A program made the translations under genes and the position numbers. This document shows, in pieces, positions 1 through 64,000 of a stretch of DNA of 64,000 nt. The notes beneath the pieces were generated by a model. It ran no database searches and was not told the origin of the DNA. It saw only the letters and a program-made list of their open reading frames with translations. The DNA is from Fibrobacterota bacterium (GTDB lineage Bacteria > Fibrobacterota > Fibrobacteria > UBA11236): NCBI GenBank assembly GCA_028287465.1, contig JAQBPO010000076.1, forward strand, positions 1-64,000, written 5' to 3'. Within the stretch, counting starts at the first letter, position 1. Each line of letters begins with the position of its first letter.

Positions 1-1
1 C

Positions 2-145
2 GGAAAATTTGAGATTGACCAGGTGCGTCGCAAGGGTAACGAACCATACACCCCAAATGAAAAATTGCACAAACATCATTACGGACAATTGAGAACGGAT
101 TTTGATATTCATATGCGGCCCGAGGGCCTCCACCTCCATATGTGA
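2..145 (+). CDS. Possible 3' end of a cut gene (unknown)
   Basis: The second forward frame is open from the left window edge to a TGA at 143-145, giving 47 residues rich in His, Lys and Arg. I do not recognise the peptide. The stretch is clearly lower in GC than the rest of the window, and 47 open codons at that composition could arise by chance. If real, the start lies outside the window. The only support is the open frame. Confidence 0.25.
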   Translation, partial: GKFEIDQVRRKGNEPYTPNEKLHKHHYGQLRTDFDIHMRPEGLHLHM

Positions 146-498
146 TTGATAGGGCTTAATAAGCTTTTAAGTAAAGATTATCCACCGATTGGATCTTCGA
201 TATTCCAACCTATCCCCCATGCCCGGGCCCCAGTCCGTTCGCGGCATCGTTTCAAGGTTGGGCCTAAAATATATCTTCCCCAACTTGCCCGTTGGGTATT
301 TTACGGCCCGCTTTCGACTATTCCGCTTTCCGATTCGGAAGGGGCGCATTTTTGTGCAATTTGGCCGAAAACGACACGTACCAAAAGAAAGGACGTCTAC
401 GGACCAATGGGGGCGGACCTTTCAGGGTTGAAGGGGACTTCCAGCCGCTTTTGAAAACGGCCCAAAGCGACACCCGTTCGGCCTCCCGGCAAGCCGGA
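146..498. other. Non-coding left-edge region
   Basis: This stretch lies downstream of the NagB-like gene. Short open frames exist on both strands, but none has a convincing ribosome binding site or recognisable protein sequence. The base composition is lower in GC than the neighbouring genes. I see no clear terminator hairpin. Confidence 0.4.
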
Positions 499-2901
499 TC
501 AAGCCAGCTTCAACAGGCTTTTCTTGGAGTCCAGGAAGCGGTACATCGGTTCCATCTCGGCCCTGAACTCGGCATAGGTCATGTCCTTGAGGTAGATGGC
601 CCCATAGGCCCTGCGCATCATGGGATGAGGGCTTCCGTAGAAGAACTCGCGGCCGAGCAGCTTGTTCAGATCGTTATGCTGCTCCACCCAGATCTTCTGG
701 GCCAATTCGCTGAAGGTGCCGTTCAACTCGTGGCTCGGGAATGAGGCCGTACGCTGGCTGATGAAGCAGGCGTTGAACATGCTGTCCAGGACCGCGAAGG
801 AGTTCAGGGAGATGGGGACTATGGTATCCGCCTCGGAAACATGGTACCGCGACCAGATATTACGGTAGCCGTAGACGCGCAGGCCGTCGTCCCCATGCTT
901 GGCGACGTAGGCTTCCAAGGCCCGGGCCACGGCGATGAGGACCTTGAAATGGGTATCCGGGCCGCTGCCTTCCGGATCCATGGCCACGGTGACGATGTTC
1001 GGACGGACCTTCTCGAGCAATTCCAGCACCGGGACCACGTCCCGCTGGTAATCCGGATCGTCCGGGAAGATGGCGCCGGTGTAGAACTTGAGGCGGAGGT
1101 GATGGACATGATCGCGGCCATGCCCGAAATGGGCCCAGACGAGCTCGGCCTCCCATTCCCGGATCCAACCTTTCATCAGCTGGATTGGCTCGGGATCCAC
1201 CTGTCCCGGTTCCAGCCCTTCGAGAACGGCGATATGGCTGCGCACGAAGGCATGGGCCTCGTCCGCGGAGACGTTGGCGCGGCGTTCGAAGACGAAACGC
1301 GACAGCCGGCAGGCGGTATAGTATTCCTCAGCCTCCTTGTTGCGCTGGGCGATGGCCTTGAGGTAGCCGTGGATTTCCTGCTGGGCGGTGGCGGGATTGC
1401 GCAGATCCGCCAAGGCGATCTTGCGGCCCAGGCCCCCGTTCAGGAGCAGGTTCGCCAGCTGCCTCAGGCGCGTCATCAGGTATTGGTTGGTGACGGCGGT
1501 GAAACCCGAAGTCAGGTAGCAGAAGTGGCTCTGGTGCTTTTCCGATCGCACGAGATGGTGGATGACGGGGAAGTAGGCCAGTTCGATATCGTCATGGTGG
1601 GGCGCGGTATGCAAATAGATCCGGTCCGAAGGGATATGGGTGCCGCGTTCGATCTTGGCCTGCACGGAGGCGAGGGCGCCGGCCAGCAGTTCCGGCACGG
1701 ATTTGCGGCTGAGCTTGGCCGCCAGGCGCCATTCGGGCACGTCGGCGGCGTTGATTTGGGAAGGGGAGGCATGCAGGCCCGGAACCGCGTCGGACAAGGC
1801 TCCGTCAATGACCAGACGCTCGAGATCGCGGGGATCGGGAGCGGGAAGGGCCGCGAGCATGGCCTGCCGCCGCGCCTTGAGGCGCGAGCTGGATCCGACC
1901 GTCAGGAAGAAACGGGCATTGGGCAGCTTCTGGAGGCAGCTCGCCGGGGCCTGGATGCTCGCGGGGTTCTCCAGGGCCGCGGCCACGATGGGCGCCTTGG
2001 TCTCCCCCGCCGCCATGATGATGGCGATGGCGTCCCGCTTGTAGGTGATGGTGCCCAGGCCGATGGTGATGACGGCCTTCTTGCGCACGGCGTCGATGCC
2101 TCCGAGATCGGTCGAAGCCGCCGCCTGGCTCTCGTAGTTGAGCTTATCGAGGCGGGTGATGGAATGGTGGCTGGTCCCGCGGATGTTGAAGGCCACGTGG
2201 CCGTCCGGGCCGATGCCGCCCAGGAAGAACCCGATGCCGCCCATGTCGCGGATCTTGCCTTCGTAATTCTCGCAGAACTCGTCGAAGCGCAGGAGGATCT
2301 TCTGGTGCAGGGCCTCCTTGCCGTTGGAGGGCTGGCGCACGCGCACGTCGAGATCGATATCGCCCGAAGCGAAGACCTCCTGGAGGTTCTTATGGGGGAA
2401 AGCCGCCTCTTCAAGGCCCCGGGGGATGCCGAAGGAATCGATGAGAAGCGCGCGCCGCGCATCCAGGCCGAAACCCTGGATGTAGAACTTACGGATGAAA
2501 TACGCGAAGGAGCGCTCGTGGTCCGGGCGGATGGGGAAGAACTCGTCGAGCTGCACGAAGCGCAGGCCGTCCATGCGGGGCTTGTCCCTGCCGCCGAGGC
2601 CCACCTTGGCGAGCATGCCGTCCTTGGCTTCCCCGGCCCAATTGGCCTGGTAGTACTGCATCCACTTGATGAAGTACTCCGGGGTCTTGCCGGTAGGCAG
2701 GGCCACTACGCCTTCCGGATTTTCCGAAACGTACTCCAGGAATCGGAGCGCGGTAAGCTGGCCCAGGAGCACATAGTTCCCGACCGTGACCACCTTGATG
2801 CGTTCCTGCTCGGGCGGGATTTTCCAATTCCCGTTCTCCTTGAGGAAATAGCCTTCCACCCGGCTGGGCGTTCCCGTCGATGCGTTCGCCGAAGTCTCCA
2901 T
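499..2901 (-). CDS. nagB-like: Glucosamine-6-phosphate deaminase fused to a PIG-L/LmbE-like deacetylase domain
   Basis: The 800-residue product combines two domains. Residues about 35-350 look like NagB, which converts glucosamine-6-phosphate to fructose-6-phosphate and ammonia: LDE at 118-120 and the GGIGPDGHVAFN signature at 228-239. Residues about 425-790 look like a PIG-L/LmbE zinc-dependent N-deacetylase, with PHHDD at 434-438 and a later HGRDHVHH segment supplying possible metal ligands. Similar long NagB-LmbE fusions are known from Bacteroidetes. There is no signal peptide, so it should act in the cytoplasm on amino sugars, perhaps from chitin or cell-wall turnover (a GH18 enzyme lies further along). 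The start has a GAGGTG box just upstream. Whether the second domain is active is not shown. Confidence 0.9.
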   Translation of the reverse strand: METSANASTGTPSRVEGYFLKENGNWKIPPEQERIKVVTVGNYVLLGQLTALRFLEYVSENPEGVVALPTGKTPEYFIKWMQYYQANWAGEAKDGMLAKVGLGGRDKPRMDGLRFVQLDEFFPIRPDHERSFAYFIRKFYIQGFGLDARRALLIDSFGIPRGLEEAAFPHKNLQEVFASGDIDLDVRVRQPSNGKEALHQKILLRFDEFCENYEGKIRDMGGIGFFLGGIGPDGHVAFNIRGTSHHSITRLDKLNYESQAAASTDLGGIDAVRKKAVITIGLGTITYKRDAIAIIMAAGETKAPIVAAALENPASIQAPASCLQKLPNARFFLTVGSSSRLKARRQAMLAALPAPDPRDLERLVIDGALSDAVPGLHASPSQINAADVPEWRLAAKLSRKSVPELLAGALASVQAKIERGTHIPSDRIYLHTAPHHDDIELAYFPVIHHLVRSEKHQSHFCYLTSGFTAVTNQYLMTRLRQLANLLLNGGLGRKIALADLRNPATAQQEIHGYLKAIAQRNKEAEEYYTACRLSRFVFERRANVSADEAHAFVRSHIAVLEGLEPGQVDPEPIQLMKGWIREWEAELVWAHFGHGRDHVHHLRLKFYTGAIFPDDPDYQRDVVPVLELLEKVRPNIVTVAMDPEGSGPDTHFKVLIAVARALEAYVAKHGDDGLRVYGYRNIWSRYHVSEADTIVPISLNSFAVLDSMFNACFISQRTASFPSHELNGTFSELAQKIWVEQHNDLNKLLGREFFYGSPHPMMRRAYGAIYLKDMTYAEFRAEMEPMYRFLDSKKSLLKLA

Positions 2902-2969
2902 GAATACACCTCGCTGCTAGCGACAATGTATCAATTCGGGCGAGGGTTCGATTGCCGGCATCGGCGCAC

Positions 2970-2989
2970 TTTTTAGCAATTATGATTAC
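2970..2989 (-). promoter_or_regulatory. Shared upstream element, copy 1 (GTAATCATAAT-N3-TAAAAA)
   Basis: Read on the minus strand, GTAATCATAAT-N3-TAAAAA lies about 70 bases upstream of the NagB-like gene. The same element with identical spacing lies upstream of the Gfo/Idh/MocA gene at 9320-9339. CATAAT inside it would serve as a -10 box, but I see no good -35 box. It could be a promoter needing an activator, or a regulator site. Confidence 0.4.
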
Positions 2990-3176
2990 GCGCCCCCCCG
3001 GAATCCCCAGGTTTTCGAGGAACCCCGACGCGCGCCATAATCGGAAATGTTAAGCATTGCCTCGCCTTGGTTATGTCATTCCGGCCCGGGTCGATTAGGT
3101 TAGGGATGCGGGCGGAGCGCCGCCCGCCCACCCGGACGGGTTCCGGAACGGATTTCGGCAAAGGATTCGGTAGGAT

Positions 3177-4796
3177 ATGATGGAACGGGCCAATCTCGGG
3201 AACCACGACGCGAAGAACCTCCTGGCGCGGATCGGTACCGCCTTGGCTTCGGCCGCAACGGTCCTCGCGCTGGGGTATTCGCCCGCCGGCGCGGAAGCCA
3301 AGATCGAATTGAGGCCGCTGCAGGTGGGCGCCAACCTTTATTTCGGGCAGATATTCAACGTGGATACCGCCATCGCCGACGTGGGCAACTTCAATCCGAC
3401 GGTCACGGTACCCATGACCAGCTTATGGATGATCCAGCAGGCGGACGTGGGTGAACGCCTGGATTTCACCATGGGACTGGTGGGATCGCTCTTCTACCCG
3501 TTCCCGGAAGACAACATCGCCGGTTACAAAAGCTATCGCACCGGCGGTTTCGGGATCCTCCAGGCCAATGGAACGTACAAGTTCGGGGACGTCGCCGAAC
3601 CCTGGCTGAAGATCACCGTGGGCCAGCAAGGCTATAAATACAATCCCTACGCCAAGAACTTCGGGGAATACCTGTTCCGTTCGGAAGCCTATCCGACCAT
3701 CATCCGCAGCGGGGACTGGGGAGCCATCGACAATGCCGCGGCGGGAATCTGGGGCGCCGCCTTCAAGACCCGTTCCAAGGGAGGCATGATCACGAACGAC
3801 CTTTTCGTCACCATGTCCGACACGCGCGTCCCGCTGTATGATCTTTCCTTCACGGACGTGGTCAATTTCAAGCTGGGTAAGGTGCTCCAGGTGGGCGGCG
3901 GCGTAATGCTGAACCGTTACGTCCAGTTCGACCCGGAAAAGAGCAGTCCGCGGAAGATCGAGACCGGGTGGATCAACTGGACCGCGGCTGACGAAGCCCG
4001 ATTGCGCGCCTATGTCGACAAGTTCATCGGGGAGCGGCCCAATGCCTTGACCCGGAACGATACGGCCGAATATTCCCGCTTCCGCGATCCCAACGGGAAT
4101 ATCGATACCAGTCTCGCCCCGGGGACCTATTGGGCGAACTCCAAGCGGAACCTGATCGTCCTTCTGGCCCAACCCGATGCGGTCCCTTACGCCGCAGCGG
4201 AGAAGAAAGCCCTCCTGGACAACCTCGACATCAATTTCATCGATTCGAAAACGATCTATGCCATGGGCCGCTTTTCCATCGACCCGAAACCCCTGATCGG
4301 CCTGGAAGAGGCCTTGGGCCCGCAGGACCTGGTCCTTTACGGGGAGGCCGCCGTGATCGGTTTCAACAACTTCCCCATCTATTACAAGAGCGTCAGCGAA
4401 CGGATGCCCATGATGCTCGGCTTCAACCTGCCCACCTTCAAATACCTCGACTTCCTGACCGTGGAAGCCGAGTACCTCCACAACCCGCATATCAACTCCG
4501 ATTACATCCCTTCCCTATTCCGGAATCCACAGCCGAAGTCCCTGGATCATACCCAGCCGGAAACGCCCGGGATAGCGGATTCCGCTTTCGACGGCGAGAA
4601 GGGGATCGATTGGACCAAGGACGACTTCAAATGGTCCGTCACCGCCCTGAAATCCTTCGGGGTCTGGAACCTCTCCGGCCAGGTCGGCCGGGATCACTTC
4701 CGCCCTCTCGACCCTTATTTCCGTCCGTCCCTCACCGAAGCGGCCACCACCGATAAAACCTGGTATTACACCGTCCGCCTGATGGTCAACCTTTAG
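3177..4796 (+). CDS. Exported outer-membrane beta-barrel protein, unknown function
   Basis: The 539-residue product begins with a charged stretch and a hydrophobic, Ala-rich segment (about residues 16-40, ending PAGAEA) that fits a signal peptide. The rest has many short alternating hydrophobic and aromatic strands and ends in a strand finishing VRLMVNL, as in outer-membrane barrels. I cannot assign a substrate or family. Two ATG codons are adjacent at 3177; either could be the start. The DUF1080 gene follows after 12 bases, so the two probably share a transcript. Confidence 0.7.
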   Translation: MMERANLGNHDAKNLLARIGTALASAATVLALGYSPAGAEAKIELRPLQVGANLYFGQIFNVDTAIADVGNFNPTVTVPMTSLWMIQQADVGERLDFTMGLVGSLFYPFPEDNIAGYKSYRTGGFGILQANGTYKFGDVAEPWLKITVGQQGYKYNPYAKNFGEYLFRSEAYPTIIRSGDWGAIDNAAAGIWGAAFKTRSKGGMITNDLFVTMSDTRVPLYDLSFTDVVNFKLGKVLQVGGGVMLNRYVQFDPEKSSPRKIETGWINWTAADEARLRAYVDKFIGERPNALTRNDTAEYSRFRDPNGNIDTSLAPGTYWANSKRNLIVLLAQPDAVPYAAAEKKALLDNLDINFIDSKTIYAMGRFSIDPKPLIGLEEALGPQDLVLYGEAAVIGFNNFPIYYKSVSERMPMMLGFNLPTFKYLDFLTVEAEYLHNPHINSDYIPSLFRNPQPKSLDHTQPETPGIADSAFDGEKGIDWTKDDFKWSVTALKSFGVWNLSGQVGRDHFRPLDPYFRPSLTEAATTDKTWYYTVRLMVNL

Positions 4797-4808
4797 GAGC
4801 CCCGAACC

Positions 4809-5843
4809 ATGCGCAAATTCTACGTAATCCCGCTCCTGGCGGCAGCCGCCCTCGTCGCCAAGACGAACTGGAAACCGTTGTTCAACGGGAAGACCTTCGA
4901 GCCCGAATGGTACATCGCCGGAGACAAGTCCTATTGGAAGATTGACGCCGCCGATAGCGCCATCGTCGGGCAATCGACCAGCAATACGCCTTACACCATG
5001 GTGTTTTCGAACAGGAAGGATTTCGATCAGTTCACGGTGAAATACCAATACCGGCTCAAGGCCGGGTGCAGCGGCTTCTTCTTCCGATCGGTGAACAATA
5101 CCACCGCCGAACTGGTGGCGGGAACCCAGGTGGAAGCGAAGTTCGAAGGAGGCGGCGAAAAGGAGGTCGGTTCCCTGTACGTCCATCCCAGCCCCGGTTG
5201 GGTGGTGCAGCATACGGCCGCCTACAGCGCCAAAATAGCCAAGCCCGTCGATCAGTACCAGAACGTCATGATCACGGTCAAGCGTCCCTATTACTACGTG
5301 AACGTGAACGGCTTCCAGGCCGTGGGGGAGACGGACGCGGCCGAGATCGCCGCCGGCGCCAAGCGCGCCTGGGATTATACCGGGAATGCCCTGGCCACCA
5401 ACCCCGGCCAGTTCGGCCTTCAGATCCATGCAGGACAGCCCCAGATGGACGTGCGCTTCAGGAATATCATGATCCTGGAAGGCTGCGGCGATGCGGCGAA
5501 ACCGGGGTTCGACGGGGAATTCGTTTCCGGATTCGCGAAGCATCCCGCCGTGTACCAGGACAACGGAACCTGCAACTCCGCGGAAGTGGATGGGGCATTC
5601 AAGGCCAGGCTTGCGGGAGAAATAGGACGGGTAGTCCGGAACGGCGATCAAGCGACCTTGAGAATCTCCTACCCCGGCGCGCATACTTTGGAGATAATCT
5701 CCTTGGATGGCAGGGTCGTCTTCTCGGGTTCGTCCCCCTCCGCCTTTGAATACCGCCTTTCCGGGATCCGGAACCCGGGGCTATACGTCGCAAGGTTGAA
5801 AACTGAAAACTCCGCCGTCTCCCAGCGAATCCTGGTTCCCTGA
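4809..5843 (+). CDS. Secreted DUF1080 (3-keto-disaccharide hydrolase-like) protein with C-terminal sorting-like domain
   Basis: A short signal peptide (residues 1-17) is followed by a concanavalin-like DUF1080 domain (about 20-225), recognised from the WKPLFNG opening, the YQYRLKAGCSGFFFRS strand and the long beta pattern. Family members have been linked to processing of 3-keto glycosides, usually with Gfo/Idh/MocA oxidoreductases; one is encoded 2.3 kb away on the other strand. The C-terminus (about 280-344) carries ISLDGRVVFSG and a GLYVARL strand, matching the D-x-x-G-R domain on other secreted proteins here. AGGAG precedes the start by nine bases. A second DUF1080 protein is at 42812-43744. 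Confidence 0.8.
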   Translation: MRKFYVIPLLAAAALVAKTNWKPLFNGKTFEPEWYIAGDKSYWKIDAADSAIVGQSTSNTPYTMVFSNRKDFDQFTVKYQYRLKAGCSGFFFRSVNNTTAELVAGTQVEAKFEGGGEKEVGSLYVHPSPGWVVQHTAAYSAKIAKPVDQYQNVMITVKRPYYYVNVNGFQAVGETDAAEIAAGAKRAWDYTGNALATNPGQFGLQIHAGQPQMDVRFRNIMILEGCGDAAKPGFDGEFVSGFAKHPAVYQDNGTCNSAEVDGAFKARLAGEIGRVVRNGDQATLRISYPGAHTLEIISLDGRVVFSGSSPSAFEYRLSGIRNPGLYVARLKTENSAVSQRILVP

Positions 5844-5883
5844 ATCCATTCCGTCCGGTCCCGCACTAAGGGGGACCGGAGCG

Positions 5884-7140
5884 ATGCTGGCCCTCCTGAT
5901 TTCCCTTTGCGCGTGCTCCAAAAAGGAATCCGGCCATCCCGCGGACGCCGCCTTGCCGGCCACGAAGGATTCCTCCGGATTCCATGCCCGGCCGCTGACG
6001 GAAATCCCTCCCGTGGTACCCCCATTGCAACGATCCGAATGGCTGCAGAACCATTTCGCCTGGTACGTCGCGCCCCAGGGGAAGCCGCCTGAATCATGGT
6101 CCGCCTTGGAAAAGAACATCCACCCCGAAGCCTGCGGAGCCTGCCACCAACAACAGTTCCAGGATTGGAAACAGAGCCTGCATCACAAGGCAATGGGTCC
6201 CTCGGTACTCGGGCAATTGCTGGACATGGAATTGGACGCGCCCGTCCTCTCCATCACCTGCCAACGGTGCCATGCTCCGCTCGCGGAACAAATCCCGTAT
6301 CTCGAGAAAGGGATCAAGAACCCGGTTTTCGAACCGGGCTTCCGCGAGCAGGGCCTCGTCTGCGCGGCCTGCCATGTCCGGGGCCATCAACGCTTCGGTC
6401 CGCCGTCCCGGAATCCCTCGGCGGAGGGCGGTCCCCATGGGGGGTTCACCATGAAAACGGAATATGAAAGCCCGGCCTTCTGCGCATCCTGCCATGATTT
6501 CACCCCGGGAGGGGGAATGCACGGAAAGCTGGTGCAGGAAACCGCGGAAGAATGGCGGCGCACGCCGTTCGCGGCCGAGGGCAAGACCTGCCAAAGCTGC
6601 CATATGCCGGATCGGCGCCATCTCTGGAAAGGCATCCACGATTCGGCCATGGTCAGCTCGGCCGTTTCCATCCAAGCCCAGTTCAATCCTCCCGCTAGGC
6701 CCGGCGACTCCCTGCGCGCTTCCGTGACCCTGACCAATGTCGGCGCGGGCCATCGCTTCCCCACCTATACGGAACCGCAGGTCAAGATCATCCTGGAACA
6801 GGTCGATGCCGAAGGCAAGGCCCTGGAAGGCACCCGGGTGGAGGGGATTATCGCCCGCCGGGTGACGGAAGAGATGGATCGGGAGTTGTTCGACACGCGC
6901 CTGCTTCCGGGCGAGACCTTTTCCCTGGAGTACTCGCGCCCGAAGCCGGCGGCGGCGGCGGCGCTCTCCGCGCGGGTGGAAGTCTGGCCGGATGAGGCAT
7001 ACCGCCTGTACTTCAAGAAAATGCTGGAGACGGACTCCCTGCGTCCGGAGATGCCTGCCGTGCTCGGCAGGATGGAAGAAGCGCTGAAGCAGGACACGCA
7101 ATCCCGGTATCTCCTGTGGCGCAGGACCTTCAGGATGTAG
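5884..7140 (+). CDS. Pentaheme cytochrome c lipoprotein
   Basis: The 418-residue product has five CxxCH heme-binding motifs, at residues 84-88, 126-130, 160-164, 200-204 and 236-240. The N-terminus is a short hydrophobic segment ending LCAC, a plausible lipobox with Cys11 as the lipid-attached residue, though the positively charged n-region is missing. Residues about 250-400 form a beta-rich domain without heme motifs, as seen behind the hemes in cytochrome c554-type proteins. It probably moves electrons in the periplasm or on the outer membrane; the partner is unknown. It starts 40 bases after the DUF1080 gene. The chosen ATG has a G-rich box upstream. Confidence 0.85.
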   Translation: MLALLISLCACSKKESGHPADAALPATKDSSGFHARPLTEIPPVVPPLQRSEWLQNHFAWYVAPQGKPPESWSALEKNIHPEACGACHQQQFQDWKQSLHHKAMGPSVLGQLLDMELDAPVLSITCQRCHAPLAEQIPYLEKGIKNPVFEPGFREQGLVCAACHVRGHQRFGPPSRNPSAEGGPHGGFTMKTEYESPAFCASCHDFTPGGGMHGKLVQETAEEWRRTPFAAEGKTCQSCHMPDRRHLWKGIHDSAMVSSAVSIQAQFNPPARPGDSLRASVTLTNVGAGHRFPTYTEPQVKIILEQVDAEGKALEGTRVEGIIARRVTEEMDRELFDTRLLPGETFSLEYSRPKPAAAAALSARVEVWPDEAYRLYFKKMLETDSLRPEMPAVLGRMEEALKQDTQSRYLLWRRTFRM

Positions 7141-7180
7141 GTCCAGGGCGGCGGGGCTACCTTTCCCTTCCCTTTCAACC

Positions 7181-7186
7181 TATAAT
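7181..7186 (+). promoter_or_regulatory. Consensus -10 box (TATAAT), likely leaderless start
   Basis: A perfect TATAAT ends six bases before the ATG of the AraC-type gene at 7193. A transcript from this box would begin at or next to the start codon, giving a leaderless message. No good -35 box lies 16-18 bases upstream; the region there is a pyrimidine run. Confidence 0.5.
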
Positions 7187-7192
7187 TGACGC

Positions 7193-8065
7193 ATGGAGAA
7201 AGCCGATTTGGACTCGCTGGAGAAAGCCGCCAAGGGCCTTCCCGAACCCAGGAGCTTCTTCCGGGGCCTGGCCCCTTCCAATTTCGAACTGCCCAACAAC
7301 CTGATCCTGTTCCAACGCGCCCGCGCGGACATGCTGGGGCAGGAGCATCATTACCATTACCGCTTCGTCCTGATCGTGAACCTGCGCACCGAAGGCACGG
7401 TGGCCCTGGACAACCGCAGTTTCGAACTGAAGCCGGGCGAGGGCCTTCTGGTGTTCCCCCATCAGTTCCACCATTTCCATCCGCCCAAGGCCGATTCAAT
7501 CCGCTGGCTGTTCCTGACCTTCGAACTAAACAATCCCGAGAACATCGCGGCTTTGCGCAACAAGGTCAACCCGTTGTCCGAGACCTTCCGGGCCTACCTG
7601 GGCCGGCTGGTCCAGATGTACCTGGAGAAGACCTCCCAGAAGGAAACCTCCACCGCCATCAGCATGCTGGCGGGCCTGGCCCTGCTGGAATTGATGCAAC
7701 AGGAGGGACGCTCGAGCACCCGCGCCACCATGGCCCGGCCCTCGGTCATCGATCAGATCAACCGGTACATCTGGGACAACTTCGACAAGGATCTGAAACT
7801 GTCCGACCTCGCGGAGAAATTCCCGTATTCGGAGAGCCATTTGCGGTTGTTGTTCCGCAAGCGCATGGGCATGAGCCTGGGGACCTATATCCAGAAGGTG
7901 AAGATGAACCGGGCGCGGTCCCTGCTGGTGAGTTCGGGCCTGAACGTTTCCCAGGTGGCCCAATCCTGCGGGTACGATTCCCTCTATTCCTTCAGCCGCG
8001 CCTTCAAGAAGACGACGGGCCTATCGCCCCTGGCCTATAAGAAGGTCAATACAGCGAAGTACTAG
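7193..8065 (+). CDS. AraC-family transcriptional regulator with cupin sensor domain
   Basis: The 290-residue product has an N-terminal cupin-like domain (about 40-140; HYHYRFVLIVNL and the GEGLLVFPHQFHHF strands) and a C-terminal double helix-turn-helix of the AraC/XylS type (about 185-288), including LSDLAEKF, VSQVAQSCGYDS and the closing FSRAFKKTTGLSP signature. Such proteins sense a small ligand, often a sugar, and switch nearby genes on. Plausible targets are the neighbouring pentaheme/DUF1080 genes or the convergent Gfo/Idh/MocA gene; the sequence does not decide. No Shine-Dalgarno sequence precedes the start, consistent with the leaderless promoter noted separately. Confidence 0.9.
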   Translation: MEKADLDSLEKAAKGLPEPRSFFRGLAPSNFELPNNLILFQRARADMLGQEHHYHYRFVLIVNLRTEGTVALDNRSFELKPGEGLLVFPHQFHHFHPPKADSIRWLFLTFELNNPENIAALRNKVNPLSETFRAYLGRLVQMYLEKTSQKETSTAISMLAGLALLELMQQEGRSSTRATMARPSVIDQINRYIWDNFDKDLKLSDLAEKFPYSESHLRLLFRKRMGMSLGTYIQKVKMNRARSLLVSSGLNVSQVAQSCGYDSLYSFSRAFKKTTGLSPLAYKKVNTAKY

Positions 8066-8138
8066 GGCGCCGGGAGGATTCCCGCAGGAAGGCCGGGAAG
8101 GGCGCAGAGCGGCCCCGAAGGCGCGGACGCCCCCGGAA

Positions 8139-9212
8139 TCACAGCTGGACGATTTTCCCGGTGCGCCAGGATTCATCGGCCGCGAGAACGATGCGGAGGC
8201 TGTCCAGGGCGCTGCGGAGATGGCCGGTCAGGTCCAGGTCCTCGCGGATGGCCTTCAGGAAGAACGCCTGTTCCCGGTCGCAAAGCTCCTGGTGGCCCGG
8301 TTCATCGGCCATGTCGATCTGCTGATCCGGTTCCACGAAGCGATTGTCCGCGTCGAGCTTGGAACGGTGCACCAGCAGAGAGCTGGTCTTGGTGTGGCCG
8401 TCCACGTCGGCGGAATTCTCGTCCCGCTTGCCGCGTCCCACGATGCTGACGCAACCGCCCGGTCCGATCAGATCCTTGATGAAATACGCGACCTTGCTCA
8501 TCATCGGGCCCCAGCCCACCTCGTACCAGCCGACGGATCCGTCCTCGAACTTGATCTGCAGCTGGCCGTAATTGTACATATCCGCGCCGATCTCCTCCGT
8601 GAGCCGCGCGCCGATGCAATGGACGCTCTTGGGTTTGGACTGCGTGACCTGGCACATCAGGTCCACGTAGTGCACGCCGCAGTCCACGATGGGGCTGATG
8701 GAGGACATCAGGTTCTTGTGGGTCTCCCATTCGGGGCCGAAGCTCTGCTGATTGAGATTCATGCGCATGACCATCGGCTTGCCCAGGGTGCGTCCGATCT
8801 CGACGAACTTGGCGTATGCGGGATGATGATGGAGGATGTACCCGACCACGAGCTTGCGTCCGAGGCGGTTGGCGAGATCGATGACCTTTTCCGCGTCCGC
8901 GACGGTTTCAGCGAGAGGCTTTTCCAGGAAGACGTGGGCGCCGGCTTCCATGGACTTCAGGGCGTATTCCGCATGGGTATCGGGGTAGGTATTGATGGAT
9001 ACGGCGTCCGGACGCGTCTCCCGGAGGGCGGTTTCGAAATCCCCGAACTGGGCGACCTTGCCCCCCAACTGCGCCGCGAGCTTTTCCCGGCTCCCGTCCC
9101 CGCGGCTGACCAGGCCCACCACCTCGAAGCCGTCGATTTTGTGGTATGCCCTGGCATGGGACCGTCCCATATGCCCGCACCCGACAACGAGGATCCTGAT
9201 ATTCTTCGGCAT
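8139..9212 (-). CDS. Gfo/Idh/MocA-family NAD(P)-dependent oxidoreductase
   Basis: The 357-residue product opens with a Rossmann fold (ILVVGCGHMG, the GxGxxG dinucleotide motif) and carries the family signature EKPLAET about 95 residues in. Enzymes of this family oxidise or reduce sugars, inositols or their derivatives in the cytoplasm. I placed the start at the ATG at 9210-9212 because AGAGGA lies eight bases upstream and the protein then begins directly at the Rossmann strand; an in-frame ATG 30 codons earlier gives a tail unlike the family. It converges with the AraC-type gene. With DUF1080 proteins nearby it could take part in keto-sugar metabolism (inference). Confidence 0.88.
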   Translation of the reverse strand: MPKNIRILVVGCGHMGRSHARAYHKIDGFEVVGLVSRGDGSREKLAAQLGGKVAQFGDFETALRETRPDAVSINTYPDTHAEYALKSMEAGAHVFLEKPLAETVADAEKVIDLANRLGRKLVVGYILHHHPAYAKFVEIGRTLGKPMVMRMNLNQQSFGPEWETHKNLMSSISPIVDCGVHYVDLMCQVTQSKPKSVHCIGARLTEEIGADMYNYGQLQIKFEDGSVGWYEVGWGPMMSKVAYFIKDLIGPGGCVSIVGRGKRDENSADVDGHTKTSSLLVHRSKLDADNRFVEPDQQIDMADEPGHQELCDREQAFFLKAIREDLDLTGHLRSALDSLRIVLAADESWRTGKIVQL

Positions 9213-9319
9213 CTGCTTAATCCTCTTGCGGAACTTGGGACGGGCGATCCCATCCCCCTGTGGGTACCTGGTCAAAGCTAGCCGAACCGGACGCTTGGGC
9301 AATACCAGAACCGGTTTTG

Positions 9320-9339
9320 TTTTTAACCATTATGATTAC
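9320..9339 (-). promoter_or_regulatory. Shared upstream element, copy 2 (GTAATCATAAT-N3-TAAAAA)
   Basis: This is the second copy of the element at 2970-2989, with the same 17 fixed bases and the same three-base gap. It lies about 110 bases upstream of the Gfo/Idh/MocA gene on the minus strand. An ACCGGT palindrome at 9310-9315 is close by. Confidence 0.4.
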
Positions 9340-9499
9340 CGCGGGTAACCGTTTGCGGGCGACCCGGCTTGTAAATGGCCTGGCGGCGGAATAATACGCC
9401 GGGGTCGATCGAATATACCGCGGAACGCGAAACCATGCCCGCGGCACCCTTCATCCCATATCGAAAGCGGCGGATCCCTATTGGATCCGGGGTAAAAAG

Positions 9500-9631
9500 C
9501 CCATCCTCATCCCGTGTAGGATGGTGGGTTCATGGCTACCTTCAACAATGTGCCGCATGGGGTCGGGCGTCTTCTGTGGTGGATGCGCCCGGCCATGTTC
9601 CCAAGGGAGTGGAAAGGGGTTCCGCTCCCTT
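9500..9631 (+). promoter_or_regulatory. Structured leader with three hairpins upstream of the CBM6-like gene
   Basis: Three consecutive hairpins can form in the 475-base gap before 9688. The first pairs CCATCCT (9501-9507) with AGGATGG (9518-9524). The second pairs CGGGCGT (9564-9570) with GCGCCCG (9585-9591). The third is a 12-base-pair stem with one G-U pair, 9603-9614 with 9620-9631, and a five-base loop. None is followed by a T run, so they do not look like intrinsic terminators. I do not recognise a known riboswitch class. The remaining bases of the gap (9213-9499) hold only the element at 9320-9339 and AT-rich sequence. Confidence 0.4.
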
Positions 9632-9687
9632 CCGGGAAAACCAGGGCATGAATCGGGTTTCGGGGGAAGAACGATTGGAGTCTTTGC

Positions 9688-10665
9688 ATGTCTCATTCCG
9701 TTTCCATGAAACGATCAGGTCCCGCATTCGCCTTGATGGCCTGCTGTGCCGTCCTTCCCGCGCAGGCGACCCTGCCCGCCGAATACAAAGGCGCGCCTTT
9801 CGCCGATTCCGTCTATAAGGACGGCGCGCAATCCATTCCCGGCCGGTTGGAAGCGGCCTATTACGACCTGGGCGGCGAAGGCGTAGCCTACCATGATGCC
9901 GATGTGAAGAACCAGGGCAGCGGCACCCTGAACTACCAGCAGAACTGCCCGGACAATGCCTCCGTCTACATCTGCCACTTCCGCGAGAAGGACGCAACCG
10001 ATCCGTCCTATACCAAGACCTGTTGCGATTTCACCAATGCGAACCTGGACGTACCCAAGCCCAAGGCCTTCTACATCGGATGGGAGGCCAAGGGCGAATG
10101 GCTGAACTATACGGTGAGGGTCAAGACCCCCGGAGCCTATAACATCAAGGCCATGTACGGCAATGCCGCAAACGCCATCTCCTTCTCCCTGAACGACAAG
10201 GCCGCCGCCCAGGCCAAATTCCCGATCAATACGGGGAGCCCGCATGTCTGGAAGTATGCCGACAGCATCGGAACCATCGTCTTTCCGGATACGGGGCTGA
10301 ACCTGCTGACCTGGTATTTGGCGGAGGGCAACAACGTATCCTATTTCGATTTCGTGCCGGCCAAGGGGACCACGGTCCTGCATGGCCCCGCGGCCAAGGG
10401 GGATAAGCCGGGACTCGCCTTCCAGGTGCGGCGGATCGGGGGCGGCAAGGTGGGCGTGGACTTCGCCCTTGCCCGCGCGGGGGAAGCGCGCTATACCCTC
10501 CTCGACATGGCCGGAAGGGCCGTTGCCCGCATCCCCCTGGGATGGCTCGGCAAAGGGGCCCATGCGGATGAGCTCGATCTCGGCGACTATGGGTCCCGCG
10601 CGGCCTTTCTCCGCTTGGAGTCGGCGGGAATGGAATCCACCCGCTCCCTGCCCGGCGCGCGGTAG
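9688..10665 (+). CDS. Secreted CBM6-like carbohydrate-binding protein
   Basis: A signal peptide (about residues 1-27, ending PAQA) is followed by one carbohydrate-binding domain of CBM6 type (about 50-225): it has the typical opening GRLEAAYYDLGGEGVAYHD, the WLNYTVRV strand and a final YFDFVPA strand. No catalytic domain is visible, so it probably binds polysaccharide. The C-terminus (about 250-325) contains LLDMAGRAV, the D-x-x-G-R domain seen on other secreted proteins here. GGAG lies upstream of the ATG at 9688; an in-frame ATG at 9706 is an alternative start that keeps the signal peptide. It converges with the GH39 gene. Confidence 0.75.
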   Translation: MSHSVSMKRSGPAFALMACCAVLPAQATLPAEYKGAPFADSVYKDGAQSIPGRLEAAYYDLGGEGVAYHDADVKNQGSGTLNYQQNCPDNASVYICHFREKDATDPSYTKTCCDFTNANLDVPKPKAFYIGWEAKGEWLNYTVRVKTPGAYNIKAMYGNAANAISFSLNDKAAAQAKFPINTGSPHVWKYADSIGTIVFPDTGLNLLTWYLAEGNNVSYFDFVPAKGTTVLHGPAAKGDKPGLAFQVRRIGGGKVGVDFALARAGEARYTLLDMAGRAVARIPLGWLGKGAHADELDLGDYGSRAAFLRLESAGMESTRSLPGAR

Positions 10666-10671
10666 AGCGAG

Positions 10672-10697
10672 GTTCCGGAGCGGAACGGCTCCGGAAC
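10672..10697. terminator. Hairpin between convergent genes
   Basis: A perfect 10-base stem, GTTCCGGAGC with GCTCCGGAAC, encloses a six-base loop, seven bases after the CBM6-like gene and just before the end of the convergent GH39 gene. There is no T run, so termination would need Rho or depend on stem strength alone. Confidence 0.45.
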
Positions 10698-10722
10698 GAG
10701 GTGACGGGGCCCGGCCTCTAGG

Positions 10723-12609
10723 TCATTCGGGCGCCAGGATGGCCAATCGGCCAGGCACGCCCTTGCCGATGGCGCGCGCGACCAGGAGCGAGCCCCGGGG
10801 CCTTTGATCCGGCTTCCAGGCCGCCCGGCCGTTAACGACGGGGACCATTGCCATGAAGGCGCCGCGGGAATCGAAGATCTCCAGATGGGTGGCGCCGGCA
10901 TAGGCAGCCCCGAGCACAAGGCCCTCGCCGTCCCAATGCCAATCCGGGGCCATGGGGAGGATGCCGTCCAGGGACCCGCGCCCTTCCAGGGCGGTAGGGA
11001 TTTCCCCGTCGCTCAGGATGAACAGGGAAACCCCCGGCTGCAGCTGCTCGAACTCGAGATTCACGCTTCCCGCAGCCTCCGTTACCGTATGCGATCCCGT
11101 GATTTGCGTCAGCTTGCCCGCCGCTTCCATCTGATCCCATACCGCCGCGGAAGGGAAGGCCGGCTTGCCGGATTTCTCCCAGACCCGGAAGCAATTGTTG
11201 TGGTTGCGATCCACGCCCCAACGCTGGACCTGCAACTTCCCGGGGGCGTAGGGGAAATTGGAAACCGATAGCCTGACCTTGTCCACGTAGGCCTGCGGGA
11301 TATCATCCCCGTCCCCGCGATTGTGATCGTAGACGAGGATATGCATCCGCCTGCGGGCCTTGTCATAGGTGGCGAATCCGTTGAGGCCCGGTTCGGCCTT
11401 GGTGCCTCCCGTAAGCTGCACCAGGGTATCGGACATCATCCCCATCATCTGGAAGGCGAGGAAGGAAGGCTTGCGGGCGTTGCGTTGGCGCAGGATCATG
11501 CCCATGGGACCGAAGGCCAGGGCCTTGGTATTGTCCCACTCCTCCCAGATGTCCGAGATCACCCAGAAGGCGGCCACGTCGGGGGCGGGCACGCCGCCGT
11601 TCTGGTCCGGGAACATGGAATGCGCCACCTTGGCCACGAAGGACGCGCCGATCTCGCTGTTGTAGGTGTCACCGCCCTTATAGGACGTATTCCATTCGGT
11701 GAGGAAATTCTTCACGTTGAGTTGCGGGTACTTGGCCTTCTTGGCGGCGATGCGGTTGGCCGTGCGCGTATGCGCGCCCACGATGCCGGCCTGGCCGCTC
11801 TGGCCGGGATAGGTGTGCCAGGATACGAAATCCACCTTCACGCTTTTCTTGGCGGGGTTGGCCAGGTTGGCGTTCATGCAATGCTCGATGAAATCGTCCA
11901 TCCATACGCCTTCGGAGATGGCGATGGAGGGCCCGCCCACCTTGGCGTTCGGCAGGGCCTTGGTAAGGCCTTCCACGGCGTAATCGTACAGCTTGAAATA
12001 ATCCTCCTTGCTGCCGCCCCAGAACACCGCGAGGTCCGGCTCGTTCCACACCTCCCAGTACCACTTCTCCACCACGGCCGCGCCGTAGCGTTCCGAAACG
12101 TGCTTGGCGATCCGGTAGCAGAGTTCCATCCACTTGTCGTAGTCCTTGGGCGGGGTGATATTGCCCGGGGAGCCGTTGTACCAGCCGAAGGTCTTGGTAC
12201 CGGACGCGAGGGCCGAAGGCATAAAGCTCAATTCCACCAGCGGTTCCATCTTGACCGATACGATATAATCGTAGATCGAATCCAGGTTCTTCCAGTTATA
12301 GACGGGCGCCCCGTTGATCTCCTTGTAGATGCCGACATCGTCATCCAGGATGCCATGGGCCCGCACCCGCTTCATGCCGAGCTCCTTGGCGGCCATGGCG
12401 TAATGAGCCTTGAAGTTGATCCCCTGGGCGGAGTTGAGGGTCATGTAGATGTGGCAGGAGCCCACGCCTTCCTGCCAGAATTTCTTCAAGGGGCCGATGG
12501 TTTTCGCCGCGTCGACGCCTAGCTGGTAGTCGACGGCGGAGCCCGGGAAGGCGAAGAGGATGAGGATGGACAAAGGACAAAGCAGGTACCGGACCAATAT
12601 TGGATTCAC
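10723..12609 (-). CDS. Secreted GH39-like glycoside hydrolase (beta-xylosidase type), copy 1
   Basis: The 628-residue product has a signal peptide (residues 1-25) and a TIM-barrel glycosidase domain of the GH39/clan A type. The likely acid/base is Glu190 in VWNEP and the likely nucleophile Glu305 in FLTEWN. GH39 enzymes include beta-xylosidases and iduronidases; the substrate here is not known. A beta-sandwich follows, and the last about 70 residues carry LEIFDSRGAF, a weak form of the D-x-x-G-R domain. I chose the GTG at 12607-12609 because AGGAG lies eight bases upstream and the signal peptide then starts at once; upstream in-frame ATG codons give an unlikely tail. A close paralog is at 59834-61801. 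Confidence 0.85.
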   Translation of the reverse strand: MNPILVRYLLCPLSILILFAFPGSAVDYQLGVDAAKTIGPLKKFWQEGVGSCHIYMTLNSAQGINFKAHYAMAAKELGMKRVRAHGILDDDVGIYKEINGAPVYNWKNLDSIYDYIVSVKMEPLVELSFMPSALASGTKTFGWYNGSPGNITPPKDYDKWMELCYRIAKHVSERYGAAVVEKWYWEVWNEPDLAVFWGGSKEDYFKLYDYAVEGLTKALPNAKVGGPSIAISEGVWMDDFIEHCMNANLANPAKKSVKVDFVSWHTYPGQSGQAGIVGAHTRTANRIAAKKAKYPQLNVKNFLTEWNTSYKGGDTYNSEIGASFVAKVAHSMFPDQNGGVPAPDVAAFWVISDIWEEWDNTKALAFGPMGMILRQRNARKPSFLAFQMMGMMSDTLVQLTGGTKAEPGLNGFATYDKARRRMHILVYDHNRGDGDDIPQAYVDKVRLSVSNFPYAPGKLQVQRWGVDRNHNNCFRVWEKSGKPAFPSAAVWDQMEAAGKLTQITGSHTVTEAAGSVNLEFEQLQPGVSLFILSDGEIPTALEGRGSLDGILPMAPDWHWDGEGLVLGAAYAGATHLEIFDSRGAFMAMVPVVNGRAAWKPDQRPRGSLLVARAIGKGVPGRLAILAPE

Positions 12610-13049
12610 GAGGGAATCTCCTGGGAAAGGCCGACTCTCCGGAGGCGTGCGCACATGATGTGGATCCTGGGAGAGAAGGAAATGATGGAACATGACCGCG
12701 CGGCGATGGCGCGTCATTTCCCTCCCGGCAGCCAATCTATCGCCATTCCGGATTCCGGGCTGGGGTTTTCCGCCGGAGGGTTCCGGAGGAGTTGGGAAGC
12801 CTGGAATTTTTGCGTTTTTAGAGGCAAATCCGGGACTGGAAGCCTTGGTTACGGGGTGCCTAAATTCGGCTATTTTTTATAAAGGTTGTCATTTATGCTG
12901 ATCTTTTTAACATATTCGACTGTTTTCTAGGGAAAGGTCGGGGAAGAAATAAGTTTTGCCGGTAAGAGAAAATGAAAATCGTAACCAACAAGACCAGAAC
13001 CATGACCAACGACAAGACTCAACCGAAAACGCACATCCGTGGGGGAACA
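12610..13049. other. Intergenic region between divergent genes
   Basis: This gap separates the minus-strand GH39 gene from the plus-strand DUF6174-like lipoprotein gene. The half nearest the lipoprotein is AT-rich and holds a possible promoter: TTGTCA at 12886-12891 and TAACAT at 12908-12913, 16 bases apart. I see no gene in it. Confidence 0.4.
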
Positions 13050-13547
13050 ATGCGTAATGCCTTCCTGAAAATGACCGTGACCGCCTTTGCCGCCATCAGC
13101 CTGATGGGTTGCCTCAACAACGAGGAAGAGACCCAGCCGCAGGCATCCGGGGTCATCGTCCACGAAGACCAGAAGCTGGCCTTCAAGGAAGGCCATGACC
13201 TTTGGACCGCGAGCAAGCCCCCGAGCTACAGCTACCAGCTGAGCCGGAACTGCTTCTGCTTCCCCTATGGCCGGATGGAAGTCTACGTGGACGCGGACAA
13301 GGTGGTCAAGGTCGACACCATCGAGGGCGTCGAAGGCCCCTACGACCTCGAATCCTTCCACAACGCCCCCAACCTGGACGATGTGTTCAGCCAGGTCGAA
13401 GGCTACCTGAACAATCCCGACTACGAAGTGAAGGCCTCCTATGACGCCAAGATGGGCTACCCCATCACGGTGAAGATCCATCACCTGCTCAACTACGTCG
13501 ACGCGGACGCGGAATTCCTGATCGCCAGCTTCCGCCCCCAGCGCTGA
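13050..13547 (+). CDS. DUF6174-like lipoprotein
   Basis: The 165-residue product begins with a lipoprotein signal ending SLMGC (Cys21). The mature part resembles DUF6174: W-x-x-x-x-P-x-x-Y-x-Y near the start, a paired C-x-C (NCFCF), a short charged turn (VDADKVVKVD) and a C-terminal PITVKIHH strand. The function of the family is unknown. An earlier in-frame ATG (12972) would add 26 polar residues before the signal, so I chose 13050, which has GGGGGA seven bases upstream. A strong terminator follows, so the gene appears to be transcribed alone. Confidence 0.75.
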   Translation: MRNAFLKMTVTAFAAISLMGCLNNEEETQPQASGVIVHEDQKLAFKEGHDLWTASKPPSYSYQLSRNCFCFPYGRMEVYVDADKVVKVDTIEGVEGPYDLESFHNAPNLDDVFSQVEGYLNNPDYEVKASYDAKMGYPITVKIHHLLNYVDADAEFLIASFRPQR

Positions 13548-13594
13548 GGCCAAGGGACATTCAGGGAGGGTTGCGGACCCGCCCTCTCGGAACC

Positions 13595-13620
13595 AAGGGA
13601 AGGCGCAGCCTTCCCTTTTT
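13595..13620 (+). terminator. Intrinsic terminator
   Basis: A perfect 10-base stem (AAGGGAAGGC with GCCTTCCCTT) encloses a three-base loop and runs into a T stretch. It lies 48 bases after the DUF6174-like lipoprotein gene and insulates it from the transport locus that follows. Confidence 0.85.
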
Positions 13621-13834
13621 CGTTATCCCATCCCCCCGAATCAGGTAACATTCCCGCTACCCAAGAGTGGCCGGCCGTGCGGACCCAGGGTAACCTTGAA
13701 GCTACCCTGGGCATGGCCTCGAAGCGCCTTGGGCAATCCCGGAAACGCTTCCCCTCGAGCCTCCAATATCCAGTCCCGACGAATGGCGAAAGAAAATATG
13801 GCGTAATCTTATTGATTTCGCCTATTTTAAACCC

Positions 13835-13863
13835 TAGCCAACATATGGATGTAGTAGTATATT
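13835..13863 (+). promoter_or_regulatory. Candidate sigma-70-type promoter of the transport locus
   Basis: TAGCCA (13835-13840, four of six to consensus) and TATATT (13858-13863, five of six) are 17 bases apart in a distinctly AT-rich patch. Transcription would start near 13870, leaving a leader of about 190 bases before the porin gene. The region from the terminator at 13620 to here holds nothing else that I can identify. Confidence 0.45.
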
Positions 13864-13869
13864 GAATTT

Positions 13870-14059
13870 CATCGAATCCAAAAGGGATCCGGGCAAAGCC
13901 GACCAACGGCCTCCCCGCCTGATTCCATCGGACCTGCTACCGGTCATCCGGAGCCCCCCAAGAGCCTGACGCGGCGCCCTTCCGGCCATCGCGCAACCAC
14001 CGGACAACCGGAACCACATCGATCCATTTCCCACCGAAACCTTAGCGAGGAGCGATCCC
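13870..14059 (+). promoter_or_regulatory. Long 5' leader of the transport locus, possible structured RNA
   Basis: If the promoter at 13835 is used, about 190 untranslated bases precede the porin gene. The leader can form small hairpins, for example GCCG-ACCAA-CGGC at 13898-13910 and CCGG-ACAA-CCGG near 14000. The sequence does not match the SAM, TPP, guanidine or c-di-GMP riboswitch consensus features I can recall. It could hold an unrecognised regulatory RNA or be simple leader. Confidence 0.25.
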
Positions 14060-15433
14060 TTGTTGTCTGAATCCAAAACCCTGATCCTGGCCTCCGCGTT
14101 CGCCGCCCTGCATTTGTCGGCAATCGCGGCGGGCGCCCAAACCCTTCCGGATACATCGTCCTCGAACGCGGGGCGCGCGGATACCGCCGTTGCCGCCGAG
14201 GAATCGGCCGTCACTTCCGCCGACGTGCAGGGCGTGCAAACCGATCTGGAGAATTACAAGTTCCAGGTGCAGCGCGACCGCGAGCTGAAGACGGCGCAAT
14301 CCACCCGAGCCCTCCTGGTCACCGGAGTGGTCCAGGGACGCGGAGGTTGGACCGAAGCGCGCGCCGCGACCGGATACCATAAGCATACGGCGGGCGAGGT
14401 GGCCACGGCCCTGGTGGGCTTCACCGGCAACCTGTACCGGGACTACGAGGAGGCGCGCAATCTCACCTACGCCTTGCGCTTCGTCGCCGCGCCCAACGGT
14501 GGGGCCGCCCCGGTAAGCCTGTTGGACGCCACCGTGGGCTATTCCCTGCTGCGCTCCCTGGCCCCGGACGATCAAAGGCTGGATATAGCCTTCGGGCAGC
14601 AGCAGCTGCCGTTCGGGCTGGAGGCCCAGACCACGGATGAATTCAAGCCCGTGATCACCAATGCCCAGTTCGTCGGCGCCTTGGGGTTGGGAGCGCGCCA
14701 GATAGGGCTTATCGCCCGCGGGGATCTCTTCCCCCGGGTCGATTACGGATACAACTACCGGGCCCCGATCGTCCAGTACGCCTTGGGCATGGTTAACGGC
14801 AACGGGCAGAACACCACCGACGACAACGACGCCAAGGATCTGATCGGGCGCCTCGTGCTGACGGTTCCCAGCGACTACCACTCCTGGGTGCGCCAGTTCG
14901 CCGTGGGCGCGACCTACTATAAGGGATGGACCAATCTCTCGGCCCTGAAGCCGGGCGCGACTCCAACGGCGGCCGCCACTCCCGTGGTGGTGGGCCTGGG
15001 GGACCGGCTCCGCACCGGAGTGGACGTCTACTATAACCATCATCCTTTCGGCCTCAACTATGAATGGGTGCTGGGCGAGGATGAGGCCAACGCCCCCGGG
15101 GCCACCGTCAGCAAACGCAATTCCGTGATCCGCAAGACCCGGGGGCAGGTGCTCACCCTGTTCTACAACTTCGGCGAGCAGTTCCTGCGCGGCTACCGCG
15201 CCCAGGGGCGATACGACGACTGGTGGCCCAAGTCCCTGCAGCCGTTCGTGCGCGTCGATCGCTGGGATCCGGACATCCGCGCGGAAAACAACGAGCTGGA
15301 CGTGTACACGGCGGGCGTGAACTTCTTCTTCGCCGAGACCAGCAAGCTGCAATTCAACTACAACACCCGCGTCGACAACGCCAAGGGCACCCGGCTCGGC
15401 GATGCGCAGGCGCAGATCCAGTTCGGATTCTGA
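14060..15433 (+). CDS. Outer-membrane porin, phosphate-selective (OprO/OprP-like) type
   Basis: The 457-residue product has a signal peptide (about residues 1-26, ending AGAQ), a short coiled segment (about 52-78) and a beta-barrel with features of the OprO/OprP porin family, such as FGQQQLPFGLEAQ, IAFGQ and a final strand ending QFGF. Such trimeric porins favour anions. It is the first gene of a locus encoding an ABC importer, so it probably lets the anionic substrate through the outer membrane. The start is a TTG: GAGGAG lies seven bases upstream and the signal peptide begins there, with no better ATG. Confidence 0.75.
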   Translation: MLSESKTLILASAFAALHLSAIAAGAQTLPDTSSSNAGRADTAVAAEESAVTSADVQGVQTDLENYKFQVQRDRELKTAQSTRALLVTGVVQGRGGWTEARAATGYHKHTAGEVATALVGFTGNLYRDYEEARNLTYALRFVAAPNGGAAPVSLLDATVGYSLLRSLAPDDQRLDIAFGQQQLPFGLEAQTTDEFKPVITNAQFVGALGLGARQIGLIARGDLFPRVDYGYNYRAPIVQYALGMVNGNGQNTTDDNDAKDLIGRLVLTVPSDYHSWVRQFAVGATYYKGWTNLSALKPGATPTAAATPVVVGLGDRLRTGVDVYYNHHPFGLNYEWVLGEDEANAPGATVSKRNSVIRKTRGQVLTLFYNFGEQFLRGYRAQGRYDDWWPKSLQPFVRVDRWDPDIRAENNELDVYTAGVNFFFAETSKLQFNYNTRVDNAKGTRLGDAQAQIQFGF

Positions 15434-15474
15434 GCCGCGAAACCCATGTCATCAAGGATAAAAAGGAGCTTAGC

Positions 15475-16563
15475 ATGAATACCTGGAAACTGAAATTCGC
15501 AACCCTGGCGGTGGCCGCCGCCGCCGCGTTCGGCATGGCCCGCGCAGAGAACCCCAAGGTCATCCGGTTCGGCTACCCTGGAACGGGGACCGGCGGGCGT
15601 CCCTATGTGGGAGGCAGTTTCGTGGCCTATGCCCGGGCCGCGGGCCTCCTCGAGCAGGAGTTCAAGAACGACGGCATCAAGGTGGACTGGACCTTCTTCA
15701 AGTTGGCGGGTCCCGCGATCAACGAGGCCTTCGCCAATAAGCTGCTGGACGTCACCCTGCTGGGCGACCAGGCCGCCATCGCCGGCAGGGCCGGGGGCCT
15801 CAATACCAAGATCGTGCTCGCGACCGGGGTGCGCGGGGTGACCTATGTGGTGGTCCCGCCCGATTCCCCAATCCAGAGCATCCAGGATCTGAAGGGCAAG
15901 CGCGTGGCCTTGTTCCGCGGGACCGCCATCCAGCTGGCCGCGAACCGCATCCTGGAGGCCAACGGGCTCTCCGAAAAGGATATCCGGGTGGTGAACATGG
16001 ACGGCCTGGCCGCCCAGGCGGCACTGGCCTCCAAGGACATCGACGCCCTTTTCACCATCGGATCCGGAGCGCTGCAGAACCAGGATCAAGGCATCGGCCG
16101 CATCATCTATTCCGGCAAGGGGGACGACAAGGTGATCGGATACGCCTCCGGCCTTTTGGTGGACGGGGATTTCGAGAAGGCCAATCCGCAAATCGTGCAG
16201 CGCATCGTGAACGTGCTGGTCAAGGCGGCGCAATGGTCCTCGGACGACAGGAACCGCGATGCCCTCCTGCAATCGTGGGCCAAATCGGGCACCTCCTATT
16301 CGGCCTTCAAACGCGACCTCGCCGGCCAGGACGTGAGGGCCATCCTTTCCCCGGTCATCGACGACTATTACCGCGAAACCTGGAAGAAGGCGGTAGCGGA
16401 CGTGAAACGCTTCAAGTTCATCCGCAAGGACGTGGACGTGGATCAGTGGATCGATTCCCGCTACGTGGACAATGCCCTCAAAGCCCAGGGCCTCGAGAAC
16501 AACTGGACCCGGTTCGGGGCGGACGGCAAGGCCGTCCGGGTCTCGGCGGTGCAGGAACCATGA
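15475..16563 (+). CDS. ssuA-like: ABC transporter substrate-binding protein, SsuA/TauA/NrtA type
   Basis: The 362-residue product has a signal peptide (residues 1-24, ending ARA) and a periplasmic binding fold of the aliphatic sulfonate/taurine/nitrate (NMT1-like) group: VIRFGYPGTG at the mature N-terminus, LLDVTLLGDQAAI and LKGKRVALFRGT. It should capture a small, probably anionic compound for the permeases downstream. The ATG at 15475 has AAAAGGAG six bases upstream; earlier in-frame codons lie inside the porin gene. The stop overlaps the next start (ATGA). Substrate preference cannot be read from the sequence; the downstream DUF2292 genes point to sulfur. Confidence 0.88.
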   Translation: MNTWKLKFATLAVAAAAAFGMARAENPKVIRFGYPGTGTGGRPYVGGSFVAYARAAGLLEQEFKNDGIKVDWTFFKLAGPAINEAFANKLLDVTLLGDQAAIAGRAGGLNTKIVLATGVRGVTYVVVPPDSPIQSIQDLKGKRVALFRGTAIQLAANRILEANGLSEKDIRVVNMDGLAAQAALASKDIDALFTIGSGALQNQDQGIGRIIYSGKGDDKVIGYASGLLVDGDFEKANPQIVQRIVNVLVKAAQWSSDDRNRDALLQSWAKSGTSYSAFKRDLAGQDVRAILSPVIDDYYRETWKKAVADVKRFKFIRKDVDVDQWIDSRYVDNALKAQGLENNWTRFGADGKAVRVSAVQEP

Positions 16564-17396
16564 GCCGGTCAGCCCTTGCTTCAGGATCCTCCATCCGGTT
16601 TTCCCCGCGCCCGTTCGCGGCCGGCCGCGCTCCCGCGCCGGTGCGGATCCTGGCCGGCCTGGTCCTGCCGTCCGCATTGCTGCTTCTCTGGCACAACGCC
16701 TCGACGCGGGGCTGGGCGCCCCCGCAAATCCTGCCCGCGCCCGCCGTGGCCTGGTCCAGCTTTCTCGACCTCCTCGCCTCCGGGGACCTGCGGACGCATG
16801 TCCAGGCCAGCCTGATCCGGGTGCTCATCAGCTTCGCGCTCGGCTCCGCCGCGGGCCTGGCCCTGGGACTGGCCATGGGACTCTCGCGCCGGCTGGACGA
16901 CCTGTTCGGGGCCGTATTCCACGGGATCAACCAGGTTCCGACCCTGGGTTGGCTTCCGGTATTGATCGTGGTGGTGGGCATCAACGACAGGCTCACGCAT
17001 ATCCTCATCGCCCAGGCCGTATTCGTTTCCGTGGCCATCAATACCCAGCGCGGCATCCGTCAGGTGCCGGAACGCCTGGTGGAGGTGGCGCGCGCCTACC
17101 GGTTGAGCCGGACGCAGTCGCTCCGGAAGGTCGTCCTCCCGGCGGCGGTGCCGCAGATTTTCACCGGCATCCGCTTCGGGCTCGCCAATGGTTGGGCCTC
17201 CCTGGTGGTGGTGGAACTCCTGGTCGGTTCGGAAGGCCTGGGTTACCTGATGAGCTGGGGACGCCAGGCGTTCCAGCTGGACCTGGTGCTGGTCGCCATC
17301 GTCGCGGTCGGGATCATCGGCTGGATCCTGGACGCGGGATTGGCGCGATTGGAAGGCACGTTCACGGCCTGGCGCACGGGTGAGGCGGCGGCATGA
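16560..17396 (+). CDS. ssuC-like: ABC transporter permease 1, SsuC type
   Basis: The 278-residue product has about six hydrophobic segments and the BPD-transporter cytoplasmic loop EVARAYRLSRTQSLRKV followed by VLPAAVPQIFTGIR, which contacts the ATPase. It starts in an ATGA overlap with the binding-protein gene and itself ends in an ATGA overlap with permease 2. The N-terminal 35 residues are polar and Pro/Ala-rich before the first membrane segment. SsuABC-type systems usually have one permease gene; here two different ones are adjacent. Confidence 0.88.
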   Translation: MSRSALASGSSIRFSPRPFAAGRAPAPVRILAGLVLPSALLLLWHNASTRGWAPPQILPAPAVAWSSFLDLLASGDLRTHVQASLIRVLISFALGSAAGLALGLAMGLSRRLDDLFGAVFHGINQVPTLGWLPVLIVVVGINDRLTHILIAQAVFVSVAINTQRGIRQVPERLVEVARAYRLSRTQSLRKVVLPAAVPQIFTGIRFGLANGWASLVVVELLVGSEGLGYLMSWGRQAFQLDLVLVAIVAVGIIGWILDAGLARLEGTFTAWRTGEAAA

Positions 17397-18214
17397 CCTT
17401 CCCGATGCTCCAAAAGAGCCTGCACAAGCGTCGCGGATCGGCCGGCGCGGAAATCCGCCGGTGGCTCTGGAAATCCATCCTGCCCGCGTCCATCCTGGCC
17501 TTTTGGGCCCTGGCCACCCGCTTCCATTGGGTGGATCGGAAAATCTGGGCCTCGCCCGCCCAGGTCTGGCAGGCCACCTTAGGCCTCAACCGGGACGGCT
17601 TCCTATGGCTGGCCCTGGGCGAAAGCCTGCTGCGCGACCTGGCGGGATTCCTTCTCGGCGCGGCGGCCGGTCTGGCGGCGGGAGGCGTTCTAGGATGGTC
17701 CCCCTGGGCCTACCGCCTGGGCGCGCCCACCCTGCATTTCCTGAAGGCCATCGCCATCTTCGCCTGGATCCCTTTGCTGACCATGGTCTTCGGCATCGGC
17801 GAAGCGTCGAAAATCGTTTTCATCGCCCTGGCGGCATTCTATCCCGCCGCCTTGAACACCCTGGAAGGCATCCGCTCCGTGCCCAAGTCCCAGCTGGAGC
17901 TGGCTCGCGCCTACCGCCTGGATCCCTGGCAGCGCCTCCGCAAGGTCATCCTCCCTTCCGCCCTTCCGTCCATCCTGACGGGAGTGCAGGTGGCCCTGAT
18001 CCTCACCTGGCTGGCCACGGTGGGCGTGGAGTATTTCATGAGCGCGGGGCCGAGCGTCGGAGGCATCCTGCTCAACGGCGCGGAGTCCTTCCATCTGGAA
18101 ATCGTTTTCATCGGAATCATCCTGTTGGGGAGCGTCGGCTTCGCCCTCAACCAGGGGGCCCATGCCCTGGGCCGGCGGCTTCTCCGCCATCGACCGCAAA
18201 CCCTTAAAGCCTGA
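17393..18214 (+). CDS. ssuC-like: ABC transporter permease 2, SsuC type
   Basis: The 273-residue product is a second inner-membrane permease with about six hydrophobic segments and the coupling loop ELARAYRLDPWQRLRKV then ILPSALPSILTGVQ. It aligns in layout with permease 1 but is clearly diverged, so the pair is more likely a heterodimer than a recent copy. Its ATG overlaps the stop of permease 1, and the ATPase gene follows after ten bases. Confidence 0.87.
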   Translation: MTFPMLQKSLHKRRGSAGAEIRRWLWKSILPASILAFWALATRFHWVDRKIWASPAQVWQATLGLNRDGFLWLALGESLLRDLAGFLLGAAAGLAAGGVLGWSPWAYRLGAPTLHFLKAIAIFAWIPLLTMVFGIGEASKIVFIALAAFYPAALNTLEGIRSVPKSQLELARAYRLDPWQRLRKVILPSALPSILTGVQVALILTWLATVGVEYFMSAGPSVGGILLNGAESFHLEIVFIGIILLGSVGFALNQGAHALGRRLLRHRPQTLKA

Positions 18215-18224
18215 GGTAGACATC

Positions 18225-19058
18225 ATGACGACAAAAGGAATCCTGGAAATCCGGAACCTGGGGAAGGCCTTTCCCGCCAACGGCCGCAAAGGCTCCTTGC
18301 AGGCGCTCGACGGCATCAACCTTTCCATCCGTCCCGGTGAGTTCGTCAGCATCGTAGGCGGCAGCGGCTGCGGCAAATCGACCCTGCTGCGCCTCATCAG
18401 CGGCCTGGATGACGAATTCCAAGGGGAGATTTCCATCGGCGGCGCCCCCGTACGCGGTACGAGCCTGGATCGCGGGATCGTGTTCCAGGACCTGCGCCTG
18501 CTCCCGTGGCTGACGGCGGAGGCCAATATCGCCCTGGCCCTCGAGAACTCCGGGCTTTCCAAGGCGGATAAGCGCCAGGCCGTCGCCGAACACCTCAAAC
18601 TGGTAGGCCTGGAGAAATTCGCCCAGGCCTATCCGCATCAACTTTCCGGCGGCATGAGCCAGCGCGTCGCCATCGCGCGCGGCCTGGTGAACCGTCCCGG
18701 ATTGCTCCTCCTGGACGAGCCTTTCGGTGCCTTGGACGCCTTGACCCGGTCCCGCCTGCAGGCGGAACTCGAGCGCATCTGGAGAGAGGAAGGCATCACC
18801 ATGATCCTGGTGACCCACGACGTGGAGGAAGCCGTATTCCTCGGGGACCGCGTGATCGTGATGGAGCCCGGACCGGGCCGCATCCGGCGCGAGCTCAGGA
18901 TCCCCCTGCCCCGCCCGCGTCGCCGTTCGGATCCGCGTTTCCTGGAGATCAAGGAAGACATCCTCAGGGAATTCACCGGACCGGAAACGGCGGAAGCCGA
19001 GTCCCTCGAGCCCGCCGGACGCCCGCTCGCCGAAGCGCGGCTGGACTGGGCGGCCTGA
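18225..19058 (+). CDS. ssuB-like: ABC transporter ATP-binding protein, SsuB/TauB type
   Basis: The 277-residue product has a Walker A motif at residues 45-53 (GGSGCGKST), the LSGGM signature, Walker B (LLLLDEPF) and a D-loop followed by the switch histidine in LVTHDVEEAV. The group is that of sulfonate, nitrate and taurine importers. It energises the two permeases encoded upstream. The ATG at 18225 has GAGGTAG upstream; 21 further in-frame codons upstream lie inside permease 2. The C-terminal about 30 residues are a Glu/Ala-rich extension. Confidence 0.92.
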   Translation: MTTKGILEIRNLGKAFPANGRKGSLQALDGINLSIRPGEFVSIVGGSGCGKSTLLRLISGLDDEFQGEISIGGAPVRGTSLDRGIVFQDLRLLPWLTAEANIALALENSGLSKADKRQAVAEHLKLVGLEKFAQAYPHQLSGGMSQRVAIARGLVNRPGLLLLDEPFGALDALTRSRLQAELERIWREEGITMILVTHDVEEAVFLGDRVIVMEPGPGRIRRELRIPLPRPRRRSDPRFLEIKEDILREFTGPETAEAESLEPAGRPLAEARLDWAA

Positions 19059-19102
19059 ACCATGCATAGGAGCCTCGCCATGCCCCATTACCGGGAGAGA
19101 AC

Positions 19103-20032
19103 ATGATCCACATCCTGAATCGATCGGAAACCGCGCCCGGGCCGAGGCCCACGCAAAACGATCCGCGCGGCCCGTCCCATTCCGCAAGGCCGCGGGGAAA
19201 GGCGGCCAAGGTCCTGCGAACCGCGCTGCGCGAGCCGCTCGTGCATTTCATCCTGGCGGGGGCCGTCCTTTACGGGCTGTCGACCCGGTTCGCCGGGGAT
19301 GGGGACAGGCACCTCATACGCATGGGCGACGCGGAGGAAGAACGCATCGCCCGGAACTTCGCGAACCAATACGGCACCGCGCCCTCCGAAGCCCAGCTTA
19401 AGGATTTGATTGGAAGGGAAATCCGCGAAGAGGTCCTGTTCCGCGAGGGAAAGGAGCTCGAACTCGACAAGGGAGACGAGATCATCCGCAGGCGCGTGGC
19501 CCAGAAGTTCGAATTCCTCCAGCTGGATCGCGTCGCCGCCCGCGAGCCGGCCGACGTGGAGCTGATGGAATGGTTCGCGTCCCACCGCGGCCGTTACGCG
19601 GAACCGGAGCGCGCCACCTTCACCCATATCTATTTTTCACCGGACCGGGGCGGTCCGGAAGCCGCCCGCCGGAGGGCGGAAGCGGTCCTGGCCGCCCTCC
19701 GGGAATCGGGAACCGAGCGGGCGCCCGGGCTGGGGGACCGTTTCCCCGACCAATACGATTACGCCGGGGTCGACCGGATGGCGGTGGCGCGGATCTTCGG
19801 CGAATCCCCCTTGGTCGACGGCCTTTTCGCCGCCAGGACGGGGCGATGGGCCGGTCCGTATCATTCCGGTTACGGCGAGCATTTGGTGCGCATCGCCTCC
19901 AGGCAGGCTCCCGTCGCGGTTTTCAGCCAGGTCCGCGACAAGGTCCGCGCCGATTGGCTGGCGGATTTCCGCCAAGCCGGGAACGACAAGGCTTTCGCAG
20001 CGATCCAAGCCCGCTACCGGGTGGTGCGGTGA
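19103..20032 (+). CDS. Membrane-anchored PpiC/parvulin-like peptidyl-prolyl isomerase
   Basis: The 309-residue product has a basic N-terminal tail, one hydrophobic segment (about residues 49-65, FILAGAVLYGL), a helical region with two EEVLFREGKELEL-type helices and a C-terminal domain resembling PpiC parvulins (RATFTHIYFSP, then helices). Such anchored proteins sit on the periplasmic face and assist folding of exported proteins; the isomerase domain here is diverged and its activity is uncertain. It lies 44 bases after the ATPase gene and its stop overlaps the HupE-like start by one base (TGATG), so they are probably translated together. Confidence 0.7.
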   Translation: MIHILNRSETAPGPRPTQNDPRGPSHSARPRGKAAKVLRTALREPLVHFILAGAVLYGLSTRFAGDGDRHLIRMGDAEEERIARNFANQYGTAPSEAQLKDLIGREIREEVLFREGKELELDKGDEIIRRRVAQKFEFLQLDRVAAREPADVELMEWFASHRGRYAEPERATFTHIYFSPDRGGPEAARRRAEAVLAALRESGTERAPGLGDRFPDQYDYAGVDRMAVARIFGESPLVDGLFAARTGRWAGPYHSGYGEHLVRIASRQAPVAVFSQVRDKVRADWLADFRQAGNDKAFAAIQARYRVVR

Positions 20033-21060
20033 TGCCGGGGCCCGTTCGTACGATTGCCAGGGGAATCCGGGGTCTAGTCGCCATGGCATTGGTCCTGGCG
20101 GTCTTGTTTCCCGCTCCCGGTTCCGCGCATGAGGTGCGTCCGGCTTTCCTGGATTTGCATGAGGAGGCGGACGGATCCTTTTCCGCCGTATGGAAGCAAC
20201 CGCGGCGGGGCGAAGCGGCTATCAAGCTGGTTCCCCATATTTCCAATGGATGGCTGGAATCGCCGCCGGCCGAGGTCGATGCCGGCCCCGCCTTCGCCAT
20301 CAAGGTCTGGAAAGGCCTGGATGCCGGCCCCGAGGGGCTCGAGGGCCGGACCCTTTCCGTGGAGGGCCTGGAGAATACCCTGACCGACGTGCTGGTGCGC
20401 GTTTCCTGGGCGGACGGACGCAAGGTGAAGGATATCCTCAGGCCGAGCCGGACGTCCTTGCGCCTGGAGCCGGAAAAGCAGGGCCTGCCCGTGGCCGCTT
20501 ACCTCAGGTTGGGCGTGGAGCACATCCTTACGGGTACGGATCACTTGCTGTTCGTGACCGGCCTGCTCTTGCTGGTTCCCTCCCTTCGGAGGCTCGCAGG
20601 GACGATCACCGCCTTCACGGCCGCGCATAGCCTCACCTTATCGGCCGCCGCCCTGGGTTTCGTCCGGTTTCCCGGACCCCTCATCGAAGCGTTGGTCGCC
20701 ATGAGCATCGTCTTCCTCGCCGTGGAACTCGTCGGGCAAGGGCAGGGGCGTCCCGGCGTGGCGGCGCGCGCGCCATGGCTGTTCGCCTTCGCCTTCGGCC
20801 TCCTGCACGGCCTGGCCTTCGCCGGCGCCCTGGCCGAAACGGGGCTTCCCAAAGAGGACGTACCCCTGTCCCTCTTGTTGTTCAATCTGGGGGTTGAGGC
20901 CGGCCAGTTGCTGTTCGTGTCGGTACTGCTCTCCCTGGCCTGGGCCCTGCGCCGCGCCATTCCACGCCTGCCCGCCTGGACCGCATGGGCCCCGGCCTAC
21001 GGAATAGGATCCTGCGCGGCCTTCTGGTTCCTGCAGCGCGCCCTACCGCTTTTCCGCTGA
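20032..21060 (+). CDS. HupE/UreJ-family-like membrane protein
   Basis: The 342-residue product has a signal peptide (ending GSAHEV), a periplasmic beta-rich region (about 32-160) starting HEVRPAFLDL, and a C-terminal membrane domain of about six segments with HILTGTDHLLFVTGLLLL and FGLLHGLAFAGAL. The G-x-D-H-L and L-H-G-L-A-F histidine motifs match the HupE/UreJ group, whose short members move nickel or similar metals. The long form with an N-terminal periplasmic domain has no settled function. It is coupled to the upstream isomerase-like gene by a one-base overlap and followed after 41 bases by the DUF3604 gene. Confidence 0.8.
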   Translation: MPGPVRTIARGIRGLVAMALVLAVLFPAPGSAHEVRPAFLDLHEEADGSFSAVWKQPRRGEAAIKLVPHISNGWLESPPAEVDAGPAFAIKVWKGLDAGPEGLEGRTLSVEGLENTLTDVLVRVSWADGRKVKDILRPSRTSLRLEPEKQGLPVAAYLRLGVEHILTGTDHLLFVTGLLLLVPSLRRLAGTITAFTAAHSLTLSAAALGFVRFPGPLIEALVAMSIVFLAVELVGQGQGRPGVAARAPWLFAFAFGLLHGLAFAGALAETGLPKEDVPLSLLLFNLGVEAGQLLFVSVLLSLAWALRRAIPRLPAWTAWAPAYGIGSCAAFWFLQRALPLFR

Positions 21061-21101
21061 ACATTCCCATCGAAACCATTCACGCTCATCAAGGAGTCTC
21101 C

Positions 21102-23021
21102 ATGAAACCGATTGAATCCCGTTCACCAGGGTCCGCCCTCTCGACCGCCGTGGCCCTGGCCGCGGGCGTGTTCGCCACCGCGTTGGTCGCAACCGCGGCA
21201 TCGGCCGCTTCGTCCGCCTCGGCCACGGAAGGGCCCGCGCGCCAGGCCTACTACGGCGACCTTCACCTGCACACCTCCTATTCCTTCGACGCCTATGTCA
21301 TGATGGGGACCAAGACGACCCCGGAGCAGGCGTACCGCTTCGCCAAGGGCGACACCGTGCACGTGCTCGGCGAGGCCGTGCGCCGGAAGGAGCCGCTCGA
21401 CTTCCTGGCCGTGACGGACCATTCCGAGAATATCGGCGCGTTCAGGGATCTCGACGACCCCGAAAGCCCCATCTCCAAGAGCGCGTTCGGCAAGAGCGTA
21501 AGGGCCGAAGGACCCGGCGTATTCTGGCGCCGGCTCAAGGATCTGCTGAGCGGCAAGGCCGTGGACGGTTTCGATCTCAAACCGGGTTCGCGTACAGCCT
21601 GGGAACGTTACGTGAAGGCCGCGAATGACAATTACCAGCCCGGAAAATTCACAACCTTCATCGGGTACGAATGGACTTCCATGCCGGACGGCCAGAATCT
21701 GCACCGCAACGTGATCTTCCGGGGGGACCATGCCCCTTATCCCTATACCTCCGGGGATTCTTGGAAGCCCGAGGACCTGTGGGCCTTCCTGGACGCCCAG
21801 CGCAAGCAGGGAGTGGAGGCCCTGGCCATCCCCCACAACGCCAACGCGAGCAACGGACTCATGTACGATTGGAACAATAGCAATGGGAAGCCCATCGACG
21901 AAGCCTACGCCTTGCGGCGCGCCGAGAACGAGCCGCTGACCGAGATTTCCCAGAACAAGGGCGCATCGGAAACCCATCCCGCCCTCTCGCCGAACGATGA
22001 GTTCGCGAACTTCGAGATCTTCGACCACTTGCTGATCTCCCCCAAGAAAAGCGCGCCGGGCGGAAGCTATGTGCGCGACGCATTAGGACGGGGATTGGAA
22101 TTGGAGAAGCGGACGGGAGCGAACCCTTTTAAATACGGAGTGGTGGGCGGCTCGGATTTCCATGGCGGCCTGTCCCAATCCGACGAGGCAGCTTACGAGG
22201 GGAACATCGGCGGGAACGATAGCGCTTCCCGCAAGAGCATCAAGGTGGCGCTGGCCGGGGTCTCCGGGGACGCGCCGGGCAAAGCCGGCAAGGACGATGG
22301 GGATGGCGAACATGGGCCGTTCAAGGTACGGGAAACCGGTTCGGGAAACCTGGCCGCGGTCTGGGCCGAGAGGAACACCCGGGAATCCATCTACGACGCC
22401 TTGCGCCGCAAGGAGACCTTCGCGACGTCCGGATCCCGCCTCAAGCTCAGGCTTTTCGGCGGCTGGGATTTCGGCAAGGATCTGCTGAAGGAAAAGGACT
22501 GGGTTTCCGCCGCCTATGGCTCCGGCGTCCCCATGGGCGGCGACCTTCCCGCGCGGGCGGGCAAATCCCGTCCCCCGCGCTTCGTAGTCTGGGCCGCCAA
22601 GGATCCCAACGGCGCCAACCTGGACCGCGTCCAGATCATCAAGGTCTGGCTCAAGGGCGGCAGGCACCAGGAGAGAATCTTCAACGTCGCCTGGTCCGGC
22701 GATCGCAAGGCGGATGCTAAAGGCCAGGTGAAGCCGGTGGGTAACACCGTGGATACCCATACGGGAAAGTACGGGAACACAATCGGAGGCACCGAACTGG
22801 CCGCGGTCTGGGAGGATCCGGAATTCGACGCGGCGGCGCCCGCCGTATACTACCTGCGCGTCCTGGAAATCCCCACGCCCCGCTGGTCCACCCTCTTGGC
22901 TGCCAGGAATGGCCAGCCGCTGCCGAAGGACGCTCCCGCCACCTTGCAGGAGCGCGGTTGGTCCTCGCCCATCTGGTATACCCCGGCCAAAACCCCGGTG
23001 GAGCCCGGTCCTAAAGGGTGA
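21102..23021 (+). CDS. Secreted DUF3604 protein (PHP-like metal-dependent fold)
   Basis: The 639-residue product has a signal peptide (about residues 1-36) followed by a DUF3604 domain. Metal-binding signatures of the PHP type are visible: H55-x-H57 in GDLHLHTSYS, D106-H107 in LAVTDHSEN, and later VVGGSDFHGG. The length matches the family (about 620-690). PHP enzymes hydrolyse phosphoesters and related bonds; the DUF3604 substrate is unknown. The gene is preceded by AAGGAG at good spacing and closes the co-directional run that starts with the porin, so it may process the imported compound in the periplasm (inference). Confidence 0.85.
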   Translation: MKPIESRSPGSALSTAVALAAGVFATALVATAASAASSASATEGPARQAYYGDLHLHTSYSFDAYVMMGTKTTPEQAYRFAKGDTVHVLGEAVRRKEPLDFLAVTDHSENIGAFRDLDDPESPISKSAFGKSVRAEGPGVFWRRLKDLLSGKAVDGFDLKPGSRTAWERYVKAANDNYQPGKFTTFIGYEWTSMPDGQNLHRNVIFRGDHAPYPYTSGDSWKPEDLWAFLDAQRKQGVEALAIPHNANASNGLMYDWNNSNGKPIDEAYALRRAENEPLTEISQNKGASETHPALSPNDEFANFEIFDHLLISPKKSAPGGSYVRDALGRGLELEKRTGANPFKYGVVGGSDFHGGLSQSDEAAYEGNIGGNDSASRKSIKVALAGVSGDAPGKAGKDDGDGEHGPFKVRETGSGNLAAVWAERNTRESIYDALRRKETFATSGSRLKLRLFGGWDFGKDLLKEKDWVSAAYGSGVPMGGDLPARAGKSRPPRFVVWAAKDPNGANLDRVQIIKVWLKGGRHQERIFNVAWSGDRKADAKGQVKPVGNTVDTHTGKYGNTIGGTELAAVWEDPEFDAAAPAVYYLRVLEIPTPRWSTLLAARNGQPLPKDAPATLQERGWSSPIWYTPAKTPVEPGPKG

Positions 23022-23063
23022 AAACGGCGGTAGACTGATTTTTTACTTGCCAAATCACCCTTT
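23013..23063 (+). repeat. Nine-base inverted repeat spanning the end of the DUF3604 gene
   Basis: AAAGGGTGA (23013-23021, including the stop codon) is complementary to TCACCCTTT (23055-23063). The 33-base spacer contains a run of six T. It could be a weak terminator or a regulator site overlapping the promoter of the DUF2292 genes. Confidence 0.35.
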
Positions 23064-23075
23064 GGAATCCATATT
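23047..23075 (+). promoter_or_regulatory. Candidate promoter of the DUF2292 pair
   Basis: TTGCCA (23047-23052, five of six to consensus) and CATATT (23070-23075, four of six) are 17 bases apart in an AT-rich gap upstream of the first mini-protein gene. Half of the inverted repeat at 23013-23063 lies in the spacer, so a bound protein could control it. Confidence 0.4.
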
Positions 23076-23098
23076 TCTACTGTACCTATAGAGATTAT

Positions 23099-23344
23099 AT
23101 GTTTAAGTATTCCAAACGATCCGCATCCCTCCTTAAAATGAATCGGCCGTTGGCCGGGCCGTCCGGCCCGGAACGCGTCCTCGTAGTCCTGGAGAAATGG
23201 AGCAGAAGTGATTTGCTCTCGGTCTTGGAGGCCCTGAACGGAGTCCCGTACGGATCGGTGGAAGTCACCATCCGCGCCTCGAGAGTGGTGAGGATCCAAA
23301 GCAACAACGCGGTTTCCGACCGGTCCGCCAGAGGACCCGCATGA
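23099..23344 (+). CDS. DUF2292/YezD-family mini-protein 1
   Basis: The 81-residue product carries the DUF2292 core in its middle: LLSVLEALNGVPYGSVEVTI then RASRVVRIQ. DUF2292 proteins are about 60 residues; this one has about 35 extra residues at the N-terminus, so translation could instead begin at the ATG at 23138. The family recurs beside sulfate and organosulfur uptake genes, for example OscA of Pseudomonas, needed for organosulfur use. Its place just after an SsuABC-type locus supports a sulfur role. The biochemical role of the family is unknown. Confidence 0.75.
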   Translation: MFKYSKRSASLLKMNRPLAGPSGPERVLVVLEKWSRSDLLSVLEALNGVPYGSVEVTIRASRVVRIQSNNAVSDRSARGPA

Positions 23345-23363
23345 TTTTTCCGGAGGAACGAAG

Positions 23364-23546
23364 ATGGAAGATGGGATCCCGAACAATAACCAGGGCGATT
23401 ACCGGCCCGTCCATGAGACCGGCCGCAATGAAATCCAGTTCATCCTGAACGCCTTGCGCGGTCTGCGCTACGGATCGGTGGAAATCATCGTCCAGGATTC
23501 CCGCGTGGTGCAGATCCAGCGCTTGGAAAAGCAGCGTTTGGTCTGA
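23364..23546 (+). CDS. DUF2292/YezD-family mini-protein 2
   Basis: The 60-residue product has the full DUF2292 core: FILNALRGLRYGSVEIIV then QDSRVVQIQRLEK, at the usual family length. It follows mini-protein 1 after 19 bases, with GGAGGA seven bases before its ATG. The cores of the two proteins are about half identical, so the pair is an old tandem duplication. It is the last gene of the locus. Confidence 0.85.
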   Translation: MEDGIPNNNQGDYRPVHETGRNEIQFILNALRGLRYGSVEIIVQDSRVVQIQRLEKQRLV

Positions 23547-23633
23547 GGCCGCGAGGCCGCCGGATTACGGCCGCTCATTGCCCCGCTTCCGGCCAATAGC
23601 TTGTTTATAGGGAACAGACCAACGAGGCCCATT

Positions 23634-24191
23634 ATGCGCAATCGTCTGCAAAGCCTGAGAATAGCCGTATTGGCGACCGACGGGGTAGAGGAATCCGAAT
23701 TCGGGGAACCGGTCGCGGCCTTCAAGGAAGAAGGCGCGGAGGTTTCCCTGGTCTCCCCGAAACCCGGTTCCATCGCGGCCTGGAAGAACGGAAACTGGAG
23801 CCGATCGATTTCGGTGGATATCCGGCTGGAAAAGGCCGACGCCTCGGATTTCGACGCCCTCATCCTGCCCGGGGGCGTCATCAATCCGGACCGGCTCCGC
23901 ATGATCCCGGCCGCGGTGGAATTCGTCAAGGCGTTCCAGGAAGAGGGCAAATGCATCGCCGCGATTTGCCACGGTCCCTGGCTGCTCGCGGAGGCGGACC
24001 TGGTGCGGGGACGGACCGTGACGTCTTGGCCGTCCTTGAAGACGGACCTGAGGAACGCCGGGGCGAATTGGGTGGATCAGGCGGTGGTGGAGGACGGGAA
24101 CATCATCACCAGCCGCAAGCCGGACGACATCCCCATGTTCAATGCGAGGGTGACGGAAGCGCTGGAACGATCCCTGGCCGGGAAAACCTAG
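23634..24191 (+). CDS. DJ-1/PfpI-family protein
   Basis: The 185-residue product has the DJ-1/PfpI fold signature: a first strand RIAVLATDGVEE, DALILPGG, and the nucleophile elbow AAICHGPWLL with Cys112 and His113, plus a conserved Glu near residue 20. The PfpI/YhbO subgroup is linked to stress protection (deglycase or chaperone activity, debated). I chose the ATG at 23634 (GAGG six bases upstream). It converges with the beta-helix gene, overlapping it by 53 bases. Confidence 0.9.
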   Translation: MRNRLQSLRIAVLATDGVEESEFGEPVAAFKEEGAEVSLVSPKPGSIAAWKNGNWSRSISVDIRLEKADASDFDALILPGGVINPDRLRMIPAAVEFVKAFQEEGKCIAAICHGPWLLAEADLVRGRTVTSWPSLKTDLRNAGANWVDQAVVEDGNIITSRKPDDIPMFNARVTEALERSLAGKT

Positions 24192-25602
24192 CCATCCCCC
24201 CGCGAAGGCGCGGTCTTCCTGCGGCGTCAACCGGAATGGGTCGGGCATAGCGGCTTCGATTCCCTGCACCGGCCCATCCCGGGGCCGCCAAGGGGACGCC
24301 GCCGGGCCTGGATTCGTAGGCGCCGATGTCCGGATGCGTTCCTCCGGGAACCGGTTCTCCCTTGAGATCCGCGGAATATCCCAGGGCCGCGCCCGCATCG
24401 ATGGCGGGGCTTCCTTCCTTGAGCCGATAATCGCCGTTCACGGCGCAGGACCCCGGATCGGCGAAGAGGGGATCCTTGCCCAGGATATCGGTGGCGGCGG
24501 CGGCGAAATTCTTGTCGAACCAGGCCGTGCCGCCGTGGAAGACGAGGTTGCGATCGGTGACGGGAGCGGTCGCCTTATCGAGGATGCGATCCGCGTTGAA
24601 CACGTAGAACAGGTTGTTCCGCATGGTGAAGACGCCGGGGTCGGAGGGGACCATGAAGGAAACGCAGGTCCAGACCCTTTCCCCCGGGCAGTCGTGGACG
24701 ATGACGGTATTGTTCTCGAAGCGGTAGTCCTTCAGGGCGATCGAGTAATCCCCGCTATTGTTGAAGAGCAGGAAGGAAAGGCCGAAGCAGTCCACGAGCT
24801 CATTGTAGGCCACTCGCACGCCTTCCACCGCGAAGCCCAATCCGCCCACCTCGAAGAATCCGCAGCAGCGCCGGACCCGGTTATGGTGGATATGGACGTT
24901 CCTGACGTCCCTTTCCGCCCAGATCTCGACGGCGCCTCCGTCCACGACATAATCATAGCTGGGGCCGATGCAATTGACGAAGAGTCCGTAAGAGACCTCG
25001 ATATCCGAATTCGCGATCACCACGCCGACGGCCCCGTTATCGTCGTTCCCGCCCGGGGTATTGACCATGGTATGCAGGTCGTGGAAATGGCTTTCGGTCA
25101 CGAGGTTGTAACGGCCGGCGATGTACATGCCCAATCCGCATCCGGACGCCTCCACCTTCCGGAAAACATTGTGTTCCGAGCCCAGGCCGACATTGATGCC
25201 GACCATGAGGACGTCCCGCACCCTGAGGCCGGTGACCACGTTCCAATCGCCGGAGACATCGATGGCATTGGCGGATCCCTTGTCCGGATTCGTGAAGAGG
25301 GGCGCGTCCCCGGCGCCGTAGGCTCCCACCGTGACGGGATCCCCTTCGACGCCGGAGGCGCGCAGATCCAGTTGCCCCTGCCATTGCCCGCCGCATTTGA
25401 ACAGCAGGGAATCGCCCGGCTTGAGAACGGCCTTGTTCGCCCGCTCCAGGGTCTTCCAAGCCTGATCGGCGGACGTGCCCGAGGCGGCATCGGAACCGCC
25501 CAGGCCATCGACATGGAACGAAGCCGCTCCCGCAGGCGCGGCGGCCAGGAAGGGGAGCGCCCCGGACAGGAGGGCTGCGATTCGCTTCGTTCGATTCCAC
25601 AT
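24139..25602 (-). CDS. Secreted right-handed beta-helix protein
   Basis: The 487-residue product has a signal peptide (about residues 1-26) and opens with SFHVDGLGGSDAASGTS, typical of parallel beta-helix proteins that act on or bind polysaccharide. Repeated N-x-x-x-x-N strands (NVVTGLRVRDV, NVHIHHNRVRRC, YRFENNTVIV) fill residues 90-360. It ends with a PDIGAYES segment usual for this fold and then about 60 more residues with PVDAAGRPRLRGG, a degenerate D-x-x-G-R tail. I cannot see catalytic residues. GGAG sits seven bases before the second of two adjacent ATGs (25602), so I chose that one; 25605 is the alternative. Confidence 0.75.
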   Translation of the reverse strand: MWNRTKRIAALLSGALPFLAAAPAGAASFHVDGLGGSDAASGTSADQAWKTLERANKAVLKPGDSLLFKCGGQWQGQLDLRASGVEGDPVTVGAYGAGDAPLFTNPDKGSANAIDVSGDWNVVTGLRVRDVLMVGINVGLGSEHNVFRKVEASGCGLGMYIAGRYNLVTESHFHDLHTMVNTPGGNDDNGAVGVVIANSDIEVSYGLFVNCIGPSYDYVVDGGAVEIWAERDVRNVHIHHNRVRRCCGFFEVGGLGFAVEGVRVAYNELVDCFGLSFLLFNNSGDYSIALKDYRFENNTVIVHDCPGERVWTCVSFMVPSDPGVFTMRNNLFYVFNADRILDKATAPVTDRNLVFHGGTAWFDKNFAAAATDILGKDPLFADPGSCAVNGDYRLKEGSPAIDAGAALGYSADLKGEPVPGGTHPDIGAYESRPGGVPLAAPGWAGAGNRSRYARPIPVDAAGRPRLRGGMARFSRPGIVPALPSPSH

Positions 25603-25986
25603 CATGGCGCTCCAACCTTCGATCCGTCGAACCGGGAACCCTTCCCGGCATGCTTGCATGAATATAAGCGCACGCGCGGATCCGAACGCCAGGCATTCAC
25701 ACATGTGAAAATCGGCGGCGCGTCATTCCCCGGACCGGCCGGGGACGAATGGCGGCTTTATGGACGAATACGCCCCAAATACCGGCCCAATCCGGCGCTT
25801 TCAATCCGAAACCGGATTCTCCATAAAGGGCGCATCCCCCGGGACCCTCCGGGATATCTTTCCGACGTCGCCCGATCCTTTCCCGGCTCGCGGCTTTGGC
25901 GCGGTTCATGCCTTGGAACACCCACCCCAAGCGCCGGCATGTCCGCCCAAAGCCGCCAGCCGGGGAAGCCCGGCACAGGGGGTAAC
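25603..25986. other. Intergenic region between divergent genes
   Basis: This gap separates the minus-strand beta-helix gene and the plus-strand esterase gene. It contains a TATATT -10-like box for the minus strand near 25660, a CATGC-TT-GCATG palindrome near 25650, and the operator-like element at 25695-25710. I see no gene in it. Confidence 0.4.
25695..25710. promoter_or_regulatory. TTCACA-N2-TGTGAA element, copy 1
   Basis: ATTCACACATGTGAAA has perfect six-base arms (TTCACA and TGTGAA) around a CA centre. It lies about 30 bases upstream of a TATATT box for the minus-strand beta-helix gene and 277 bases upstream of the plus-strand esterase gene. It matches 13 of 16 positions of the perfect palindrome at 61949-61964. 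Confidence 0.45.
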
Positions 25987-27000
25987 ATGCGCAATCGAAC
26001 CGGAATCTCGAACTTTTCGAAACACCTTTCCATCCTCGTTCCGGCAGCGCTGTTGTTCGCCGGCGGCCGGCCGGATGCCGCGGCGGTCGCCGATTTCCAG
26101 GCCCGATCCTTCCGGATCTCCGCCGCGAAATCCATTCCCTACCGTCTCTTCATCCCGAAGAACCTGCAGGCCGGGAGGAAATACCCGTTGATGCTGGCCT
26201 TGCATGGCGCGGGGGAACGGGGCAATAACAATACCTCCCAGCTGAACCACGCCTTCACCAACATGTGGGCGGACGATTCCATCCAAAAGGACAATCCCAC
26301 CTTCGTCATCGCGCCGCAGTGCCCGGCCGACCAGTGGTGGGTGGTAAGCTCCACCTTCGGGAACTACAAGTTCGAGAATACCCCCATTACCGACAACCTC
26401 CAGGCCGTGTTCGGGATCCTGGACGCGATCGAAAAGGAGTTCTCCATCGACCTGGACCGGGAGTACATTTCCGGGATGTCCATGGGCGGGGCGGGAACCT
26501 GGTACGCCATCACCAAGCAGCCGGACAGGTTCGCGGCGGCCGTGCCCGTATGCGGCGGCGGCGACACGTCCAAAGCGGCCATCTTCGATAGGATCCCCAT
26601 CTGGACCTTCCATGAGGTGGACGATCCCACCGTTCCGGTGCATTTCACCCAGGATCTGGCGAAGGCCATCCGCACCGTGGGCGGCAAGCGGTTCAAATAC
26701 ACGGAGTATCCGGCGAGCATGGGATACGGCCACGAATCCTGGAAGCCGGCGGGCAAGGATCCGGCGATGCATCGGTGGGTCTTCCAGCAAACGCGGGCCA
26801 CCGTCAAGGTCCTGCGTCCTCCCGCCGGGCGTAACTTGCGGGTATCGGGAGCGCCGGCGGCTTGGGGAGCCTGGCCCGCTGCCGGATCATACGGAACCGG
26901 ATACGGATACGCGACAGGTCCAGGGACGGATGGATGGATGGTGGATGCGGCCGGAAGGAAGAGCGCGGTCCCGGAAAGAAACATCCTTCTCCGGCGGTAA
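25987..27000 (+). CDS. Secreted alpha/beta-hydrolase esterase, CE1/PHB-depolymerase-like
   Basis: The 337-residue product has a signal peptide (about residues 1-33) and an alpha/beta-hydrolase fold: LMLALHGAGERGNN (oxyanion region), nucleophile Ser165 in GMSMGG, a likely acid Asp212 or Asp213 in EVDDPTVP, and His249 in GYGHESW. The layout matches secreted feruloyl or acetyl esterases that remove side groups from plant polysaccharide. The C-terminus has WMVDAAGRKSA, a short form of the D-x-x-G-R tail. The ATG at 25987 follows a G-rich box; the frame is open much further upstream, but that part is antisense to the beta-helix gene. Confidence 0.8.
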   Translation: MRNRTGISNFSKHLSILVPAALLFAGGRPDAAAVADFQARSFRISAAKSIPYRLFIPKNLQAGRKYPLMLALHGAGERGNNNTSQLNHAFTNMWADDSIQKDNPTFVIAPQCPADQWWVVSSTFGNYKFENTPITDNLQAVFGILDAIEKEFSIDLDREYISGMSMGGAGTWYAITKQPDRFAAAVPVCGGGDTSKAAIFDRIPIWTFHEVDDPTVPVHFTQDLAKAIRTVGGKRFKYTEYPASMGYGHESWKPAGKDPAMHRWVFQQTRATVKVLRPPAGRNLRVSGAPAAWGAWPAAGSYGTGYGYATGPGTDGWMVDAAGRKSAVPERNILLRR

Positions 27001-27368
27001 GTCCCGCCATGGGATTGTCGGACACCCAGGCCGGCTGCAAGTCATCATTGCGATCCCTGAAGGCCGTGCGCTGCGCGTCCCCCACCGAGACCAGGTTCCA
27101 TCATCGCATGCCCATTGTCTTCGCCTTCCGTTCCGGCGCGGTTTATCCCGTGAGCCGCGCATTTTAGACGCGGAAGTCCGGGATCCGGTACCGTTTTCCC
27201 CCGGAAATATTTTTCCGGCCTTCCGTACTTTCCAGGTTACCTCGTACGCATCGGGCCATTCCCCACCCTTCGGCATTTCCTCCCCTCCCCGACCTTCCCG
27301 GATTTTGCGTGCGCCGCGATCGGGTGAAAGCTATCTTGGGCGCGGACTATCGGATAAAGGAGCGGGAC
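27001..27368 (+). other. Intergenic region without recognised features
   Basis: This gap lies between the esterase gene and the aldo/keto reductase gene. I see no open frame with protein-like sequence, no clear promoter and no strong hairpin. The reductase start at 27369 has its own AAGGAG box. Confidence 0.4.
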
Positions 27369-28355
27369 ATGGAAAAAAGGAAGGTCGGGACCCAGGGATT
27401 GGAAGTCTCCCTCATCGGGCTGGGATGCATGGGCATGTCCGAATTCTACGGGACGACGGAGGAAGCGGAATCCCTGGCCACCCTGGATAGGGCCCTGGAG
27501 CTGGGCGTGGACTTCCTCGACACGGCGGACGCATACGGCCCCTTCACCAACGAAATGCTGGTGGGCAAGGCCATCAAGGGACGCCGGGACAGGATCGTAC
27601 TCGCCACCAAATTCGGCCTAAAGCGCTCGGAGGATCCGGCGGCCCGATCCATCGAAGGCAATCCCGCCTATGTGCGGCAGGCCTGCGAGGCGTCCCTGAA
27701 ACGGCTGGGGGTGGATCATATCGACCTCTATTACCAGCATCGGGTGGATCCCAAGACCCCGATCGAGGAAACCGTGGGCGAAATGGCCAAACTGGTCCGC
27801 GAGGGCAAGGTCCGCTACCTGGGACTGAGCGAGGCGGGACCGGAAACCTTGCGCCGCGCTCACGCGGTCCACCCCATCTCGGCCCTGCAGACCGAATACT
27901 CCCTGTGGAGCCGCGATCCCGAGGATGCCGTGCTTCCCGCCGTGCGCGAACTGGGAATCGGGTTCGTGGCCTATAGCCCTCTGGGGCGCGGCTTCCTGGC
28001 CGGGAAGATACGCTCCATCGGCGATTTGGAGGAAAACGACTTCCGCCGCCACTCCCCGCGCTTCCAGGGGGAGAACTTCGCCAAGAACCTGGCCTTGGTG
28101 GATCGGATCACCGAGCTGGCGAAGGCCAAGTCGGTCAAGCCGAGCCAATTGGCCCTCGCCTGGGTCCTTTCCAGGGGATCCGATATCGTGCCCATCCCGG
28201 GTACGAAACGCAGGAGTTACCTGGAGGAGAACGTGGCCGCCGCGGAAATCAGGTTCACGCGGGATGAGCTGGAAAAGATCAACGAAGCGGCCCCCAAGGG
28301 CGCGGCCTCCGGCCTGCGGTATCCCGAAGCCTCCATGAAATTCGTGAACGGCTGA
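27369..28355 (+). CDS. Aldo/keto reductase
   Basis: The 328-residue product is a cytoplasmic NADPH-dependent reductase of the aldo/keto family. The catalytic tetrad is visible: Asp51, Tyr56 (FLDTADAYG), Lys81 (ATKFG) and His124 (YYQHRVD). The C-terminal cofactor loop [13 protein letters not shown] is present. It resembles the group that includes yeast- and plant-type pyridoxal or general aldehyde reductases; substrate unknown. AAGGAG lies six bases before the chosen ATG, and the upstream in-frame GTG adds a tail unlike the family. Confidence 0.93.
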
Positions 28356-28488
28356 ATCCGGCCCGTTCCCCCCCCATGTTTCACGGGAAAAAACGGAAAA
28401 TCGCGGATCCCCGGTTTATCCCGATCCGGCCCCCGGTTAAAGAGTTCAATTAGCCGGAGAACAACCCTGGAACAACAGGGGAGGGTCC

Positions 28489-29622
28489 ATGAAGAACGCA
28501 TCCTTGCTCGCCGCGGCCTTGTCGCTTTCCGCCATCGTCTCCGCCCAGACCCAGAAGGTGGGCTGGTCCCTGGGCTACTATTGCGGCTGGGATCAGGACG
28601 GGGGGTACAAGCCCGCCCAGATCGATTGGGCGGCGTTCACCCACATCGCCCACTTCACGGTATTCCCGAACAACGACGGATCCCTGGACGTCAACAGCAA
28701 CGGGCTGAGCGACGCCAACTGCAAGGCCGCCGTGGCGGAAGCCCACAAGAACAACGTGAAGATCGTTTTCTCCATCGGCGGCGCCCAGGCCAAGGATCGC
28801 TTCAAGAACGCCTGCGCCCCGGAGAACATCCACAAGTTCGTCAAGAACCTGCTGGATTTCATGCGTAAGTACGGCTATGACGGGATCGATACGGATTGGG
28901 AGGAGAACTTCGACGACGCGAAATTCCTCGCCCTGCACAAAGAGCTCCGCGATTCCCTCAACGCCATCACGCCGGCGCCCTTGCTCACCATCGCCGGGGG
29001 CGGATATTTCGCCGCGCACTGCTATACGGCCCATCCCTACGTGGACATGATGAATACCATGAGCTACGACGTGAACCTGGCGGGCATGACCCAGGAGATG
29101 AAGGAGTTCACCAGCCGCGGCGTACCCAAAGCCAAGCTGGGCGTGGGAATCGGAATCGGCGGCGGGGGATCCATGGTCGACGTGGACTCGGCTACCGCCA
29201 AGGGCAAGGTCCAGTTCTCGATCAACAACGGTTTCGGCGGGATCATGCAATGGGCGGTCCAGGGTTCGGCCAGGCATGCCCAGATCTTCAGGATGCTGGA
29301 GCAGTACCGCCCCGCCACCGCCTCGGTCATTTTCTCGGAGGGGAAACTGCGGGTGGTGAACGATCCCGCCCTCATGGTGGCCCGCAACACCATTACGGGC
29401 CTGCAGGAAGTGCGCTACCGGTTGCCGGCCGCCTCGGCCGTGGACGTGAGCGTATTCGATTCGCGCGGCCTGTTCAGGGAAAGCCTGTTCCACGGGAACG
29501 GCAAGGCGGGGCTGAATTCCCTGCCCTTGAACGCGGGGCATGGCCTGGGATCGGGAGCCTTCATCGTGAAATTGTCGCAAGGCGACGCCACCCGGTCCGC
29601 GGCGGTCCGCATCCTCCCCTAG
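28489..29622 (+). CDS. Secreted GH18 chitinase-like enzyme with C-terminal sorting-like domain
   Basis: The 377-residue product has a signal peptide (residues 1-19) and a GH18 TIM barrel with the SIGG motif at 95-98 and the catalytic DGIDTDWE motif at 131-138, Glu138 being the acid. GH18 enzymes cut beta-1,4 bonds in chitin or related N-acetylglucosamine polymers. The barrel is short, ending near residue 270. The last about 75 residues carry VSVFDSRGLFRES and a SGAFIVKLS strand, a clear D-x-x-G-R domain. It pairs logically with the NagB-like enzyme for amino-sugar use. The GTTCAATTA string upstream recurs before the gene at 29836. Confidence 0.88.
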   Translation: MKNASLLAAALSLSAIVSAQTQKVGWSLGYYCGWDQDGGYKPAQIDWAAFTHIAHFTVFPNNDGSLDVNSNGLSDANCKAAVAEAHKNNVKIVFSIGGAQAKDRFKNACAPENIHKFVKNLLDFMRKYGYDGIDTDWEENFDDAKFLALHKELRDSLNAITPAPLLTIAGGGYFAAHCYTAHPYVDMMNTMSYDVNLAGMTQEMKEFTSRGVPKAKLGVGIGIGGGGSMVDVDSATAKGKVQFSINNGFGGIMQWAVQGSARHAQIFRMLEQYRPATASVIFSEGKLRVVNDPALMVARNTITGLQEVRYRLPAASAVDVSVFDSRGLFRESLFHGNGKAGLNSLPLNAGHGLGSGAFIVKLSQGDATRSAAVRILP

Positions 29623-29835
29623 GTTTTCGGGCCCGTCACGCGCGGATCGCGATCCGGAACGTCCGGGTCCCCCCTTGGGTTTCTCTCGTTTCATGGGGAA
29701 AAACGGTTTTTCGGGCGCGCCCCATTTAATCCAATTGGACTGTTTGTTTAAATGTTCAATTAAGGATGACCTTCCGGATGCATCCATTCCGGCCATAATG
29801 GATAATGACTCACCCCTTCAGGAGCGACTCTACCG

Positions 29836-30264
29836 ATGATTCCCAAGCCTTCCGCCTCCCGTTCCCTCAAGCGCCTTTCCATTCTCGCCTGCCTTGCCTT
29901 GCTTCCCCTCCTGACCGCGCGCTGCACCACCGAGGACAAGGCCGCCGCCGAACCCGTCATCCAGATCCTTTCGCCCAAGACCGGCGATAGCTTCAAGCTG
30001 GGCGACACCGTCAAGATCATCACCAAGAGCGACTATACCCGGTTCACCAGCGGCATCACCATCAATTACAGCATCGATTCCGCCAAATCCTGGCAGCTGA
30101 TAAAATCCAAGGTCCGCAAGGAGGGGATCCAGATGGACACCCTCTCGTGGATCCAGTCGGAAGACAGCCCCGACATCACCGCGGGTCCGGGCGTGATGCT
30201 CCAGGTCTACGACTACACCAAGAAATTCCCGGCCAAGACCGGTTTCTTCACCTTCCATAATTGA
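29836..30264 (+). CDS. Small Ig-like exported protein, probable lipoprotein
   Basis: The 142-residue product has an N-terminal signal ending LLTARC; Cys30 would be the lipid site, but Arg at -1 is unusual for a lipobox. The mature part is an Ig-like domain with ILSPKTGDSFKLGDTVKIITKS and INYSIDSAKSWQLI, resembling the Kre9/KNH-type domain found on bacterial surface proteins. A relative lies at 37768-38244. It is followed after 43 bases by the C1-protease gene and likely shares its transcript. Confidence 0.65.
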   Translation: MIPKPSASRSLKRLSILACLALLPLLTARCTTEDKAAAEPVIQILSPKTGDSFKLGDTVKIITKSDYTRFTSGITINYSIDSAKSWQLIKSKVRKEGIQMDTLSWIQSEDSPDITAGPGVMLQVYDYTKKFPAKTGFFTFHN

Positions 30265-30307
30265 ATCTTCCGGGATCGGATCCGATCCCGGGAACGGGGT
30301 ACCGCCA

Positions 30308-31750
30308 ATGAATAACCGAATCACGGCCTGGTTGGTGGGAGGATGCTGCCTCCCGGTATTTTCCCAGACCCCCATCCGGGGCCTGTTCGATCCGGTCAGC
30401 GCCGCGAAATTCAATTCCATCCCCACCTTCACCCTTCCCGCCGAATACAAGGACCGCGTCAAGCACCCCTTGCCCGCCAGCGCCGATCTCACCAAGTCCA
30501 AATGGATGCCGCCCTATAGCGGCTGGAGCATCCAGGGCTGGAGCTGCGCCAACGCCACCGCCGTCTCCTTCGTCTACGGCTACGAGGCGCAGCGCATGCT
30601 CAATGTCCCCTCCAGCGGTAGCACCCCCTACTTCCCCTATGAATACACCTACCACTTCCTGAACGGAGGCAACCAGGCCGAAGGCGGGGACGGCTGGATG
30701 TTCGTGGAGGCCTTCGACATCCTCAAGGAAACGGGCGCGCCCACCACCGCGGACTTCGGCGGTTTCGAATGGGGCAACGGCGGCGCGGGCTGGATGACCG
30801 GGTACGACAAGTACTACAAGGCCATGAAGGCGCGCGCCAGCGAGTATTACAAGATCGACGCCAGCATCGCGGCGAACGACGAATCGATCAAGCAATACCT
30901 GGTCGATCATGCGGACGGTTCCGCGGAAGGCGGCCTGCTCACCTTCCAGATCAACAGCGAAAGCATGCCCACCGCCACCATCAACGGGCGGCGCACCTTC
31001 ACCGACCTGGGCAGCGGCGGCGGCCACGCCCTGGTCATCTGCGGCTACGACGACGCCCATGCGGGCGGCAGCTACATGTGCGTCAACAATTGGGGCGACG
31101 GCATCTATTGGGCCCCCTATAAGCTTTTCCGGGCCGGGAGCTCCCTGGCCACCAGCCAGGGAACGCCGGTCATGTTCTGCCGCGTGCGGAAGGACTACAG
31201 CCCCAAGCTCACCTTCAAGATCGGCATCACCCACGATTCGCGGAACAAGATCGCCCTGCTGGCGGGCGTGGCCCCGACCGCCGCGGCCACGGCGCCGACC
31301 AAGACCAAGGATTTCGCCGGAGCGTTCAACTATGCCGGCGGCGCTTCCCCCATGGCGGGCAAGGGCATGAGCTCTACCATCGAGATCGGCCTGGACCTCA
31401 CGGACTTCGCGCCTTTGCTCACGGGCAAGGATGCGCGCTTCTTCTTCCAGGTGGTCTCCAAGGGAGGCACCGGGAAGATCAACAGCGTCACCCTGATGGA
31501 TTATACCGGGGCCGCGGTCAAGGAAATCCCGGGAACCGAACCCGACAAGGCCATAGCCGGCGGCTCCACCACCACGGTTTCCATCCCCTGGACCGGAACC
31601 GTCACCTCGCTCCGCAAGCGGGCCCAGGCCCCGGCGGCATTCGTCTCGACGCGCACCCTGGACCTGTTGGGGCGGACCCTCGCGAACGGAACCCGCGCCG
31701 GCTCCCAGCCCTCCGCCGTGGCCGCAACGCGCATCCGGGTCGCCCGGTAA
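30308..31750 (+). CDS. Secreted papain-like (C1) cysteine protease, copy 1
   Basis: The 480-residue product has a signal peptide (residues 1-20) and a papain-type domain (about 60-300). The catalytic set is visible: Gln76 and Cys80 in SIQGWSCANAT, His240 in GGGHALVICGYDD, and Asn260 in CVNNWGDG. The motif around Cys differs from the usual CGSCWAF, so it is a diverged C1 branch. After it comes a beta domain (about 300-440) and a C-terminal TLDLLGRTLAN segment of the D-x-x-G-R type. The closely related copy at 43699-45150 has the same layout and length. Confidence 0.8.
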   Translation: MNNRITAWLVGGCCLPVFSQTPIRGLFDPVSAAKFNSIPTFTLPAEYKDRVKHPLPASADLTKSKWMPPYSGWSIQGWSCANATAVSFVYGYEAQRMLNVPSSGSTPYFPYEYTYHFLNGGNQAEGGDGWMFVEAFDILKETGAPTTADFGGFEWGNGGAGWMTGYDKYYKAMKARASEYYKIDASIAANDESIKQYLVDHADGSAEGGLLTFQINSESMPTATINGRRTFTDLGSGGGHALVICGYDDAHAGGSYMCVNNWGDGIYWAPYKLFRAGSSLATSQGTPVMFCRVRKDYSPKLTFKIGITHDSRNKIALLAGVAPTAAATAPTKTKDFAGAFNYAGGASPMAGKGMSSTIEIGLDLTDFAPLLTGKDARFFFQVVSKGGTGKINSVTLMDYTGAAVKEIPGTEPDKAIAGGSTTTVSIPWTGTVTSLRKRAQAPAAFVSTRTLDLLGRTLANGTRAGSQPSAVAATRIRVAR

Positions 31751-31759
31751 GGAAGTCCC

Positions 31760-33079
31760 ATGCCAAATAACCTCCATGCCCTCCCTCCGCGCCTTACACG
31801 CCTTAAGCGCCGTTCTAGCCAGAGGCGACCCGGCCCTGCTTTCCGTCCGACCGTTCTGGCCCACCTGGCCCTCCTGGCCGCCGCCTCCCTGGCGGTCATC
31901 CGTTGCGAGGATCCGGTCAAGGCAGGCGCTTCCGGGCGCGCCTTCACCCCCATCGCCTCCGCCTCCGTATCCGAGGTCGCCGCCTTCCTCGCCGCCGGAA
32001 TGGGGGGTGGCGCAGGCGGCAACGCCAAGTTGATCTACGTGGATCTGACCTCGCCTTCCGGCGCCCTGTGCTTCATCGACTTCTCGGAAAAGACCGCCAC
32101 GCCCGCCATCCACGTCATCGCGGCGGCCAAGGCTCCGGAGGTGCCGGTCATCTCCCCGGACGGCAAGTGGGCCGTATACGCCAGCGGCACGGGCACGGAA
32201 GCGGGCAGCCCCGAAAACTCCCATAGTTCCGTCTACCTGGTGAAGCTGGAGGAAACGGCTAAACCGCTCCTGATCGCCGCGGACAGCGCCTGCGAGCCGC
32301 GCTTCGTGCAGAACCCCGCGGGCAAACTCACCGTCCTCTACACCACCAAGGCCCCCAACGTGGCCTGGGAAGGCAAGGGCCGGACCATGCAGGCGGAAGT
32401 GGACGTATCCGGCGCCGTTCCCGTGGTGGATGCGCCCAAGGTCCTATGGGCCTCGGGAAGCTTTACCGGAGGCCTCTCCTGGGACGGGCGTTACCTGTGC
32501 GGGGGCGGGGGCCATGTGGCCATGCTGGACCTCAAGGGCGAAAAGGGGCGCGCGGACACCCTGTCCTACAACCTGATCCAATCCTGCAATGCGTCGATCT
32601 CCTCCAGCCGCATCGCCACCAATACCATGCTGTACCTGAATACGGAAGGCTCCTCCCCGGCCATCGATGGCGGCAAGCCATGGGGCGAATGGCAGACCAT
32701 CCTCATCAGCGACGGGGCCAAGAACCTCATCAAGGGATTCTCCCGTCCCGCCGCCTTCGCCCACCCGGTAGAAACCGCGACGCCGTCGGTCTCCAACATC
32801 AAGTGGCATCATTGCGAATGGTCAAGCCATCCCTACTTCGCCACGGCCACCCTGAACGTGGATCGGTTCTTCAAGTCGGCGGTGGGGTACGACAATACCG
32901 GCCTGCAGGAGCGGATCTACCTGATCAACCTCAAGGACTCGACCTATCTCGAAGTGCTGCGCCCGGATACCGTGAAGACCACGGGCAAGGCCTTCGATGT
33001 TTCCGGCCTCTATTGGCCCTGGCTTTGGGTGGAAGTCCCGCCCGGGTTCGCGGAAGACAAGGAATGGCTCAAGCCGTGA
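31760..33079 (+). CDS. Exported PD40 beta-propeller protein, copy 1
   Basis: The 439-residue product starts with a basic stretch and a hydrophobic segment ending AVIRC, a possible lipoprotein signal with Arg at -1 (the same oddity as the neighbour at 29836). The body has repeated blades with ISPDGKWAVYAS and LSWDGRYLCGG motifs, as in TolB/PD40 propellers. Near the end it has EWSSHPYFATATL, a motif shared with the propeller protein at 35029-36264 (EWSTHPDFATAVA). Function unknown; such propellers bind proteins or glycans. It begins nine bases after the C1-protease gene, with GGAAG upstream. Confidence 0.65.
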   Translation: MPNNLHALPPRLTRLKRRSSQRRPGPAFRPTVLAHLALLAAASLAVIRCEDPVKAGASGRAFTPIASASVSEVAAFLAAGMGGGAGGNAKLIYVDLTSPSGALCFIDFSEKTATPAIHVIAAAKAPEVPVISPDGKWAVYASGTGTEAGSPENSHSSVYLVKLEETAKPLLIAADSACEPRFVQNPAGKLTVLYTTKAPNVAWEGKGRTMQAEVDVSGAVPVVDAPKVLWASGSFTGGLSWDGRYLCGGGGHVAMLDLKGEKGRADTLSYNLIQSCNASISSSRIATNTMLYLNTEGSSPAIDGGKPWGEWQTILISDGAKNLIKGFSRPAAFAHPVETATPSVSNIKWHHCEWSSHPYFATATLNVDRFFKSAVGYDNTGLQERIYLINLKDSTYLEVLRPDTVKTTGKAFDVSGLYWPWLWVEVPPGFAEDKEWLKP

Positions 33080-33126
33080 ATCCCGAAGGCCTTGCGCGCG
33101 CGCAAAACCCCGGGAAAGTTTCTAGA

Positions 33127-33651
33127 ATGGAAAGCATGATAAAACCAGGGTTACCCTCCGCACCGTTCGCATTCGCGATCTTCGTTTCGTCCGCGCTGGC
33201 CTTGACGGCCTGCAAGGAAAAGGTTCCCGGCGCATCCGGCTCCTCGGCCTCGGAGTCCCAGGCGGCCGGGCTGACCGTGCCCTCCAAGCCCCCCGTTGAA
33301 GGCGAGCTGGTCATCACCGCCCGCCTCATGGAGATCCCGGGGGCGTTCCCGGCCAACGAGCTTTATAACTACGCCTATGTCATGAAGTACAAGGTGCTGA
33401 AGGTGATCCAGGGGACCTATGCGGATTCCGAGATCCTGGTGGGGCATTACAATCCCCGCCTGGCCCGCGAGGAAATCAAGGACGAGCAGGACGCCAAGGT
33501 GGGCGGCAACGTGAAGTCCTTCCAGGTGGGCGACGCGCATTACCTGGTCCTTTCGCCCTTGGACGGCGTCTTCACCGGCGCGGTCGAGGACGATTACTTC
33601 AAGGATAAACGCCCCCGTTACTGGGCGCTGTGGGCCGAAAAGGCCCAGTAG
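33127..33651 (+). CDS. Lipoprotein of unknown function
   Basis: The 174-residue product has a lipoprotein signal ending LALTAC (Cys29) and then a Ser/Ala-rich linker. The mature domain is mixed beta (ELVITARLMEIP, MKYKVLKVIQGTY, HYLVLSPL). I do not recognise a family. Two in-frame ATGs (33127 and 33136) are possible starts; both keep the signal. The gene ends the run that began at 29836 and faces the minus-strand barrel gene across a hairpin. Confidence 0.7.
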   Translation: MESMIKPGLPSAPFAFAIFVSSALALTACKEKVPGASGSSASESQAAGLTVPSKPPVEGELVITARLMEIPGAFPANELYNYAYVMKYKVLKVIQGTYADSEILVGHYNPRLAREEIKDEQDAKVGGNVKSFQVGDAHYLVLSPLDGVFTGAVEDDYFKDKRPRYWALWAEKAQ

Positions 33652-33672
33652 TCCGGCAGGGGCCGGCAAGCC

Positions 33673-33691
33673 CCGCGGGTAAGGCCCGCGG
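33673..33691. terminator. Hairpin between convergent genes
   Basis: A seven-base GC-only stem (CCGCGGG with CCCGCGG) encloses a five-base loop in the 97-base gap between the convergent genes ending at 33651 and 33749. No T run follows. Confidence 0.35.
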
Positions 33692-33748
33692 CACGGCGGT
33701 CATGCGCTGAACGGAGGCCCGGCCTGTCGGCGCGGGCGGGTTTCCCGC

Positions 33749-34963
33749 TTAGAAGAACGTGCCCTTGATGCCCACCGTCCCCACGTAGTTTTGCGGATCC
33801 ACCAGCCTCCCCCGCGCGAAGATGTCGTTCAGCACGTACGGGACTCCCAGGGAGAGGAAGATGGGGAAGTTGGGATTGGTGATTTCCAGGCCGGCGCTGA
33901 GCTTCAAGGTATAATCGTTGGTCCGGATGCGCGTGCTGACGCGGTTGTCCAGCGAACCTCCCCCGTATTCCCAATAGTAGGTCGGCGCCAAGGGGACCGA
34001 GAGGGTGAGGCCCACGTTCTGGGTGGAAGACTCCTCCTTGTGCCCGATATAACCGAACATGCTGACGCCGTCCGCGCCGGTCGCTCCGGTGCCGGGCGCG
34101 CCATAGCTGTCCACCCAATCCATTTTGTCGTTGCCGCCGAAGTCCTGATGCCGCAGTTCCCATAATTTCCACGTGAGGGGCGAAGGCCCGGCCGCCTGGC
34201 AGCTCAGGACCTTGTCGTTGACCGAGCCCGCTTGCTGGTCGCGGCACCCCTGGTTGTCCCAGGCCCATGCGGAGGTATAGCTGCCTCCGAATACGAGCAG
34301 GCCCCAGTCCTTGGTCTTGGTCCACTCGTAGCTGAGCCCCAGGGAATACAGGCCGGATCCCGGTTGCACGAAGGGATTCATCCAACGCACGTCGTCCGGT
34401 TCGATGTTCTGGCCCTTGAAATGCAAGCGCTTGATATCATGCTGGCCGGTAGGAAGCGAGGCCGAAACGCCCAAGGAGTGCTCGTTCTCGTTGCCGAATA
34501 TCCGGTTGAAGGAAAGCCCCAGATCGCTGAACCCTCCCGCGACGCGATCCATGCGGGAGGTGAGATCCTCGGCCACCTTATACCCTTCGTACTCGAAGCT
34601 GTTCGACTTCCAGGCCAGGCTGAGTCCCGCGGTATAGTTGGGGTGGGAAGGCTGATGGAAGGTAAACGATCCGGCCGTGGCCGAGTAGAGATAGTCGCCG
34701 CCCAGGGTATGGTTGGAAAGGATTTCCAGATCCACCAGGCCCCCGGTGACGCCCCGGCCCACCCATTTGCCCGCGCCGGCCGCCGCGCCGCCACCGCTGC
34801 TGCCGCAGCCGCCGATATTGCTCCATACCGCGGCCTGGATGCCCCGGTCCCGGCCCTTGAGGTGATCGGCGGCTTCGCGGCCGACCAGGGCGATGGCGGC
34901 CAGGATCAGCAGGCCTTGGCCGCCGCGCCTTCCCAACGAGGAAATGAAGGATGCTTTTCCCAT
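33749..34963 (-). CDS. Outer-membrane beta-barrel protein, unknown function
   Basis: The 404-residue product has a signal-like N-terminus (about residues 10-25, LLILAAIALVG), a Gly/Ala-rich stretch with GGCGSSGGGAAAGAG, and then many amphipathic strands (LGLSYEWTKTKDW, VGLTLSVPL, YTLKLSAGLEI) ending in VGTVGIKGTFF with a C-terminal Phe as in barrel proteins. I cannot name the family. The ATG at 34963 has GGGAG eight bases upstream; the open frame further up lies in the upstream gene. It probably shares a transcript with the propeller gene 65 bases upstream. Confidence 0.7.
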   Translation of the reverse strand: MGKASFISSLGRRGGQGLLILAAIALVGREAADHLKGRDRGIQAAVWSNIGGCGSSGGGAAAGAGKWVGRGVTGGLVDLEILSNHTLGGDYLYSATAGSFTFHQPSHPNYTAGLSLAWKSNSFEYEGYKVAEDLTSRMDRVAGGFSDLGLSFNRIFGNENEHSLGVSASLPTGQHDIKRLHFKGQNIEPDDVRWMNPFVQPGSGLYSLGLSYEWTKTKDWGLLVFGGSYTSAWAWDNQGCRDQQAGSVNDKVLSCQAAGPSPLTWKLWELRHQDFGGNDKMDWVDSYGAPGTGATGADGVSMFGYIGHKEESSTQNVGLTLSVPLAPTYYWEYGGGSLDNRVSTRIRTNDYTLKLSAGLEITNPNFPIFLSLGVPYVLNDIFARGRLVDPQNYVGTVGIKGTFF

Positions 34964-35028
34964 GTTCAATGCTCCCTTTAATGACTGGAACGCCCTCGCC
35001 CCGGGCGGTCTCCGGTGAAATGCCTCGG

Positions 35029-36264
35029 CTACGGGGCCACCCAGAGATGCGAATACGAATCGCTGGTGAATCCGCCCGAACCGATCTTGAGATAGGCCTG
35101 GGCCTGGTGCAATTCGCCTTCCGGCGCGTCCGCGAGATCGCCGATCTTCACGACGTAGAGATCCCCGTCCCCGCCCAGTTCCTCGTACTTGAGGGCCACG
35201 GCCGTCGCGAAATCCGGATGGGTCGACCATTCCGGTTTGTCGAAGCGCAGGTAGACCTTATCGTCCGGACGCTTGGCCTGCCAGACGATCTTGTTGTCCT
35301 TGTTATAGATCCAAAGGTTCTCGTGAAGCCCTTCCAGGACCGTCCCCCCGGCGATGGTATGGTACGGGACGCCGCCGAACGCCAGGACCATCATGTAATC
35401 CATATGGGTGCTGCCGACGGGATAGGGATTCATGGACGGATTGCATTGCTGCTCATTGTCGCCGAGCAGGTGGAGCTCGTTCCCGGGCTTGTAATACAAG
35501 GCGGAAGCGGCGTAGGAGGTTCCCGCCCAGTTTCCGTCCTTGGAGATGCCGCCGCGGTAGGCCCCGGGAATGCCGGTGATCGAGATGGAGTCCACCGAGG
35601 TGTCGCCCAAGACCTGGACGCGGTAGGTGCTTCCGGCGACCTGGCTGCAATTGGGATTGTAATTGACCAGGCCGGGAAGGGTGGAGAAGTAGACGAAGGT
35701 CTTGCCGCTGTCCACGAACCAATGGGGATCCGCGGTGACGTGGGCCTTGGGGTCGAGCGGAACGCGCCAGGCGTCCGTTTCGCCCGGAACCGCGTCCAGG
35801 ATGAATCCGGGTTTGCCGCGCGTGGTTCCCGCGAAAACGATTTTCTTGCCGTCCGGCGAGAACAACGGGCTGTTGATGGAGCCCACCGCGCCGTTGACGC
35901 CTTCATCCCCATGGGAGATGAGGGATACCTTGGCCTCTCCTCCCGTATAGGAAGCCAGGTACATCTCCCGTTCCCGGGTGAATACCAGCTTCACGTCCTT
36001 TCCGCCGAAAAAGGCCCGGACGGAATCCCCGTCGGCCCATGTCATGCCGGGGATGGAGGTGGTTTTGCCTCGCACCTTCACGGGATGCTTATGGGTGGTG
36101 ACGGAGAAGCGCGGAAGCAGGAGCTTGCCCGCATCCTCGCAGGGAATCCTGGGAGGAGTAACCGGTCCGGTACCCTGTTCCTGGCAGGAGAAGGCCAGAA
36201 GGGCCGCCGTCAGGAGGGGAAAGCGCGTTTTCCAGGCCCGGTGAAAGGCACTATTTTCGGTCAT
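35029..36264 (-). CDS. PD40 beta-propeller lipoprotein, copy 2
   Basis: The 411-residue product has a lipoprotein signal ending LLAFSC (Cys27). Propeller blades are marked by SPLFSPDGKKIVFAG and GGISKDGNWAG. It shares the EWSTHPDFATAVA motif and overall order with the protein at 31760-33079, and ends SYSHLWVAP. The best guess is a surface-exposed binding propeller. It is co-directional with the barrel gene downstream, so the two may form a surface complex (inference from position). Confidence 0.7.
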   Translation of the reverse strand: MTENSAFHRAWKTRFPLLTAALLAFSCQEQGTGPVTPPRIPCEDAGKLLLPRFSVTTHKHPVKVRGKTTSIPGMTWADGDSVRAFFGGKDVKLVFTREREMYLASYTGGEAKVSLISHGDEGVNGAVGSINSPLFSPDGKKIVFAGTTRGKPGFILDAVPGETDAWRVPLDPKAHVTADPHWFVDSGKTFVYFSTLPGLVNYNPNCSQVAGSTYRVQVLGDTSVDSISITGIPGAYRGGISKDGNWAGTSYAASALYYKPGNELHLLGDNEQQCNPSMNPYPVGSTHMDYMMVLAFGGVPYHTIAGGTVLEGLHENLWIYNKDNKIVWQAKRPDDKVYLRFDKPEWSTHPDFATAVALKYEELGGDGDLYVVKIGDLADAPEGELHQAQAYLKIGSGGFTSDSYSHLWVAP

Positions 36265-36722
36265 GGGATCTTCGCCTTTGCTCCACTAAACCTAATGTAT
36301 CCGATCGAACATCGCGGCGCATGCCGCGCGACGGGGTCAATATCCGTTTCCAGCCGGAAAACAGATTCATGGGACCCGGATCCCGTGGAAACGCTTCCCG
36401 CGACGGCGGCCCCCGGAAAAGATAATAGCACCGCCTGTCCCTTGGGATAGTGGTGGATCCCCGGACGCCTGCGCAAGATTCCGTTTCCAGCGGCGAAACG
36501 TATCGCCAGCCATGGAGCTTTATCCCCGTATTTTTAGGGGTTCCTTTACCAACCCAAGACCGAATCCCGGTTTTGGTTCCAAAAATCATGGGCCGGTCCA
36601 TGGAAGCGGCCATAGATTGCGGACTCAAGGAATGCGATCCGGGGTAGGTACCGGGCCGAGGGATTTAAAGCCATCGGCCCGGTTCCGGCGGGGACCCGGG
36701 ATAATCCAAGTCAGGGGGAGTT
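36265..36722. other. Intergenic region between divergent genes
   Basis: This gap separates the minus-strand propeller gene and the plus-strand CE6-like esterase gene. A GCGGC-GCAT-GCCGC hairpin lies near 36330, a small CCCC/GGGG hairpin with an AT-rich loop near 36525, and the 10-base inverted repeat at 36650-36683 close to the esterase start. I see no gene. Confidence 0.4.
36650..36683. promoter_or_regulatory. Ten-base inverted repeat upstream of the CE6-like gene
   Basis: ACCGGGCCGA (36650-36659) and its exact complement TCGGCCCGGT (36674-36683) flank an AT-rich 14-base centre containing TTTAAA. The repeat ends 39 bases before the start codon. It could be an operator around a -10 box or an RNA hairpin in the leader. 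Confidence 0.45.
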
Positions 36723-37787
36723 ATGGCGTTGAAGAGGATAGGCCTGTGCCTATGTCTTTCATTTTTCATGCGCGCCGCGCCGGCCCAAGGCGTGGTGCTG
36801 GGCGGGACCAACGTGCCGAAAGATAAAATCGTGGTCTATATCCTCATCGGCCATTCCAACATGGCCGGGATCGACCTTTCCCATTCGGACGACGTCGCCA
36901 ATCCGATGTGCTGGAACTACCGGGTTTCGACCAAGGCCTGGGTTCCCGCCAAGGAGCCGAAGAACAGCAAGACCGGCGGGCTCTCGGGCAACGGCGCGGC
37001 GGGTCCGGGAATGCCCTTCCTCAAGGGGATGTCCGCGGCCTATCCCGACTACTACTTCGGGGTGGTGACCAATGCCAGCCTATCGGCCACCTGCCGCGGG
37101 GAGAACACCGGCAACAACGGCTCCAACCTGGATCCCTCGGACAACCGGTATTGGGACTCCACCTATCTGTATACGCAGATCGTCGGCGCGGCCAAGGCGA
37201 TACAGAAGGATGTAACCCTGGGCGGCATCCTATGCATGCTGGGGACCGTGGAAGCCACCCGCACAAGCGAGGCCGTGTGCCGGGCCTTCTCCGACGACAT
37301 CACCGAACTGGTCAAGGATATCCGCCGCGACCTGGCGATGCCCAACCTGCCCTTCGTCATGGGCGAATACGAGGCCGGCGCGACCGCGGAATTCAGCCCC
37401 ACCTTGCTCCTCCCCGGCATCATCCAGGCGCAAACCCGACTCATCCCGGGGAAGCTCCCCTTCTCGGCGCTCGTGGATTCGAAGGGCATCGCCATGCTGG
37501 ACAACCATCATTATACCGGCGACAAGGGGCAGCAGGAATGGGCCCGGCGCGCCGTGGCCGTGATCCAGGCCAACAAGTTCTTCCCGGGTTCCGCGACGGG
37601 CATCGCCATTCCGTACGGGAAGGCCTCCGCCGGCGGAATGGCCGCGCATCGCGGCCCGTGGACCTTGACGGCTGCGGGCGCGGAGGTGATCGGGTTCGAG
37701 GACGGGGCCTACCGGATCAACGGCGCGGCCAAAGCCGGCGCGGGACTTGCGTCCCGGCCGCTGGCGATCAAGGCGTCGGCGCGGTGA
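36723..37787 (+). CDS. Secreted SASA/CE6-like carbohydrate esterase
   Basis: The 354-residue product has a signal peptide (about residues 1-22) and an SGNH-type esterase domain. The nucleophile block reads LIGHSNMAG (usual form GQSNM), and the acid/His pair is in LDNHHYTGDKGQQEWA. This matches the sialate-O-acetylesterase / acetyl-xylan-esterase (CE6) group, so it probably removes acetyl groups from polysaccharide. The Gln-to-His change in the first block is uncommon. The last about 40 residues are Gly/Ala-rich. It overlaps the convergent Ig-like lipoprotein gene by 20 bases. GGGGG lies just upstream of the ATG. Confidence 0.8.
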   Translation: MALKRIGLCLCLSFFMRAAPAQGVVLGGTNVPKDKIVVYILIGHSNMAGIDLSHSDDVANPMCWNYRVSTKAWVPAKEPKNSKTGGLSGNGAAGPGMPFLKGMSAAYPDYYFGVVTNASLSATCRGENTGNNGSNLDPSDNRYWDSTYLYTQIVGAAKAIQKDVTLGGILCMLGTVEATRTSEAVCRAFSDDITELVKDIRRDLAMPNLPFVMGEYEAGATAEFSPTLLLPGIIQAQTRLIPGKLPFSALVDSKGIAMLDNHHYTGDKGQQEWARRAVAVIQANKFFPGSATGIAIPYGKASAGGMAAHRGPWTLTAAGAEVIGFEDGAYRINGAAKAGAGLASRPLAIKASAR

Positions 37788-38244
37788 TGTTGATGGCGGT
37801 GGAAAGCGTCGCGGTCGTGGCGGGCTGGGGATTGACGTACGGCTTCACGCGGATCAGCGCTTGCTTGCCGATCAGGCCGACCTTGGCTCCATTGATGAGG
37901 AGCGAGTCCTTGACCGCCCATGCGTAGTTGCCCCAGATGAGCATGGTATTCGAAATGGAACCGCTATGGATATATCCCCAGGATTTCCCTCCGTCCGGGG
38001 AGAGTTCGACGTCCATGGCGTCCGGGGCATCCGCAACGTCCTTGACGGACCACTTGACCCGCAGGGAATCGCCGACCTTGAAGGTTTCGCCGCCCTTGGG
38101 CGAGGTCAGGGTCACCATGGCGCCCGAGGAGGCCGTACCCTTGTCGGAGTCGCAGGCGATGAGGGAATACGCGGACATGCCGGCCAGCAGCGCGGCAACG
38201 GAGAGAGGGATGATCCGGTTCTTGATGATGGGATTGGATTGCAT
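37768..38244 (-). CDS. Ig-like lipoprotein
   Basis: The 158-residue product has a lipoprotein signal ending SLIAC (Cys31) and one Ig-like domain with LTSPKGGETFKVGDSLRVKWSV and LSPDGGKSWGYI, typical of the Kre9/KNH-like surface domain. The protein at 29836-30264 has the same motif order. It probably sits on the outer membrane; partner unknown. It is divergent from the propeller gene at 38460. Confidence 0.75.
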   Translation of the reverse strand: MQSNPIIKNRIIPLSVAALLAGMSAYSLIACDSDKGTASSGAMVTLTSPKGGETFKVGDSLRVKWSVKDVADAPDAMDVELSPDGGKSWGYIHSGSISNTMLIWGNYAWAVKDSLLINGAKVGLIGKQALIRVKPYVNPQPATTATLSTAINITAPTP

Positions 38245-38431
38245 GGGCCTTCCGGGTTCTGGTTTTCCATCCCAAGTTAATGCAGGCGGCCGCAGTTGGC
38301 AAGAGGAAATGATGTTACCGTAACACGCAAGTTTCTTACGCGCAAGATCGATTTTTCAGGGGGATAGATCGGGTCCGTAGGGGACCGGTTGCAGGGCGGA
38401 TCCCGCTTTGCGAGCGGCCGTTTTTTGTACC

Positions 38432-38452
38432 TTATAAAACGTCTTCAGGAGG
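38432..38452 (+). promoter_or_regulatory. -10-like box and strong ribosome binding site of the propeller gene
   Basis: TTATAAAA (38432-38439) is a good -10 candidate, and a full AGGAGG (38447-38452) sits seven bases before the ATG at 38460. The only -35 candidate, TTGCGA at 38408, is 18-19 bases upstream. The SD sequence is among the strongest in the window although the gene it serves is frameshifted. Confidence 0.45.
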
Positions 38453-38459
38453 AATTCGA

Positions 38460-39532
38460 ATGCCGCATAGCCCAGCCCCCCGGAAACCAAAAGCGTCTAT
38501 CCCCGGCTTCCCGCGCCCGTCCGCCGGATGGGCCGCCGCGATCCTGATCGGCCTCGCCGGGCAGGCCGCGCATGCGCTGCCCCCCAAAGGCGCTCCGGTG
38601 CAACCCGAAGCCGCGGAAACCGTCGCGCTGCAGGCGTTGACCAAGGGCCTGAAGGGCAAGATCATCTGGTCCACCTCCCGCGACGCCAATCACGACATCT
38701 ATATCGCCAATATCGACGGGTCGGACGCGAAGCCGCTGACCAAAGGCCCCAAGACCGACTGGTACTCGCATTTCTCCCCGGACGGCAAGGTCGTCCTGTT
38801 CACCCGCTCGAAGATCGATTGGACCATCGAGACGGACGCGAACTATCCGGAGCGTTGGGATACCTGGACCATCAATGCGGACGGCTCCGGCGAGAAGCTG
38901 CTGATCCCGAACTCCACTTGGGCCAACTGGACCCGGGACGGCAAGTCCATCGTCTATTCCCGCGGCCCCAAGGTTTATAAGTGCAACGCGGACGGCGCGG
39001 GCGAGGCCCTGGTCGCGGACATGGATCTGGTCAAGAAAGGCTCCCTGGCCCAGCACCCGTCCCTTTCCGACGACGGCAAGCTCCTGGCCGTCACCCTGCG
39101 CGGCAGCGGACGCGAAACCGGCATCTACAACCTGGAGACCAAGACGTACTTCACCTCCGGAGGAGGCTGCCAGTTCAGCTTCTTCCCGAACGCCCACCGT
39201 TGCATCCGCGTCAACGAGACCGGCATCGGCGGCACCTCCATCTTCGCCTTCGACCTGAAGCCGGACGGGACCCATGGCAAGATCGATGGGGGGAAGATCG
39301 ACGGAAAGAGCATCGTGTTCATGGACATGCCGGGCCGACGCTCCCACAGTACTTCCCGCGCCTCTCCCCCAAAGGGGATTACCTCATCTGGGGCATAACC
39401 CAGAAGGGGCATGATCACGACATCGCGGATTACGAGCTGTTCCTATGGAAGATCGGCGATGCGCCCGAAAAGGCCGCCCGCCTCACCTACCATTCCGGCA
39501 ACGACCGCTGGCCCGACATCCACTTCGAATAA
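38460..39532 (+). pseudogene. PD40/TolB-like propeller protein with a one-base frameshift
   Basis: The first frame encodes a signal-like N-terminus and propeller blades (IIWSTSRDANHDIYIANIDGSD, HFSPDGKVVLFTRS, WTRDGKSIVYS, PSLSDDGKLLAVTL) up to about residue 292 (VFMDMPG). The protein then continues in another frame: PTLPQYFPRLSPKGDYLIWG to the stop at 39532. Restoring one missing C in the GGGCC run near 39332-39336 gives a single 357-residue protein. The total of 1073 bases is one short of a multiple of three. This is either a sequencing or assembly error or a recent loss of function. Coding quality on both sides is intact, which favours an error or a very young mutation. Confidence 0.75.
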
Positions 39533-39553
39533 GCGCAGCGGAAACATACAGCC

Positions 39554-40987
39554 ATGGTATTCACCGAAGACGTCTTCCTGTTCTATTTCCTGCCGTTCGT
39601 CCTGCTCGTCTATTACCTGATCCCCTACCAGGCCGACCCTGCGCCGGGCAAGTCCCGGTATTGGATGCGCAACCTTTGGCTCACCGTGGTGGGCTACGTG
39701 TTCTACTCCTGGTTCGAACCGTGGTTCGTCCTGCCCATGATGTTCACCAATGTGGCCGATTACCTGTTCGGCCTTTACTTGGGCCGGGACGACGTGCCGA
39801 AGGCCAGGCGCAAGCTTGTCCTTATCATCTCCATGTGCATGAACCTGGGGCTGCTGGGCATCTTCAAGTACGGCGTGTTCACCCAGGAGAACCTGAACCA
39901 CCTGCTGGCCGCGGTGGGCCAGGACACATTCAGCGTCCTGCAGATCGCCTTCCCCATCGGCATTTCCTTCTACACCTTCCACAGCATGAGCTATATCATC
40001 GACATCTACCGGGGGGAACGTCCCGTCAAATCCTTCGCGGATTTCTCGTGCTTCGTCTCCCTGTTCCCCCAGCTGGTGGCCGGTCCCATCCTGCGCTACA
40101 ACGTGCTTTCCCAGCAGTTGCACTCCCGCATGCATTCCCTGTCCCTCTTCTCCCGCGGGGTGATGCTGTTCTTCCTGGGCTTCGCCATGAAGATCCTGCT
40201 CGCCAATCCCGTCGGCCGCATCGCGGACGCCGCCTTCGCGGCCCAGCATCCGCATGCCCTGGACGCCTGGTGGGGCGTTCTCGCGTACGCCTTCCAGATC
40301 TATTTCGATTTCAACGGCTATTCGGTGATGGCCCTGGGCCTGGGGATGATGTTCGGCTTCGAGCTGATCCGCAACTTCAACGCGCCGTACCACGCGGACA
40401 GCATCACGGATTTCTGGCGCCGCTGGCACATCTCCCTGTCCACCTGGCTGCGCGAGTACCTGTACATCTCCCTGGGCGGCAACCGCAAGGGAGAGGCCCG
40501 CACCTATATCAACCTGGCCCTGGTCATGCTCCTGGGCGGATTCTGGCACGGTTCCCAATGGCAGTTCATCTTCTGGGGCGGCATCCACGGCACCATGCTC
40601 GGCATCGAGCGCTGGAGCGGCAAGAAGCCTTTCTACGCCAACTCCCCGCGCTGGATGCGCGTTTCCGTGACCTTCCTGGTCGTGCTCATAACCTGGGTCT
40701 TCTTCCGGGCGGACGGCCTGCCGCACGCGTTCAGCTACCTGGGCAGCATGTTCGGCGCCGGCCGACCCGGGCCTTTCGCGGACCTCCTGAAGGCCGAGAT
40801 CTACCATTCCCACGATCTCATCAACATGCTCATCTGCGCCATCGCCATAGCCCAACCCGTGCAGAGCTACGAATTCGGCAAACAACTTTCCTGGGGGCGG
40901 TTCGCGGTCGCGTTCTCCCTGTTCCTCGTGGCCGTGGTGATGATGTACACCCAGGCCTTCAACCCTTTCCTTTACTTCCAGTTCTGA
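39554..40987 (+). CDS. algI-like: MBOAT-family membrane O-acyltransferase (AlgI-like)
   Basis: The 477-residue product has about ten membrane segments and the family pattern of AlgI/PatA/DltB: YYIDIYRGE-like SYIIDIYRGE, FFPQLVAGPILRY-type FPQLVAGPI, and the catalytic region GFWHGSQWQFIFWGGIHG with His332 and His345. These proteins pass acyl groups across the inner membrane for O-acetylation of exopolysaccharide. The AlgJ/AlgX-like partner gene follows after seven bases. Only a weak ribosome binding site is visible at the start. Confidence 0.93.
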   Translation: MVFTEDVFLFYFLPFVLLVYYLIPYQADPAPGKSRYWMRNLWLTVVGYVFYSWFEPWFVLPMMFTNVADYLFGLYLGRDDVPKARRKLVLIISMCMNLGLLGIFKYGVFTQENLNHLLAAVGQDTFSVLQIAFPIGISFYTFHSMSYIIDIYRGERPVKSFADFSCFVSLFPQLVAGPILRYNVLSQQLHSRMHSLSLFSRGVMLFFLGFAMKILLANPVGRIADAAFAAQHPHALDAWWGVLAYAFQIYFDFNGYSVMALGLGMMFGFELIRNFNAPYHADSITDFWRRWHISLSTWLREYLYISLGGNRKGEARTYINLALVMLLGGFWHGSQWQFIFWGGIHGTMLGIERWSGKKPFYANSPRWMRVSVTFLVVLITWVFFRADGLPHAFSYLGSMFGAGRPGPFADLLKAEIYHSHDLINMLICAIAIAQPVQSYEFGKQLSWGRFAVAFSLFLVAVVMMYTQAFNPFLYFQF

Positions 40988-40994
40988 GGCGCCC

Positions 40995-42188
40995 ATGAGA
41001 AAACTGGAATGGACCCTGGTCTCAGCCCTGCTCGCCGTCACCGCCGGCTTCCCCCTGTACCAGGCCGCCCACGAGGCGATCGTCGACAAGGAGATGCCGC
41101 ATGTCTTCAACCTGTTCCTCAGGTCCCCCACCAAGGAGAACCTCCACCGGTGGGACGACAATGCCAAGGACCGCAGCGTATTCGCGAAATGGCTGAGGCC
41201 CGTCACCCTGCAGTTCCGCTACGATGTGCTGGGGGAGATGGCCCCGAAGTCCCTGAAGGGCGAGGAGGATTGGCTCTTCTACAACCAGGACGTGGATTAC
41301 CTGCTGCAGCCGCCGTATACGGACGATCGTTTCTATAAGGGCACCTTCGACACCCTGATCGCGGGCAAGCGCGTGAACGTGCGCAATCCCCTGGTGGCCA
41401 TGGAGGATTTCCGGGCGCGCCTCAAGGCCCGCGGCATCGAACTGCTCCTGGTCCCCATCCCGGGCAAGCCTTCCGTCTATCCCGAAAAGCTCTATCACGG
41501 CATCCATGGCCAGCCGGCCTCCCCTACCCTGGCCCTGCTTGAGGATCTGGGCCGGCGCGGGTTCAACGTGGTGGATCTGTTCTCGCCCATGCTCAAGGCC
41601 AAGGCCGGAGGCGCGCCCCAGCTCTACCTCAAACGGGACACCCATTGGACGCCCCAGGGAATGGAAGTGGCCGCGGAGGCCCTCGCCACGCGCATCCGCT
41701 CCATGCTGCCGGACGCGGATACCGCCATGGTGCTCGGCCCCCAGGATTCCACGGTCTTCACCCCGCGTTACCTGATCAAGGACACCACGGTCGAGCGTTG
41801 GGGCGATATCGCGGAGATGACCAAGGTGCCGGACCGCAAGAAGATCTGGCCCAATGAATCCGTGAAGGCGGAACGCATCTCGGACGCGGTGACGGGTCTT
41901 CCCTACAAGGATGATCCGGCCTCCCCCATCCTCTGGCTCGGGGACAGCTTTTCGCGCATCTACCAGACGGACGCGCCCGGCGCCGCCGGCATCATCGCGC
42001 ACGTGGCGTACCGCCTCAACCGGCCCCTTGCCTCCATCGTCAACGACGGCGGGGCCTCCACCGTGGTGCGCCAGCAACTGGCCAGGCGCGGGGAGATGCT
42101 GGAAGGCAAGAAACTGGTGGTCTGGACCTTCGTCGAACGGGACCTGCGCTTCGGCTCCAAGGGCTGGCAGGTGGAGGAATTGCCATGA
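40995..42188 (+). CDS. algJ-like: AlgJ/AlgX-like SGNH O-acetyltransferase
   Basis: The 397-residue product has an N-terminal hydrophobic anchor (about residues 6-22) and a periplasmic SGNH-type domain. The conserved blocks are D215-T-H217-W (RDTHWTP) and GDS318FS (LWLGDSFSRIY), giving a Ser-Asp-His catalytic set as in AlgJ and AlgX. It should receive acyl groups from the MBOAT partner and place them on a periplasmic polysaccharide. Which polymer is modified is not shown; no synthase or exporter genes lie in the window. Its stop overlaps the GNAT start (ATGA). Confidence 0.9.
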   Translation: MRKLEWTLVSALLAVTAGFPLYQAAHEAIVDKEMPHVFNLFLRSPTKENLHRWDDNAKDRSVFAKWLRPVTLQFRYDVLGEMAPKSLKGEEDWLFYNQDVDYLLQPPYTDDRFYKGTFDTLIAGKRVNVRNPLVAMEDFRARLKARGIELLLVPIPGKPSVYPEKLYHGIHGQPASPTLALLEDLGRRGFNVVDLFSPMLKAKAGGAPQLYLKRDTHWTPQGMEVAAEALATRIRSMLPDADTAMVLGPQDSTVFTPRYLIKDTTVERWGDIAEMTKVPDRKKIWPNESVKAERISDAVTGLPYKDDPASPILWLGDSFSRIYQTDAPGAAGIIAHVAYRLNRPLASIVNDGGASTVVRQQLARRGEMLEGKKLVVWTFVERDLRFGSKGWQVEELP

Positions 42189-42652
42189 ACAATCCGAGCT
42201 TCGCCATTACCCAGGCCGCTCCGGCCGACGTCGCCCTCATCGCTCCGCTTTTCGATGCCTATCGGGTATTCTACGAAGCCGATCCGGACCTTGCCGGCGC
42301 CGTGAGGTACCTGTTGGATCGGCTTACCAAGGGAGAGTCCCGGATCTTTTTCGCCTGGCAGGATGGGCCGGACGGCCGCGAACCCATGGGCTTCACCCAG
42401 CTATACCCCTCCTTCTCTTCCGTATCCATGCAGAGGCTCTGGATCCTCAATGATCTGTACGTCGCGCCGGCCTTCCGCAAGCGCGGAGCAGGCGCCGCCT
42501 TGATGGAACGCGCCCGCGCCTTCGCCCTCGAGGACGGCGCCAAGGGCTTGTCCTTGGCCACCCAGAACCACAACCACTCCGCCCAGGCCCTGTACGAGAA
42601 GATGGGATACGGCCGGGATACGGAATTCCTGCATTTCCACCTGCTCTTCTGA
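42185..42652 (+). CDS. GNAT-family N-acetyltransferase
   Basis: The 155-residue product has the GNAT fold. The acetyl-CoA binding loop is VAPAFRKRGAGAALME, preceded by LNDLYV and followed by LATQNHNHSAQALYEKMGYGRD, typical of the family's last strands. It is cytoplasmic. It is translationally coupled to the AlgJ-like gene by a four-base overlap, but its substrate is unknown; a link to the O-acylation module is only positional. Confidence 0.92.
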   Translation: MNNPSFAITQAAPADVALIAPLFDAYRVFYEADPDLAGAVRYLLDRLTKGESRIFFAWQDGPDGREPMGFTQLYPSFSSVSMQRLWILNDLYVAPAFRKRGAGAALMERARAFALEDGAKGLSLATQNHNHSAQALYEKMGYGRDTEFLHFHLLF

Positions 42653-42659
42653 ACGGTCC

Positions 42660-42675
42660 ATTCTCATTTGTGAAT
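42660..42675. promoter_or_regulatory. TTCACA-N2-TGTGAA element, copy 2 (degenerate)
   Basis: ATTCTCATTTGTGAAT matches 14 of 16 positions of the perfect palindrome at 61949-61964. It lies in the gap before the DUF1080 gene, 137 bases upstream of its start. Confidence 0.4.
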
Positions 42676-42811
42676 AAGATCTTGGCCGCGACCCGGTTTC
42701 CCTGATCCCCGCCAAAGCGCCCCGCATACATTGATCCCCGGCACCCGTTCCGCCAAGCCTATCTCGGCGCGGAACCGCCCCGACCTACCGTCGGCAATCC
42801 AGGGAGAGAAC

Positions 42812-43744
42812 ATGCGTAAACCCGGCAATTACGGCCCATCCGCCTTCACCTTTCCGGCCTATGCATCGGCCATCCTCGCCGCCGCCGTCCTGACCGCGCC
42901 TTGCGCCCCCAAGGCCCAGCAAGGCGACGTCTGGATGAAGCTCATGGACGGCAAGGACCTGACCGGATGGAAATACCGGGCCGGCAACTGGAAGGTGGAC
43001 GCGGCCGCGGGGAGCGCCATCGGTTCCGGGAGCATATCCTTCAATACCTTCCTGATCACGGACAGCCTGTTCAGCGACTTCCACTTCAAGGTCGACGCGC
43101 GGATGCCCGGGACCGGGGGCAAGCGCAATAGCGGCGTCGTCTACCGGGGGAAGATCAGCAATGCCGCCAACTTCGAGGTCGGCGGCTACCAGGCGGACAT
43201 TTCCGACGGCTTCTGGGGCTCCTTCTACCACGAGCAGGGGACCGAATTGCCCTGGACCCCCGTCTCCACCTGTTCGCCGGCGGCCAAGACGGATTGGGCC
43301 ACCCTGGAGATCATCGCCAACAAGGACAAGGTCACGCATCTCGTGAACGGCAAGACCTGTTGGGAGCACTCGGGATTCAAGGTGCTGGACAAAGGCATCA
43401 TCGCCTTGCAGTTGCACAACCCCGGGGATTTCAGCGTGGAGTTCAAGAACGTCTTCATCCAGCCGCTCAACGCCTCCTTCACAATCCCGGCCGACAAGGC
43501 CTATGACAAGGATGGGAAACCCATCACGGTCGTGGGCATCGGCCTCGCGACCGGATCCGGATGGACGGGACATGCGGCCCGTTCCGGAAGGAGCATGGGC
43601 CCTGGAGCCACGGGACTTTCCGCCCTGTCCCTGGAAGGCCTCTACGACGCGGCCGGAAGGGCCATGCCCTCCCTGATGCCGCGCGCGGGCTCAGAACTTC
43701 ATTTGGCGAAAACGGGATTCGGCAAGGACCTTTCCGTCCGCTGA
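42812..43744 (+). CDS. Secreted DUF1080 (3-keto-disaccharide hydrolase-like) protein, copy 2
   Basis: The 310-residue product has a signal peptide (about residues 1-36) and a DUF1080 domain (about 38-225), with VWMKLMDGKDLTGWKY, RNSGVVYRG and LQLHNPGDFSVEFKNVFIQPL as family landmarks. The C-terminal part contains LEGLYDAAGRAMPSL, a D-x-x-G-R tail. GGAGAG lies just upstream of the chosen ATG. It overlaps the convergent C1-protease gene by 46 bases. It is only distantly similar to the DUF1080 protein at 4809-5843. Confidence 0.8.
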   Translation: MRKPGNYGPSAFTFPAYASAILAAAVLTAPCAPKAQQGDVWMKLMDGKDLTGWKYRAGNWKVDAAAGSAIGSGSISFNTFLITDSLFSDFHFKVDARMPGTGGKRNSGVVYRGKISNAANFEVGGYQADISDGFWGSFYHEQGTELPWTPVSTCSPAAKTDWATLEIIANKDKVTHLVNGKTCWEHSGFKVLDKGIIALQLHNPGDFSVEFKNVFIQPLNASFTIPADKAYDKDGKPITVVGIGLATGSGWTGHAARSGRSMGPGATGLSALSLEGLYDAAGRAMPSLMPRAGSELHLAKTGFGKDLSVR

Positions 43745-45150
43745 TTCCCCAGGGCGCGGCCGAGGATATCCATCTTACGGACCGCGCTCAACCGCGACGC
43801 GGCGCCGGCCTTGGCCCGGCTTCCCGTTCCACCTTCTCCATCCGCCAAGCCCACGGTCCCGCTCCAGGCCACCGATACGCTGGTGGTGGCCCCCGAGGCG
43901 ATGGCCTTGCCGGCATCGGCCGCGGGGATTTCCTTGACCGCCCCTCCCGTATAGTCCATCAGGGTCACGCTGTTGATCTTCCCGGTCCCTCCCTTGGAGA
44001 CGACGTTGAAGAAGAACCGGGCCTCCTTGCCCGTGATGAGGGAAGCGAAGTCCGTCAGGTCGAGGCCGATCTCGATGGTGCCGCTTTGGCCCTTGCCCAT
44101 CATGGGGACCGCGCCGCCCCCGAAGTTGAATGCGCCGGCATAGTCCTTGGTCTTCGACGGCGCGGTAGCCGCGGCGTTCGGCGCGACTCCGGTCATGAGG
44201 GCGACCTTATCGCGCTGGTCATGGGTGATGCTGATCTTGAAGGCGAACTTGGGGCTGTAATCCTTCTTGAGGCGGCAGAACATCACGGGAGTGCCGTAGG
44301 TCTTGTCCGCCAGGCTCCCGCCCGCGCGCAGGAGCTTGTACGGGCACCAGTAGAGCCCGTCGCCCCAATTGTTCAGGGTCAGGTAGGAACCGCCCTGGAA
44401 ATCGTCGTCATAGCCGACGATGCTCAGGGCATGGCCGCCGCCGCCGCCCAGGTTGGTGAAGGTCCGCCGGCCGCCGATGGTCGAGGACGGCATGCTCTCG
44501 CTGTTGATCTGGAAGGTCATCAGGCCGCCGGCGGCCGAACCGTCCGCATGATCGAAGAGGTATTGCTTGATGGCCTCGTCCGCCGTCGCCACGCTGGCGT
44601 CGATGCGGTAGTATTCGTTCACGCGGTTCTTCATCGCGTTGTAGTACTTGTCGTACCCGGTCATCCAGGCGCCGTTGCCGTTGCCGGCCTCGAACCCGCC
44701 GAAGTCGGCGCTGGAGGCGCCGCCCGTCTCCTTGAGGATGTCGAAGGCCTCGATGAACATCCAACCATCCCCGCCCTCAGCCTGGTTGTTGCTGTTCAGG
44801 AAGTGGTAGGTGTACTCGTAGGTGTAGAGGGGAGTGCTCCCCGAGGTCGCGATATTGCGGTTGAACTGCACCTCGTAATCGTAGACATAGGAGGTGGCCG
44901 TGGCGTTGGCGCAGCTCCAGCCCTGGATGCTCCAGCCCCAGGGAGGCATGAACTTCTGCTTGGAATTGTCCACCGCCCGCGGCAAGGGATGAGCCGTCCT
45001 ATCCTTGTAGGCGTCCGGAAGGGTGTAGACCGGGATGGAATTCATCTTGGCCGTGGTGACGGGCGCGAACTGCCTGCGCACCGGGGTCTGCCCCAACGCG
45101 GGAAGCATGGCTCCGCTTATCAATACCGACAGGATACCGCTGCGCATCAT
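43699..45150 (-). CDS. Secreted papain-like (C1) cysteine protease, copy 2
   Basis: The 483-residue product has a signal peptide (residues 1-20) and the same domain order as the protease at 30308-31750, with catalytic residues at the same numbers: Gln76 and Cys80 in SIQGWSCANAT, then GGGGHALSIVGYDD and LNNWGDG. The middle regions of the two proteins are nearly identical in long stretches (for example EGGDGWMF, FDILKETG, FQINSESMP), so they are clear paralogs. The C-terminus has RKMDILGRALGN, the D-x-x-G-R type tail. The start has AAGGAG five bases upstream; upstream in-frame ATGs give an unlikely long tail. Confidence 0.82.
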   Translation of the reverse strand: MMRSGILSVLISGAMLPALGQTPVRRQFAPVTTAKMNSIPVYTLPDAYKDRTAHPLPRAVDNSKQKFMPPWGWSIQGWSCANATATSYVYDYEVQFNRNIATSGSTPLYTYEYTYHFLNSNNQAEGGDGWMFIEAFDILKETGGASSADFGGFEAGNGNGAWMTGYDKYYNAMKNRVNEYYRIDASVATADEAIKQYLFDHADGSAAGGLMTFQINSESMPSSTIGGRRTFTNLGGGGGHALSIVGYDDDFQGGSYLTLNNWGDGLYWCPYKLLRAGGSLADKTYGTPVMFCRLKKDYSPKFAFKISITHDQRDKVALMTGVAPNAAATAPSKTKDYAGAFNFGGGAVPMMGKGQSGTIEIGLDLTDFASLITGKEARFFFNVVSKGGTGKINSVTLMDYTGGAVKEIPAADAGKAIASGATTSVSVAWSGTVGLADGEGGTGSRAKAGAASRLSAVRKMDILGRALGNQRTERSLPNPVFAK

Positions 45151-45545
45151 GACATCTCCTTGTTTCATCATCCCCGCCATTCCCACAATACCCGCAACCG
45201 ACGGGATTCTCCCGCCGCCCCGGCTCCAATTCCGAAAATCCGTTCGGTGCCTGGAAACACCGGGCGATAAAGGCGTGATAAGGGCCCGGCAGGTAGCGGA
45301 TACGGTACCATCCCTCCCGGAAAAACGGGTCCATTCCCGGCACGGGGCGCTGCCCGGGGTCGGTTGGCGAACAAGCGGACCTGTGGACATCTGATTTGCG
45401 GAAAACGAGGCTTTCCCTTCCCTGAATCCTGTTTTTAAGGCTTTTTTTACCCTATCGTGGACATTTTAAGGTGTTTTTTCGCCGATTTCCCCTGCGCCAT
45501 CCCGTATCCTCCATCATATTGGACCATGCGAAGGGCCGGACGACC
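45151..45545. other. Intergenic region between divergent genes
   Basis: This gap separates the C1-protease gene (minus) and the TIGR02147 gene (plus). The half nearest the regulator is rich in T runs and contains the direct repeat at 45433-45480. I see no gene in it. Confidence 0.4.
45433..45480 (+). promoter_or_regulatory. Direct repeat TTTTAAGG-N2-TTTTTT upstream of the regulator
   Basis: TTTTAAGGCTTTTTTT begins at 45433 and TTTTAAGGTGTTTTTT at 45464. The 31-base offset is close to three helical turns, so a protein could bind both on the same DNA face. The repeats lie 66 to 113 bases before the start of the TIGR02147 gene. Confidence 0.45.
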
Positions 45546-46373
45546 ATGAAACCCATTTTCGAGTACCTGGATTACCGGGCCTTCCTCAAGGATTTCTACG
45601 AGGACAAGAAGAGCCGCCAATCCTTTTTCTCCTACCGGTTGTTCGGGAAAAAAGTCGGCGTGGACGCGAGTTACCTGGCGAAGGTGCTGATGAATTCCCG
45701 CCATATCGCCGAGGACTCCATCGCCCGCTTCTCGGAAACCTGCGGGCTCAAGGATCGCGAAGCGGAATATTTCGAGAACATGGTGCGGTTCGCCAAGGCG
45801 AAGACGAACCATGAAGGCAAGGTCTACTTCGAAAAGCTCCTCTCCCTCAAGAGTACGAGCGCCCAGCGCCTGGTCGCCGACCAATACGAGTACTACCGCA
45901 AATGGCATCATTCCGCGGTCCGTTCCGTGCTGGAATACCATGAGTTCCGCGGGGACTACAAGGCCTTGGCGGCCATGCTCAGCCCGGCCATCACGCCGAA
46001 GGAGGCCAAGGAATCCATAGCGCTCCTGAGCGGGTTGGGCCTCATCCGGAAGGACGAAGACGGCCGGCATCGCCTCACGGAAGCGGCCATCACCACGGGT
46101 TCCCAATGGAAGTCCCTGGCCATCGAGGCCTTCCAAGAGGAGACCATCCGGCTTTCCGCGGAATCCCTGAAGGGCCATCCCAAGGAGCACCGCGACGTCT
46201 CCACCGTGACCATGAACATCAACGCCGCGGACTACGCGGAATTGCGCGAGCGGGTCCGGGAATTCCGCGCCTCGCTCATCAACTACGTGAGCAAGGCGAC
46301 GGATCCGGATCGGACCTACCAGGTGAACATCCAATTGTTCCCCTTGTCCCGCATCGGCGGGGGCGCGGAATGA
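45546..46373 (+). CDS. TIGR02147-family putative regulator
   Basis: The 275-residue product matches the TIGR02147 family in length and landmarks: FEYLDYRAFLKDFYEDKK at the start, a helix-turn-helix-like FSYRLFGKKVGVDASYLAKVL segment, KDREAEYFENMVRFAKAK, and a winged-helix-like end (ALLSGLGLIRKDEDGRH). The family is expanded in Fibrobacter and occurs in a few other groups; a role in transcription control is suspected but not established. Its stop overlaps the start of the lipoprotein gene (ATGA), so the two are co-translated. I chose the ATG at 45546; the 25 codons upstream do not fit the family. Confidence 0.88.
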   Translation: MKPIFEYLDYRAFLKDFYEDKKSRQSFFSYRLFGKKVGVDASYLAKVLMNSRHIAEDSIARFSETCGLKDREAEYFENMVRFAKAKTNHEGKVYFEKLLSLKSTSAQRLVADQYEYYRKWHHSAVRSVLEYHEFRGDYKALAAMLSPAITPKEAKESIALLSGLGLIRKDEDGRHRLTEAAITTGSQWKSLAIEAFQEETIRLSAESLKGHPKEHRDVSTVTMNINAADYAELRERVREFRASLINYVSKATDPDRTYQVNIQLFPLSRIGGGAE

Positions 46374-47647
46374 CCGCCGGATCCTTCCCGCGTGAACCGG
46401 ACCTGAAGGCCGCCCTTCCCGCCGCCCTGCTGGCCTTGGCCATGGGCCTGGCCTCCTGCGCCAGGAACGACCGGATCGCGGGAGCCACCTCGGAAACGAC
46501 CAATGGGGATCTCAAGGCCGCGGTGAGCCTTTCGGACGGGACCCCGGCGGCGCGCGTTCGAGTGCTGCTGGTGGATGACGAGGATTGGCTGGGCAAGCTG
46601 GCGGAAGGCAAATCCGTGATCCTGGACTCCGCCTACACCGATTCAGCCGGGACGATGAAGATTCGCGTGCCCCTTTCCCACCGTTGCAATCTCCAGATCG
46701 ACGGCCCGGCCGAAGGCGCCTTCCTGCGCAACGTGAACGCCCTGTTCGACACCGCCGGCCTTTCGCCCAAGCGCGCGGTCACCCTGGCCGCCTATGGCGG
46801 GATTTCCGGCCGCGCCCGCTCGGATATCGGCAGCGCGCGCGAGTTGCATCTGAACGGCAGCGCCTATACCGCCCCCATCCGCGCGGACAGTTCCTACTCC
46901 TTCGACCGGGTGCCGGCGGGCTCCTTCGCCATCGTGGCCCTGATCAACCAGGGCGGGATCCTGCACCCGTTCCTGACCCAGTCCATCGACGTGGCCGCGG
47001 GAGTCAGGGTCACCGGGCAGGACGTGGGCGTTCCCGCCGATCGGATCCTGGTGGACGACTTCGCTTTGGGCTGGAAGCAGACGGCCCTGGGGCGCATCCT
47101 GGGGGACGGCCTCTGGTATACGGCCACGGATATCGGGGACGCGGGCAATTCCAGCATCAAGGTCGACTTCATCACCGATAGCCTGTCCTATGACGGCTCT
47201 TCCGTGAGGGCCCAATACGTATTGGGTTCGCGCCTGCGCAATCCCTGGGCCATAATGGGTTTCAATATCGGAACCTCCCTGAAGGGCGCCGTGTACGATT
47301 TCAGCGACCTGAAGGCCATCACCTTCATGGCCAAGGGTTCCGGGTGGGTGAACGTGAAATTCCTCTCCAAGGCCGTCTCCCGCGACTTCGCGGACTCGGT
47401 CCATTACTATTATCCGCTCCATCTTCCCGCCGAGTGGACGCGCATCACCATTCCGGTCGATTCCCTGATCCGTCCCGCCTATACGCCCGCGGCGGCCCTG
47501 GCCATCACGTGGCAGCAGGCGGCCAAGGAAATGGCAACCATCGATTTCACCGTGGAACTGCCGAAATCGGATCACGGGGATACCACCGTGTTCTGGGTGG
47601 ATCAGATCCATCTGGAGGGCATTTCGCTGGAACGGATCGCCCATTGA
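46370..47647 (+). CDS. Large lipoprotein coupled to the TIGR02147 regulator
   Basis: The 425-residue product has a lipoprotein signal ending GLASC (Cys30). Residues about 45-110 look like a carboxypeptidase-regulatory-type beta domain (LKAAVSLSDGTPAARVRVLLVDD). Residues about 225-420 form a jelly-roll-like domain (ILVDDFALG, FDFSDLKAITFMAKGSG-like YDFSDLKAITFMAKG, DTTVFWVDQIHLEG) resembling CBM11/CIA30-type carbohydrate-binding folds. It probably sits on the outer membrane and binds a glycan. The ATGA overlap with the regulator gene suggests that the pair works as a unit. Confidence 0.7.
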   Translation: MTAGSFPREPDLKAALPAALLALAMGLASCARNDRIAGATSETTNGDLKAAVSLSDGTPAARVRVLLVDDEDWLGKLAEGKSVILDSAYTDSAGTMKIRVPLSHRCNLQIDGPAEGAFLRNVNALFDTAGLSPKRAVTLAAYGGISGRARSDIGSARELHLNGSAYTAPIRADSSYSFDRVPAGSFAIVALINQGGILHPFLTQSIDVAAGVRVTGQDVGVPADRILVDDFALGWKQTALGRILGDGLWYTATDIGDAGNSSIKVDFITDSLSYDGSSVRAQYVLGSRLRNPWAIMGFNIGTSLKGAVYDFSDLKAITFMAKGSGWVNVKFLSKAVSRDFADSVHYYYPLHLPAEWTRITIPVDSLIRPAYTPAAALAITWQQAAKEMATIDFTVELPKSDHGDTTVFWVDQIHLEGISLERIAH

Positions 47648-47727
47648 CCTGAGGCCGGCGGACCGGGCCGGCGCGATGCGCTTCAAATGGTTCGCGGCCG
47701 CGACCGGGTCCTTGATGATCTTGGATT

Positions 47728-49059
47728 TCAGCGCGCCGGAATCCCCACCCAGGCTCCGCGGTCGAGGCGGTGCCGGCCCCGCAGGTCCCTCAATTCCAAC
47801 CCGTAATCCGGATCGGCGCGCAGGGTCCCGGATCCCGGAATGCCGGAGCCCGAGGCCCGGCGCGGCGCCGGGGCCATGGCGGTCGGAGCCGTCTCCTCCA
47901 GGATGAAAATCCCGTTCCAATTCAGCGCGTAGACTTCGCCTTCGGAATCCTCCCCGAAAGAGAAGATGGGCTCGTGATTGAAGGATCCGATCTCGGTCAC
48001 GGCCGGCGCCGCCGCGTAGGGATTGTCCATGACCTTCATCTTGTAATAATAGTCGGCGAAGAAATACTGGCCCGTTCGCGAAGGCATGGCCTTGCCGCGG
48101 TAGACCACCCCGCCGATCACCGCCGCGCCTCCGGAAGGATAGGCATGCAAGGGCTTGGCATAGGCCTCGCAGCTCCCCGTTACGCAGGCGTTCCCCTCCA
48201 TGTTCCCCCAGCCGTAGTTCCTGCCCGCCTGGATGATGTCCACTTCCTCCCAGGTGTCCTGCCCCACGTCACCGGCGATGAGCGCGCCTTTACCGCCATA
48301 GGCGGCCTTGTCCCAATGGATCCGGTAGGGATTGCGGAGCCCCATGGCGTAGATCTCGCTTCGGCCCTTGCCCGGCCACTCGGGGTTGTCCGCGGGAATG
48401 GCGTATTCCTTGCCGGGATCCTTGGCGTCCACCTTGATGCGGAGGATCTTCCCGTGGAACACGTCCAGGCTCTGGGCCCAGGCCCGGCTGGTTTCGCCCT
48501 TGTTCCCGTCCCCGATCCCGAAGAACAGGTTCTTCGCATTGTCGAAGGCCAGGGACCCGGAATTATGGTGCATGCCGCCGGTGGTGATCAGGAGCAGCTG
48601 TCGCCTGGAGGCGGGATCCCCCTGGGTGGACGTGGCCGGGTCTCCCAGGACCTTGTATTCGAAGAGCCCGTCATGCCCGCTGGAGTTGACCGTGTAATAC
48701 AGGTAGAACCGGCCGTACCCGTAGGCGTCCTTCACCAGGAAGTCCGGATGGAAGGCCATGCCGATCAATCCCGATTCATCGTTGATGCAGAGGCACGAGG
48801 TGGAAGCCACCTTCATGAAGGGAAGGCCGGTCTTGGCGTACTTGTTCGGGAAGACGGTGATGGTCCCGTTCCGCTGGGCGATGAAGACCCGGGCGTCCCC
48901 CACATGCACCATGGCCATGGCCATGACGTTGACGGATTCGAAGACGGAACGGCCCTTCAAGGGCGCGCCGTAGGCGGGATGGAGGGACGCTGCCACGACG
49001 GCTCCCGCGAAGAAAGCCGGGATGCGGAACCGGCGGAGGGCGGACTGGAACTTCGACAT
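47728..49059 (-). CDS. GSDH-type (PQQ-dependent glucose/sorbosone dehydrogenase-like) secreted protein
   Basis: The 443-residue product has a signal peptide (about residues 1-31) and a six-blade propeller of the soluble glucose/sorbosone dehydrogenase type: GLIGMAFHPDF, MHHNSGSLAFD, NLFFGIGDGNKG, IYAMGLRNPYRIHWD and GDVGQDTWEEVDII are hallmark blocks. Family members oxidise sugars with PQQ, or bind sugars without it; no PQQ genes are visible here. The last residues contain LELRDLRGRHRLDRG, a D-x-x-G-R tail. The ATG at 49059 has an AAGGGG box; the longer frame upstream gives an unlikely tail. A relative is at 56157-57329. Confidence 0.85.
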   Translation of the reverse strand: MSKFQSALRRFRIPAFFAGAVVAASLHPAYGAPLKGRSVFESVNVMAMAMVHVGDARVFIAQRNGTITVFPNKYAKTGLPFMKVASTSCLCINDESGLIGMAFHPDFLVKDAYGYGRFYLYYTVNSSGHDGLFEYKVLGDPATSTQGDPASRRQLLLITTGGMHHNSGSLAFDNAKNLFFGIGDGNKGETSRAWAQSLDVFHGKILRIKVDAKDPGKEYAIPADNPEWPGKGRSEIYAMGLRNPYRIHWDKAAYGGKGALIAGDVGQDTWEEVDIIQAGRNYGWGNMEGNACVTGSCEAYAKPLHAYPSGGAAVIGGVVYRGKAMPSRTGQYFFADYYYKMKVMDNPYAAAPAVTEIGSFNHEPIFSFGEDSEGEVYALNWNGIFILEETAPTAMAPAPRRASGSGIPGSGTLRADPDYGLELRDLRGRHRLDRGAWVGIPAR

Positions 49060-49474
49060 CGGAATACCCCTTTTCGGTCGGGACCGCTCCACCTTGGAGC
49101 ATGCCCGGGACGGATGCGTATGCGGTCCTTCTGAATGTAGGCGGCTGAGCGGGGATGGATAGGGGCTTCCCGGGAGCGCGCACGGGCTTTGGGAAAAGCG
49201 TTTTCGAAAGGGGTTCAAATCGCTTGAATCGGCCCCTCCAGGCCGTGGATGTGGACAAGGCTGTCCACGTTTTTCCGGAAACCCGGGGTCGCGCGATGAA
49301 GCCATGCCGGACCGGACTCCCGATGCGGTGGAAGTCCGTAGGCACGAGTGAAAGACCCGCCGTTACGGCCCGGGAGGCCAGGGGCGTCCAATCCCGTATG
49401 CCTGGGGAAACCATTAAATACTATACTCTGGGGGCCTTGGCGCCTCAAGTTCCGCAACCCGTCGTGGAGATCCG
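49060..49474. other. Intergenic region between divergent genes
   Basis: This gap separates the GSDH gene (minus) and the LplT/PlsC-type gene (plus). It holds the terminator-like hairpin at 49251-49274 and an AT-rich TATACT box at 49422-49427 that could be the -10 of the plus-strand gene. I see no gene. Confidence 0.4.
49251..49274 (+). terminator. Terminator-like hairpin
   Basis: A seven-base stem (GTGGACA with TGTCCAC) encloses a four-base loop and is followed by G and five T. The nearest upstream plus-strand gene ends 1.6 kb away, so it would stop an unannotated or antisense transcript, or insulate the promoter behind it. Confidence 0.45.
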
Positions 49475-51385
49475 ATGAGCATGTTCAACCTGCTGGCCAG
49501 AAAACGCTTCGGCCCCTTTTTCGGCGTCCAGTTCCTGGGGGCCCTGAACGACAATCTCTTCAAGAATACCATGGTGATCCTCTTCGCGTTCCGGGCGGCC
49601 AGCGAAGCCGAATCCGGTTTGCTGACCAATCTCGCGGCGGGCCTCTTCATCCTGCCCTTCTTCCTTTTCTCCGGCGTGGCCGGCCAGATAGCCGACAAGT
49701 ACGAGAAGTCCCGCATCATGCGCATCATCAAGGCCGCCGAGATCGGCATCATGCTGATCGGGTCCGTCGGATTCTTCACCGGGCACAATGTCCTCCTCTT
49801 CCTCACCCTGTTCATGATGGGCGTGCATTCGGCCTTTTTCGGGCCGGCCAAGTACAGCATCCTGCCCCAGCACCTGAAGGAAGGCGAACTCATGACGGGA
49901 AACGCCTTGGTGGAGATGGGCACCTTCCTGGCCATCCTGATAGGGACCCTGGCGGGCGGCCTGCTCGCGGGCCGCCAGGACATCCGGGCCATTTCCGCAG
50001 CCATCGTCGGCGTCGCCATCCTCGGCTACCTGGTTTCGCTCAAGATTCCCGCGGCGCCGGCCATGGCCCCGGGCCTCAAGCTTTCCTGGAATCCGTTCAC
50101 CCAGACCGCCGTCCTCACGCGCATCATCCGCAAGAAGCAGGCGCTCTTCAATTCCGTCCTGGGCATCTCCTGGTTCTGGTATTTCGGCGCCACCCTTCTG
50201 GCGCAGTTGCCCAACTTCACCAAGCATACCCTGCACGGGGACGAATCCGTGGTCACCATGCTGCTGGCCATCTTCTCCCTGTCCATCGGCGTGGGCTCCA
50301 TCCTTTGCGCCAAGCTGTCCCGCGGGGAGATCGAGCTGGGCCTGGTCCCCCTCGGCGCCCTGGGCATGACGGTGTTCTCCGCCGATCTCGCCTTCATCGC
50401 CTATCCTCCCGCGGGCGTCGGCCTGATGGGCGTAGGGGCCCTCCTGCAAGGCCCCTGGCTCGCCTCGGCCATCCGGGTCATGGCGGACCTGGGCATGGTC
50501 GGCATTTCCGGAAGCCTTTTCATCGTCCCCCTGTACGCGCTCATCCAATCCCGCGCCGACGAGGAATCCCGCTCGCGCGTCATCGCCGCCAACAATATCT
50601 TCAACGCCCTGTTCATGGTCGGATCGGCCCTGATCACCATGGTGCTCTTCAAGATCGGCTTCAACACCGTCGAGGTCCTGTTCTTCACCGCCATCCTCAA
50701 TCTGGCCGTCGCCGCCTACATCTTCCTCCTGATTCCCGAATTCGTGATGCGCTTCGTGGTATGGATCCTCGCCAGCACCATCTACCGCTTGAGCTATTCC
50801 GGCCGCGACAACGTACCGCGCAACGGCCCCGCCGTCATCGTGGCCAACCATGTCAGCTTCATCGACTGGTTCGTCATCACCGCGGCCTGCCGCCGGCCGG
50901 TCCATTTCGTCATGCATCACGCCATGTTCAGGAATCCCTTCCTGGGCTGGCTCTTCCGCCTTTCCAAGGCCATTCCCATCGCGCCCGCCAAGGAGGATGC
51001 GGCCCTCAAGGAGAAGGCCTTCGAAACGATCTCCAGGGAGCTCCGGGACGACAACCTGGTCTGCATCTTCCCGGAAGGCAAAATCACCTATGACGGCGCG
51101 CTGAACCCCTTCCGTCCCGGGGTCGAACGCATCCTGGCCAAGGACGCCGTGCCCGTGGTGCCCATGGCCCTCACCGGCCTGTGGGGCAGCTTCTTCAGCC
51201 GCAAGGGAGGCAAGGCCATGGCCTCCGTGCCCAAGCCCTCCCGCCGCGCCATCTCCGTGGCCATCGGAGCGCCCATGCCCGCCGCGTCCACCGCGGAAGC
51301 CATGGAGACGCAGGTGCGGGCCCTGTTGGGCGAAGCCGTCGTGGCTGCGGGTGCGGCTCCCGCTCCGAAGGCCCTGGCGGAATGA
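49475..51385 (+). CDS. LplT/Aas-like fusion: MFS transporter plus PlsC-type acyltransferase
   Basis: The 636-residue product has an N-terminal MFS transporter domain (about residues 1-415, twelve hydrophobic segments, opening FGPFFGVQFLGALNDNLFKN as in LplT) and a C-terminal PlsC-type acyltransferase (about 430-610) with the catalytic NH459VSFID464 motif and FPEGK at 532-536. In enterobacteria LplT flips lysophospholipid inward and Aas re-acylates it; here both steps lie on one chain, without the acyl-ACP synthetase part of Aas. It should repair or remodel membrane phospholipids. Its stop overlaps the start of the CDP-alcohol phosphatidyltransferase gene (ATGA). Confidence 0.9.
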   Translation: MSMFNLLARKRFGPFFGVQFLGALNDNLFKNTMVILFAFRAASEAESGLLTNLAAGLFILPFFLFSGVAGQIADKYEKSRIMRIIKAAEIGIMLIGSVGFFTGHNVLLFLTLFMMGVHSAFFGPAKYSILPQHLKEGELMTGNALVEMGTFLAILIGTLAGGLLAGRQDIRAISAAIVGVAILGYLVSLKIPAAPAMAPGLKLSWNPFTQTAVLTRIIRKKQALFNSVLGISWFWYFGATLLAQLPNFTKHTLHGDESVVTMLLAIFSLSIGVGSILCAKLSRGEIELGLVPLGALGMTVFSADLAFIAYPPAGVGLMGVGALLQGPWLASAIRVMADLGMVGISGSLFIVPLYALIQSRADEESRSRVIAANNIFNALFMVGSALITMVLFKIGFNTVEVLFFTAILNLAVAAYIFLLIPEFVMRFVVWILASTIYRLSYSGRDNVPRNGPAVIVANHVSFIDWFVITAACRRPVHFVMHHAMFRNPFLGWLFRLSKAIPIAPAKEDAALKEKAFETISRELRDDNLVCIFPEGKITYDGALNPFRPGVERILAKDAVPVVPMALTGLWGSFFSRKGGKAMASVPKPSRRAISVAIGAPMPAASTAEAMETQVRALLGEAVVAAGAAPAPKALAE

Positions 51386-51948
51386 AGGAGAAGATCCTCA
51401 ACGTCCCCAACCTGATCAGCTTCTACCGGCTCGCCACGTTCCCGCTCCTGGCCTGGATGGCCGCGACAGGGCGGGAAAACCTGTTCGCGGTATTCTTCTC
51501 GATCAACCTGGTCAGCGATATCCTGGACGGGCTTATCGCCCGGGCCTTCAATCTCTCCACTAAATTCGGCGCGCGCCTGGATTCCCTCGCGGACATGAGC
51601 ACGTATCTCACGGCCTTCATCGGCATCTATTACTTCAAATGGCCGGATCTGCGCGGGCACGCCCCCCTGCTGTTCACGGCCATGGGCTTCTATTTTGCGA
51701 CCTACGCGGTATCCTATCTCCGGTTCGGCCGCTTCCCCAGCCTGCACCTGTATTCCTGCAAGGTAGCCGCCTACCTCCAGGGGTTCTTCTTCTTCGCCCT
51801 GTTCGTATGGGGATTCAATCCGTGGATGTTCCGCATCGCCCTGATCTGGGGGATGGTTTCCTGGAGCGAGGAGATAATCGTCCTACTGCTCCAGAGGGAA
51901 TTGAAATCGGATGCCCGGGGGCTGTATTGGGTGCTGAAGGCCCGGTAG
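51382..51948 (+). CDS. pgsA-like: CDP-alcohol phosphatidyltransferase family protein
   Basis: The 188-residue product has the complete family motif D-G-x2-A-R-x8-G-x3-D-x3-D (from DGLIARAF through GARLDSLAD) and about five membrane segments. Such enzymes join a CDP-linked lipid to an alcohol such as glycerol phosphate; the exact alcohol is not readable from the sequence. It is coupled by a four-base overlap to the LplT/PlsC-type gene, so both probably serve the same phospholipid step. Confidence 0.92.
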   Translation: MKEKILNVPNLISFYRLATFPLLAWMAATGRENLFAVFFSINLVSDILDGLIARAFNLSTKFGARLDSLADMSTYLTAFIGIYYFKWPDLRGHAPLLFTAMGFYFATYAVSYLRFGRFPSLHLYSCKVAAYLQGFFFFALFVWGFNPWMFRIALIWGMVSWSEEIIVLLLQRELKSDARGLYWVLKAR

Positions 51949-51999
51949 GAGCCGCCCCTGGACCCGATCGCTTCCCCGGCCCCCGAGCCCGGAGAGACC

Positions 52000-53196
52000 A
52001 TGATTCGCACCCGCATCGCCATCCTCCCCCGGATCCTCATCCCGAAGGTCCTGCGCGTCCTGAGCGCCCTGCACCCGTTACGCGCCTGGCATCCCCTCTT
52101 GACCCTGGCCGCTTGCGTTTCCATACCCGCCCTGCCCGCGCGCATCCATGCCCAACCGGCCCCGGATCCCCAGCATTGGGCCCTGGTGCCCATCCTCATC
52201 TCCAACGCGGAAACGGGCGTCCAGGCCGGCGCCCTGGTGATCCGCTTCCTCAATCCGGAGGATACCGCGAACAAACCGTCGACCGTGGGTTTCGCCGCCC
52301 GCGTTTCCCAAAAGGCCCAGGTGGAGGTGAATCTCTTCCCCGAATGGTACTTGCGGAACGACCTCTATCATGTGACGGCCGATCTCAATTATATCCGCTG
52401 GCCGGCGGATTTCTACGGCCTGGGCAATGGAAGCGACATCCCCAAGGACAGCGCCGACCCCTACCTGGCCCAGGGCATGAACGCGGACGTTACGGTCGAG
52501 CGGGAATGGTTCCGGAATTTTTCCGCCGGCCCGCAGGCCCTGGTGAACTACGAGGACATCGATCCCAGGGGAAGCCGGGGCATCCTGACGGATACGGTGG
52601 CGGGAAGGCTCGGGGGCTTCACCAGCAACCTTGGCGCGGTGATAACCTACGACGGGCGCGACGCCGTCTACTGGACGCGCCGCGGCGCCTATCTGCGGGC
52701 CAAGGCCGCCTGGGCCCGCGGGGCCTGGGGCAGCGATTTCGCCTATGACAGCTATTGCCTGCAGGCCAAGCGGTTCTTCCCGCTCTTTTCGACCGGCGCC
52801 CTGGGCCTGTCCGCCCAATTGCAAATGGAAAACGGGGACGTTCCCTTCCGGGAACTGTCCACGGCGGACGGCGACCATGGCATGCGCGGATTGGTCCGCG
52901 GCAAATACCGGGACCGGCACCTATTGCTGCTTCAGGGCGAATATAAAAGCTACCTGCCGGACTACGGATGGCTGAGCCATCCCTGGTTCCGCAATCGCCT
53001 GGGATACGCCGTATTCGCCGAAGCGGGACAGGTGGCCCATGAGACCGGGGATTTCGCATGGGACGGGTTCCGGCCGGATTTCGGATTCGGGCTGCGCTAT
53101 GCGATGAATCCCGCGAACCGCATGAACATCCGGGTGGACATCGGGTTCGTCGACGGGAGCGTCGCTCCCGCCATCAACATCAAGGAAGCGTTCTAG
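52000..53196 (+). CDS. Omp85/BamA-superfamily outer-membrane barrel
   Basis: The 398-residue product has a basic N-terminus, a hydrophobic segment (about residues 27-47, signal peptide ending IHAQ) and a barrel with the Omp85 signature MRGLVRGKYRDRHLLLLQGEYK (R-G-x3-G-x-Y-R-D), followed by GLRYAMNPANRMNIRVDIGF. No POTRA domains are visible; the barrel starts soon after the signal, so this is the short surface-antigen (D15-like) form. It may insert or move lipids or proteins. It lies 51 bases after the phospholipid gene, with GGAGAG at its start, suggesting one envelope operon. Confidence 0.82.
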   Translation: MIRTRIAILPRILIPKVLRVLSALHPLRAWHPLLTLAACVSIPALPARIHAQPAPDPQHWALVPILISNAETGVQAGALVIRFLNPEDTANKPSTVGFAARVSQKAQVEVNLFPEWYLRNDLYHVTADLNYIRWPADFYGLGNGSDIPKDSADPYLAQGMNADVTVEREWFRNFSAGPQALVNYEDIDPRGSRGILTDTVAGRLGGFTSNLGAVITYDGRDAVYWTRRGAYLRAKAAWARGAWGSDFAYDSYCLQAKRFFPLFSTGALGLSAQLQMENGDVPFRELSTADGDHGMRGLVRGKYRDRHLLLLQGEYKSYLPDYGWLSHPWFRNRLGYAVFAEAGQVAHETGDFAWDGFRPDFGFGLRYAMNPANRMNIRVDIGFVDGSVAPAINIKEAF

Positions 53197-54190
53197 CCTC
53201 GTAACGCGCGACCAGGATCCCCGGGCGCAGGGAGCCGCGCAGGCCGCCTCCTTCGGCGCCTCCGCTCCATTGCCAGCGGGAACCGTCCCAGGCCAGGCCG
53301 CCCGCCAGGCGGCCCTGCACGTCGGACAAGGTCATCCGGCTCCCCATCGCGCCGTTGGGCAGGACGGGGACCAGGCCGTTCCCGAGGAAGGTGACGGCCA
53401 AACGCTGGCCCGGCCGCAGGGCGGAGGGGTCCCGGCCGTTTTCCAGGGTCCCTCCATTCAGGACCGCCGGGGCCTCGAAGGGCTTGGAGAAATCCGGGAG
53501 GTCGGTCCGCACCACGAAGGCGCTGAACCTGGAGTGCGTGGTCGAGGTAGGCGACCAGTCGCTGGTGCTGCCCCCATAGAAGGTCTGCAGGCTCACCTGA
53601 TCCACCATGGCGACCGTGGCGGCGACGCTTCCCCGCCATTTGATCCCCGTCATGTCCGTCACCTTGGCGCCGTTCAGCCAGGCCTGGGCCGATCCGTTTG
53701 CCTGCCCGGGCGCATTCACCACCACATGCTCCGTGATCCGGTTCCAGGCGCTCTTCTTGAAGGCGAGGCCATTGGCGAAATTGCGCACGTCGCCGCAATC
53801 GTTTACCCGGTTCTGGTGGTAATAATAGAAGTGGCCGCCGCCGCCATCGTGCCACATGAAGCGCGCGCTCCAGCCGTCCGCCACGATGTCCTTGCAACCG
53901 GAGGTATGCGAGCCGCCCACCAGGCCCGGGAGCTTGCCGCCCTTGACCCATTGCCAATCGCTTTCGAACCAGACCTGGTAATCCAGGTAGTATTCGTTCG
54001 CGGGGGGTAGCTTTACGTAATCCTGGGGCACGCCTTGCACTACGGCCTCACCGAACTTGTTGCCGGGATAGGTGACGGAGAACCCGTTGATGACGGAAAC
54101 GATGTCCGCCCGGGGACCCGCGGCTAGCACGGCCATCGCGGCCAGAAGGAAGGGAAGGCCATTGGAAACCCGCTTTGCCGGTAAACGCAT
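53180..54190 (-). CDS. Secreted polysaccharide lyase-like protein (PL14-type)
   Basis: The 336-residue product has a signal peptide (about residues 1-28) and a beta-jelly-roll domain (about 30-230). Landmarks are YYLDYQVWFESDWQWVKGGKLPGLVGG, WSARFMWHDGGGGHFYYYH and LQTFYGGSTSDW, the pattern of PL14-type alginate/glucuronan lyase-like proteins found in bacteria, fungi and molluscs. The C-terminus carries MTLSDVQGRLAGG, a D-x-x-G-R domain. The ATG at 54190 has GGAGA upstream. The gene overlaps the convergent Omp85-type gene by 17 bases. Substrate unknown. Confidence 0.65.
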   Translation of the reverse strand: MRLPAKRVSNGLPFLLAAMAVLAAGPRADIVSVINGFSVTYPGNKFGEAVVQGVPQDYVKLPPANEYYLDYQVWFESDWQWVKGGKLPGLVGGSHTSGCKDIVADGWSARFMWHDGGGGHFYYYHQNRVNDCGDVRNFANGLAFKKSAWNRITEHVVVNAPGQANGSAQAWLNGAKVTDMTGIKWRGSVAATVAMVDQVSLQTFYGGSTSDWSPTSTTHSRFSAFVVRTDLPDFSKPFEAPAVLNGGTLENGRDPSALRPGQRLAVTFLGNGLVPVLPNGAMGSRMTLSDVQGRLAGGLAWDGSRWQWSGGAEGGGLRGSLRPGILVARYEARTLP

Positions 54191-54409
54191 TTTTTTTCTC
54201 CGCGTCGGAACCCGTGTATCAACGCCCACCCTTTCCCAACCTAAGCGCCGGGACCGGACCGCACAGGGGGAAAAACGGCATCAAAGCGGCCTATTAAAGC
54301 CCGGTTTTGGAGTCTTGGGGAACCGGCGTCCCCGGAAGCGATTTAATATTGCGGCGACGATCCATTACGTATCTTGGAGGCTACGCAGGGACGCAAGCCC
54401 GGAGATCCG

Positions 54410-55036
54410 ATGCCGATTGTCAGGAATATATCAAGCACCCTAGCCCTCCTCCTCATGGCGGCGGCGGGGCATTCAGCCACCTTGGTGGATACCGTGCTCG
54501 CGAAATACGGCATGGATGCCTTCAAGAACGCCAAAGAGATCCGCTTCACCTTCCATGCCAAGGTGGCCGGCATGGGCCCGTCCCATACCTGGTCGTGGAA
54601 ACCCAAGGCGGACAGCGTGACCTCGGTGGACAAAGGCATTTCCTACTCGCGCAAGTCCATGAACGAGAAGGAGAAGAAGATCGACAAGGGGTTCGTCAAT
54701 GATATGTATTGGCTGACCTTCCCCTTGCACCTGGGCATGGATAAGGGGATCGAAATCAAGATCGACAGCGCCTTGACGCCTTCGCCGAAAAAGAAGGAGC
54801 CCCTCCGCCGCATCGCGGTCGCCTATGTCCAGGAGGCGGGCTATACGCCCAATGACGCGTACGAACTGTTCGTCGCGCCGGACGGCCTGATCAAGGAATG
54901 GGTCTACCACAGGAAGGGAAGCAAGCGCGGGGCGGCGTGGACCTGGGAGGATAATGCCGTCATCGGCGGGATCCTGTTCTCGCGGGAGCACAAGGGAATC
55001 GTCCGCATCCATTTCACCGATATCCAGGTCCGCTGA
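54410..55036 (+). CDS. Exported protein of unknown function (LolA-like fold possible)
   Basis: The 208-residue product has a signal peptide (residues 1-23, ending GHSA). The mature part begins with a helix (LVDTVLAKYGMDAFKNAKEIRFTFHAKV) followed by a series of beta strands, as in the LolA/LppX-like folds that carry lipids or lipoproteins. I do not recognise a named family with confidence. GGAG precedes the chosen ATG. The gene at 55073 follows after 36 bases on the same strand. Confidence 0.6.
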   Translation: MPIVRNISSTLALLLMAAAGHSATLVDTVLAKYGMDAFKNAKEIRFTFHAKVAGMGPSHTWSWKPKADSVTSVDKGISYSRKSMNEKEKKIDKGFVNDMYWLTFPLHLGMDKGIEIKIDSALTPSPKKKEPLRRIAVAYVQEAGYTPNDAYELFVAPDGLIKEWVYHRKGSKRGAAWTWEDNAVIGGILFSREHKGIVRIHFTDIQVR

Positions 55037-55072
55037 CCGGACGGTCCGCCTCCATTCAACTCCCATCCAGCC

Positions 55073-55528
55073 ATGATTCCGGATCGAACCGCCATCCTCG
55101 CCCGTTGCAGGGACATCCTCGTACTCCGCAAGGCGGAATACGAGCGCGAGCTCCGGAGCCTGGACCAGGCCGCCGCCGCGGAGACGAAGAGCAGCGCCGG
55201 GGACAAGTACGAGACCGCGCGCGAGATGATCGCCCAATCCCGCAACCTGATCCAGCACAATCTCGCGGAGGCGGAAGCCGGCCTGGACGCCCTGGAAAGG
55301 ATGGCCAAGGCGCCCTTGCGGCCCAAGGTCGGTTTCGGAAGCCTGGTGGAGACCGGCACCGGGTGGCATCTGGTGGGGGTGAGCCTGGGGGAACTGGAGA
55401 TCCTGGGAATGCGCCTGCGCATGATCTCCCTGGCCAGTCCGCTCGGGGCGGCCCTGAAGGGGAAAGGCGCGGGCGATCGCTTTCCGTTCATGGGCGCGGA
55501 CATGGAGATCCTCCAAGTCCCTATCTGA
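55073..55528 (+). CDS. GreA/GreB-like small protein
   Basis: The 151-residue product has an N-terminal coiled-coil-like helix pair (about residues 5-75) with SSAGDKYETAREM, the motif of a GreA/B-like group common in Bacteroidetes (there often mislabelled 3-oxoacyl-ACP synthase), and a C-terminal beta domain (about 80-150) with SPLGAALKGKGAGDRF, typical of the GreA/B C-terminal domain. True GreA proteins rescue stalled RNA polymerase through acidic residues at the coiled-coil tip; whether this one does is not known. No signal peptide. Confidence 0.75.
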   Translation: MIPDRTAILARCRDILVLRKAEYERELRSLDQAAAAETKSSAGDKYETAREMIAQSRNLIQHNLAEAEAGLDALERMAKAPLRPKVGFGSLVETGTGWHLVGVSLGELEILGMRLRMISLASPLGAALKGKGAGDRFPFMGADMEILQVPI

Positions 55529-55599
55529 TCGGGCAGGTACCGCGGCCGCCGCCCTTCCGGAGAACCATTCCCCTTCGAGACGGCGGACCTTTCACGGAA

Positions 55600-55953
55600 T
55601 CAAGCCATTACGCTGACGATGGACCGGCAGGCCTCGGCGCAGCGCCGGCATGCCTCCGCGCACTCGCGGCAATGGGTCATCTGCCTGTGGGTTTCGCACT
55701 CCGACGCGCATGCTTCGCAGATTTCCGCGCATAGCTGGCAGGCCTGGGCGGTGAAGGGCGAATTGGCGAGCAGGAAGGCATTGGTGAGATCGCAAATCCA
55801 GGCGCAGTCCCGGTCCATCCGGATGCATTCCCTGAGCATGGCGATGTCCTTTTCCTCCAGGCAAGCGGCCGCGCATTTGCGGGCGGCGCGCGCGCATTCC
55901 GCGGTCGTTTCGATGATTTCATTCAGGTCCGGTTCCGTGCTTCTCTTGGCCAT
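55600..55953 (-). CDS. Four-helix-bundle copper-storage-like protein (Csp, DUF326)
   Basis: The 117-residue product contains 16 cysteines in repeated C-x3-C and C-x2-C spacings (ECARAARKCAAAC, CQLCAEICEACASEC, CRECAEACRRCAEAC), together with helical Ala/Glu/Arg-rich sequence. This matches cytosolic copper-storage proteins of the Csp3 type, which hold many Cu(I) ions inside a four-helix bundle. There is no signal peptide. AAAGGA lies upstream of the chosen ATG. No copper pump or regulator gene is next to it. The in-frame extension upstream is unlikely to be coding. Confidence 0.9.
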   Translation of the reverse strand: MAKRSTEPDLNEIIETTAECARAARKCAAACLEEKDIAMLRECIRMDRDCAWICDLTNAFLLANSPFTAQACQLCAEICEACASECETHRQMTHCRECAEACRRCAEACRSIVSVMA

Positions 55954-56156
55954 GCTTTTTTCCTTTCGTGATTTCGGTGATGTTCCGTTCGCGAATCCAA
56001 GATAATGCCGGGCCGGTCGGCGGAGCAAGGGCTTTCCCCCGCATGGACAAGGTGGCAGGGTTTGCCAAAACGGGCGTCCCCTGCATGAATCTTTCTGAAT
56101 TAGATTGGTGGAAAACCCGGGGCCAAGGGGCGACCCGCGTAAAACGATCCCTGTCA

Positions 56157-57329
56157 ATGGAGGTTCCCATCCGTTCTTTCTTCGGACTTCTTGCGGCCGC
56201 GGCGCTCCTAGCGGCCGCAGCGCTCCTAGCGTCCTGCTCGGGTACGGACGGCACCAAGCCGGTCGGATATGAAGACGCCTTTCCCGGGGCCGGTTTCGAT
56301 CGGCCCGTCTTCCTAGCGGAAGTCCCCGGCGCGACGGGGGCCTTCCTGGTGCTTGAACAGGCCGGGACCATCCGAATCGTGAGCCGGCAAGGCTCGGCCT
56401 GGGTCAAGCGGGAATTCGGCAAGGTGGAAGTGACGGGCGGCGCGTCCGGCGGGGATGAACGGGGCCTGCTCGGCTTCGCCTTCCATCCGGATTTCCCATC
56501 GAACCGGAAGTATTACTGCTATTACGTCCATGACGGATCCGACGTCCTCGCCGAAGGGACCGCCGATTCGACCCTGCTCAAGGATTCGGGATCGCCACGG
56601 CGCATCCTGCTGGATATCCCCGATCCCTATCCGAACCACAATGGCGGGACCATCGGCTTCGGGCCCAAGGACGGTTTCCTCTATATCGGGATCGGGGACG
56701 GCGGCTCGGCCGGGGATCCCCACGGCAACGGTCAGAACAAGAACGCCCTGCTGGGCAAGATGCTCAGGATCGACGTCAACGGCCGGGCCGGAGGTAAGGG
56801 GTATGCGATCCCGGCGGACAATCCGTTCCTGGACGGGAGCGGGGCGCCGGAAGCGTGGGCTTATGGCCTGCGCAATCCCTGGAAATGGAGCTTCGACCCC
56901 GTAACCGGCGAGTTATGGGCCGGGGACGTGGGCCAGGATCGCTTCGAAGAGGTCGACATCATCGAAAGGGGCGGGAACTACGGATGGAACGTCACGGAGG
57001 GGAAGGAATGCTACCCCCAGGGCGGTTCCCATTGCGATCCGCCCGGCGGCAAACCGCCCGTCTGGACCTATGGCCGGGGAAGCAAGGGCGGCACCAGCGT
57101 CACTGGCGGCGTGGTCCTCCGGGGGGATCCCGCCTCGCCTTATTTCGGGTCCTACCTGGTGGGCGATTACGGGACCAATAACGTATGGTCGCTCAGGAAG
57201 AACGGCCAGGCCACGCCGTTGGCCAAGCCTCCGGCCATCGCCATCTCCTCCTTCGCCGCGGACTCCCAAGGCGCGATCTACGTCATGGGCGTCGATAGCC
57301 CGGTCATATACCGCATAACGGGACTCTGA
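56157..57329 (+). CDS. GSDH-type (PQQ-dependent sugar dehydrogenase-like) lipoprotein
   Basis: The 390-residue product has a lipoprotein signal ending LLASC (Cys27) and a GSDH propeller: ERGLLGFAFHPDF, NHNGGTIGFGPKDGFLYIGIGDGG, AWAYGLRNPWKWSFD and GDVGQDRFEEVDII are diagnostic. It is a paralog of the protein at 47728-49059 but is lipid-anchored and lacks the D-x-x-G-R tail. The signal region contains an 18-base tandem repeat (two copies of GCGGCCGC-N-GCGCTCCTA) that encodes AAAALL twice. The ATG at 56157 lacks a clear ribosome binding site, so an earlier start such as 56085 cannot be excluded. Confidence 0.82.
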   Translation: MEVPIRSFFGLLAAAALLAAAALLASCSGTDGTKPVGYEDAFPGAGFDRPVFLAEVPGATGAFLVLEQAGTIRIVSRQGSAWVKREFGKVEVTGGASGGDERGLLGFAFHPDFPSNRKYYCYYVHDGSDVLAEGTADSTLLKDSGSPRRILLDIPDPYPNHNGGTIGFGPKDGFLYIGIGDGGSAGDPHGNGQNKNALLGKMLRIDVNGRAGGKGYAIPADNPFLDGSGAPEAWAYGLRNPWKWSFDPVTGELWAGDVGQDRFEEVDIIERGGNYGWNVTEGKECYPQGGSHCDPPGGKPPVWTYGRGSKGGTSVTGGVVLRGDPASPYFGSYLVGDYGTNNVWSLRKNGQATPLAKPPAIAISSFAADSQGAIYVMGVDSPVIYRITGL

Positions 57330-57341
57330 TCACATCCGCGC

Positions 57342-57363
57342 CTCCCTGCGGGTTCGCGGGGAG
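57342..57363 (+). terminator. Possible terminator hairpin after the GSDH lipoprotein gene
   Basis: A nine-base stem with one G-U pair (CTCCCTGCG with CGCGGGGAG) encloses a four-base loop 12 bases after the stop codon. No T run follows, so it is a weak candidate. Confidence 0.3.
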
Positions 57364-57567
57364 TCCGCGGTGGGCATTTCGCTCCTGGACGCAAAACAAA
57401 TCCTTCGCCATCCTGTCACCCGCCCTGATCGGGCATGCAAACGCGGCCGACGCATCCGCGTCCCGCCGGGACGCGTTTATGCTTGGATCGCATTTGCCGG
57501 AAAAGGATTTTTGATCCAGCCGCCCGCAACACGGCAATCGAAACATCCCTTAACCCGGAGGCGGAGC

Positions 57568-58152
57568 ATGTTCCGCTTGATCGTCCTGCTCGCGTTCCTG
57601 ATCCTGGGCGTCCAAGCCAGGGCCGAAGAGAAGACCTGGCTGGTGACGGATGAGCCCCAGAACTCCTCCTATTTCGCCCCCAAGCTGAGGGTATCGCGCG
57701 TGAACGACAGCCTGGCCATCTGGCCCGGGGTCGGCATCGGCTGGATCGTCGGGTCCGTCGTCTCTTTCGGATTCGAGGGCTATTACCTGGCGAACGATCT
57801 CCGCACGGCCCAAGCCGATACGGCCCATTTCAGCATGGCCATCGCGGGCCTGGTGTTCGAGGCCATCCCCTCGCCGGAACGGCGCACCCACCTGGCCTTT
57901 AAGCTCATGATCGGCGGAGGCGGGGCCCAGGAGGGCGGCACGATGAACCTCGACAGCATGGCCAACAACGGGTTCCTGGCCCTGGAACCGGCCGTGGGCC
58001 TGGAGTTCAACCTCACGCGGAACATCCGCATCCGCCCGGAGGTGAGCTATCTCTGGATATCCGGAGACGTGCCCGGCATGGAATCCAAGTGGGACGTTTC
58101 GGAAACGGCCTTCGATCTGGTCCTGCGGTTCAAGGAGCCCGATGGCACGTGA
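57568..58152 (+). CDS. Exported small beta-barrel-like protein, unknown function
   Basis: The 194-residue product has a signal peptide (residues 1-19, ending ARA) and a set of amphipathic strands (LGWIVGSVVSFGFEGYYL-type, HLAFKLMIGGGGA, VGLEFNLTRNIRIRPEVSYL) with a last strand ending DLVLRF. This suggests a small outer-membrane barrel of the OmpA-barrel or OmpW size. GGAGGCGGAGC precedes the ATG. I do not recognise a family. Confidence 0.6.
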   Translation: MFRLIVLLAFLILGVQARAEEKTWLVTDEPQNSSYFAPKLRVSRVNDSLAIWPGVGIGWIVGSVVSFGFEGYYLANDLRTAQADTAHFSMAIAGLVFEAIPSPERRTHLAFKLMIGGGGAQEGGTMNLDSMANNGFLALEPAVGLEFNLTRNIRIRPEVSYLWISGDVPGMESKWDVSETAFDLVLRFKEPDGT

Positions 58153-58231
58153 AGGATCAGGATGCCATGGGACGGCAGAGGGTCCGGGCGAGGTCCGGGA
58201 GGATGCAAAAAAACCGGATCGGATGTAAAAT

Positions 58232-58268
58232 GCATGCAAGCGCCCCTTCCTCCGGAGTCCTTGCATGC
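58232..58268 (+). promoter_or_regulatory. Inverted repeat enclosing the ribosome binding site of the PLD-like gene
   Basis: GCATGCAAG (58232-58240) is exactly complementary to CTTGCATGC (58260-58268). The 19-base loop contains CCGGAG, the likely ribosome binding site, and the ATG at 58265 lies inside the 3' arm. TAAAAT at 58225-58230 is a possible -10 box, which would start the transcript right at the hairpin. Confidence 0.5.
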
Positions 58269-59827
58269 GCAGACTGTTCCTCATCGCCTTCGCATCCGCC
58301 TTGCTTTCGGCGGAATCGGCGGTTCCGCAACCGGCGCAATCGGGAGCCTCGCCTTCGGGTAAGCCTGACAAGCCCGACGCGGCGGATTCCGCGGCCACGG
58401 CCGCCTCGGATCCGGCACGGAGGCTCGCCCTGGATCTCAATGGCGGGATGCTGGAACTCCTCGCCTCGCATCCCGGGCAGACCGCGGCCGTGACCCTGGA
58501 ACGCGGGGAACTCTCCCTCCTCACCCGCGCCTGGCTGGCGCAACACGCCCTCCGCTCCCTGGACATCCAATACTTCATCTGGACGGCGGACAATGTGGGC
58601 CGCCTGGCCATGGACGGAATGCTGGCGGCGGCGGAACGGGGCGTCCGGGTTCGCGTACTGGTCGACGATCTGATGCTGGACATCCCTCCGGACCTGCTGG
58701 CGGCCATGGATGGCCATCCCAACCTCGAAATCAAGGTCTACAATCCGAATACCAATACGGGGGTGGGTTTCTGGAGGAAGCTTTGGAACGTCCTGACCGG
58801 ATTCCGCGCCATCAACCAGAGGATGCACAACAAGGCCCTGATCGTCGACAGCCTCCTGGCGGTGACCGGCGGACGCAATCTGGCGGACGAGTACTTCGAT
58901 TTCCACCATGGATTCGACTTCCGCGATAGGGACATCCTGGTGGCCGGGCCCGCGGCGGGCCAGATGGAAACGGCCTTCGGGGACTATTGGGCCAGCGCGC
59001 TCTCCAGGCCCGTATCGGAATTGGTCCCCGCCCTGGCGCCGGACAGTCAGGCCTCCGTACGCGCAGCCATCCATGCCTACGCGGCGGACACCCTGAACTT
59101 CGCCCCGGACGTTCGCAACGCGTTGGACCGTCTACCGCGGAATTTCGGCGCGGTCCTGGCGGACGCGGCCTGGGGCGAGGCCCGGTTCATCGTGGACGCT
59201 CCGGGGAAGAACGACGGCAGCCAAGGCCTTGCGGGCGGAGGCGTGACAACGCGGTTCCTGGCTGAGCTGTTGCGATCCGCGCGGCATAGCGTGACCATCC
59301 AGTCGCCCTACCTGATCCCGGACGAGGCCACCCTGGCGCTGTTCCGCGAGCTGACGGCGAAGGGGATCGCCGTGCGCATCTCCACCAATTCCATGGCCAA
59401 CAACGACAACCTGAAGGCCGTGAGCGGCTATCTCAAGCGCCGGAAGGAAATCCTGGCGGCCGGGGTGCGGGTGTTCGAGTTCAAACCGGAACCGGGCATA
59501 CAACGCAAGCTGCAGGAACGCTACGCGAAGCTGGAAGCCGAAAAACCCGTCTTCGTCATCCATGCCAAGACCCTGGTGGTAGACGGGGCCCGCTTGTTCG
59601 TGGGCACCTTCAATCTCGATCCGCGCAGCATGCACCTGAACACGGAATCGGGCATCTTCCTCGAGAACGCGCGAGTGGCCAGGGAAGTGGAGATGGCCAT
59701 CGAATCGGACATGGCCGCGGAGAACAGTTGGGACGCTTCCAGGGAAACCGGGGATTCCCACGCGCCGTTCTGGCGGCGCGTTCAGGTGTGGTTCTGGAAG
59801 CTGCTTCCCATGGAAGCGATCCTGTAG
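58265..59827 (+). CDS. Phospholipase D-family protein (cardiolipin synthase-like)
   Basis: The 520-residue product has a signal peptide (about residues 1-19), a Pro/Ser/Ala-rich linker and two PLD domains. The two HKD motifs are H188-x-K190-x4-D195 (MHNKALIVD) and H433-x-K435-x4-D440 (IHAKTLVVD), each followed by GGRN or GTFN. Layout and length fit the ClsC/YmdC-type cardiolipin synthase-like group, which acts on phospholipids at the periplasmic face. The acting substrate is not shown. It ends six bases before the convergent GH39 gene. An inverted repeat covers its start. Confidence 0.88.
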   Translation: MRRLFLIAFASALLSAESAVPQPAQSGASPSGKPDKPDAADSAATAASDPARRLALDLNGGMLELLASHPGQTAAVTLERGELSLLTRAWLAQHALRSLDIQYFIWTADNVGRLAMDGMLAAAERGVRVRVLVDDLMLDIPPDLLAAMDGHPNLEIKVYNPNTNTGVGFWRKLWNVLTGFRAINQRMHNKALIVDSLLAVTGGRNLADEYFDFHHGFDFRDRDILVAGPAAGQMETAFGDYWASALSRPVSELVPALAPDSQASVRAAIHAYAADTLNFAPDVRNALDRLPRNFGAVLADAAWGEARFIVDAPGKNDGSQGLAGGGVTTRFLAELLRSARHSVTIQSPYLIPDEATLALFRELTAKGIAVRISTNSMANNDNLKAVSGYLKRRKEILAAGVRVFEFKPEPGIQRKLQERYAKLEAEKPVFVIHAKTLVVDGARLFVGTFNLDPRSMHLNTESGIFLENARVAREVEMAIESDMAAENSWDASRETGDSHAPFWRRVQVWFWKLLPMEAIL

Positions 59828-59833
59828 CCTCCG

Positions 59834-61801
59834 CTATTGGCGCAGGACGGAAACCGGTACGGTCTTCAAAACCTTGCCGCCGGACTTCAGGATGCAATAG
59901 TACGCTCCCACCGGAACGGATCCGAGCTTGAGCCGGTACGCCCCTGCCGGCTTCTCCGCCTCCGACAGGACTTCCGAGACCCGCATTCCCTGGGGAGTCA
60001 CCAGGTTCAGGGAGACCTTCATCTTCCGCGGCAGGTAATACGAGATGAACAGGGCATCGCCGATATATCCCCCGCGCAAGGCGATCGCACCGGAGTTCCC
60101 GTCGGCAATGGGCGCGACGGAAACCGTCGGGGATTGGCCGGTCAGGACCAGCAAGGTGACGCCCGGCTGGTTCTGGGTATAGTCCTTGGTGAAGGACGTG
60201 CCGGTCAAGGTGACCGTGGACGCGCTGTCCAGAAGCTTTAAGGTGCCGTCGGCCTCCAAGGCATCCCATTGCGCGCTGCTCGGTTTCGCCGGACGGCCCT
60301 GGTTGACCCAGGTGGTGAAGGAGTTGCTGTGGGTCTTGTCAACGCCGTAACGCTCGATCTTCATCTTGCCGGGAATGAAGGGAAGGTTGTTGATCTGCAG
60401 GTGCACCATGTCCGCCACCGTCGATATGGAGGGATTGTTGCCTGACCCGTAGTTATGGTCGTAGATAAGGACCTGGACCTGGGACTTGTCCTTGCTGAAG
60501 GTGGCCAATCCGTTCAGGCCGCGATCGCTGGTGGTCCCGCCCGTTACGGAAAGGGTGGAGTCGCCCAGCATATGCAGCATCCGGAAGGCGTTGAAAGAGG
60601 GTTTCTTGGCGTCGCGCTGGCGCAGGATCATGCCCATGGCCCCGGCATACGCGGAGGTGGAGCTCAGGTTGTTCTCCTCGAAGATGTCCGAGATCACCCA
60701 GAAGCTGAAGACGTCGGGCGGCGGAGCGCCCTGGTTCTGATCGGCGAAAAGGGAATGGATCGACTTCACCACGAAGGACGCGTTCGCCTCGTCGTCGAAG
60801 TAGTTGTAGCGTGCGCTGGCGTTCCATTCCGTCTGCAGGTTCTCGAGCTTGAGGGTGGGATAGCGCTTCAGGAAGGCCACGATCCCGCGATTGCGTCCCG
60901 CGAATCCGGTGGGATTCTGGTCGCCCTCGTTCCAGGGGTACTGGTGCCAGGAGATGAAATCGACCTTGGTGGACTTCTTGGCGGGCGCGGCGTAGTTGGT
61001 GGTGAGGCAATGGTTCAGGAACCGCTTGAGCATGCCCGCGGTGTCGGATAGCGCCGTGGCCGGCCCTCCGATGCGGATATTGGGATTGGCGGCGATGGCC
61101 CCTTCCGCGGCGTAATCGTACATGCGGAAGTAGTCATCCTCGGAGCCGGTGAAGAATTGCGGCTTGATGTCCGGCTCGTTCCAGACCTCCCAGCGCCAGG
61201 CCTCGACCTCGGCCGCGGTATAGCGCTCGACGCTGTGCTTGATGATTTCCGTGACCAGGTTCTTCCACTTGACGTAATCCTTGGGCGGGGTGACGTTGGC
61301 GGGCTTGCCGTTGTACCAGCAGGTGGTGGTGGTGCCCGAGGCGAGGGCGCTGGGCATGAAGCTGAGCTCGACGATGGGCCGCCATCCGAGGGACGTGATG
61401 AAGTCCATGATGGAGTCGTAATTCTTCCAGTTATAGGAAGGATTGCCCGCGCCGTCCTCCTTGTAGATCCCCACGTCGTCGTTGAGGATCCCGTGCGCGC
61501 GCACGGACTTCATCCCCAATTCCTTTTTGGCGACGGCATAGGCGGATTGGATATTGCCGCCGTAGCCGGAATGCAGCACGGTGTAGAAATGATCCGATCC
61601 GACGCAGTTTTCCCAGAAGCGATTGAGCGGTGAGGTCCCCTTTCCCGCATCGACGGTGATGTTGTAGGCCGTGGCCGCCTTCACGGGCGAGCCAAGCATC
61701 AGGAGGGCGGCCAGGGCCGCGAAAACCGGAAAGGGGAAACGCCGCATCGGGCGGAAACGCATCATAGCCGCGGAAATCCGCGCGAACGGACGAACAGTCA
61801 T
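59834..61801 (-). CDS. Secreted GH39-like glycoside hydrolase, copy 2
   Basis: The 655-residue product has a signal peptide (ending PVKAA) and a GH39-type barrel very similar to the one at 10723-12609: shared blocks include KELGMKRVRAHGIL-like KELGMKSVRAHGIL, VELSFMPSALASGT, EVWNEPD (acid/base Glu) and LQTEWNAS (nucleophile Glu). A beta-sandwich and a C-terminal domain follow, with LNLVTPQGMRVSEVL and a GAYYCILKSGGK strand in the last 60 residues, an FlgD/sorting-like end. I chose the ATG at 61801 (GGGG six bases upstream), although a methionine 12 residues on would also leave a good signal peptide. Confidence 0.85.
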   Translation of the reverse strand: MTVRPFARISAAMMRFRPMRRFPFPVFAALAALLMLGSPVKAATAYNITVDAGKGTSPLNRFWENCVGSDHFYTVLHSGYGGNIQSAYAVAKKELGMKSVRAHGILNDDVGIYKEDGAGNPSYNWKNYDSIMDFITSLGWRPIVELSFMPSALASGTTTTCWYNGKPANVTPPKDYVKWKNLVTEIIKHSVERYTAAEVEAWRWEVWNEPDIKPQFFTGSEDDYFRMYDYAAEGAIAANPNIRIGGPATALSDTAGMLKRFLNHCLTTNYAAPAKKSTKVDFISWHQYPWNEGDQNPTGFAGRNRGIVAFLKRYPTLKLENLQTEWNASARYNYFDDEANASFVVKSIHSLFADQNQGAPPPDVFSFWVISDIFEENNLSSTSAYAGAMGMILRQRDAKKPSFNAFRMLHMLGDSTLSVTGGTTSDRGLNGLATFSKDKSQVQVLIYDHNYGSGNNPSISTVADMVHLQINNLPFIPGKMKIERYGVDKTHSNSFTTWVNQGRPAKPSSAQWDALEADGTLKLLDSASTVTLTGTSFTKDYTQNQPGVTLLVLTGQSPTVSVAPIADGNSGAIALRGGYIGDALFISYYLPRKMKVSLNLVTPQGMRVSEVLSEAEKPAGAYRLKLGSVPVGAYYCILKSGGKVLKTVPVSVLRQ

Positions 61802-61948
61802 CTTCAAACCCCACGCTCAAAGGAATATCATACAGGAAAATGAAAATTAACCTGCCGGGAACCGCCCTTCCGGGAATTAAAAGGGGGCGCCGACCCCAAA
61901 TTTCCAAACGGCCCGCGTCCCCGACCGCACCTGGACGGGTCCCCCCAG

Positions 61949-61964
61949 ATTCACAATTGTGAAT
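61949..61964. promoter_or_regulatory. TTCACA-N2-TGTGAA element, copy 3 (perfect 16-base palindrome)
   Basis: ATTCACAATTGTGAAT is a perfect palindrome in the 243-base gap between the divergent GH39 gene (start 61801) and the LamG-like gene (start 62045). Related elements lie at 25695 and 42660. It looks like a dimeric regulator site. Confidence 0.55.
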
Positions 61965-62044
61965 AAAATCCCCCAAGCGGGGAAGCGGCCGGCCCGGATC
62001 GCCTTCAAATCGACTTACGGTCCGGGGAATGGTACCCTTTCGCC

Positions 62045-62659
62045 ATGGCAATACCCTATCAGGAAACCTGGAATTTCGAGTCCCTGGAACGCATCGGCGG
62101 GCATCCCGCGAGTCCGGACGGTTCCCCGGAAATCATCCAGACCGATCGCGGTCCGGCCCTGTTCCTCGACGGCATCGGGGACCGGCTGTTGGTGCGGGGA
62201 AATCCCCTCAAGGATGCCGCCGCGTTCACGGTCGAGATCCTCTTCAAACCGGGTGCGGGCCCGAACCGGGCCAACGAGCCGCGCTTCCTCCATATCCAGG
62301 ATCCGGACGATCCGCAATCCAAACGGCTCATGGTGGAAATCCGCGTCAATGAGCAGGCGCGCTGGTCCCTGGACGCCTTCCTGCTCACGGACGCAGGGGA
62401 CAAGGCCCTGCTCGATCTGGGAAAGACCCATCCCACGGACGTGTGGGCGCATGCGGCGGTGACTTACGATGGAAGGGCCCTTAGGACCTACGTGAACGGC
62501 GTGGAGGAATTGAGCGGGCCCCTAGCGCACGAGGCGCGCATCCTGGATCCGGGCGCGATCGTTTCCGTCGGATCCCGGATGAACAAGGTCCATTGGCTGT
62601 TCGGGACCATCCATTCGATCCGGTTCACCCACGCCGCGCTGACGGTGTTCCAGGCCTGA
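62045..62659 (+). CDS. LamG/concanavalin-like domain protein, no signal peptide
   Basis: The 204-residue product is a single LamG-type jelly roll: ALFLDGIGDRLLV, FTVEILFKPG, WAHAAVTYDGRALRTYVNGVEEL and SVGSRMNKVHWLFGTIHSIRF are the usual strands. No signal peptide is present, which is unusual because such domains normally bind glycans outside the cell. Either it is cytoplasmic or leaves by another route. No strong ribosome binding site precedes the ATG. It is divergent from the GH39 gene across the 61949 palindrome. Confidence 0.75.
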   Translation: MAIPYQETWNFESLERIGGHPASPDGSPEIIQTDRGPALFLDGIGDRLLVRGNPLKDAAAFTVEILFKPGAGPNRANEPRFLHIQDPDDPQSKRLMVEIRVNEQARWSLDAFLLTDAGDKALLDLGKTHPTDVWAHAAVTYDGRALRTYVNGVEELSGPLAHEARILDPGAIVSVGSRMNKVHWLFGTIHSIRFTHAALTVFQA

Positions 62660-62721
62660 GGCCCTGGACCACCTGACCTTCGGCTACCCCTACGCGGGGC
62701 AACCGCAGGGCGGTAATGGCT

Positions 62722-63549
62722 TTAAGGCGCGGGTTGCACGATGGCGTTCGCGTCCAGCACGACCGCCGTCTGCGCCAGCAGTCTGCCGTTGACCGTGGCC
62801 CCGGTGCGCATGGTAATGGAGGTCTGGCTGAGCTCGATGCCTTCGAAGTGCGAAGTGGTCCCGTGTTCGGCCGCGCCGGCGACCTGCCAGAAGATATTCT
62901 TGGCCAAGGCGCCGCCTTTCAGGATGACCTTGGCCGAGGAGGCCTGGGTCAGGTTGCCGGCGACCTGGAAAATCCAGACATCGTTCGGCCCGCCCGACAA
63001 GGTGACGTCCGTGGAAATCAGGACCGTCGTGCCCCATTTGTAGACCGCGGGCGCGAGCGTCCGGCCGCCGATGCTGCCGGCGCCCAGTTCGATATAGTCC
63101 GGGGCGCGTCCCGCCGCATCGGTAAAGGCCGTCATCATGTTGGAGACCGCCGTGGTCAGGTTGGCCGGGGTCGGGGAATCGAAGTCGGCGGCATAGACCT
63201 TGCCGGTAATCAAGGCCGAGGTCGAAAAGGTGGAGGGAGGGGCGAGGAGGGAGAATCCCGTGATGAAACTGGCGGCCGCGGGGCTCACGCCCACGTCCCC
63301 GGTAACGACCGTGGTACCCGTGGTCGAGACCGCGCTTTTCGCCAGGATCACGAAATCGCCGGACTTTCCGAGCAGGACGGGGGCGGGCCCCTTTCCCATA
63401 CCGGCCAAACCGGTCCCGGGACCGGGCTTGGTCGGCTCGGAGACGGAATCGTTCGCGTCGCTGACGCATCCGATCATGGAGGCGCCCAACATCAGGGCCA
63501 GGGCCATCATCACCGATAGCGACGGACTTTTCGAAATCAAGTTTTTCAT
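62722..63549 (-). CDS. Ice-binding-like (DUF3494) lipoprotein
   Basis: The 275-residue product has a lipoprotein signal ending SMIGC (Cys28), a Gly/Pro linker and a DUF3494 domain (about residues 60-272): FVILAKSAVSTTGTTVVTGDVGVSP, LGAGSIGGRTLAPAVYKWGT, NDVWIFQVAGNLT and NGRLLAQTAVVLDANAIV are the family landmarks. DUF3494 beta-solenoids bind ice in polar microbes but also serve as adhesins elsewhere. It lies 28 bases after the cut gene at the right edge on the same strand, so they may form one transcript. Confidence 0.88.
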   Translation of the reverse strand: MKNLISKSPSLSVMMALALMLGASMIGCVSDANDSVSEPTKPGPGTGLAGMGKGPAPVLLGKSGDFVILAKSAVSTTGTTVVTGDVGVSPAAASFITGFSLLAPPSTFSTSALITGKVYAADFDSPTPANLTTAVSNMMTAFTDAAGRAPDYIELGAGSIGGRTLAPAVYKWGTTVLISTDVTLSGGPNDVWIFQVAGNLTQASSAKVILKGGALAKNIFWQVAGAAEHGTTSHFEGIELSQTSITMRTGATVNGRLLAQTAVVLDANAIVQPAP

Positions 63550-63577
63550 GTGAGTATCCTTAATTCGTGGTGAAGAA

Positions 63578-64000
63578 TCATTTTACCTGGTACAGGAATC
63601 CGTTCACGGGAGCCAACGAAGCGGGTACCGTGGCTTTGGATTCGCCTGCGGGAACGACGAGGCGATGCTTGAGCGAGCCGCTTGTGCCGAATATCGAAAC
63701 CGTCCGCGAAAACGGGGAAAGGCCCAGGTCAAGCGCAAGCCCGGATCCGGACCGGACGATGCGGATGCCGCGGGCCCCGGATGCCAGCAAAGGATCGATG
63801 GAGGTCACGGCGAAATTGAAATCGACCAGTACCGTCGCGCCGGAAGCGACGATGATGTTCTCACGCGTAGACGTTCCGTTGGCGCTTATCACCGTGATCC
63901 AGTAGTTGGGGGTTCCCGGAACGATGCTGTCGAAAACATACGCTCCGGAAGCGTTGGTCCGGGCGCTGTCGAGAATGGCTCCCGTCGCCGAGCCGCGCCT
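63578..64000 (-). CDS. Partial exported protein with carboxypeptidase-regulatory-like repeats
   Basis: The frame is open from the right window edge to the stop at 63578, giving 140 residues of the C-terminal part. It contains TNASGAYVFDSIVPGTPNYWITV, the pattern of CarboxypepD_reg/SdrB-like surface domains, followed by a beta strand-rich end (ATVLVDFNFAVTSID) and a closing segment VSIFGTSGSLKHRLVVPAG with GFLYQVK, resembling an FlgD/sorting-like domain. The start and domain order upstream are outside the window. A GTG at 63890-63892 is only an internal codon. Confidence 0.65.
   Translation of the reverse strand, partial: RRGSATGAILDSARTNASGAYVFDSIVPGTPNYWITVISANGTSTRENIIVASGATVLVDFNFAVTSIDPLLASGARGIRIVRSGSGLALDLGLSPFSRTVSIFGTSGSLKHRLVVPAGESKATVPASLAPVNGFLYQVK

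Follow-up and report, generated by a model that had tools for sequence, protein, structure and literature searches.

A probable organosulfur uptake locus with a secreted DUF3604 protein in a Fibrobacterota bacterium

DUF3604 is a large protein family with a near-absent literature: in the library searched, almost nothing was found on DUF3604, DUF2292 or HupE/UreJ, and DUF3604 was mentioned only incidentally. What is a secreted member of this family doing in an operon with an ABC importer? The question is raised by a locus in a 64,000-nucleotide stretch of a Fibrobacterota contig (JAQBPO010000076.1; hereafter the window). Judging from sequence comparisons, the gene cluster very probably enables sulfur uptake from organic compounds; for the substrate and the reaction of DUF3604 we infer candidates, as described below.

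Layout of the locus

The initial annotation described ten co-directional genes with tight spacing or overlaps. All ten are indeed on the + strand (Table 1), and the close packing holds for the first eight: neighbors share 1-4 bases in three cases, a spacer of 10 bases separates one further pair, and the remaining gaps among the eight are 41-44 bases. The + strand of the 10 kb has two promoter-like sites, one for the porin gene (13835-13863) and one for DUF2292 (23047-23075). Because of the second site, DUF2292a and DUF2292b are probably transcribed from their own promoter, giving at least two transcription units, the other running from the porin through the SsuA-like protein, two permeases, ATPase, PpiC and HupE to DUF3604. 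The congener G083 keeps the eight-gene order and the second DUF2292 gene, and DUF2292a is missing there. The main promoter block is near-identical in G083, with diverging flanks. The two DUF2292 genes and the DUF3604 gene are the only ones in the whole genome.

Table 1. Features of the locus, with positions in the window
Feature	Position	Strand	Basis or remark
Main operon promoter region	13825..13867	+	sigma-70-like TAGCCA-17-TATATT at 13835-13863
Porin	14060..15433	+	Pfam Porin_O_P, 28.3 bits vs. cut-off 20.9; TTG start; outer-membrane
SsuA/NMT1-type periplasmic substrate-binding protein	15475..16563	+	Pfam NMT1
ABC permease 1, SsuC-like	16560..17396	+	Pfam BPD permease
ABC permease 2, SsuC-like	17393..18214	+	Pfam BPD permease
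ABC ATPase, nitrate/taurine/sulfonate group	18225..19058	+	Pfam
PpiC-like protein, membrane-anchored	19103..20032	+	Pfam Rotamase_2; weak NifM similarity
HupE_UreJ_2 protein, candidate metal transporter	20032..21060	+	Pfam, 158 bits
DUF3604 protein, secreted	21102..23021	+	Pfam, 693 bits; PHP-type metallohydrolase domain and beta-sandwich domain
Promoter-like site of DUF2292 unit	23047..23075	+	TTGCCA-17-CATATT
Putative operator ACCTATAGAGATTATATGT (ACMTATA-N5-TATAKGT)	23084..23102	+	pattern common to Rrf2 sulfur loci
DUF2292-like protein a	23099..23344	+	Pfam DUF2292, weak: 23.7 bits vs. cut-off 22
DUF2292 protein b, OscA-like	23364..23546	+	Pfam DUF2292, 54.6 bits vs. cut-off 22

A putative common operator and an SsuA-type importer

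The putative operator is a perfect 7-5-7 palindrome, directly 3' of the DUF2292 -10 element and overlapping the DUF2292a start codon, and it is present exactly in G083 also. With at most two mismatches, the pattern is found at both Rrf2-regulated sulfur loci of the source genome: at the start codon of Rrf2-1 (G000:C36:81166), immediately 3' of Rrf2-1 and ahead of porin-Sbp-CysT-CysW-CysK/CBS (C36:81650), and ahead of Rrf2-2-CysH-CysK-MoeB (C86:1164). G083 has it at the same three places, and the window DUF2292 and C36 sites have a similar promoter layout. The pattern occurs 10 times genome-wide vs. 27 in the control, that is, not above control, so the case for the operator rests on the positions of the matches. 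In the locus, it is the DUF2292 unit only that has the operator in common with a regulator gene and sulfur-assimilation genes. Ahead of the porin, a search for the full operator gave a half-site at best (6.2 bits vs. 28), and the main promoter block contains a weak, half-site-like variant (ACATATGGA at 13841). Control of the DUF2292 pair by an Rrf2-family regulator through the predicted operator is part of the reading preferred below; the main operon may answer to the same regulator.

As in the CymR (Rrf2) cysteine regulon, the Rrf2 regulators adjoin and share operators with genes for sulfate uptake, cysH and cysK. CymR is their closest named equivalog, but the scores (88 and 82) are far under the cut-off of 195, and Rrf2-1 bears a cysteine cluster resembling that of Fe-S Rrf2 proteins. 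Among solved structures, the top match is 4cic, named merely BadM/Rrf2 regulator, with CymR also close. The DUF2292 genes invite a second comparison. In Pseudomonas, OscA is encoded in a sulfate ABC-transporter cluster and is co-induced with sbp upon sulfur starvation (PMC2996968). In the window too, a small DUF2292 protein accompanies genes for uptake of a sulfur source, and in congeners DUF2292 belongs to the sulfate-import locus: the arrangement is Rrf2-DUF2292-porin-sulfate-binding protein in G092 and G023, and DUF2292-porin-sulfate-binding protein in G059. Unlike oscA-sbp, the window unit has an Rrf2-type operator, and its protein scores under the OscA equivalog cut-off (NF033785; 41 vs. 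85).

The importer genes are grouped as an SsuA-type binding protein, permeases and an ATPase. The nearest solved relative of the binding protein is SsuA (3uif; E 1e-47 in a PDB search), and it scores slightly under the NCBIfam SsuA subfamily cut-off (TIGR01728; 157.5 vs. 163.5). The porin is of the same family as the porins in the Rrf2/sulfate loci. Relatives of the importer on plasmids, with the context binding protein-permease-permease-ATPase, adjoin a TauD dioxygenase and/or a flavin (LLM) monooxygenase in 11 of the 11 annotated cases examined, four of the oxygenases having been checked individually. That slot is occupied by PpiC-HupE-DUF3604 in the window. The earlier remark that no SsuD or TauD is present in the locus was correct, and TauD is absent from the whole genome. 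The two LLM proteins of the genome, considered as a hidden SsuD, were rejected, as they belong to the MsnO8 and TIGR03885 groups, and no enzyme that would desulfonate an imported sulfonate in the cytoplasm was recognised in the genome.

The locus resembles uptake operons of the SsuABC and TauABC types, and presumably those of the AtsRBC type, in its NMT1/SsuA-type binding protein, permease and ATPase, with the gene order of proteobacterial plasmid relatives. It differs in having two permease genes, a Porin_O_P porin in the lead, and PpiC-HupE-DUF3604 instead of TauD, SsuD or a cytoplasmic sulfatase; the oxygenase (SsuD or TauD) of the SsuABCD/TauABCD desulfonation system is missing from the operon. 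The suggested link to sulfur is well supported by the operator shared with two sulfur-assimilation loci, by the presence of DUF2292 at the sulfate-import genes of congeners, and by the kinship of the importer, whose relatives lie beside TauD/LLM oxygenases.

DUF3604 and its companions

The protein was initially described as secreted and PHP-like, which agrees with its predicted fold and metal-ligand motifs. Modeling gives a PHP metallohydrolase domain joined to a beta-sandwich: the fold matches the PHP protein 3e38 (BVU_3505; E 1.5e-7), and the HxH, DH, H and DxH residues are conserved in 98-100% of 51 sequences. PHP-superfamily hydrolases such as 3e38 and CehA/McbA have these features in common with it. 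However, a PDB sequence search with the DUF3604 profile gave no match, and the nearest named group, the CehA/McbA model (NF038032), scores 21.6 vs. a cut-off of 80. The HupE_UreJ_2 protein has an extracytoplasmic beta-rich N-terminal domain followed by membrane helices; His and Asp are conserved in the membrane part, with invariant H, D, H, H, H and E positions. A fold search with it gave nothing significant, weak ZIP matches being set aside, and a PDB sequence search with its profile gave no match.

The expected recurrence of the locus in other genomes held in part. Of at least 542 DUF3604 loci, the 80 best were surveyed. In 42 of these, from several phyla, DUF3604 is flanked by PpiC and HupE, whereas SsuA, SsuC, porin and DUF2292, sought even at E 0.01, were found in none of the 80. 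The fusion of importer and triad was seen only in the source genome and G083. Sulfatase genes with a formylglycine motif are enriched about ninefold near DUF3604 (18 vs. 2.1 expected). A large "antisense" cluster among the neighbors was judged to be a shadow frame of DUF3604.

The absence of the importer from these 80 loci means that the triad's own function may differ. It could be a mobile module for hydrolysis in the periplasm that serves another purpose, such as ester or carbamate cleavage for carbon, and was inserted by chance in this genus, the sulfur role being limited to importer, porin and DUF2292. The triad is often plasmid-borne (it occurs on rhizobial and Rhodobacter plasmids), and some of these loci have DUF1254 and cyclase genes nearby. 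Of 151 genomes of the phylum, only 2 carry a full-length DUF3604 gene, so it looks acquired, and the weakly similar CehA/McbA metallohydrolase group includes carbamate hydrolases. Against this, the triad lies inside an operon of overlapping or close genes, at the slot where importer relatives hold a desulfurizing oxygenase; it is kept in two species, with 79% identical DUF3604 proteins, and sulfatases are enriched at DUF3604 loci elsewhere. We consider chance insertion unlikely, though it is the strongest of the alternatives.

A proposed role in organosulfur scavenging

The reading that we prefer, as slightly more probable than not, is an organosulfur scavenging locus active under sulfur or cysteine shortage, with secreted DUF3604 as a hydrolase. 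Such shortage would switch the locus on, and a sulfur-containing organic anion would enter via the porin and be hydrolysed in the periplasm by DUF3604. The PpiC-like protein may aid DUF3604 folding, and HupE may handle its metal. The SsuA-type importer would carry the organosulfur compound or a sulfur-bearing product into the cell. Both DUF2292 (OscA-like) proteins would be part of the same response, under the Rrf2-family regulator acting through the 23084-23102 palindrome.

A variant, which we regard as doubtful, is that DUF3604 frees inorganic sulfate from sulfate esters in the periplasm, Sbp-CysT-CysW imports the sulfate, and the SsuA-type importer takes what is left after desulfation, or else another source of sulfur. 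No oxygenase would be required, consistent with the absence of TauD; DUF3604 has sulfatase neighbors, and the sulfate importer genes share the operator. However, we know of no PHP-type sulfatase, the neighbors could equally signal that DUF3604 attacks the molecules concerned at a different bond, and the importer's relatives are associated with oxygenases working inside the cell. More speculatively, and with similarly small probability, DUF3604 might represent a new, PHP-type class of organosulfur hydrolases that work in the periplasm independently of oxygen, either as sulfatases or by releasing the part that bears the sulfur, with its own PpiC-like foldase and metal from HupE_UreJ_2, widespread in Pseudomonadota, Bacteroidota and Acidobacteriota. 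A locus unrelated to sulfur, importing nitrate, phosphonate (both named initially as alternatives) or a vitamin precursor, is very improbable: transporters of nitrate and of thiamine precursors are found both among NMT1-type proteins and in this ATPase group, and the top-scoring ATPase model is a nitrate model, under its cut-off, but the common operator, DUF2292, the oxygenase context and SsuA as top solved relative argue for sulfur.

Since this widespread triad occupies the place where an oxygen-dependent desulfurizing enzyme would normally be encoded, the role of the module can be tested. Its constant companionship in the triad, the sulfatase enrichment nearby, the importer's enzyme slot and the adjoining sulfur-regulated unit give a first concrete, testable direction for DUF3604 function. 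The analysis also outlines an Rrf2-type sulfur regulon, including a putative operator, in a little-studied phylum.

The ten-gene locus and its importer

The ten genes that the initial annotation had placed on one strand lie where it put them, and Pfam bears out all of its family names: Porin_O_P, NMT1/SsuA, two BPD permeases, an ABC ATPase, Rotamase_2 (PpiC-like), HupE_UreJ_2, DUF3604 (693 bits), and two DUF2292 proteins, the first of which (DUF2292a) is a weak match (23.7 bits against a cut-off of 22). Searches of the whole 5.8 Mb genome found a single DUF3604 gene and a total of two DUF2292 genes, all three in the locus. The congener G083 has the identical eight-gene order followed by one DUF2292 gene, with identities of 87% for SsuA and 79% for DUF3604. 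Across a sample of 151 genomes from the phylum, neither a full-length DUF3604 nor a close SsuA occurs outside these two; a more distant SsuA pair is present in G109. Since the eight-gene block is limited to two of the sampled genomes, it is probably an acquired unit, retained in part of one genus.

A consensus scan of 10 kb gave two promoter-like sites on the plus strand (see table), which are matches to consensus and not mapped promoters. Both are conserved with G083; the surrounding sequence differs. The simplest reading of the sequence is one eight-gene operon and a separate DUF2292 unit. The table also lists three neighbours outside the locus.

Coordinates of features in the window and in its genome (contigs C28, C36, and C86)
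Feature	Position	Strand	Remark
GH39-family glycosidase	window 10723-12735	-	neighbour
DUF6174 protein	window 12972-13547	+	neighbour
Promoter-like site	window 13835-13863	+	before porin
Promoter-like site	window 23047-23075	+	before DUF2292 pair
DJ-1/PfpI protein	window 23601-24191	+	neighbour
Operator match	C36:81166		across Rrf2-1 start codon; <=2 mismatches
Operator match	C36:81650		just behind Rrf2-1; <=2 mismatches
Operator match	C86:1164-1182		before Rrf2-2; <=2 mismatches; putative regulon (L172, L174) covers C36:81166-81668 and this site
Operator match	C28:11751		inside reading frame; two mismatches
Sulfatases	C28:2823, 15103, 17114		three genes, short contig

The best solved relative of the window SsuA is SsuA 3uif (E 1e-47), and its nearest plasmid relatives are about 49% identical or less. 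In all 11 of the annotated plasmid loci that were read (proteobacterial, picked among annotated records, with one further unannotated record left out), the binding protein, two permeases, and ATPase stand together, and each locus also has TauD/TfdA, an LLM flavin monooxygenase, or both in the vicinity; a sulfatase-like gene, soxC, a sulfotransferase, and msuE each occur once. In the window, PpiC-HupE-DUF3604 occupies the oxygenase place. The whole genome has no TauD, and its two LLM proteins, considered as candidates for SsuD, fell into the MsnO8 and TIGR03885 groups. In our judgement, the importer probably takes organosulfur.

A putative Rrf2-type sulfur regulon

At the DUF2292 promoter, a 7-5-7 palindrome, ACCTATAGAGATTATATGT, overlaps the DUF2292a start codon, and G083 has a counterpart, ACATATAGGTTTTATATGT, at the equivalent place. 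These two gave the pattern ACMTATA-N5-TATAKGT, which was drawn up after viewing DUF2292 and Rrf2 upstream sequences of related genomes and before viewing the Rrf2 loci of the two genomes themselves. No second match with fewer than three mismatches occurs anywhere in the window. With up to two mismatches, the pattern is found at 10 places in the window's genome and 8 in G083, numbers that are not enriched because the reversed control gives more (27 and 39). The positions of the matches, rather than their count, are telling for a sulfur link. Three of the nine outside the window site lie at Rrf2 regulator genes, and all three places recur in G083. The gene order on C36 is Rrf2, Porin_O_P, sulfate-binding protein, CysT, CysW, and CysK/cystathionine-beta-synthase with a CBS domain; on C86 it is Rrf2, phosphoadenylyl-sulfate reductase, CysK, and MoeB/ThiF. 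In its layout of -35, -10, operator, and start codon, the site in the window resembles the Rrf2 site on C36. The remaining matches lie in or near reading frames with no evident sulfur link; that on C28, which also carries three sulfatase genes, could be a chance match.

The genome has a putative Rrf2-type sulfur regulon with two regulators, each heading a sulfur-assimilation operon, and a palindromic operator common to both (L172, L174); we found no description of this regulon. CymR is the closest named equivalog of both regulators, although both score below its cut-off, and Rrf2-1 has a cysteine cluster resembling that of Fe-S Rrf2 proteins.

Relatives place DUF2292 at sulfate loci. Two genomes of the same genus show this: G092 carries Rrf2, DUF2292, Porin_O_P, and a sulfate-binding protein in that order, and G059 the same series without Rrf2. 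Within the same family, G023 reads Rrf2, DUF2292, porin, sulfate-binding protein. In the window's genome and G083, DUF2292 is absent from the sulfate locus and placed instead at the DUF3604 operon. Other phylum members have it close to TusA or to a methionine-type (NlpA) binding protein. In G052 (L117, contig C84), the genes around a DUF2292 pair include TusA and others judged by eye to be DsrE-like, nitrogenase-component-like, and FGE-like, a hint that DUF2292 may take part in further sulfur traffic. The named DUF2292 protein OscA, from Pseudomonas, is encoded in a sulfate ABC-transporter cluster and co-induced with sbp (PMC2996968); the window protein matches OscA below cut-off. By our judgement, the DUF2292 unit is very probably part of the sulfur regulon, and sulfur control of the main operon, porin to DUF3604, is the reading we lean towards.

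The PpiC-HupE-DUF3604 module

The initial annotation looked to recurrent linkage of these families in other genomes, which held for PpiC, HupE, and DUF3604 and failed for the importer. Among the best 80 (from Pseudomonadota, Bacteroidota, Acidobacteriota, and others) of at least 542 confirmed DUF3604 loci in a species-level genome collection, the fetched flanks contain PpiC in 48, HupE in 43, and both in 42, usually adjacent and on one strand; SsuA, SsuC, porin, and DUF2292 occur in none of the 80, even at E 0.01. The triad is also found on plasmids of rhizobia and Rhodobacter. Four loci (L032, L036, L052, L077) carry tandem arrays of DUF3604 paralogs, three of them with one PpiC and one HupE, which suggests that a single pair serves several enzymes. 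Rhizobial and Microvirga plasmids (L013, L014, L018) carry the module in the neighbourhood of DUF1254 and adenylate-cyclase genes.

Judged by eye, DUF3604 carries a secretion signal. Its AlphaFold2 model (51 homologs; mean pLDDT 88.7, pTM 0.91) best matches 3e38, a two-domain PHP-like protein (E 1.5e-7), followed by the PHP domain of RNase AM and then by BAD_1165; the second part bears a weak likeness to immunoglobulin-like sandwiches. H55, H57, D106, H107, H245, D352, and H354 (full-length numbering) are 98-100% conserved and, as expected, would fit a PHP metal centre. HupE_UreJ_2 combines a beta-rich outer domain, which has no Pfam match, with membrane helices bearing invariant His, Asp, and Glu; a fold search gave nothing significant. 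This architecture and these residues suit a candidate metal transporter.

Sulfatases with a formylglycine-type motif number 18 in 13-14 DUF3604 loci, several less than 500 bases from DUF3604; a Pfam check covered five of them. Recurrence was noted at L024, L035, L038, L050, L052, L057, L069, L070, L076, and L077. The background (147 in about 102 Mb, from 20 of the genomes) predicts 2.1 in the 1.43 Mb read, an enrichment of about ninefold that is conservative, since some background genomes were picked for a sulfatase at the locus and this lifts the expected number. The Poisson values, 1e-11 counting genes and 3e-7 counting 13 loci, are only indicative because of paralogs and kinship. These neighbours may point to the DUF3604 substrate.

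In the reading we favour, an organosulfur anion would be handled by the porin and SsuA-type importer, with secreted DUF3604 as the putative hydrolase. Our certainty, graded by judgement, falls stepwise from the DUF2292 unit to the metal role of HupE: action of DUF3604 on an organosulfur substrate is a real possibility that we hold a little short of an even bet, and supply of its metal by HupE is a more tentative suggestion. The locus as a whole would serve scavenging under sulfur limitation.
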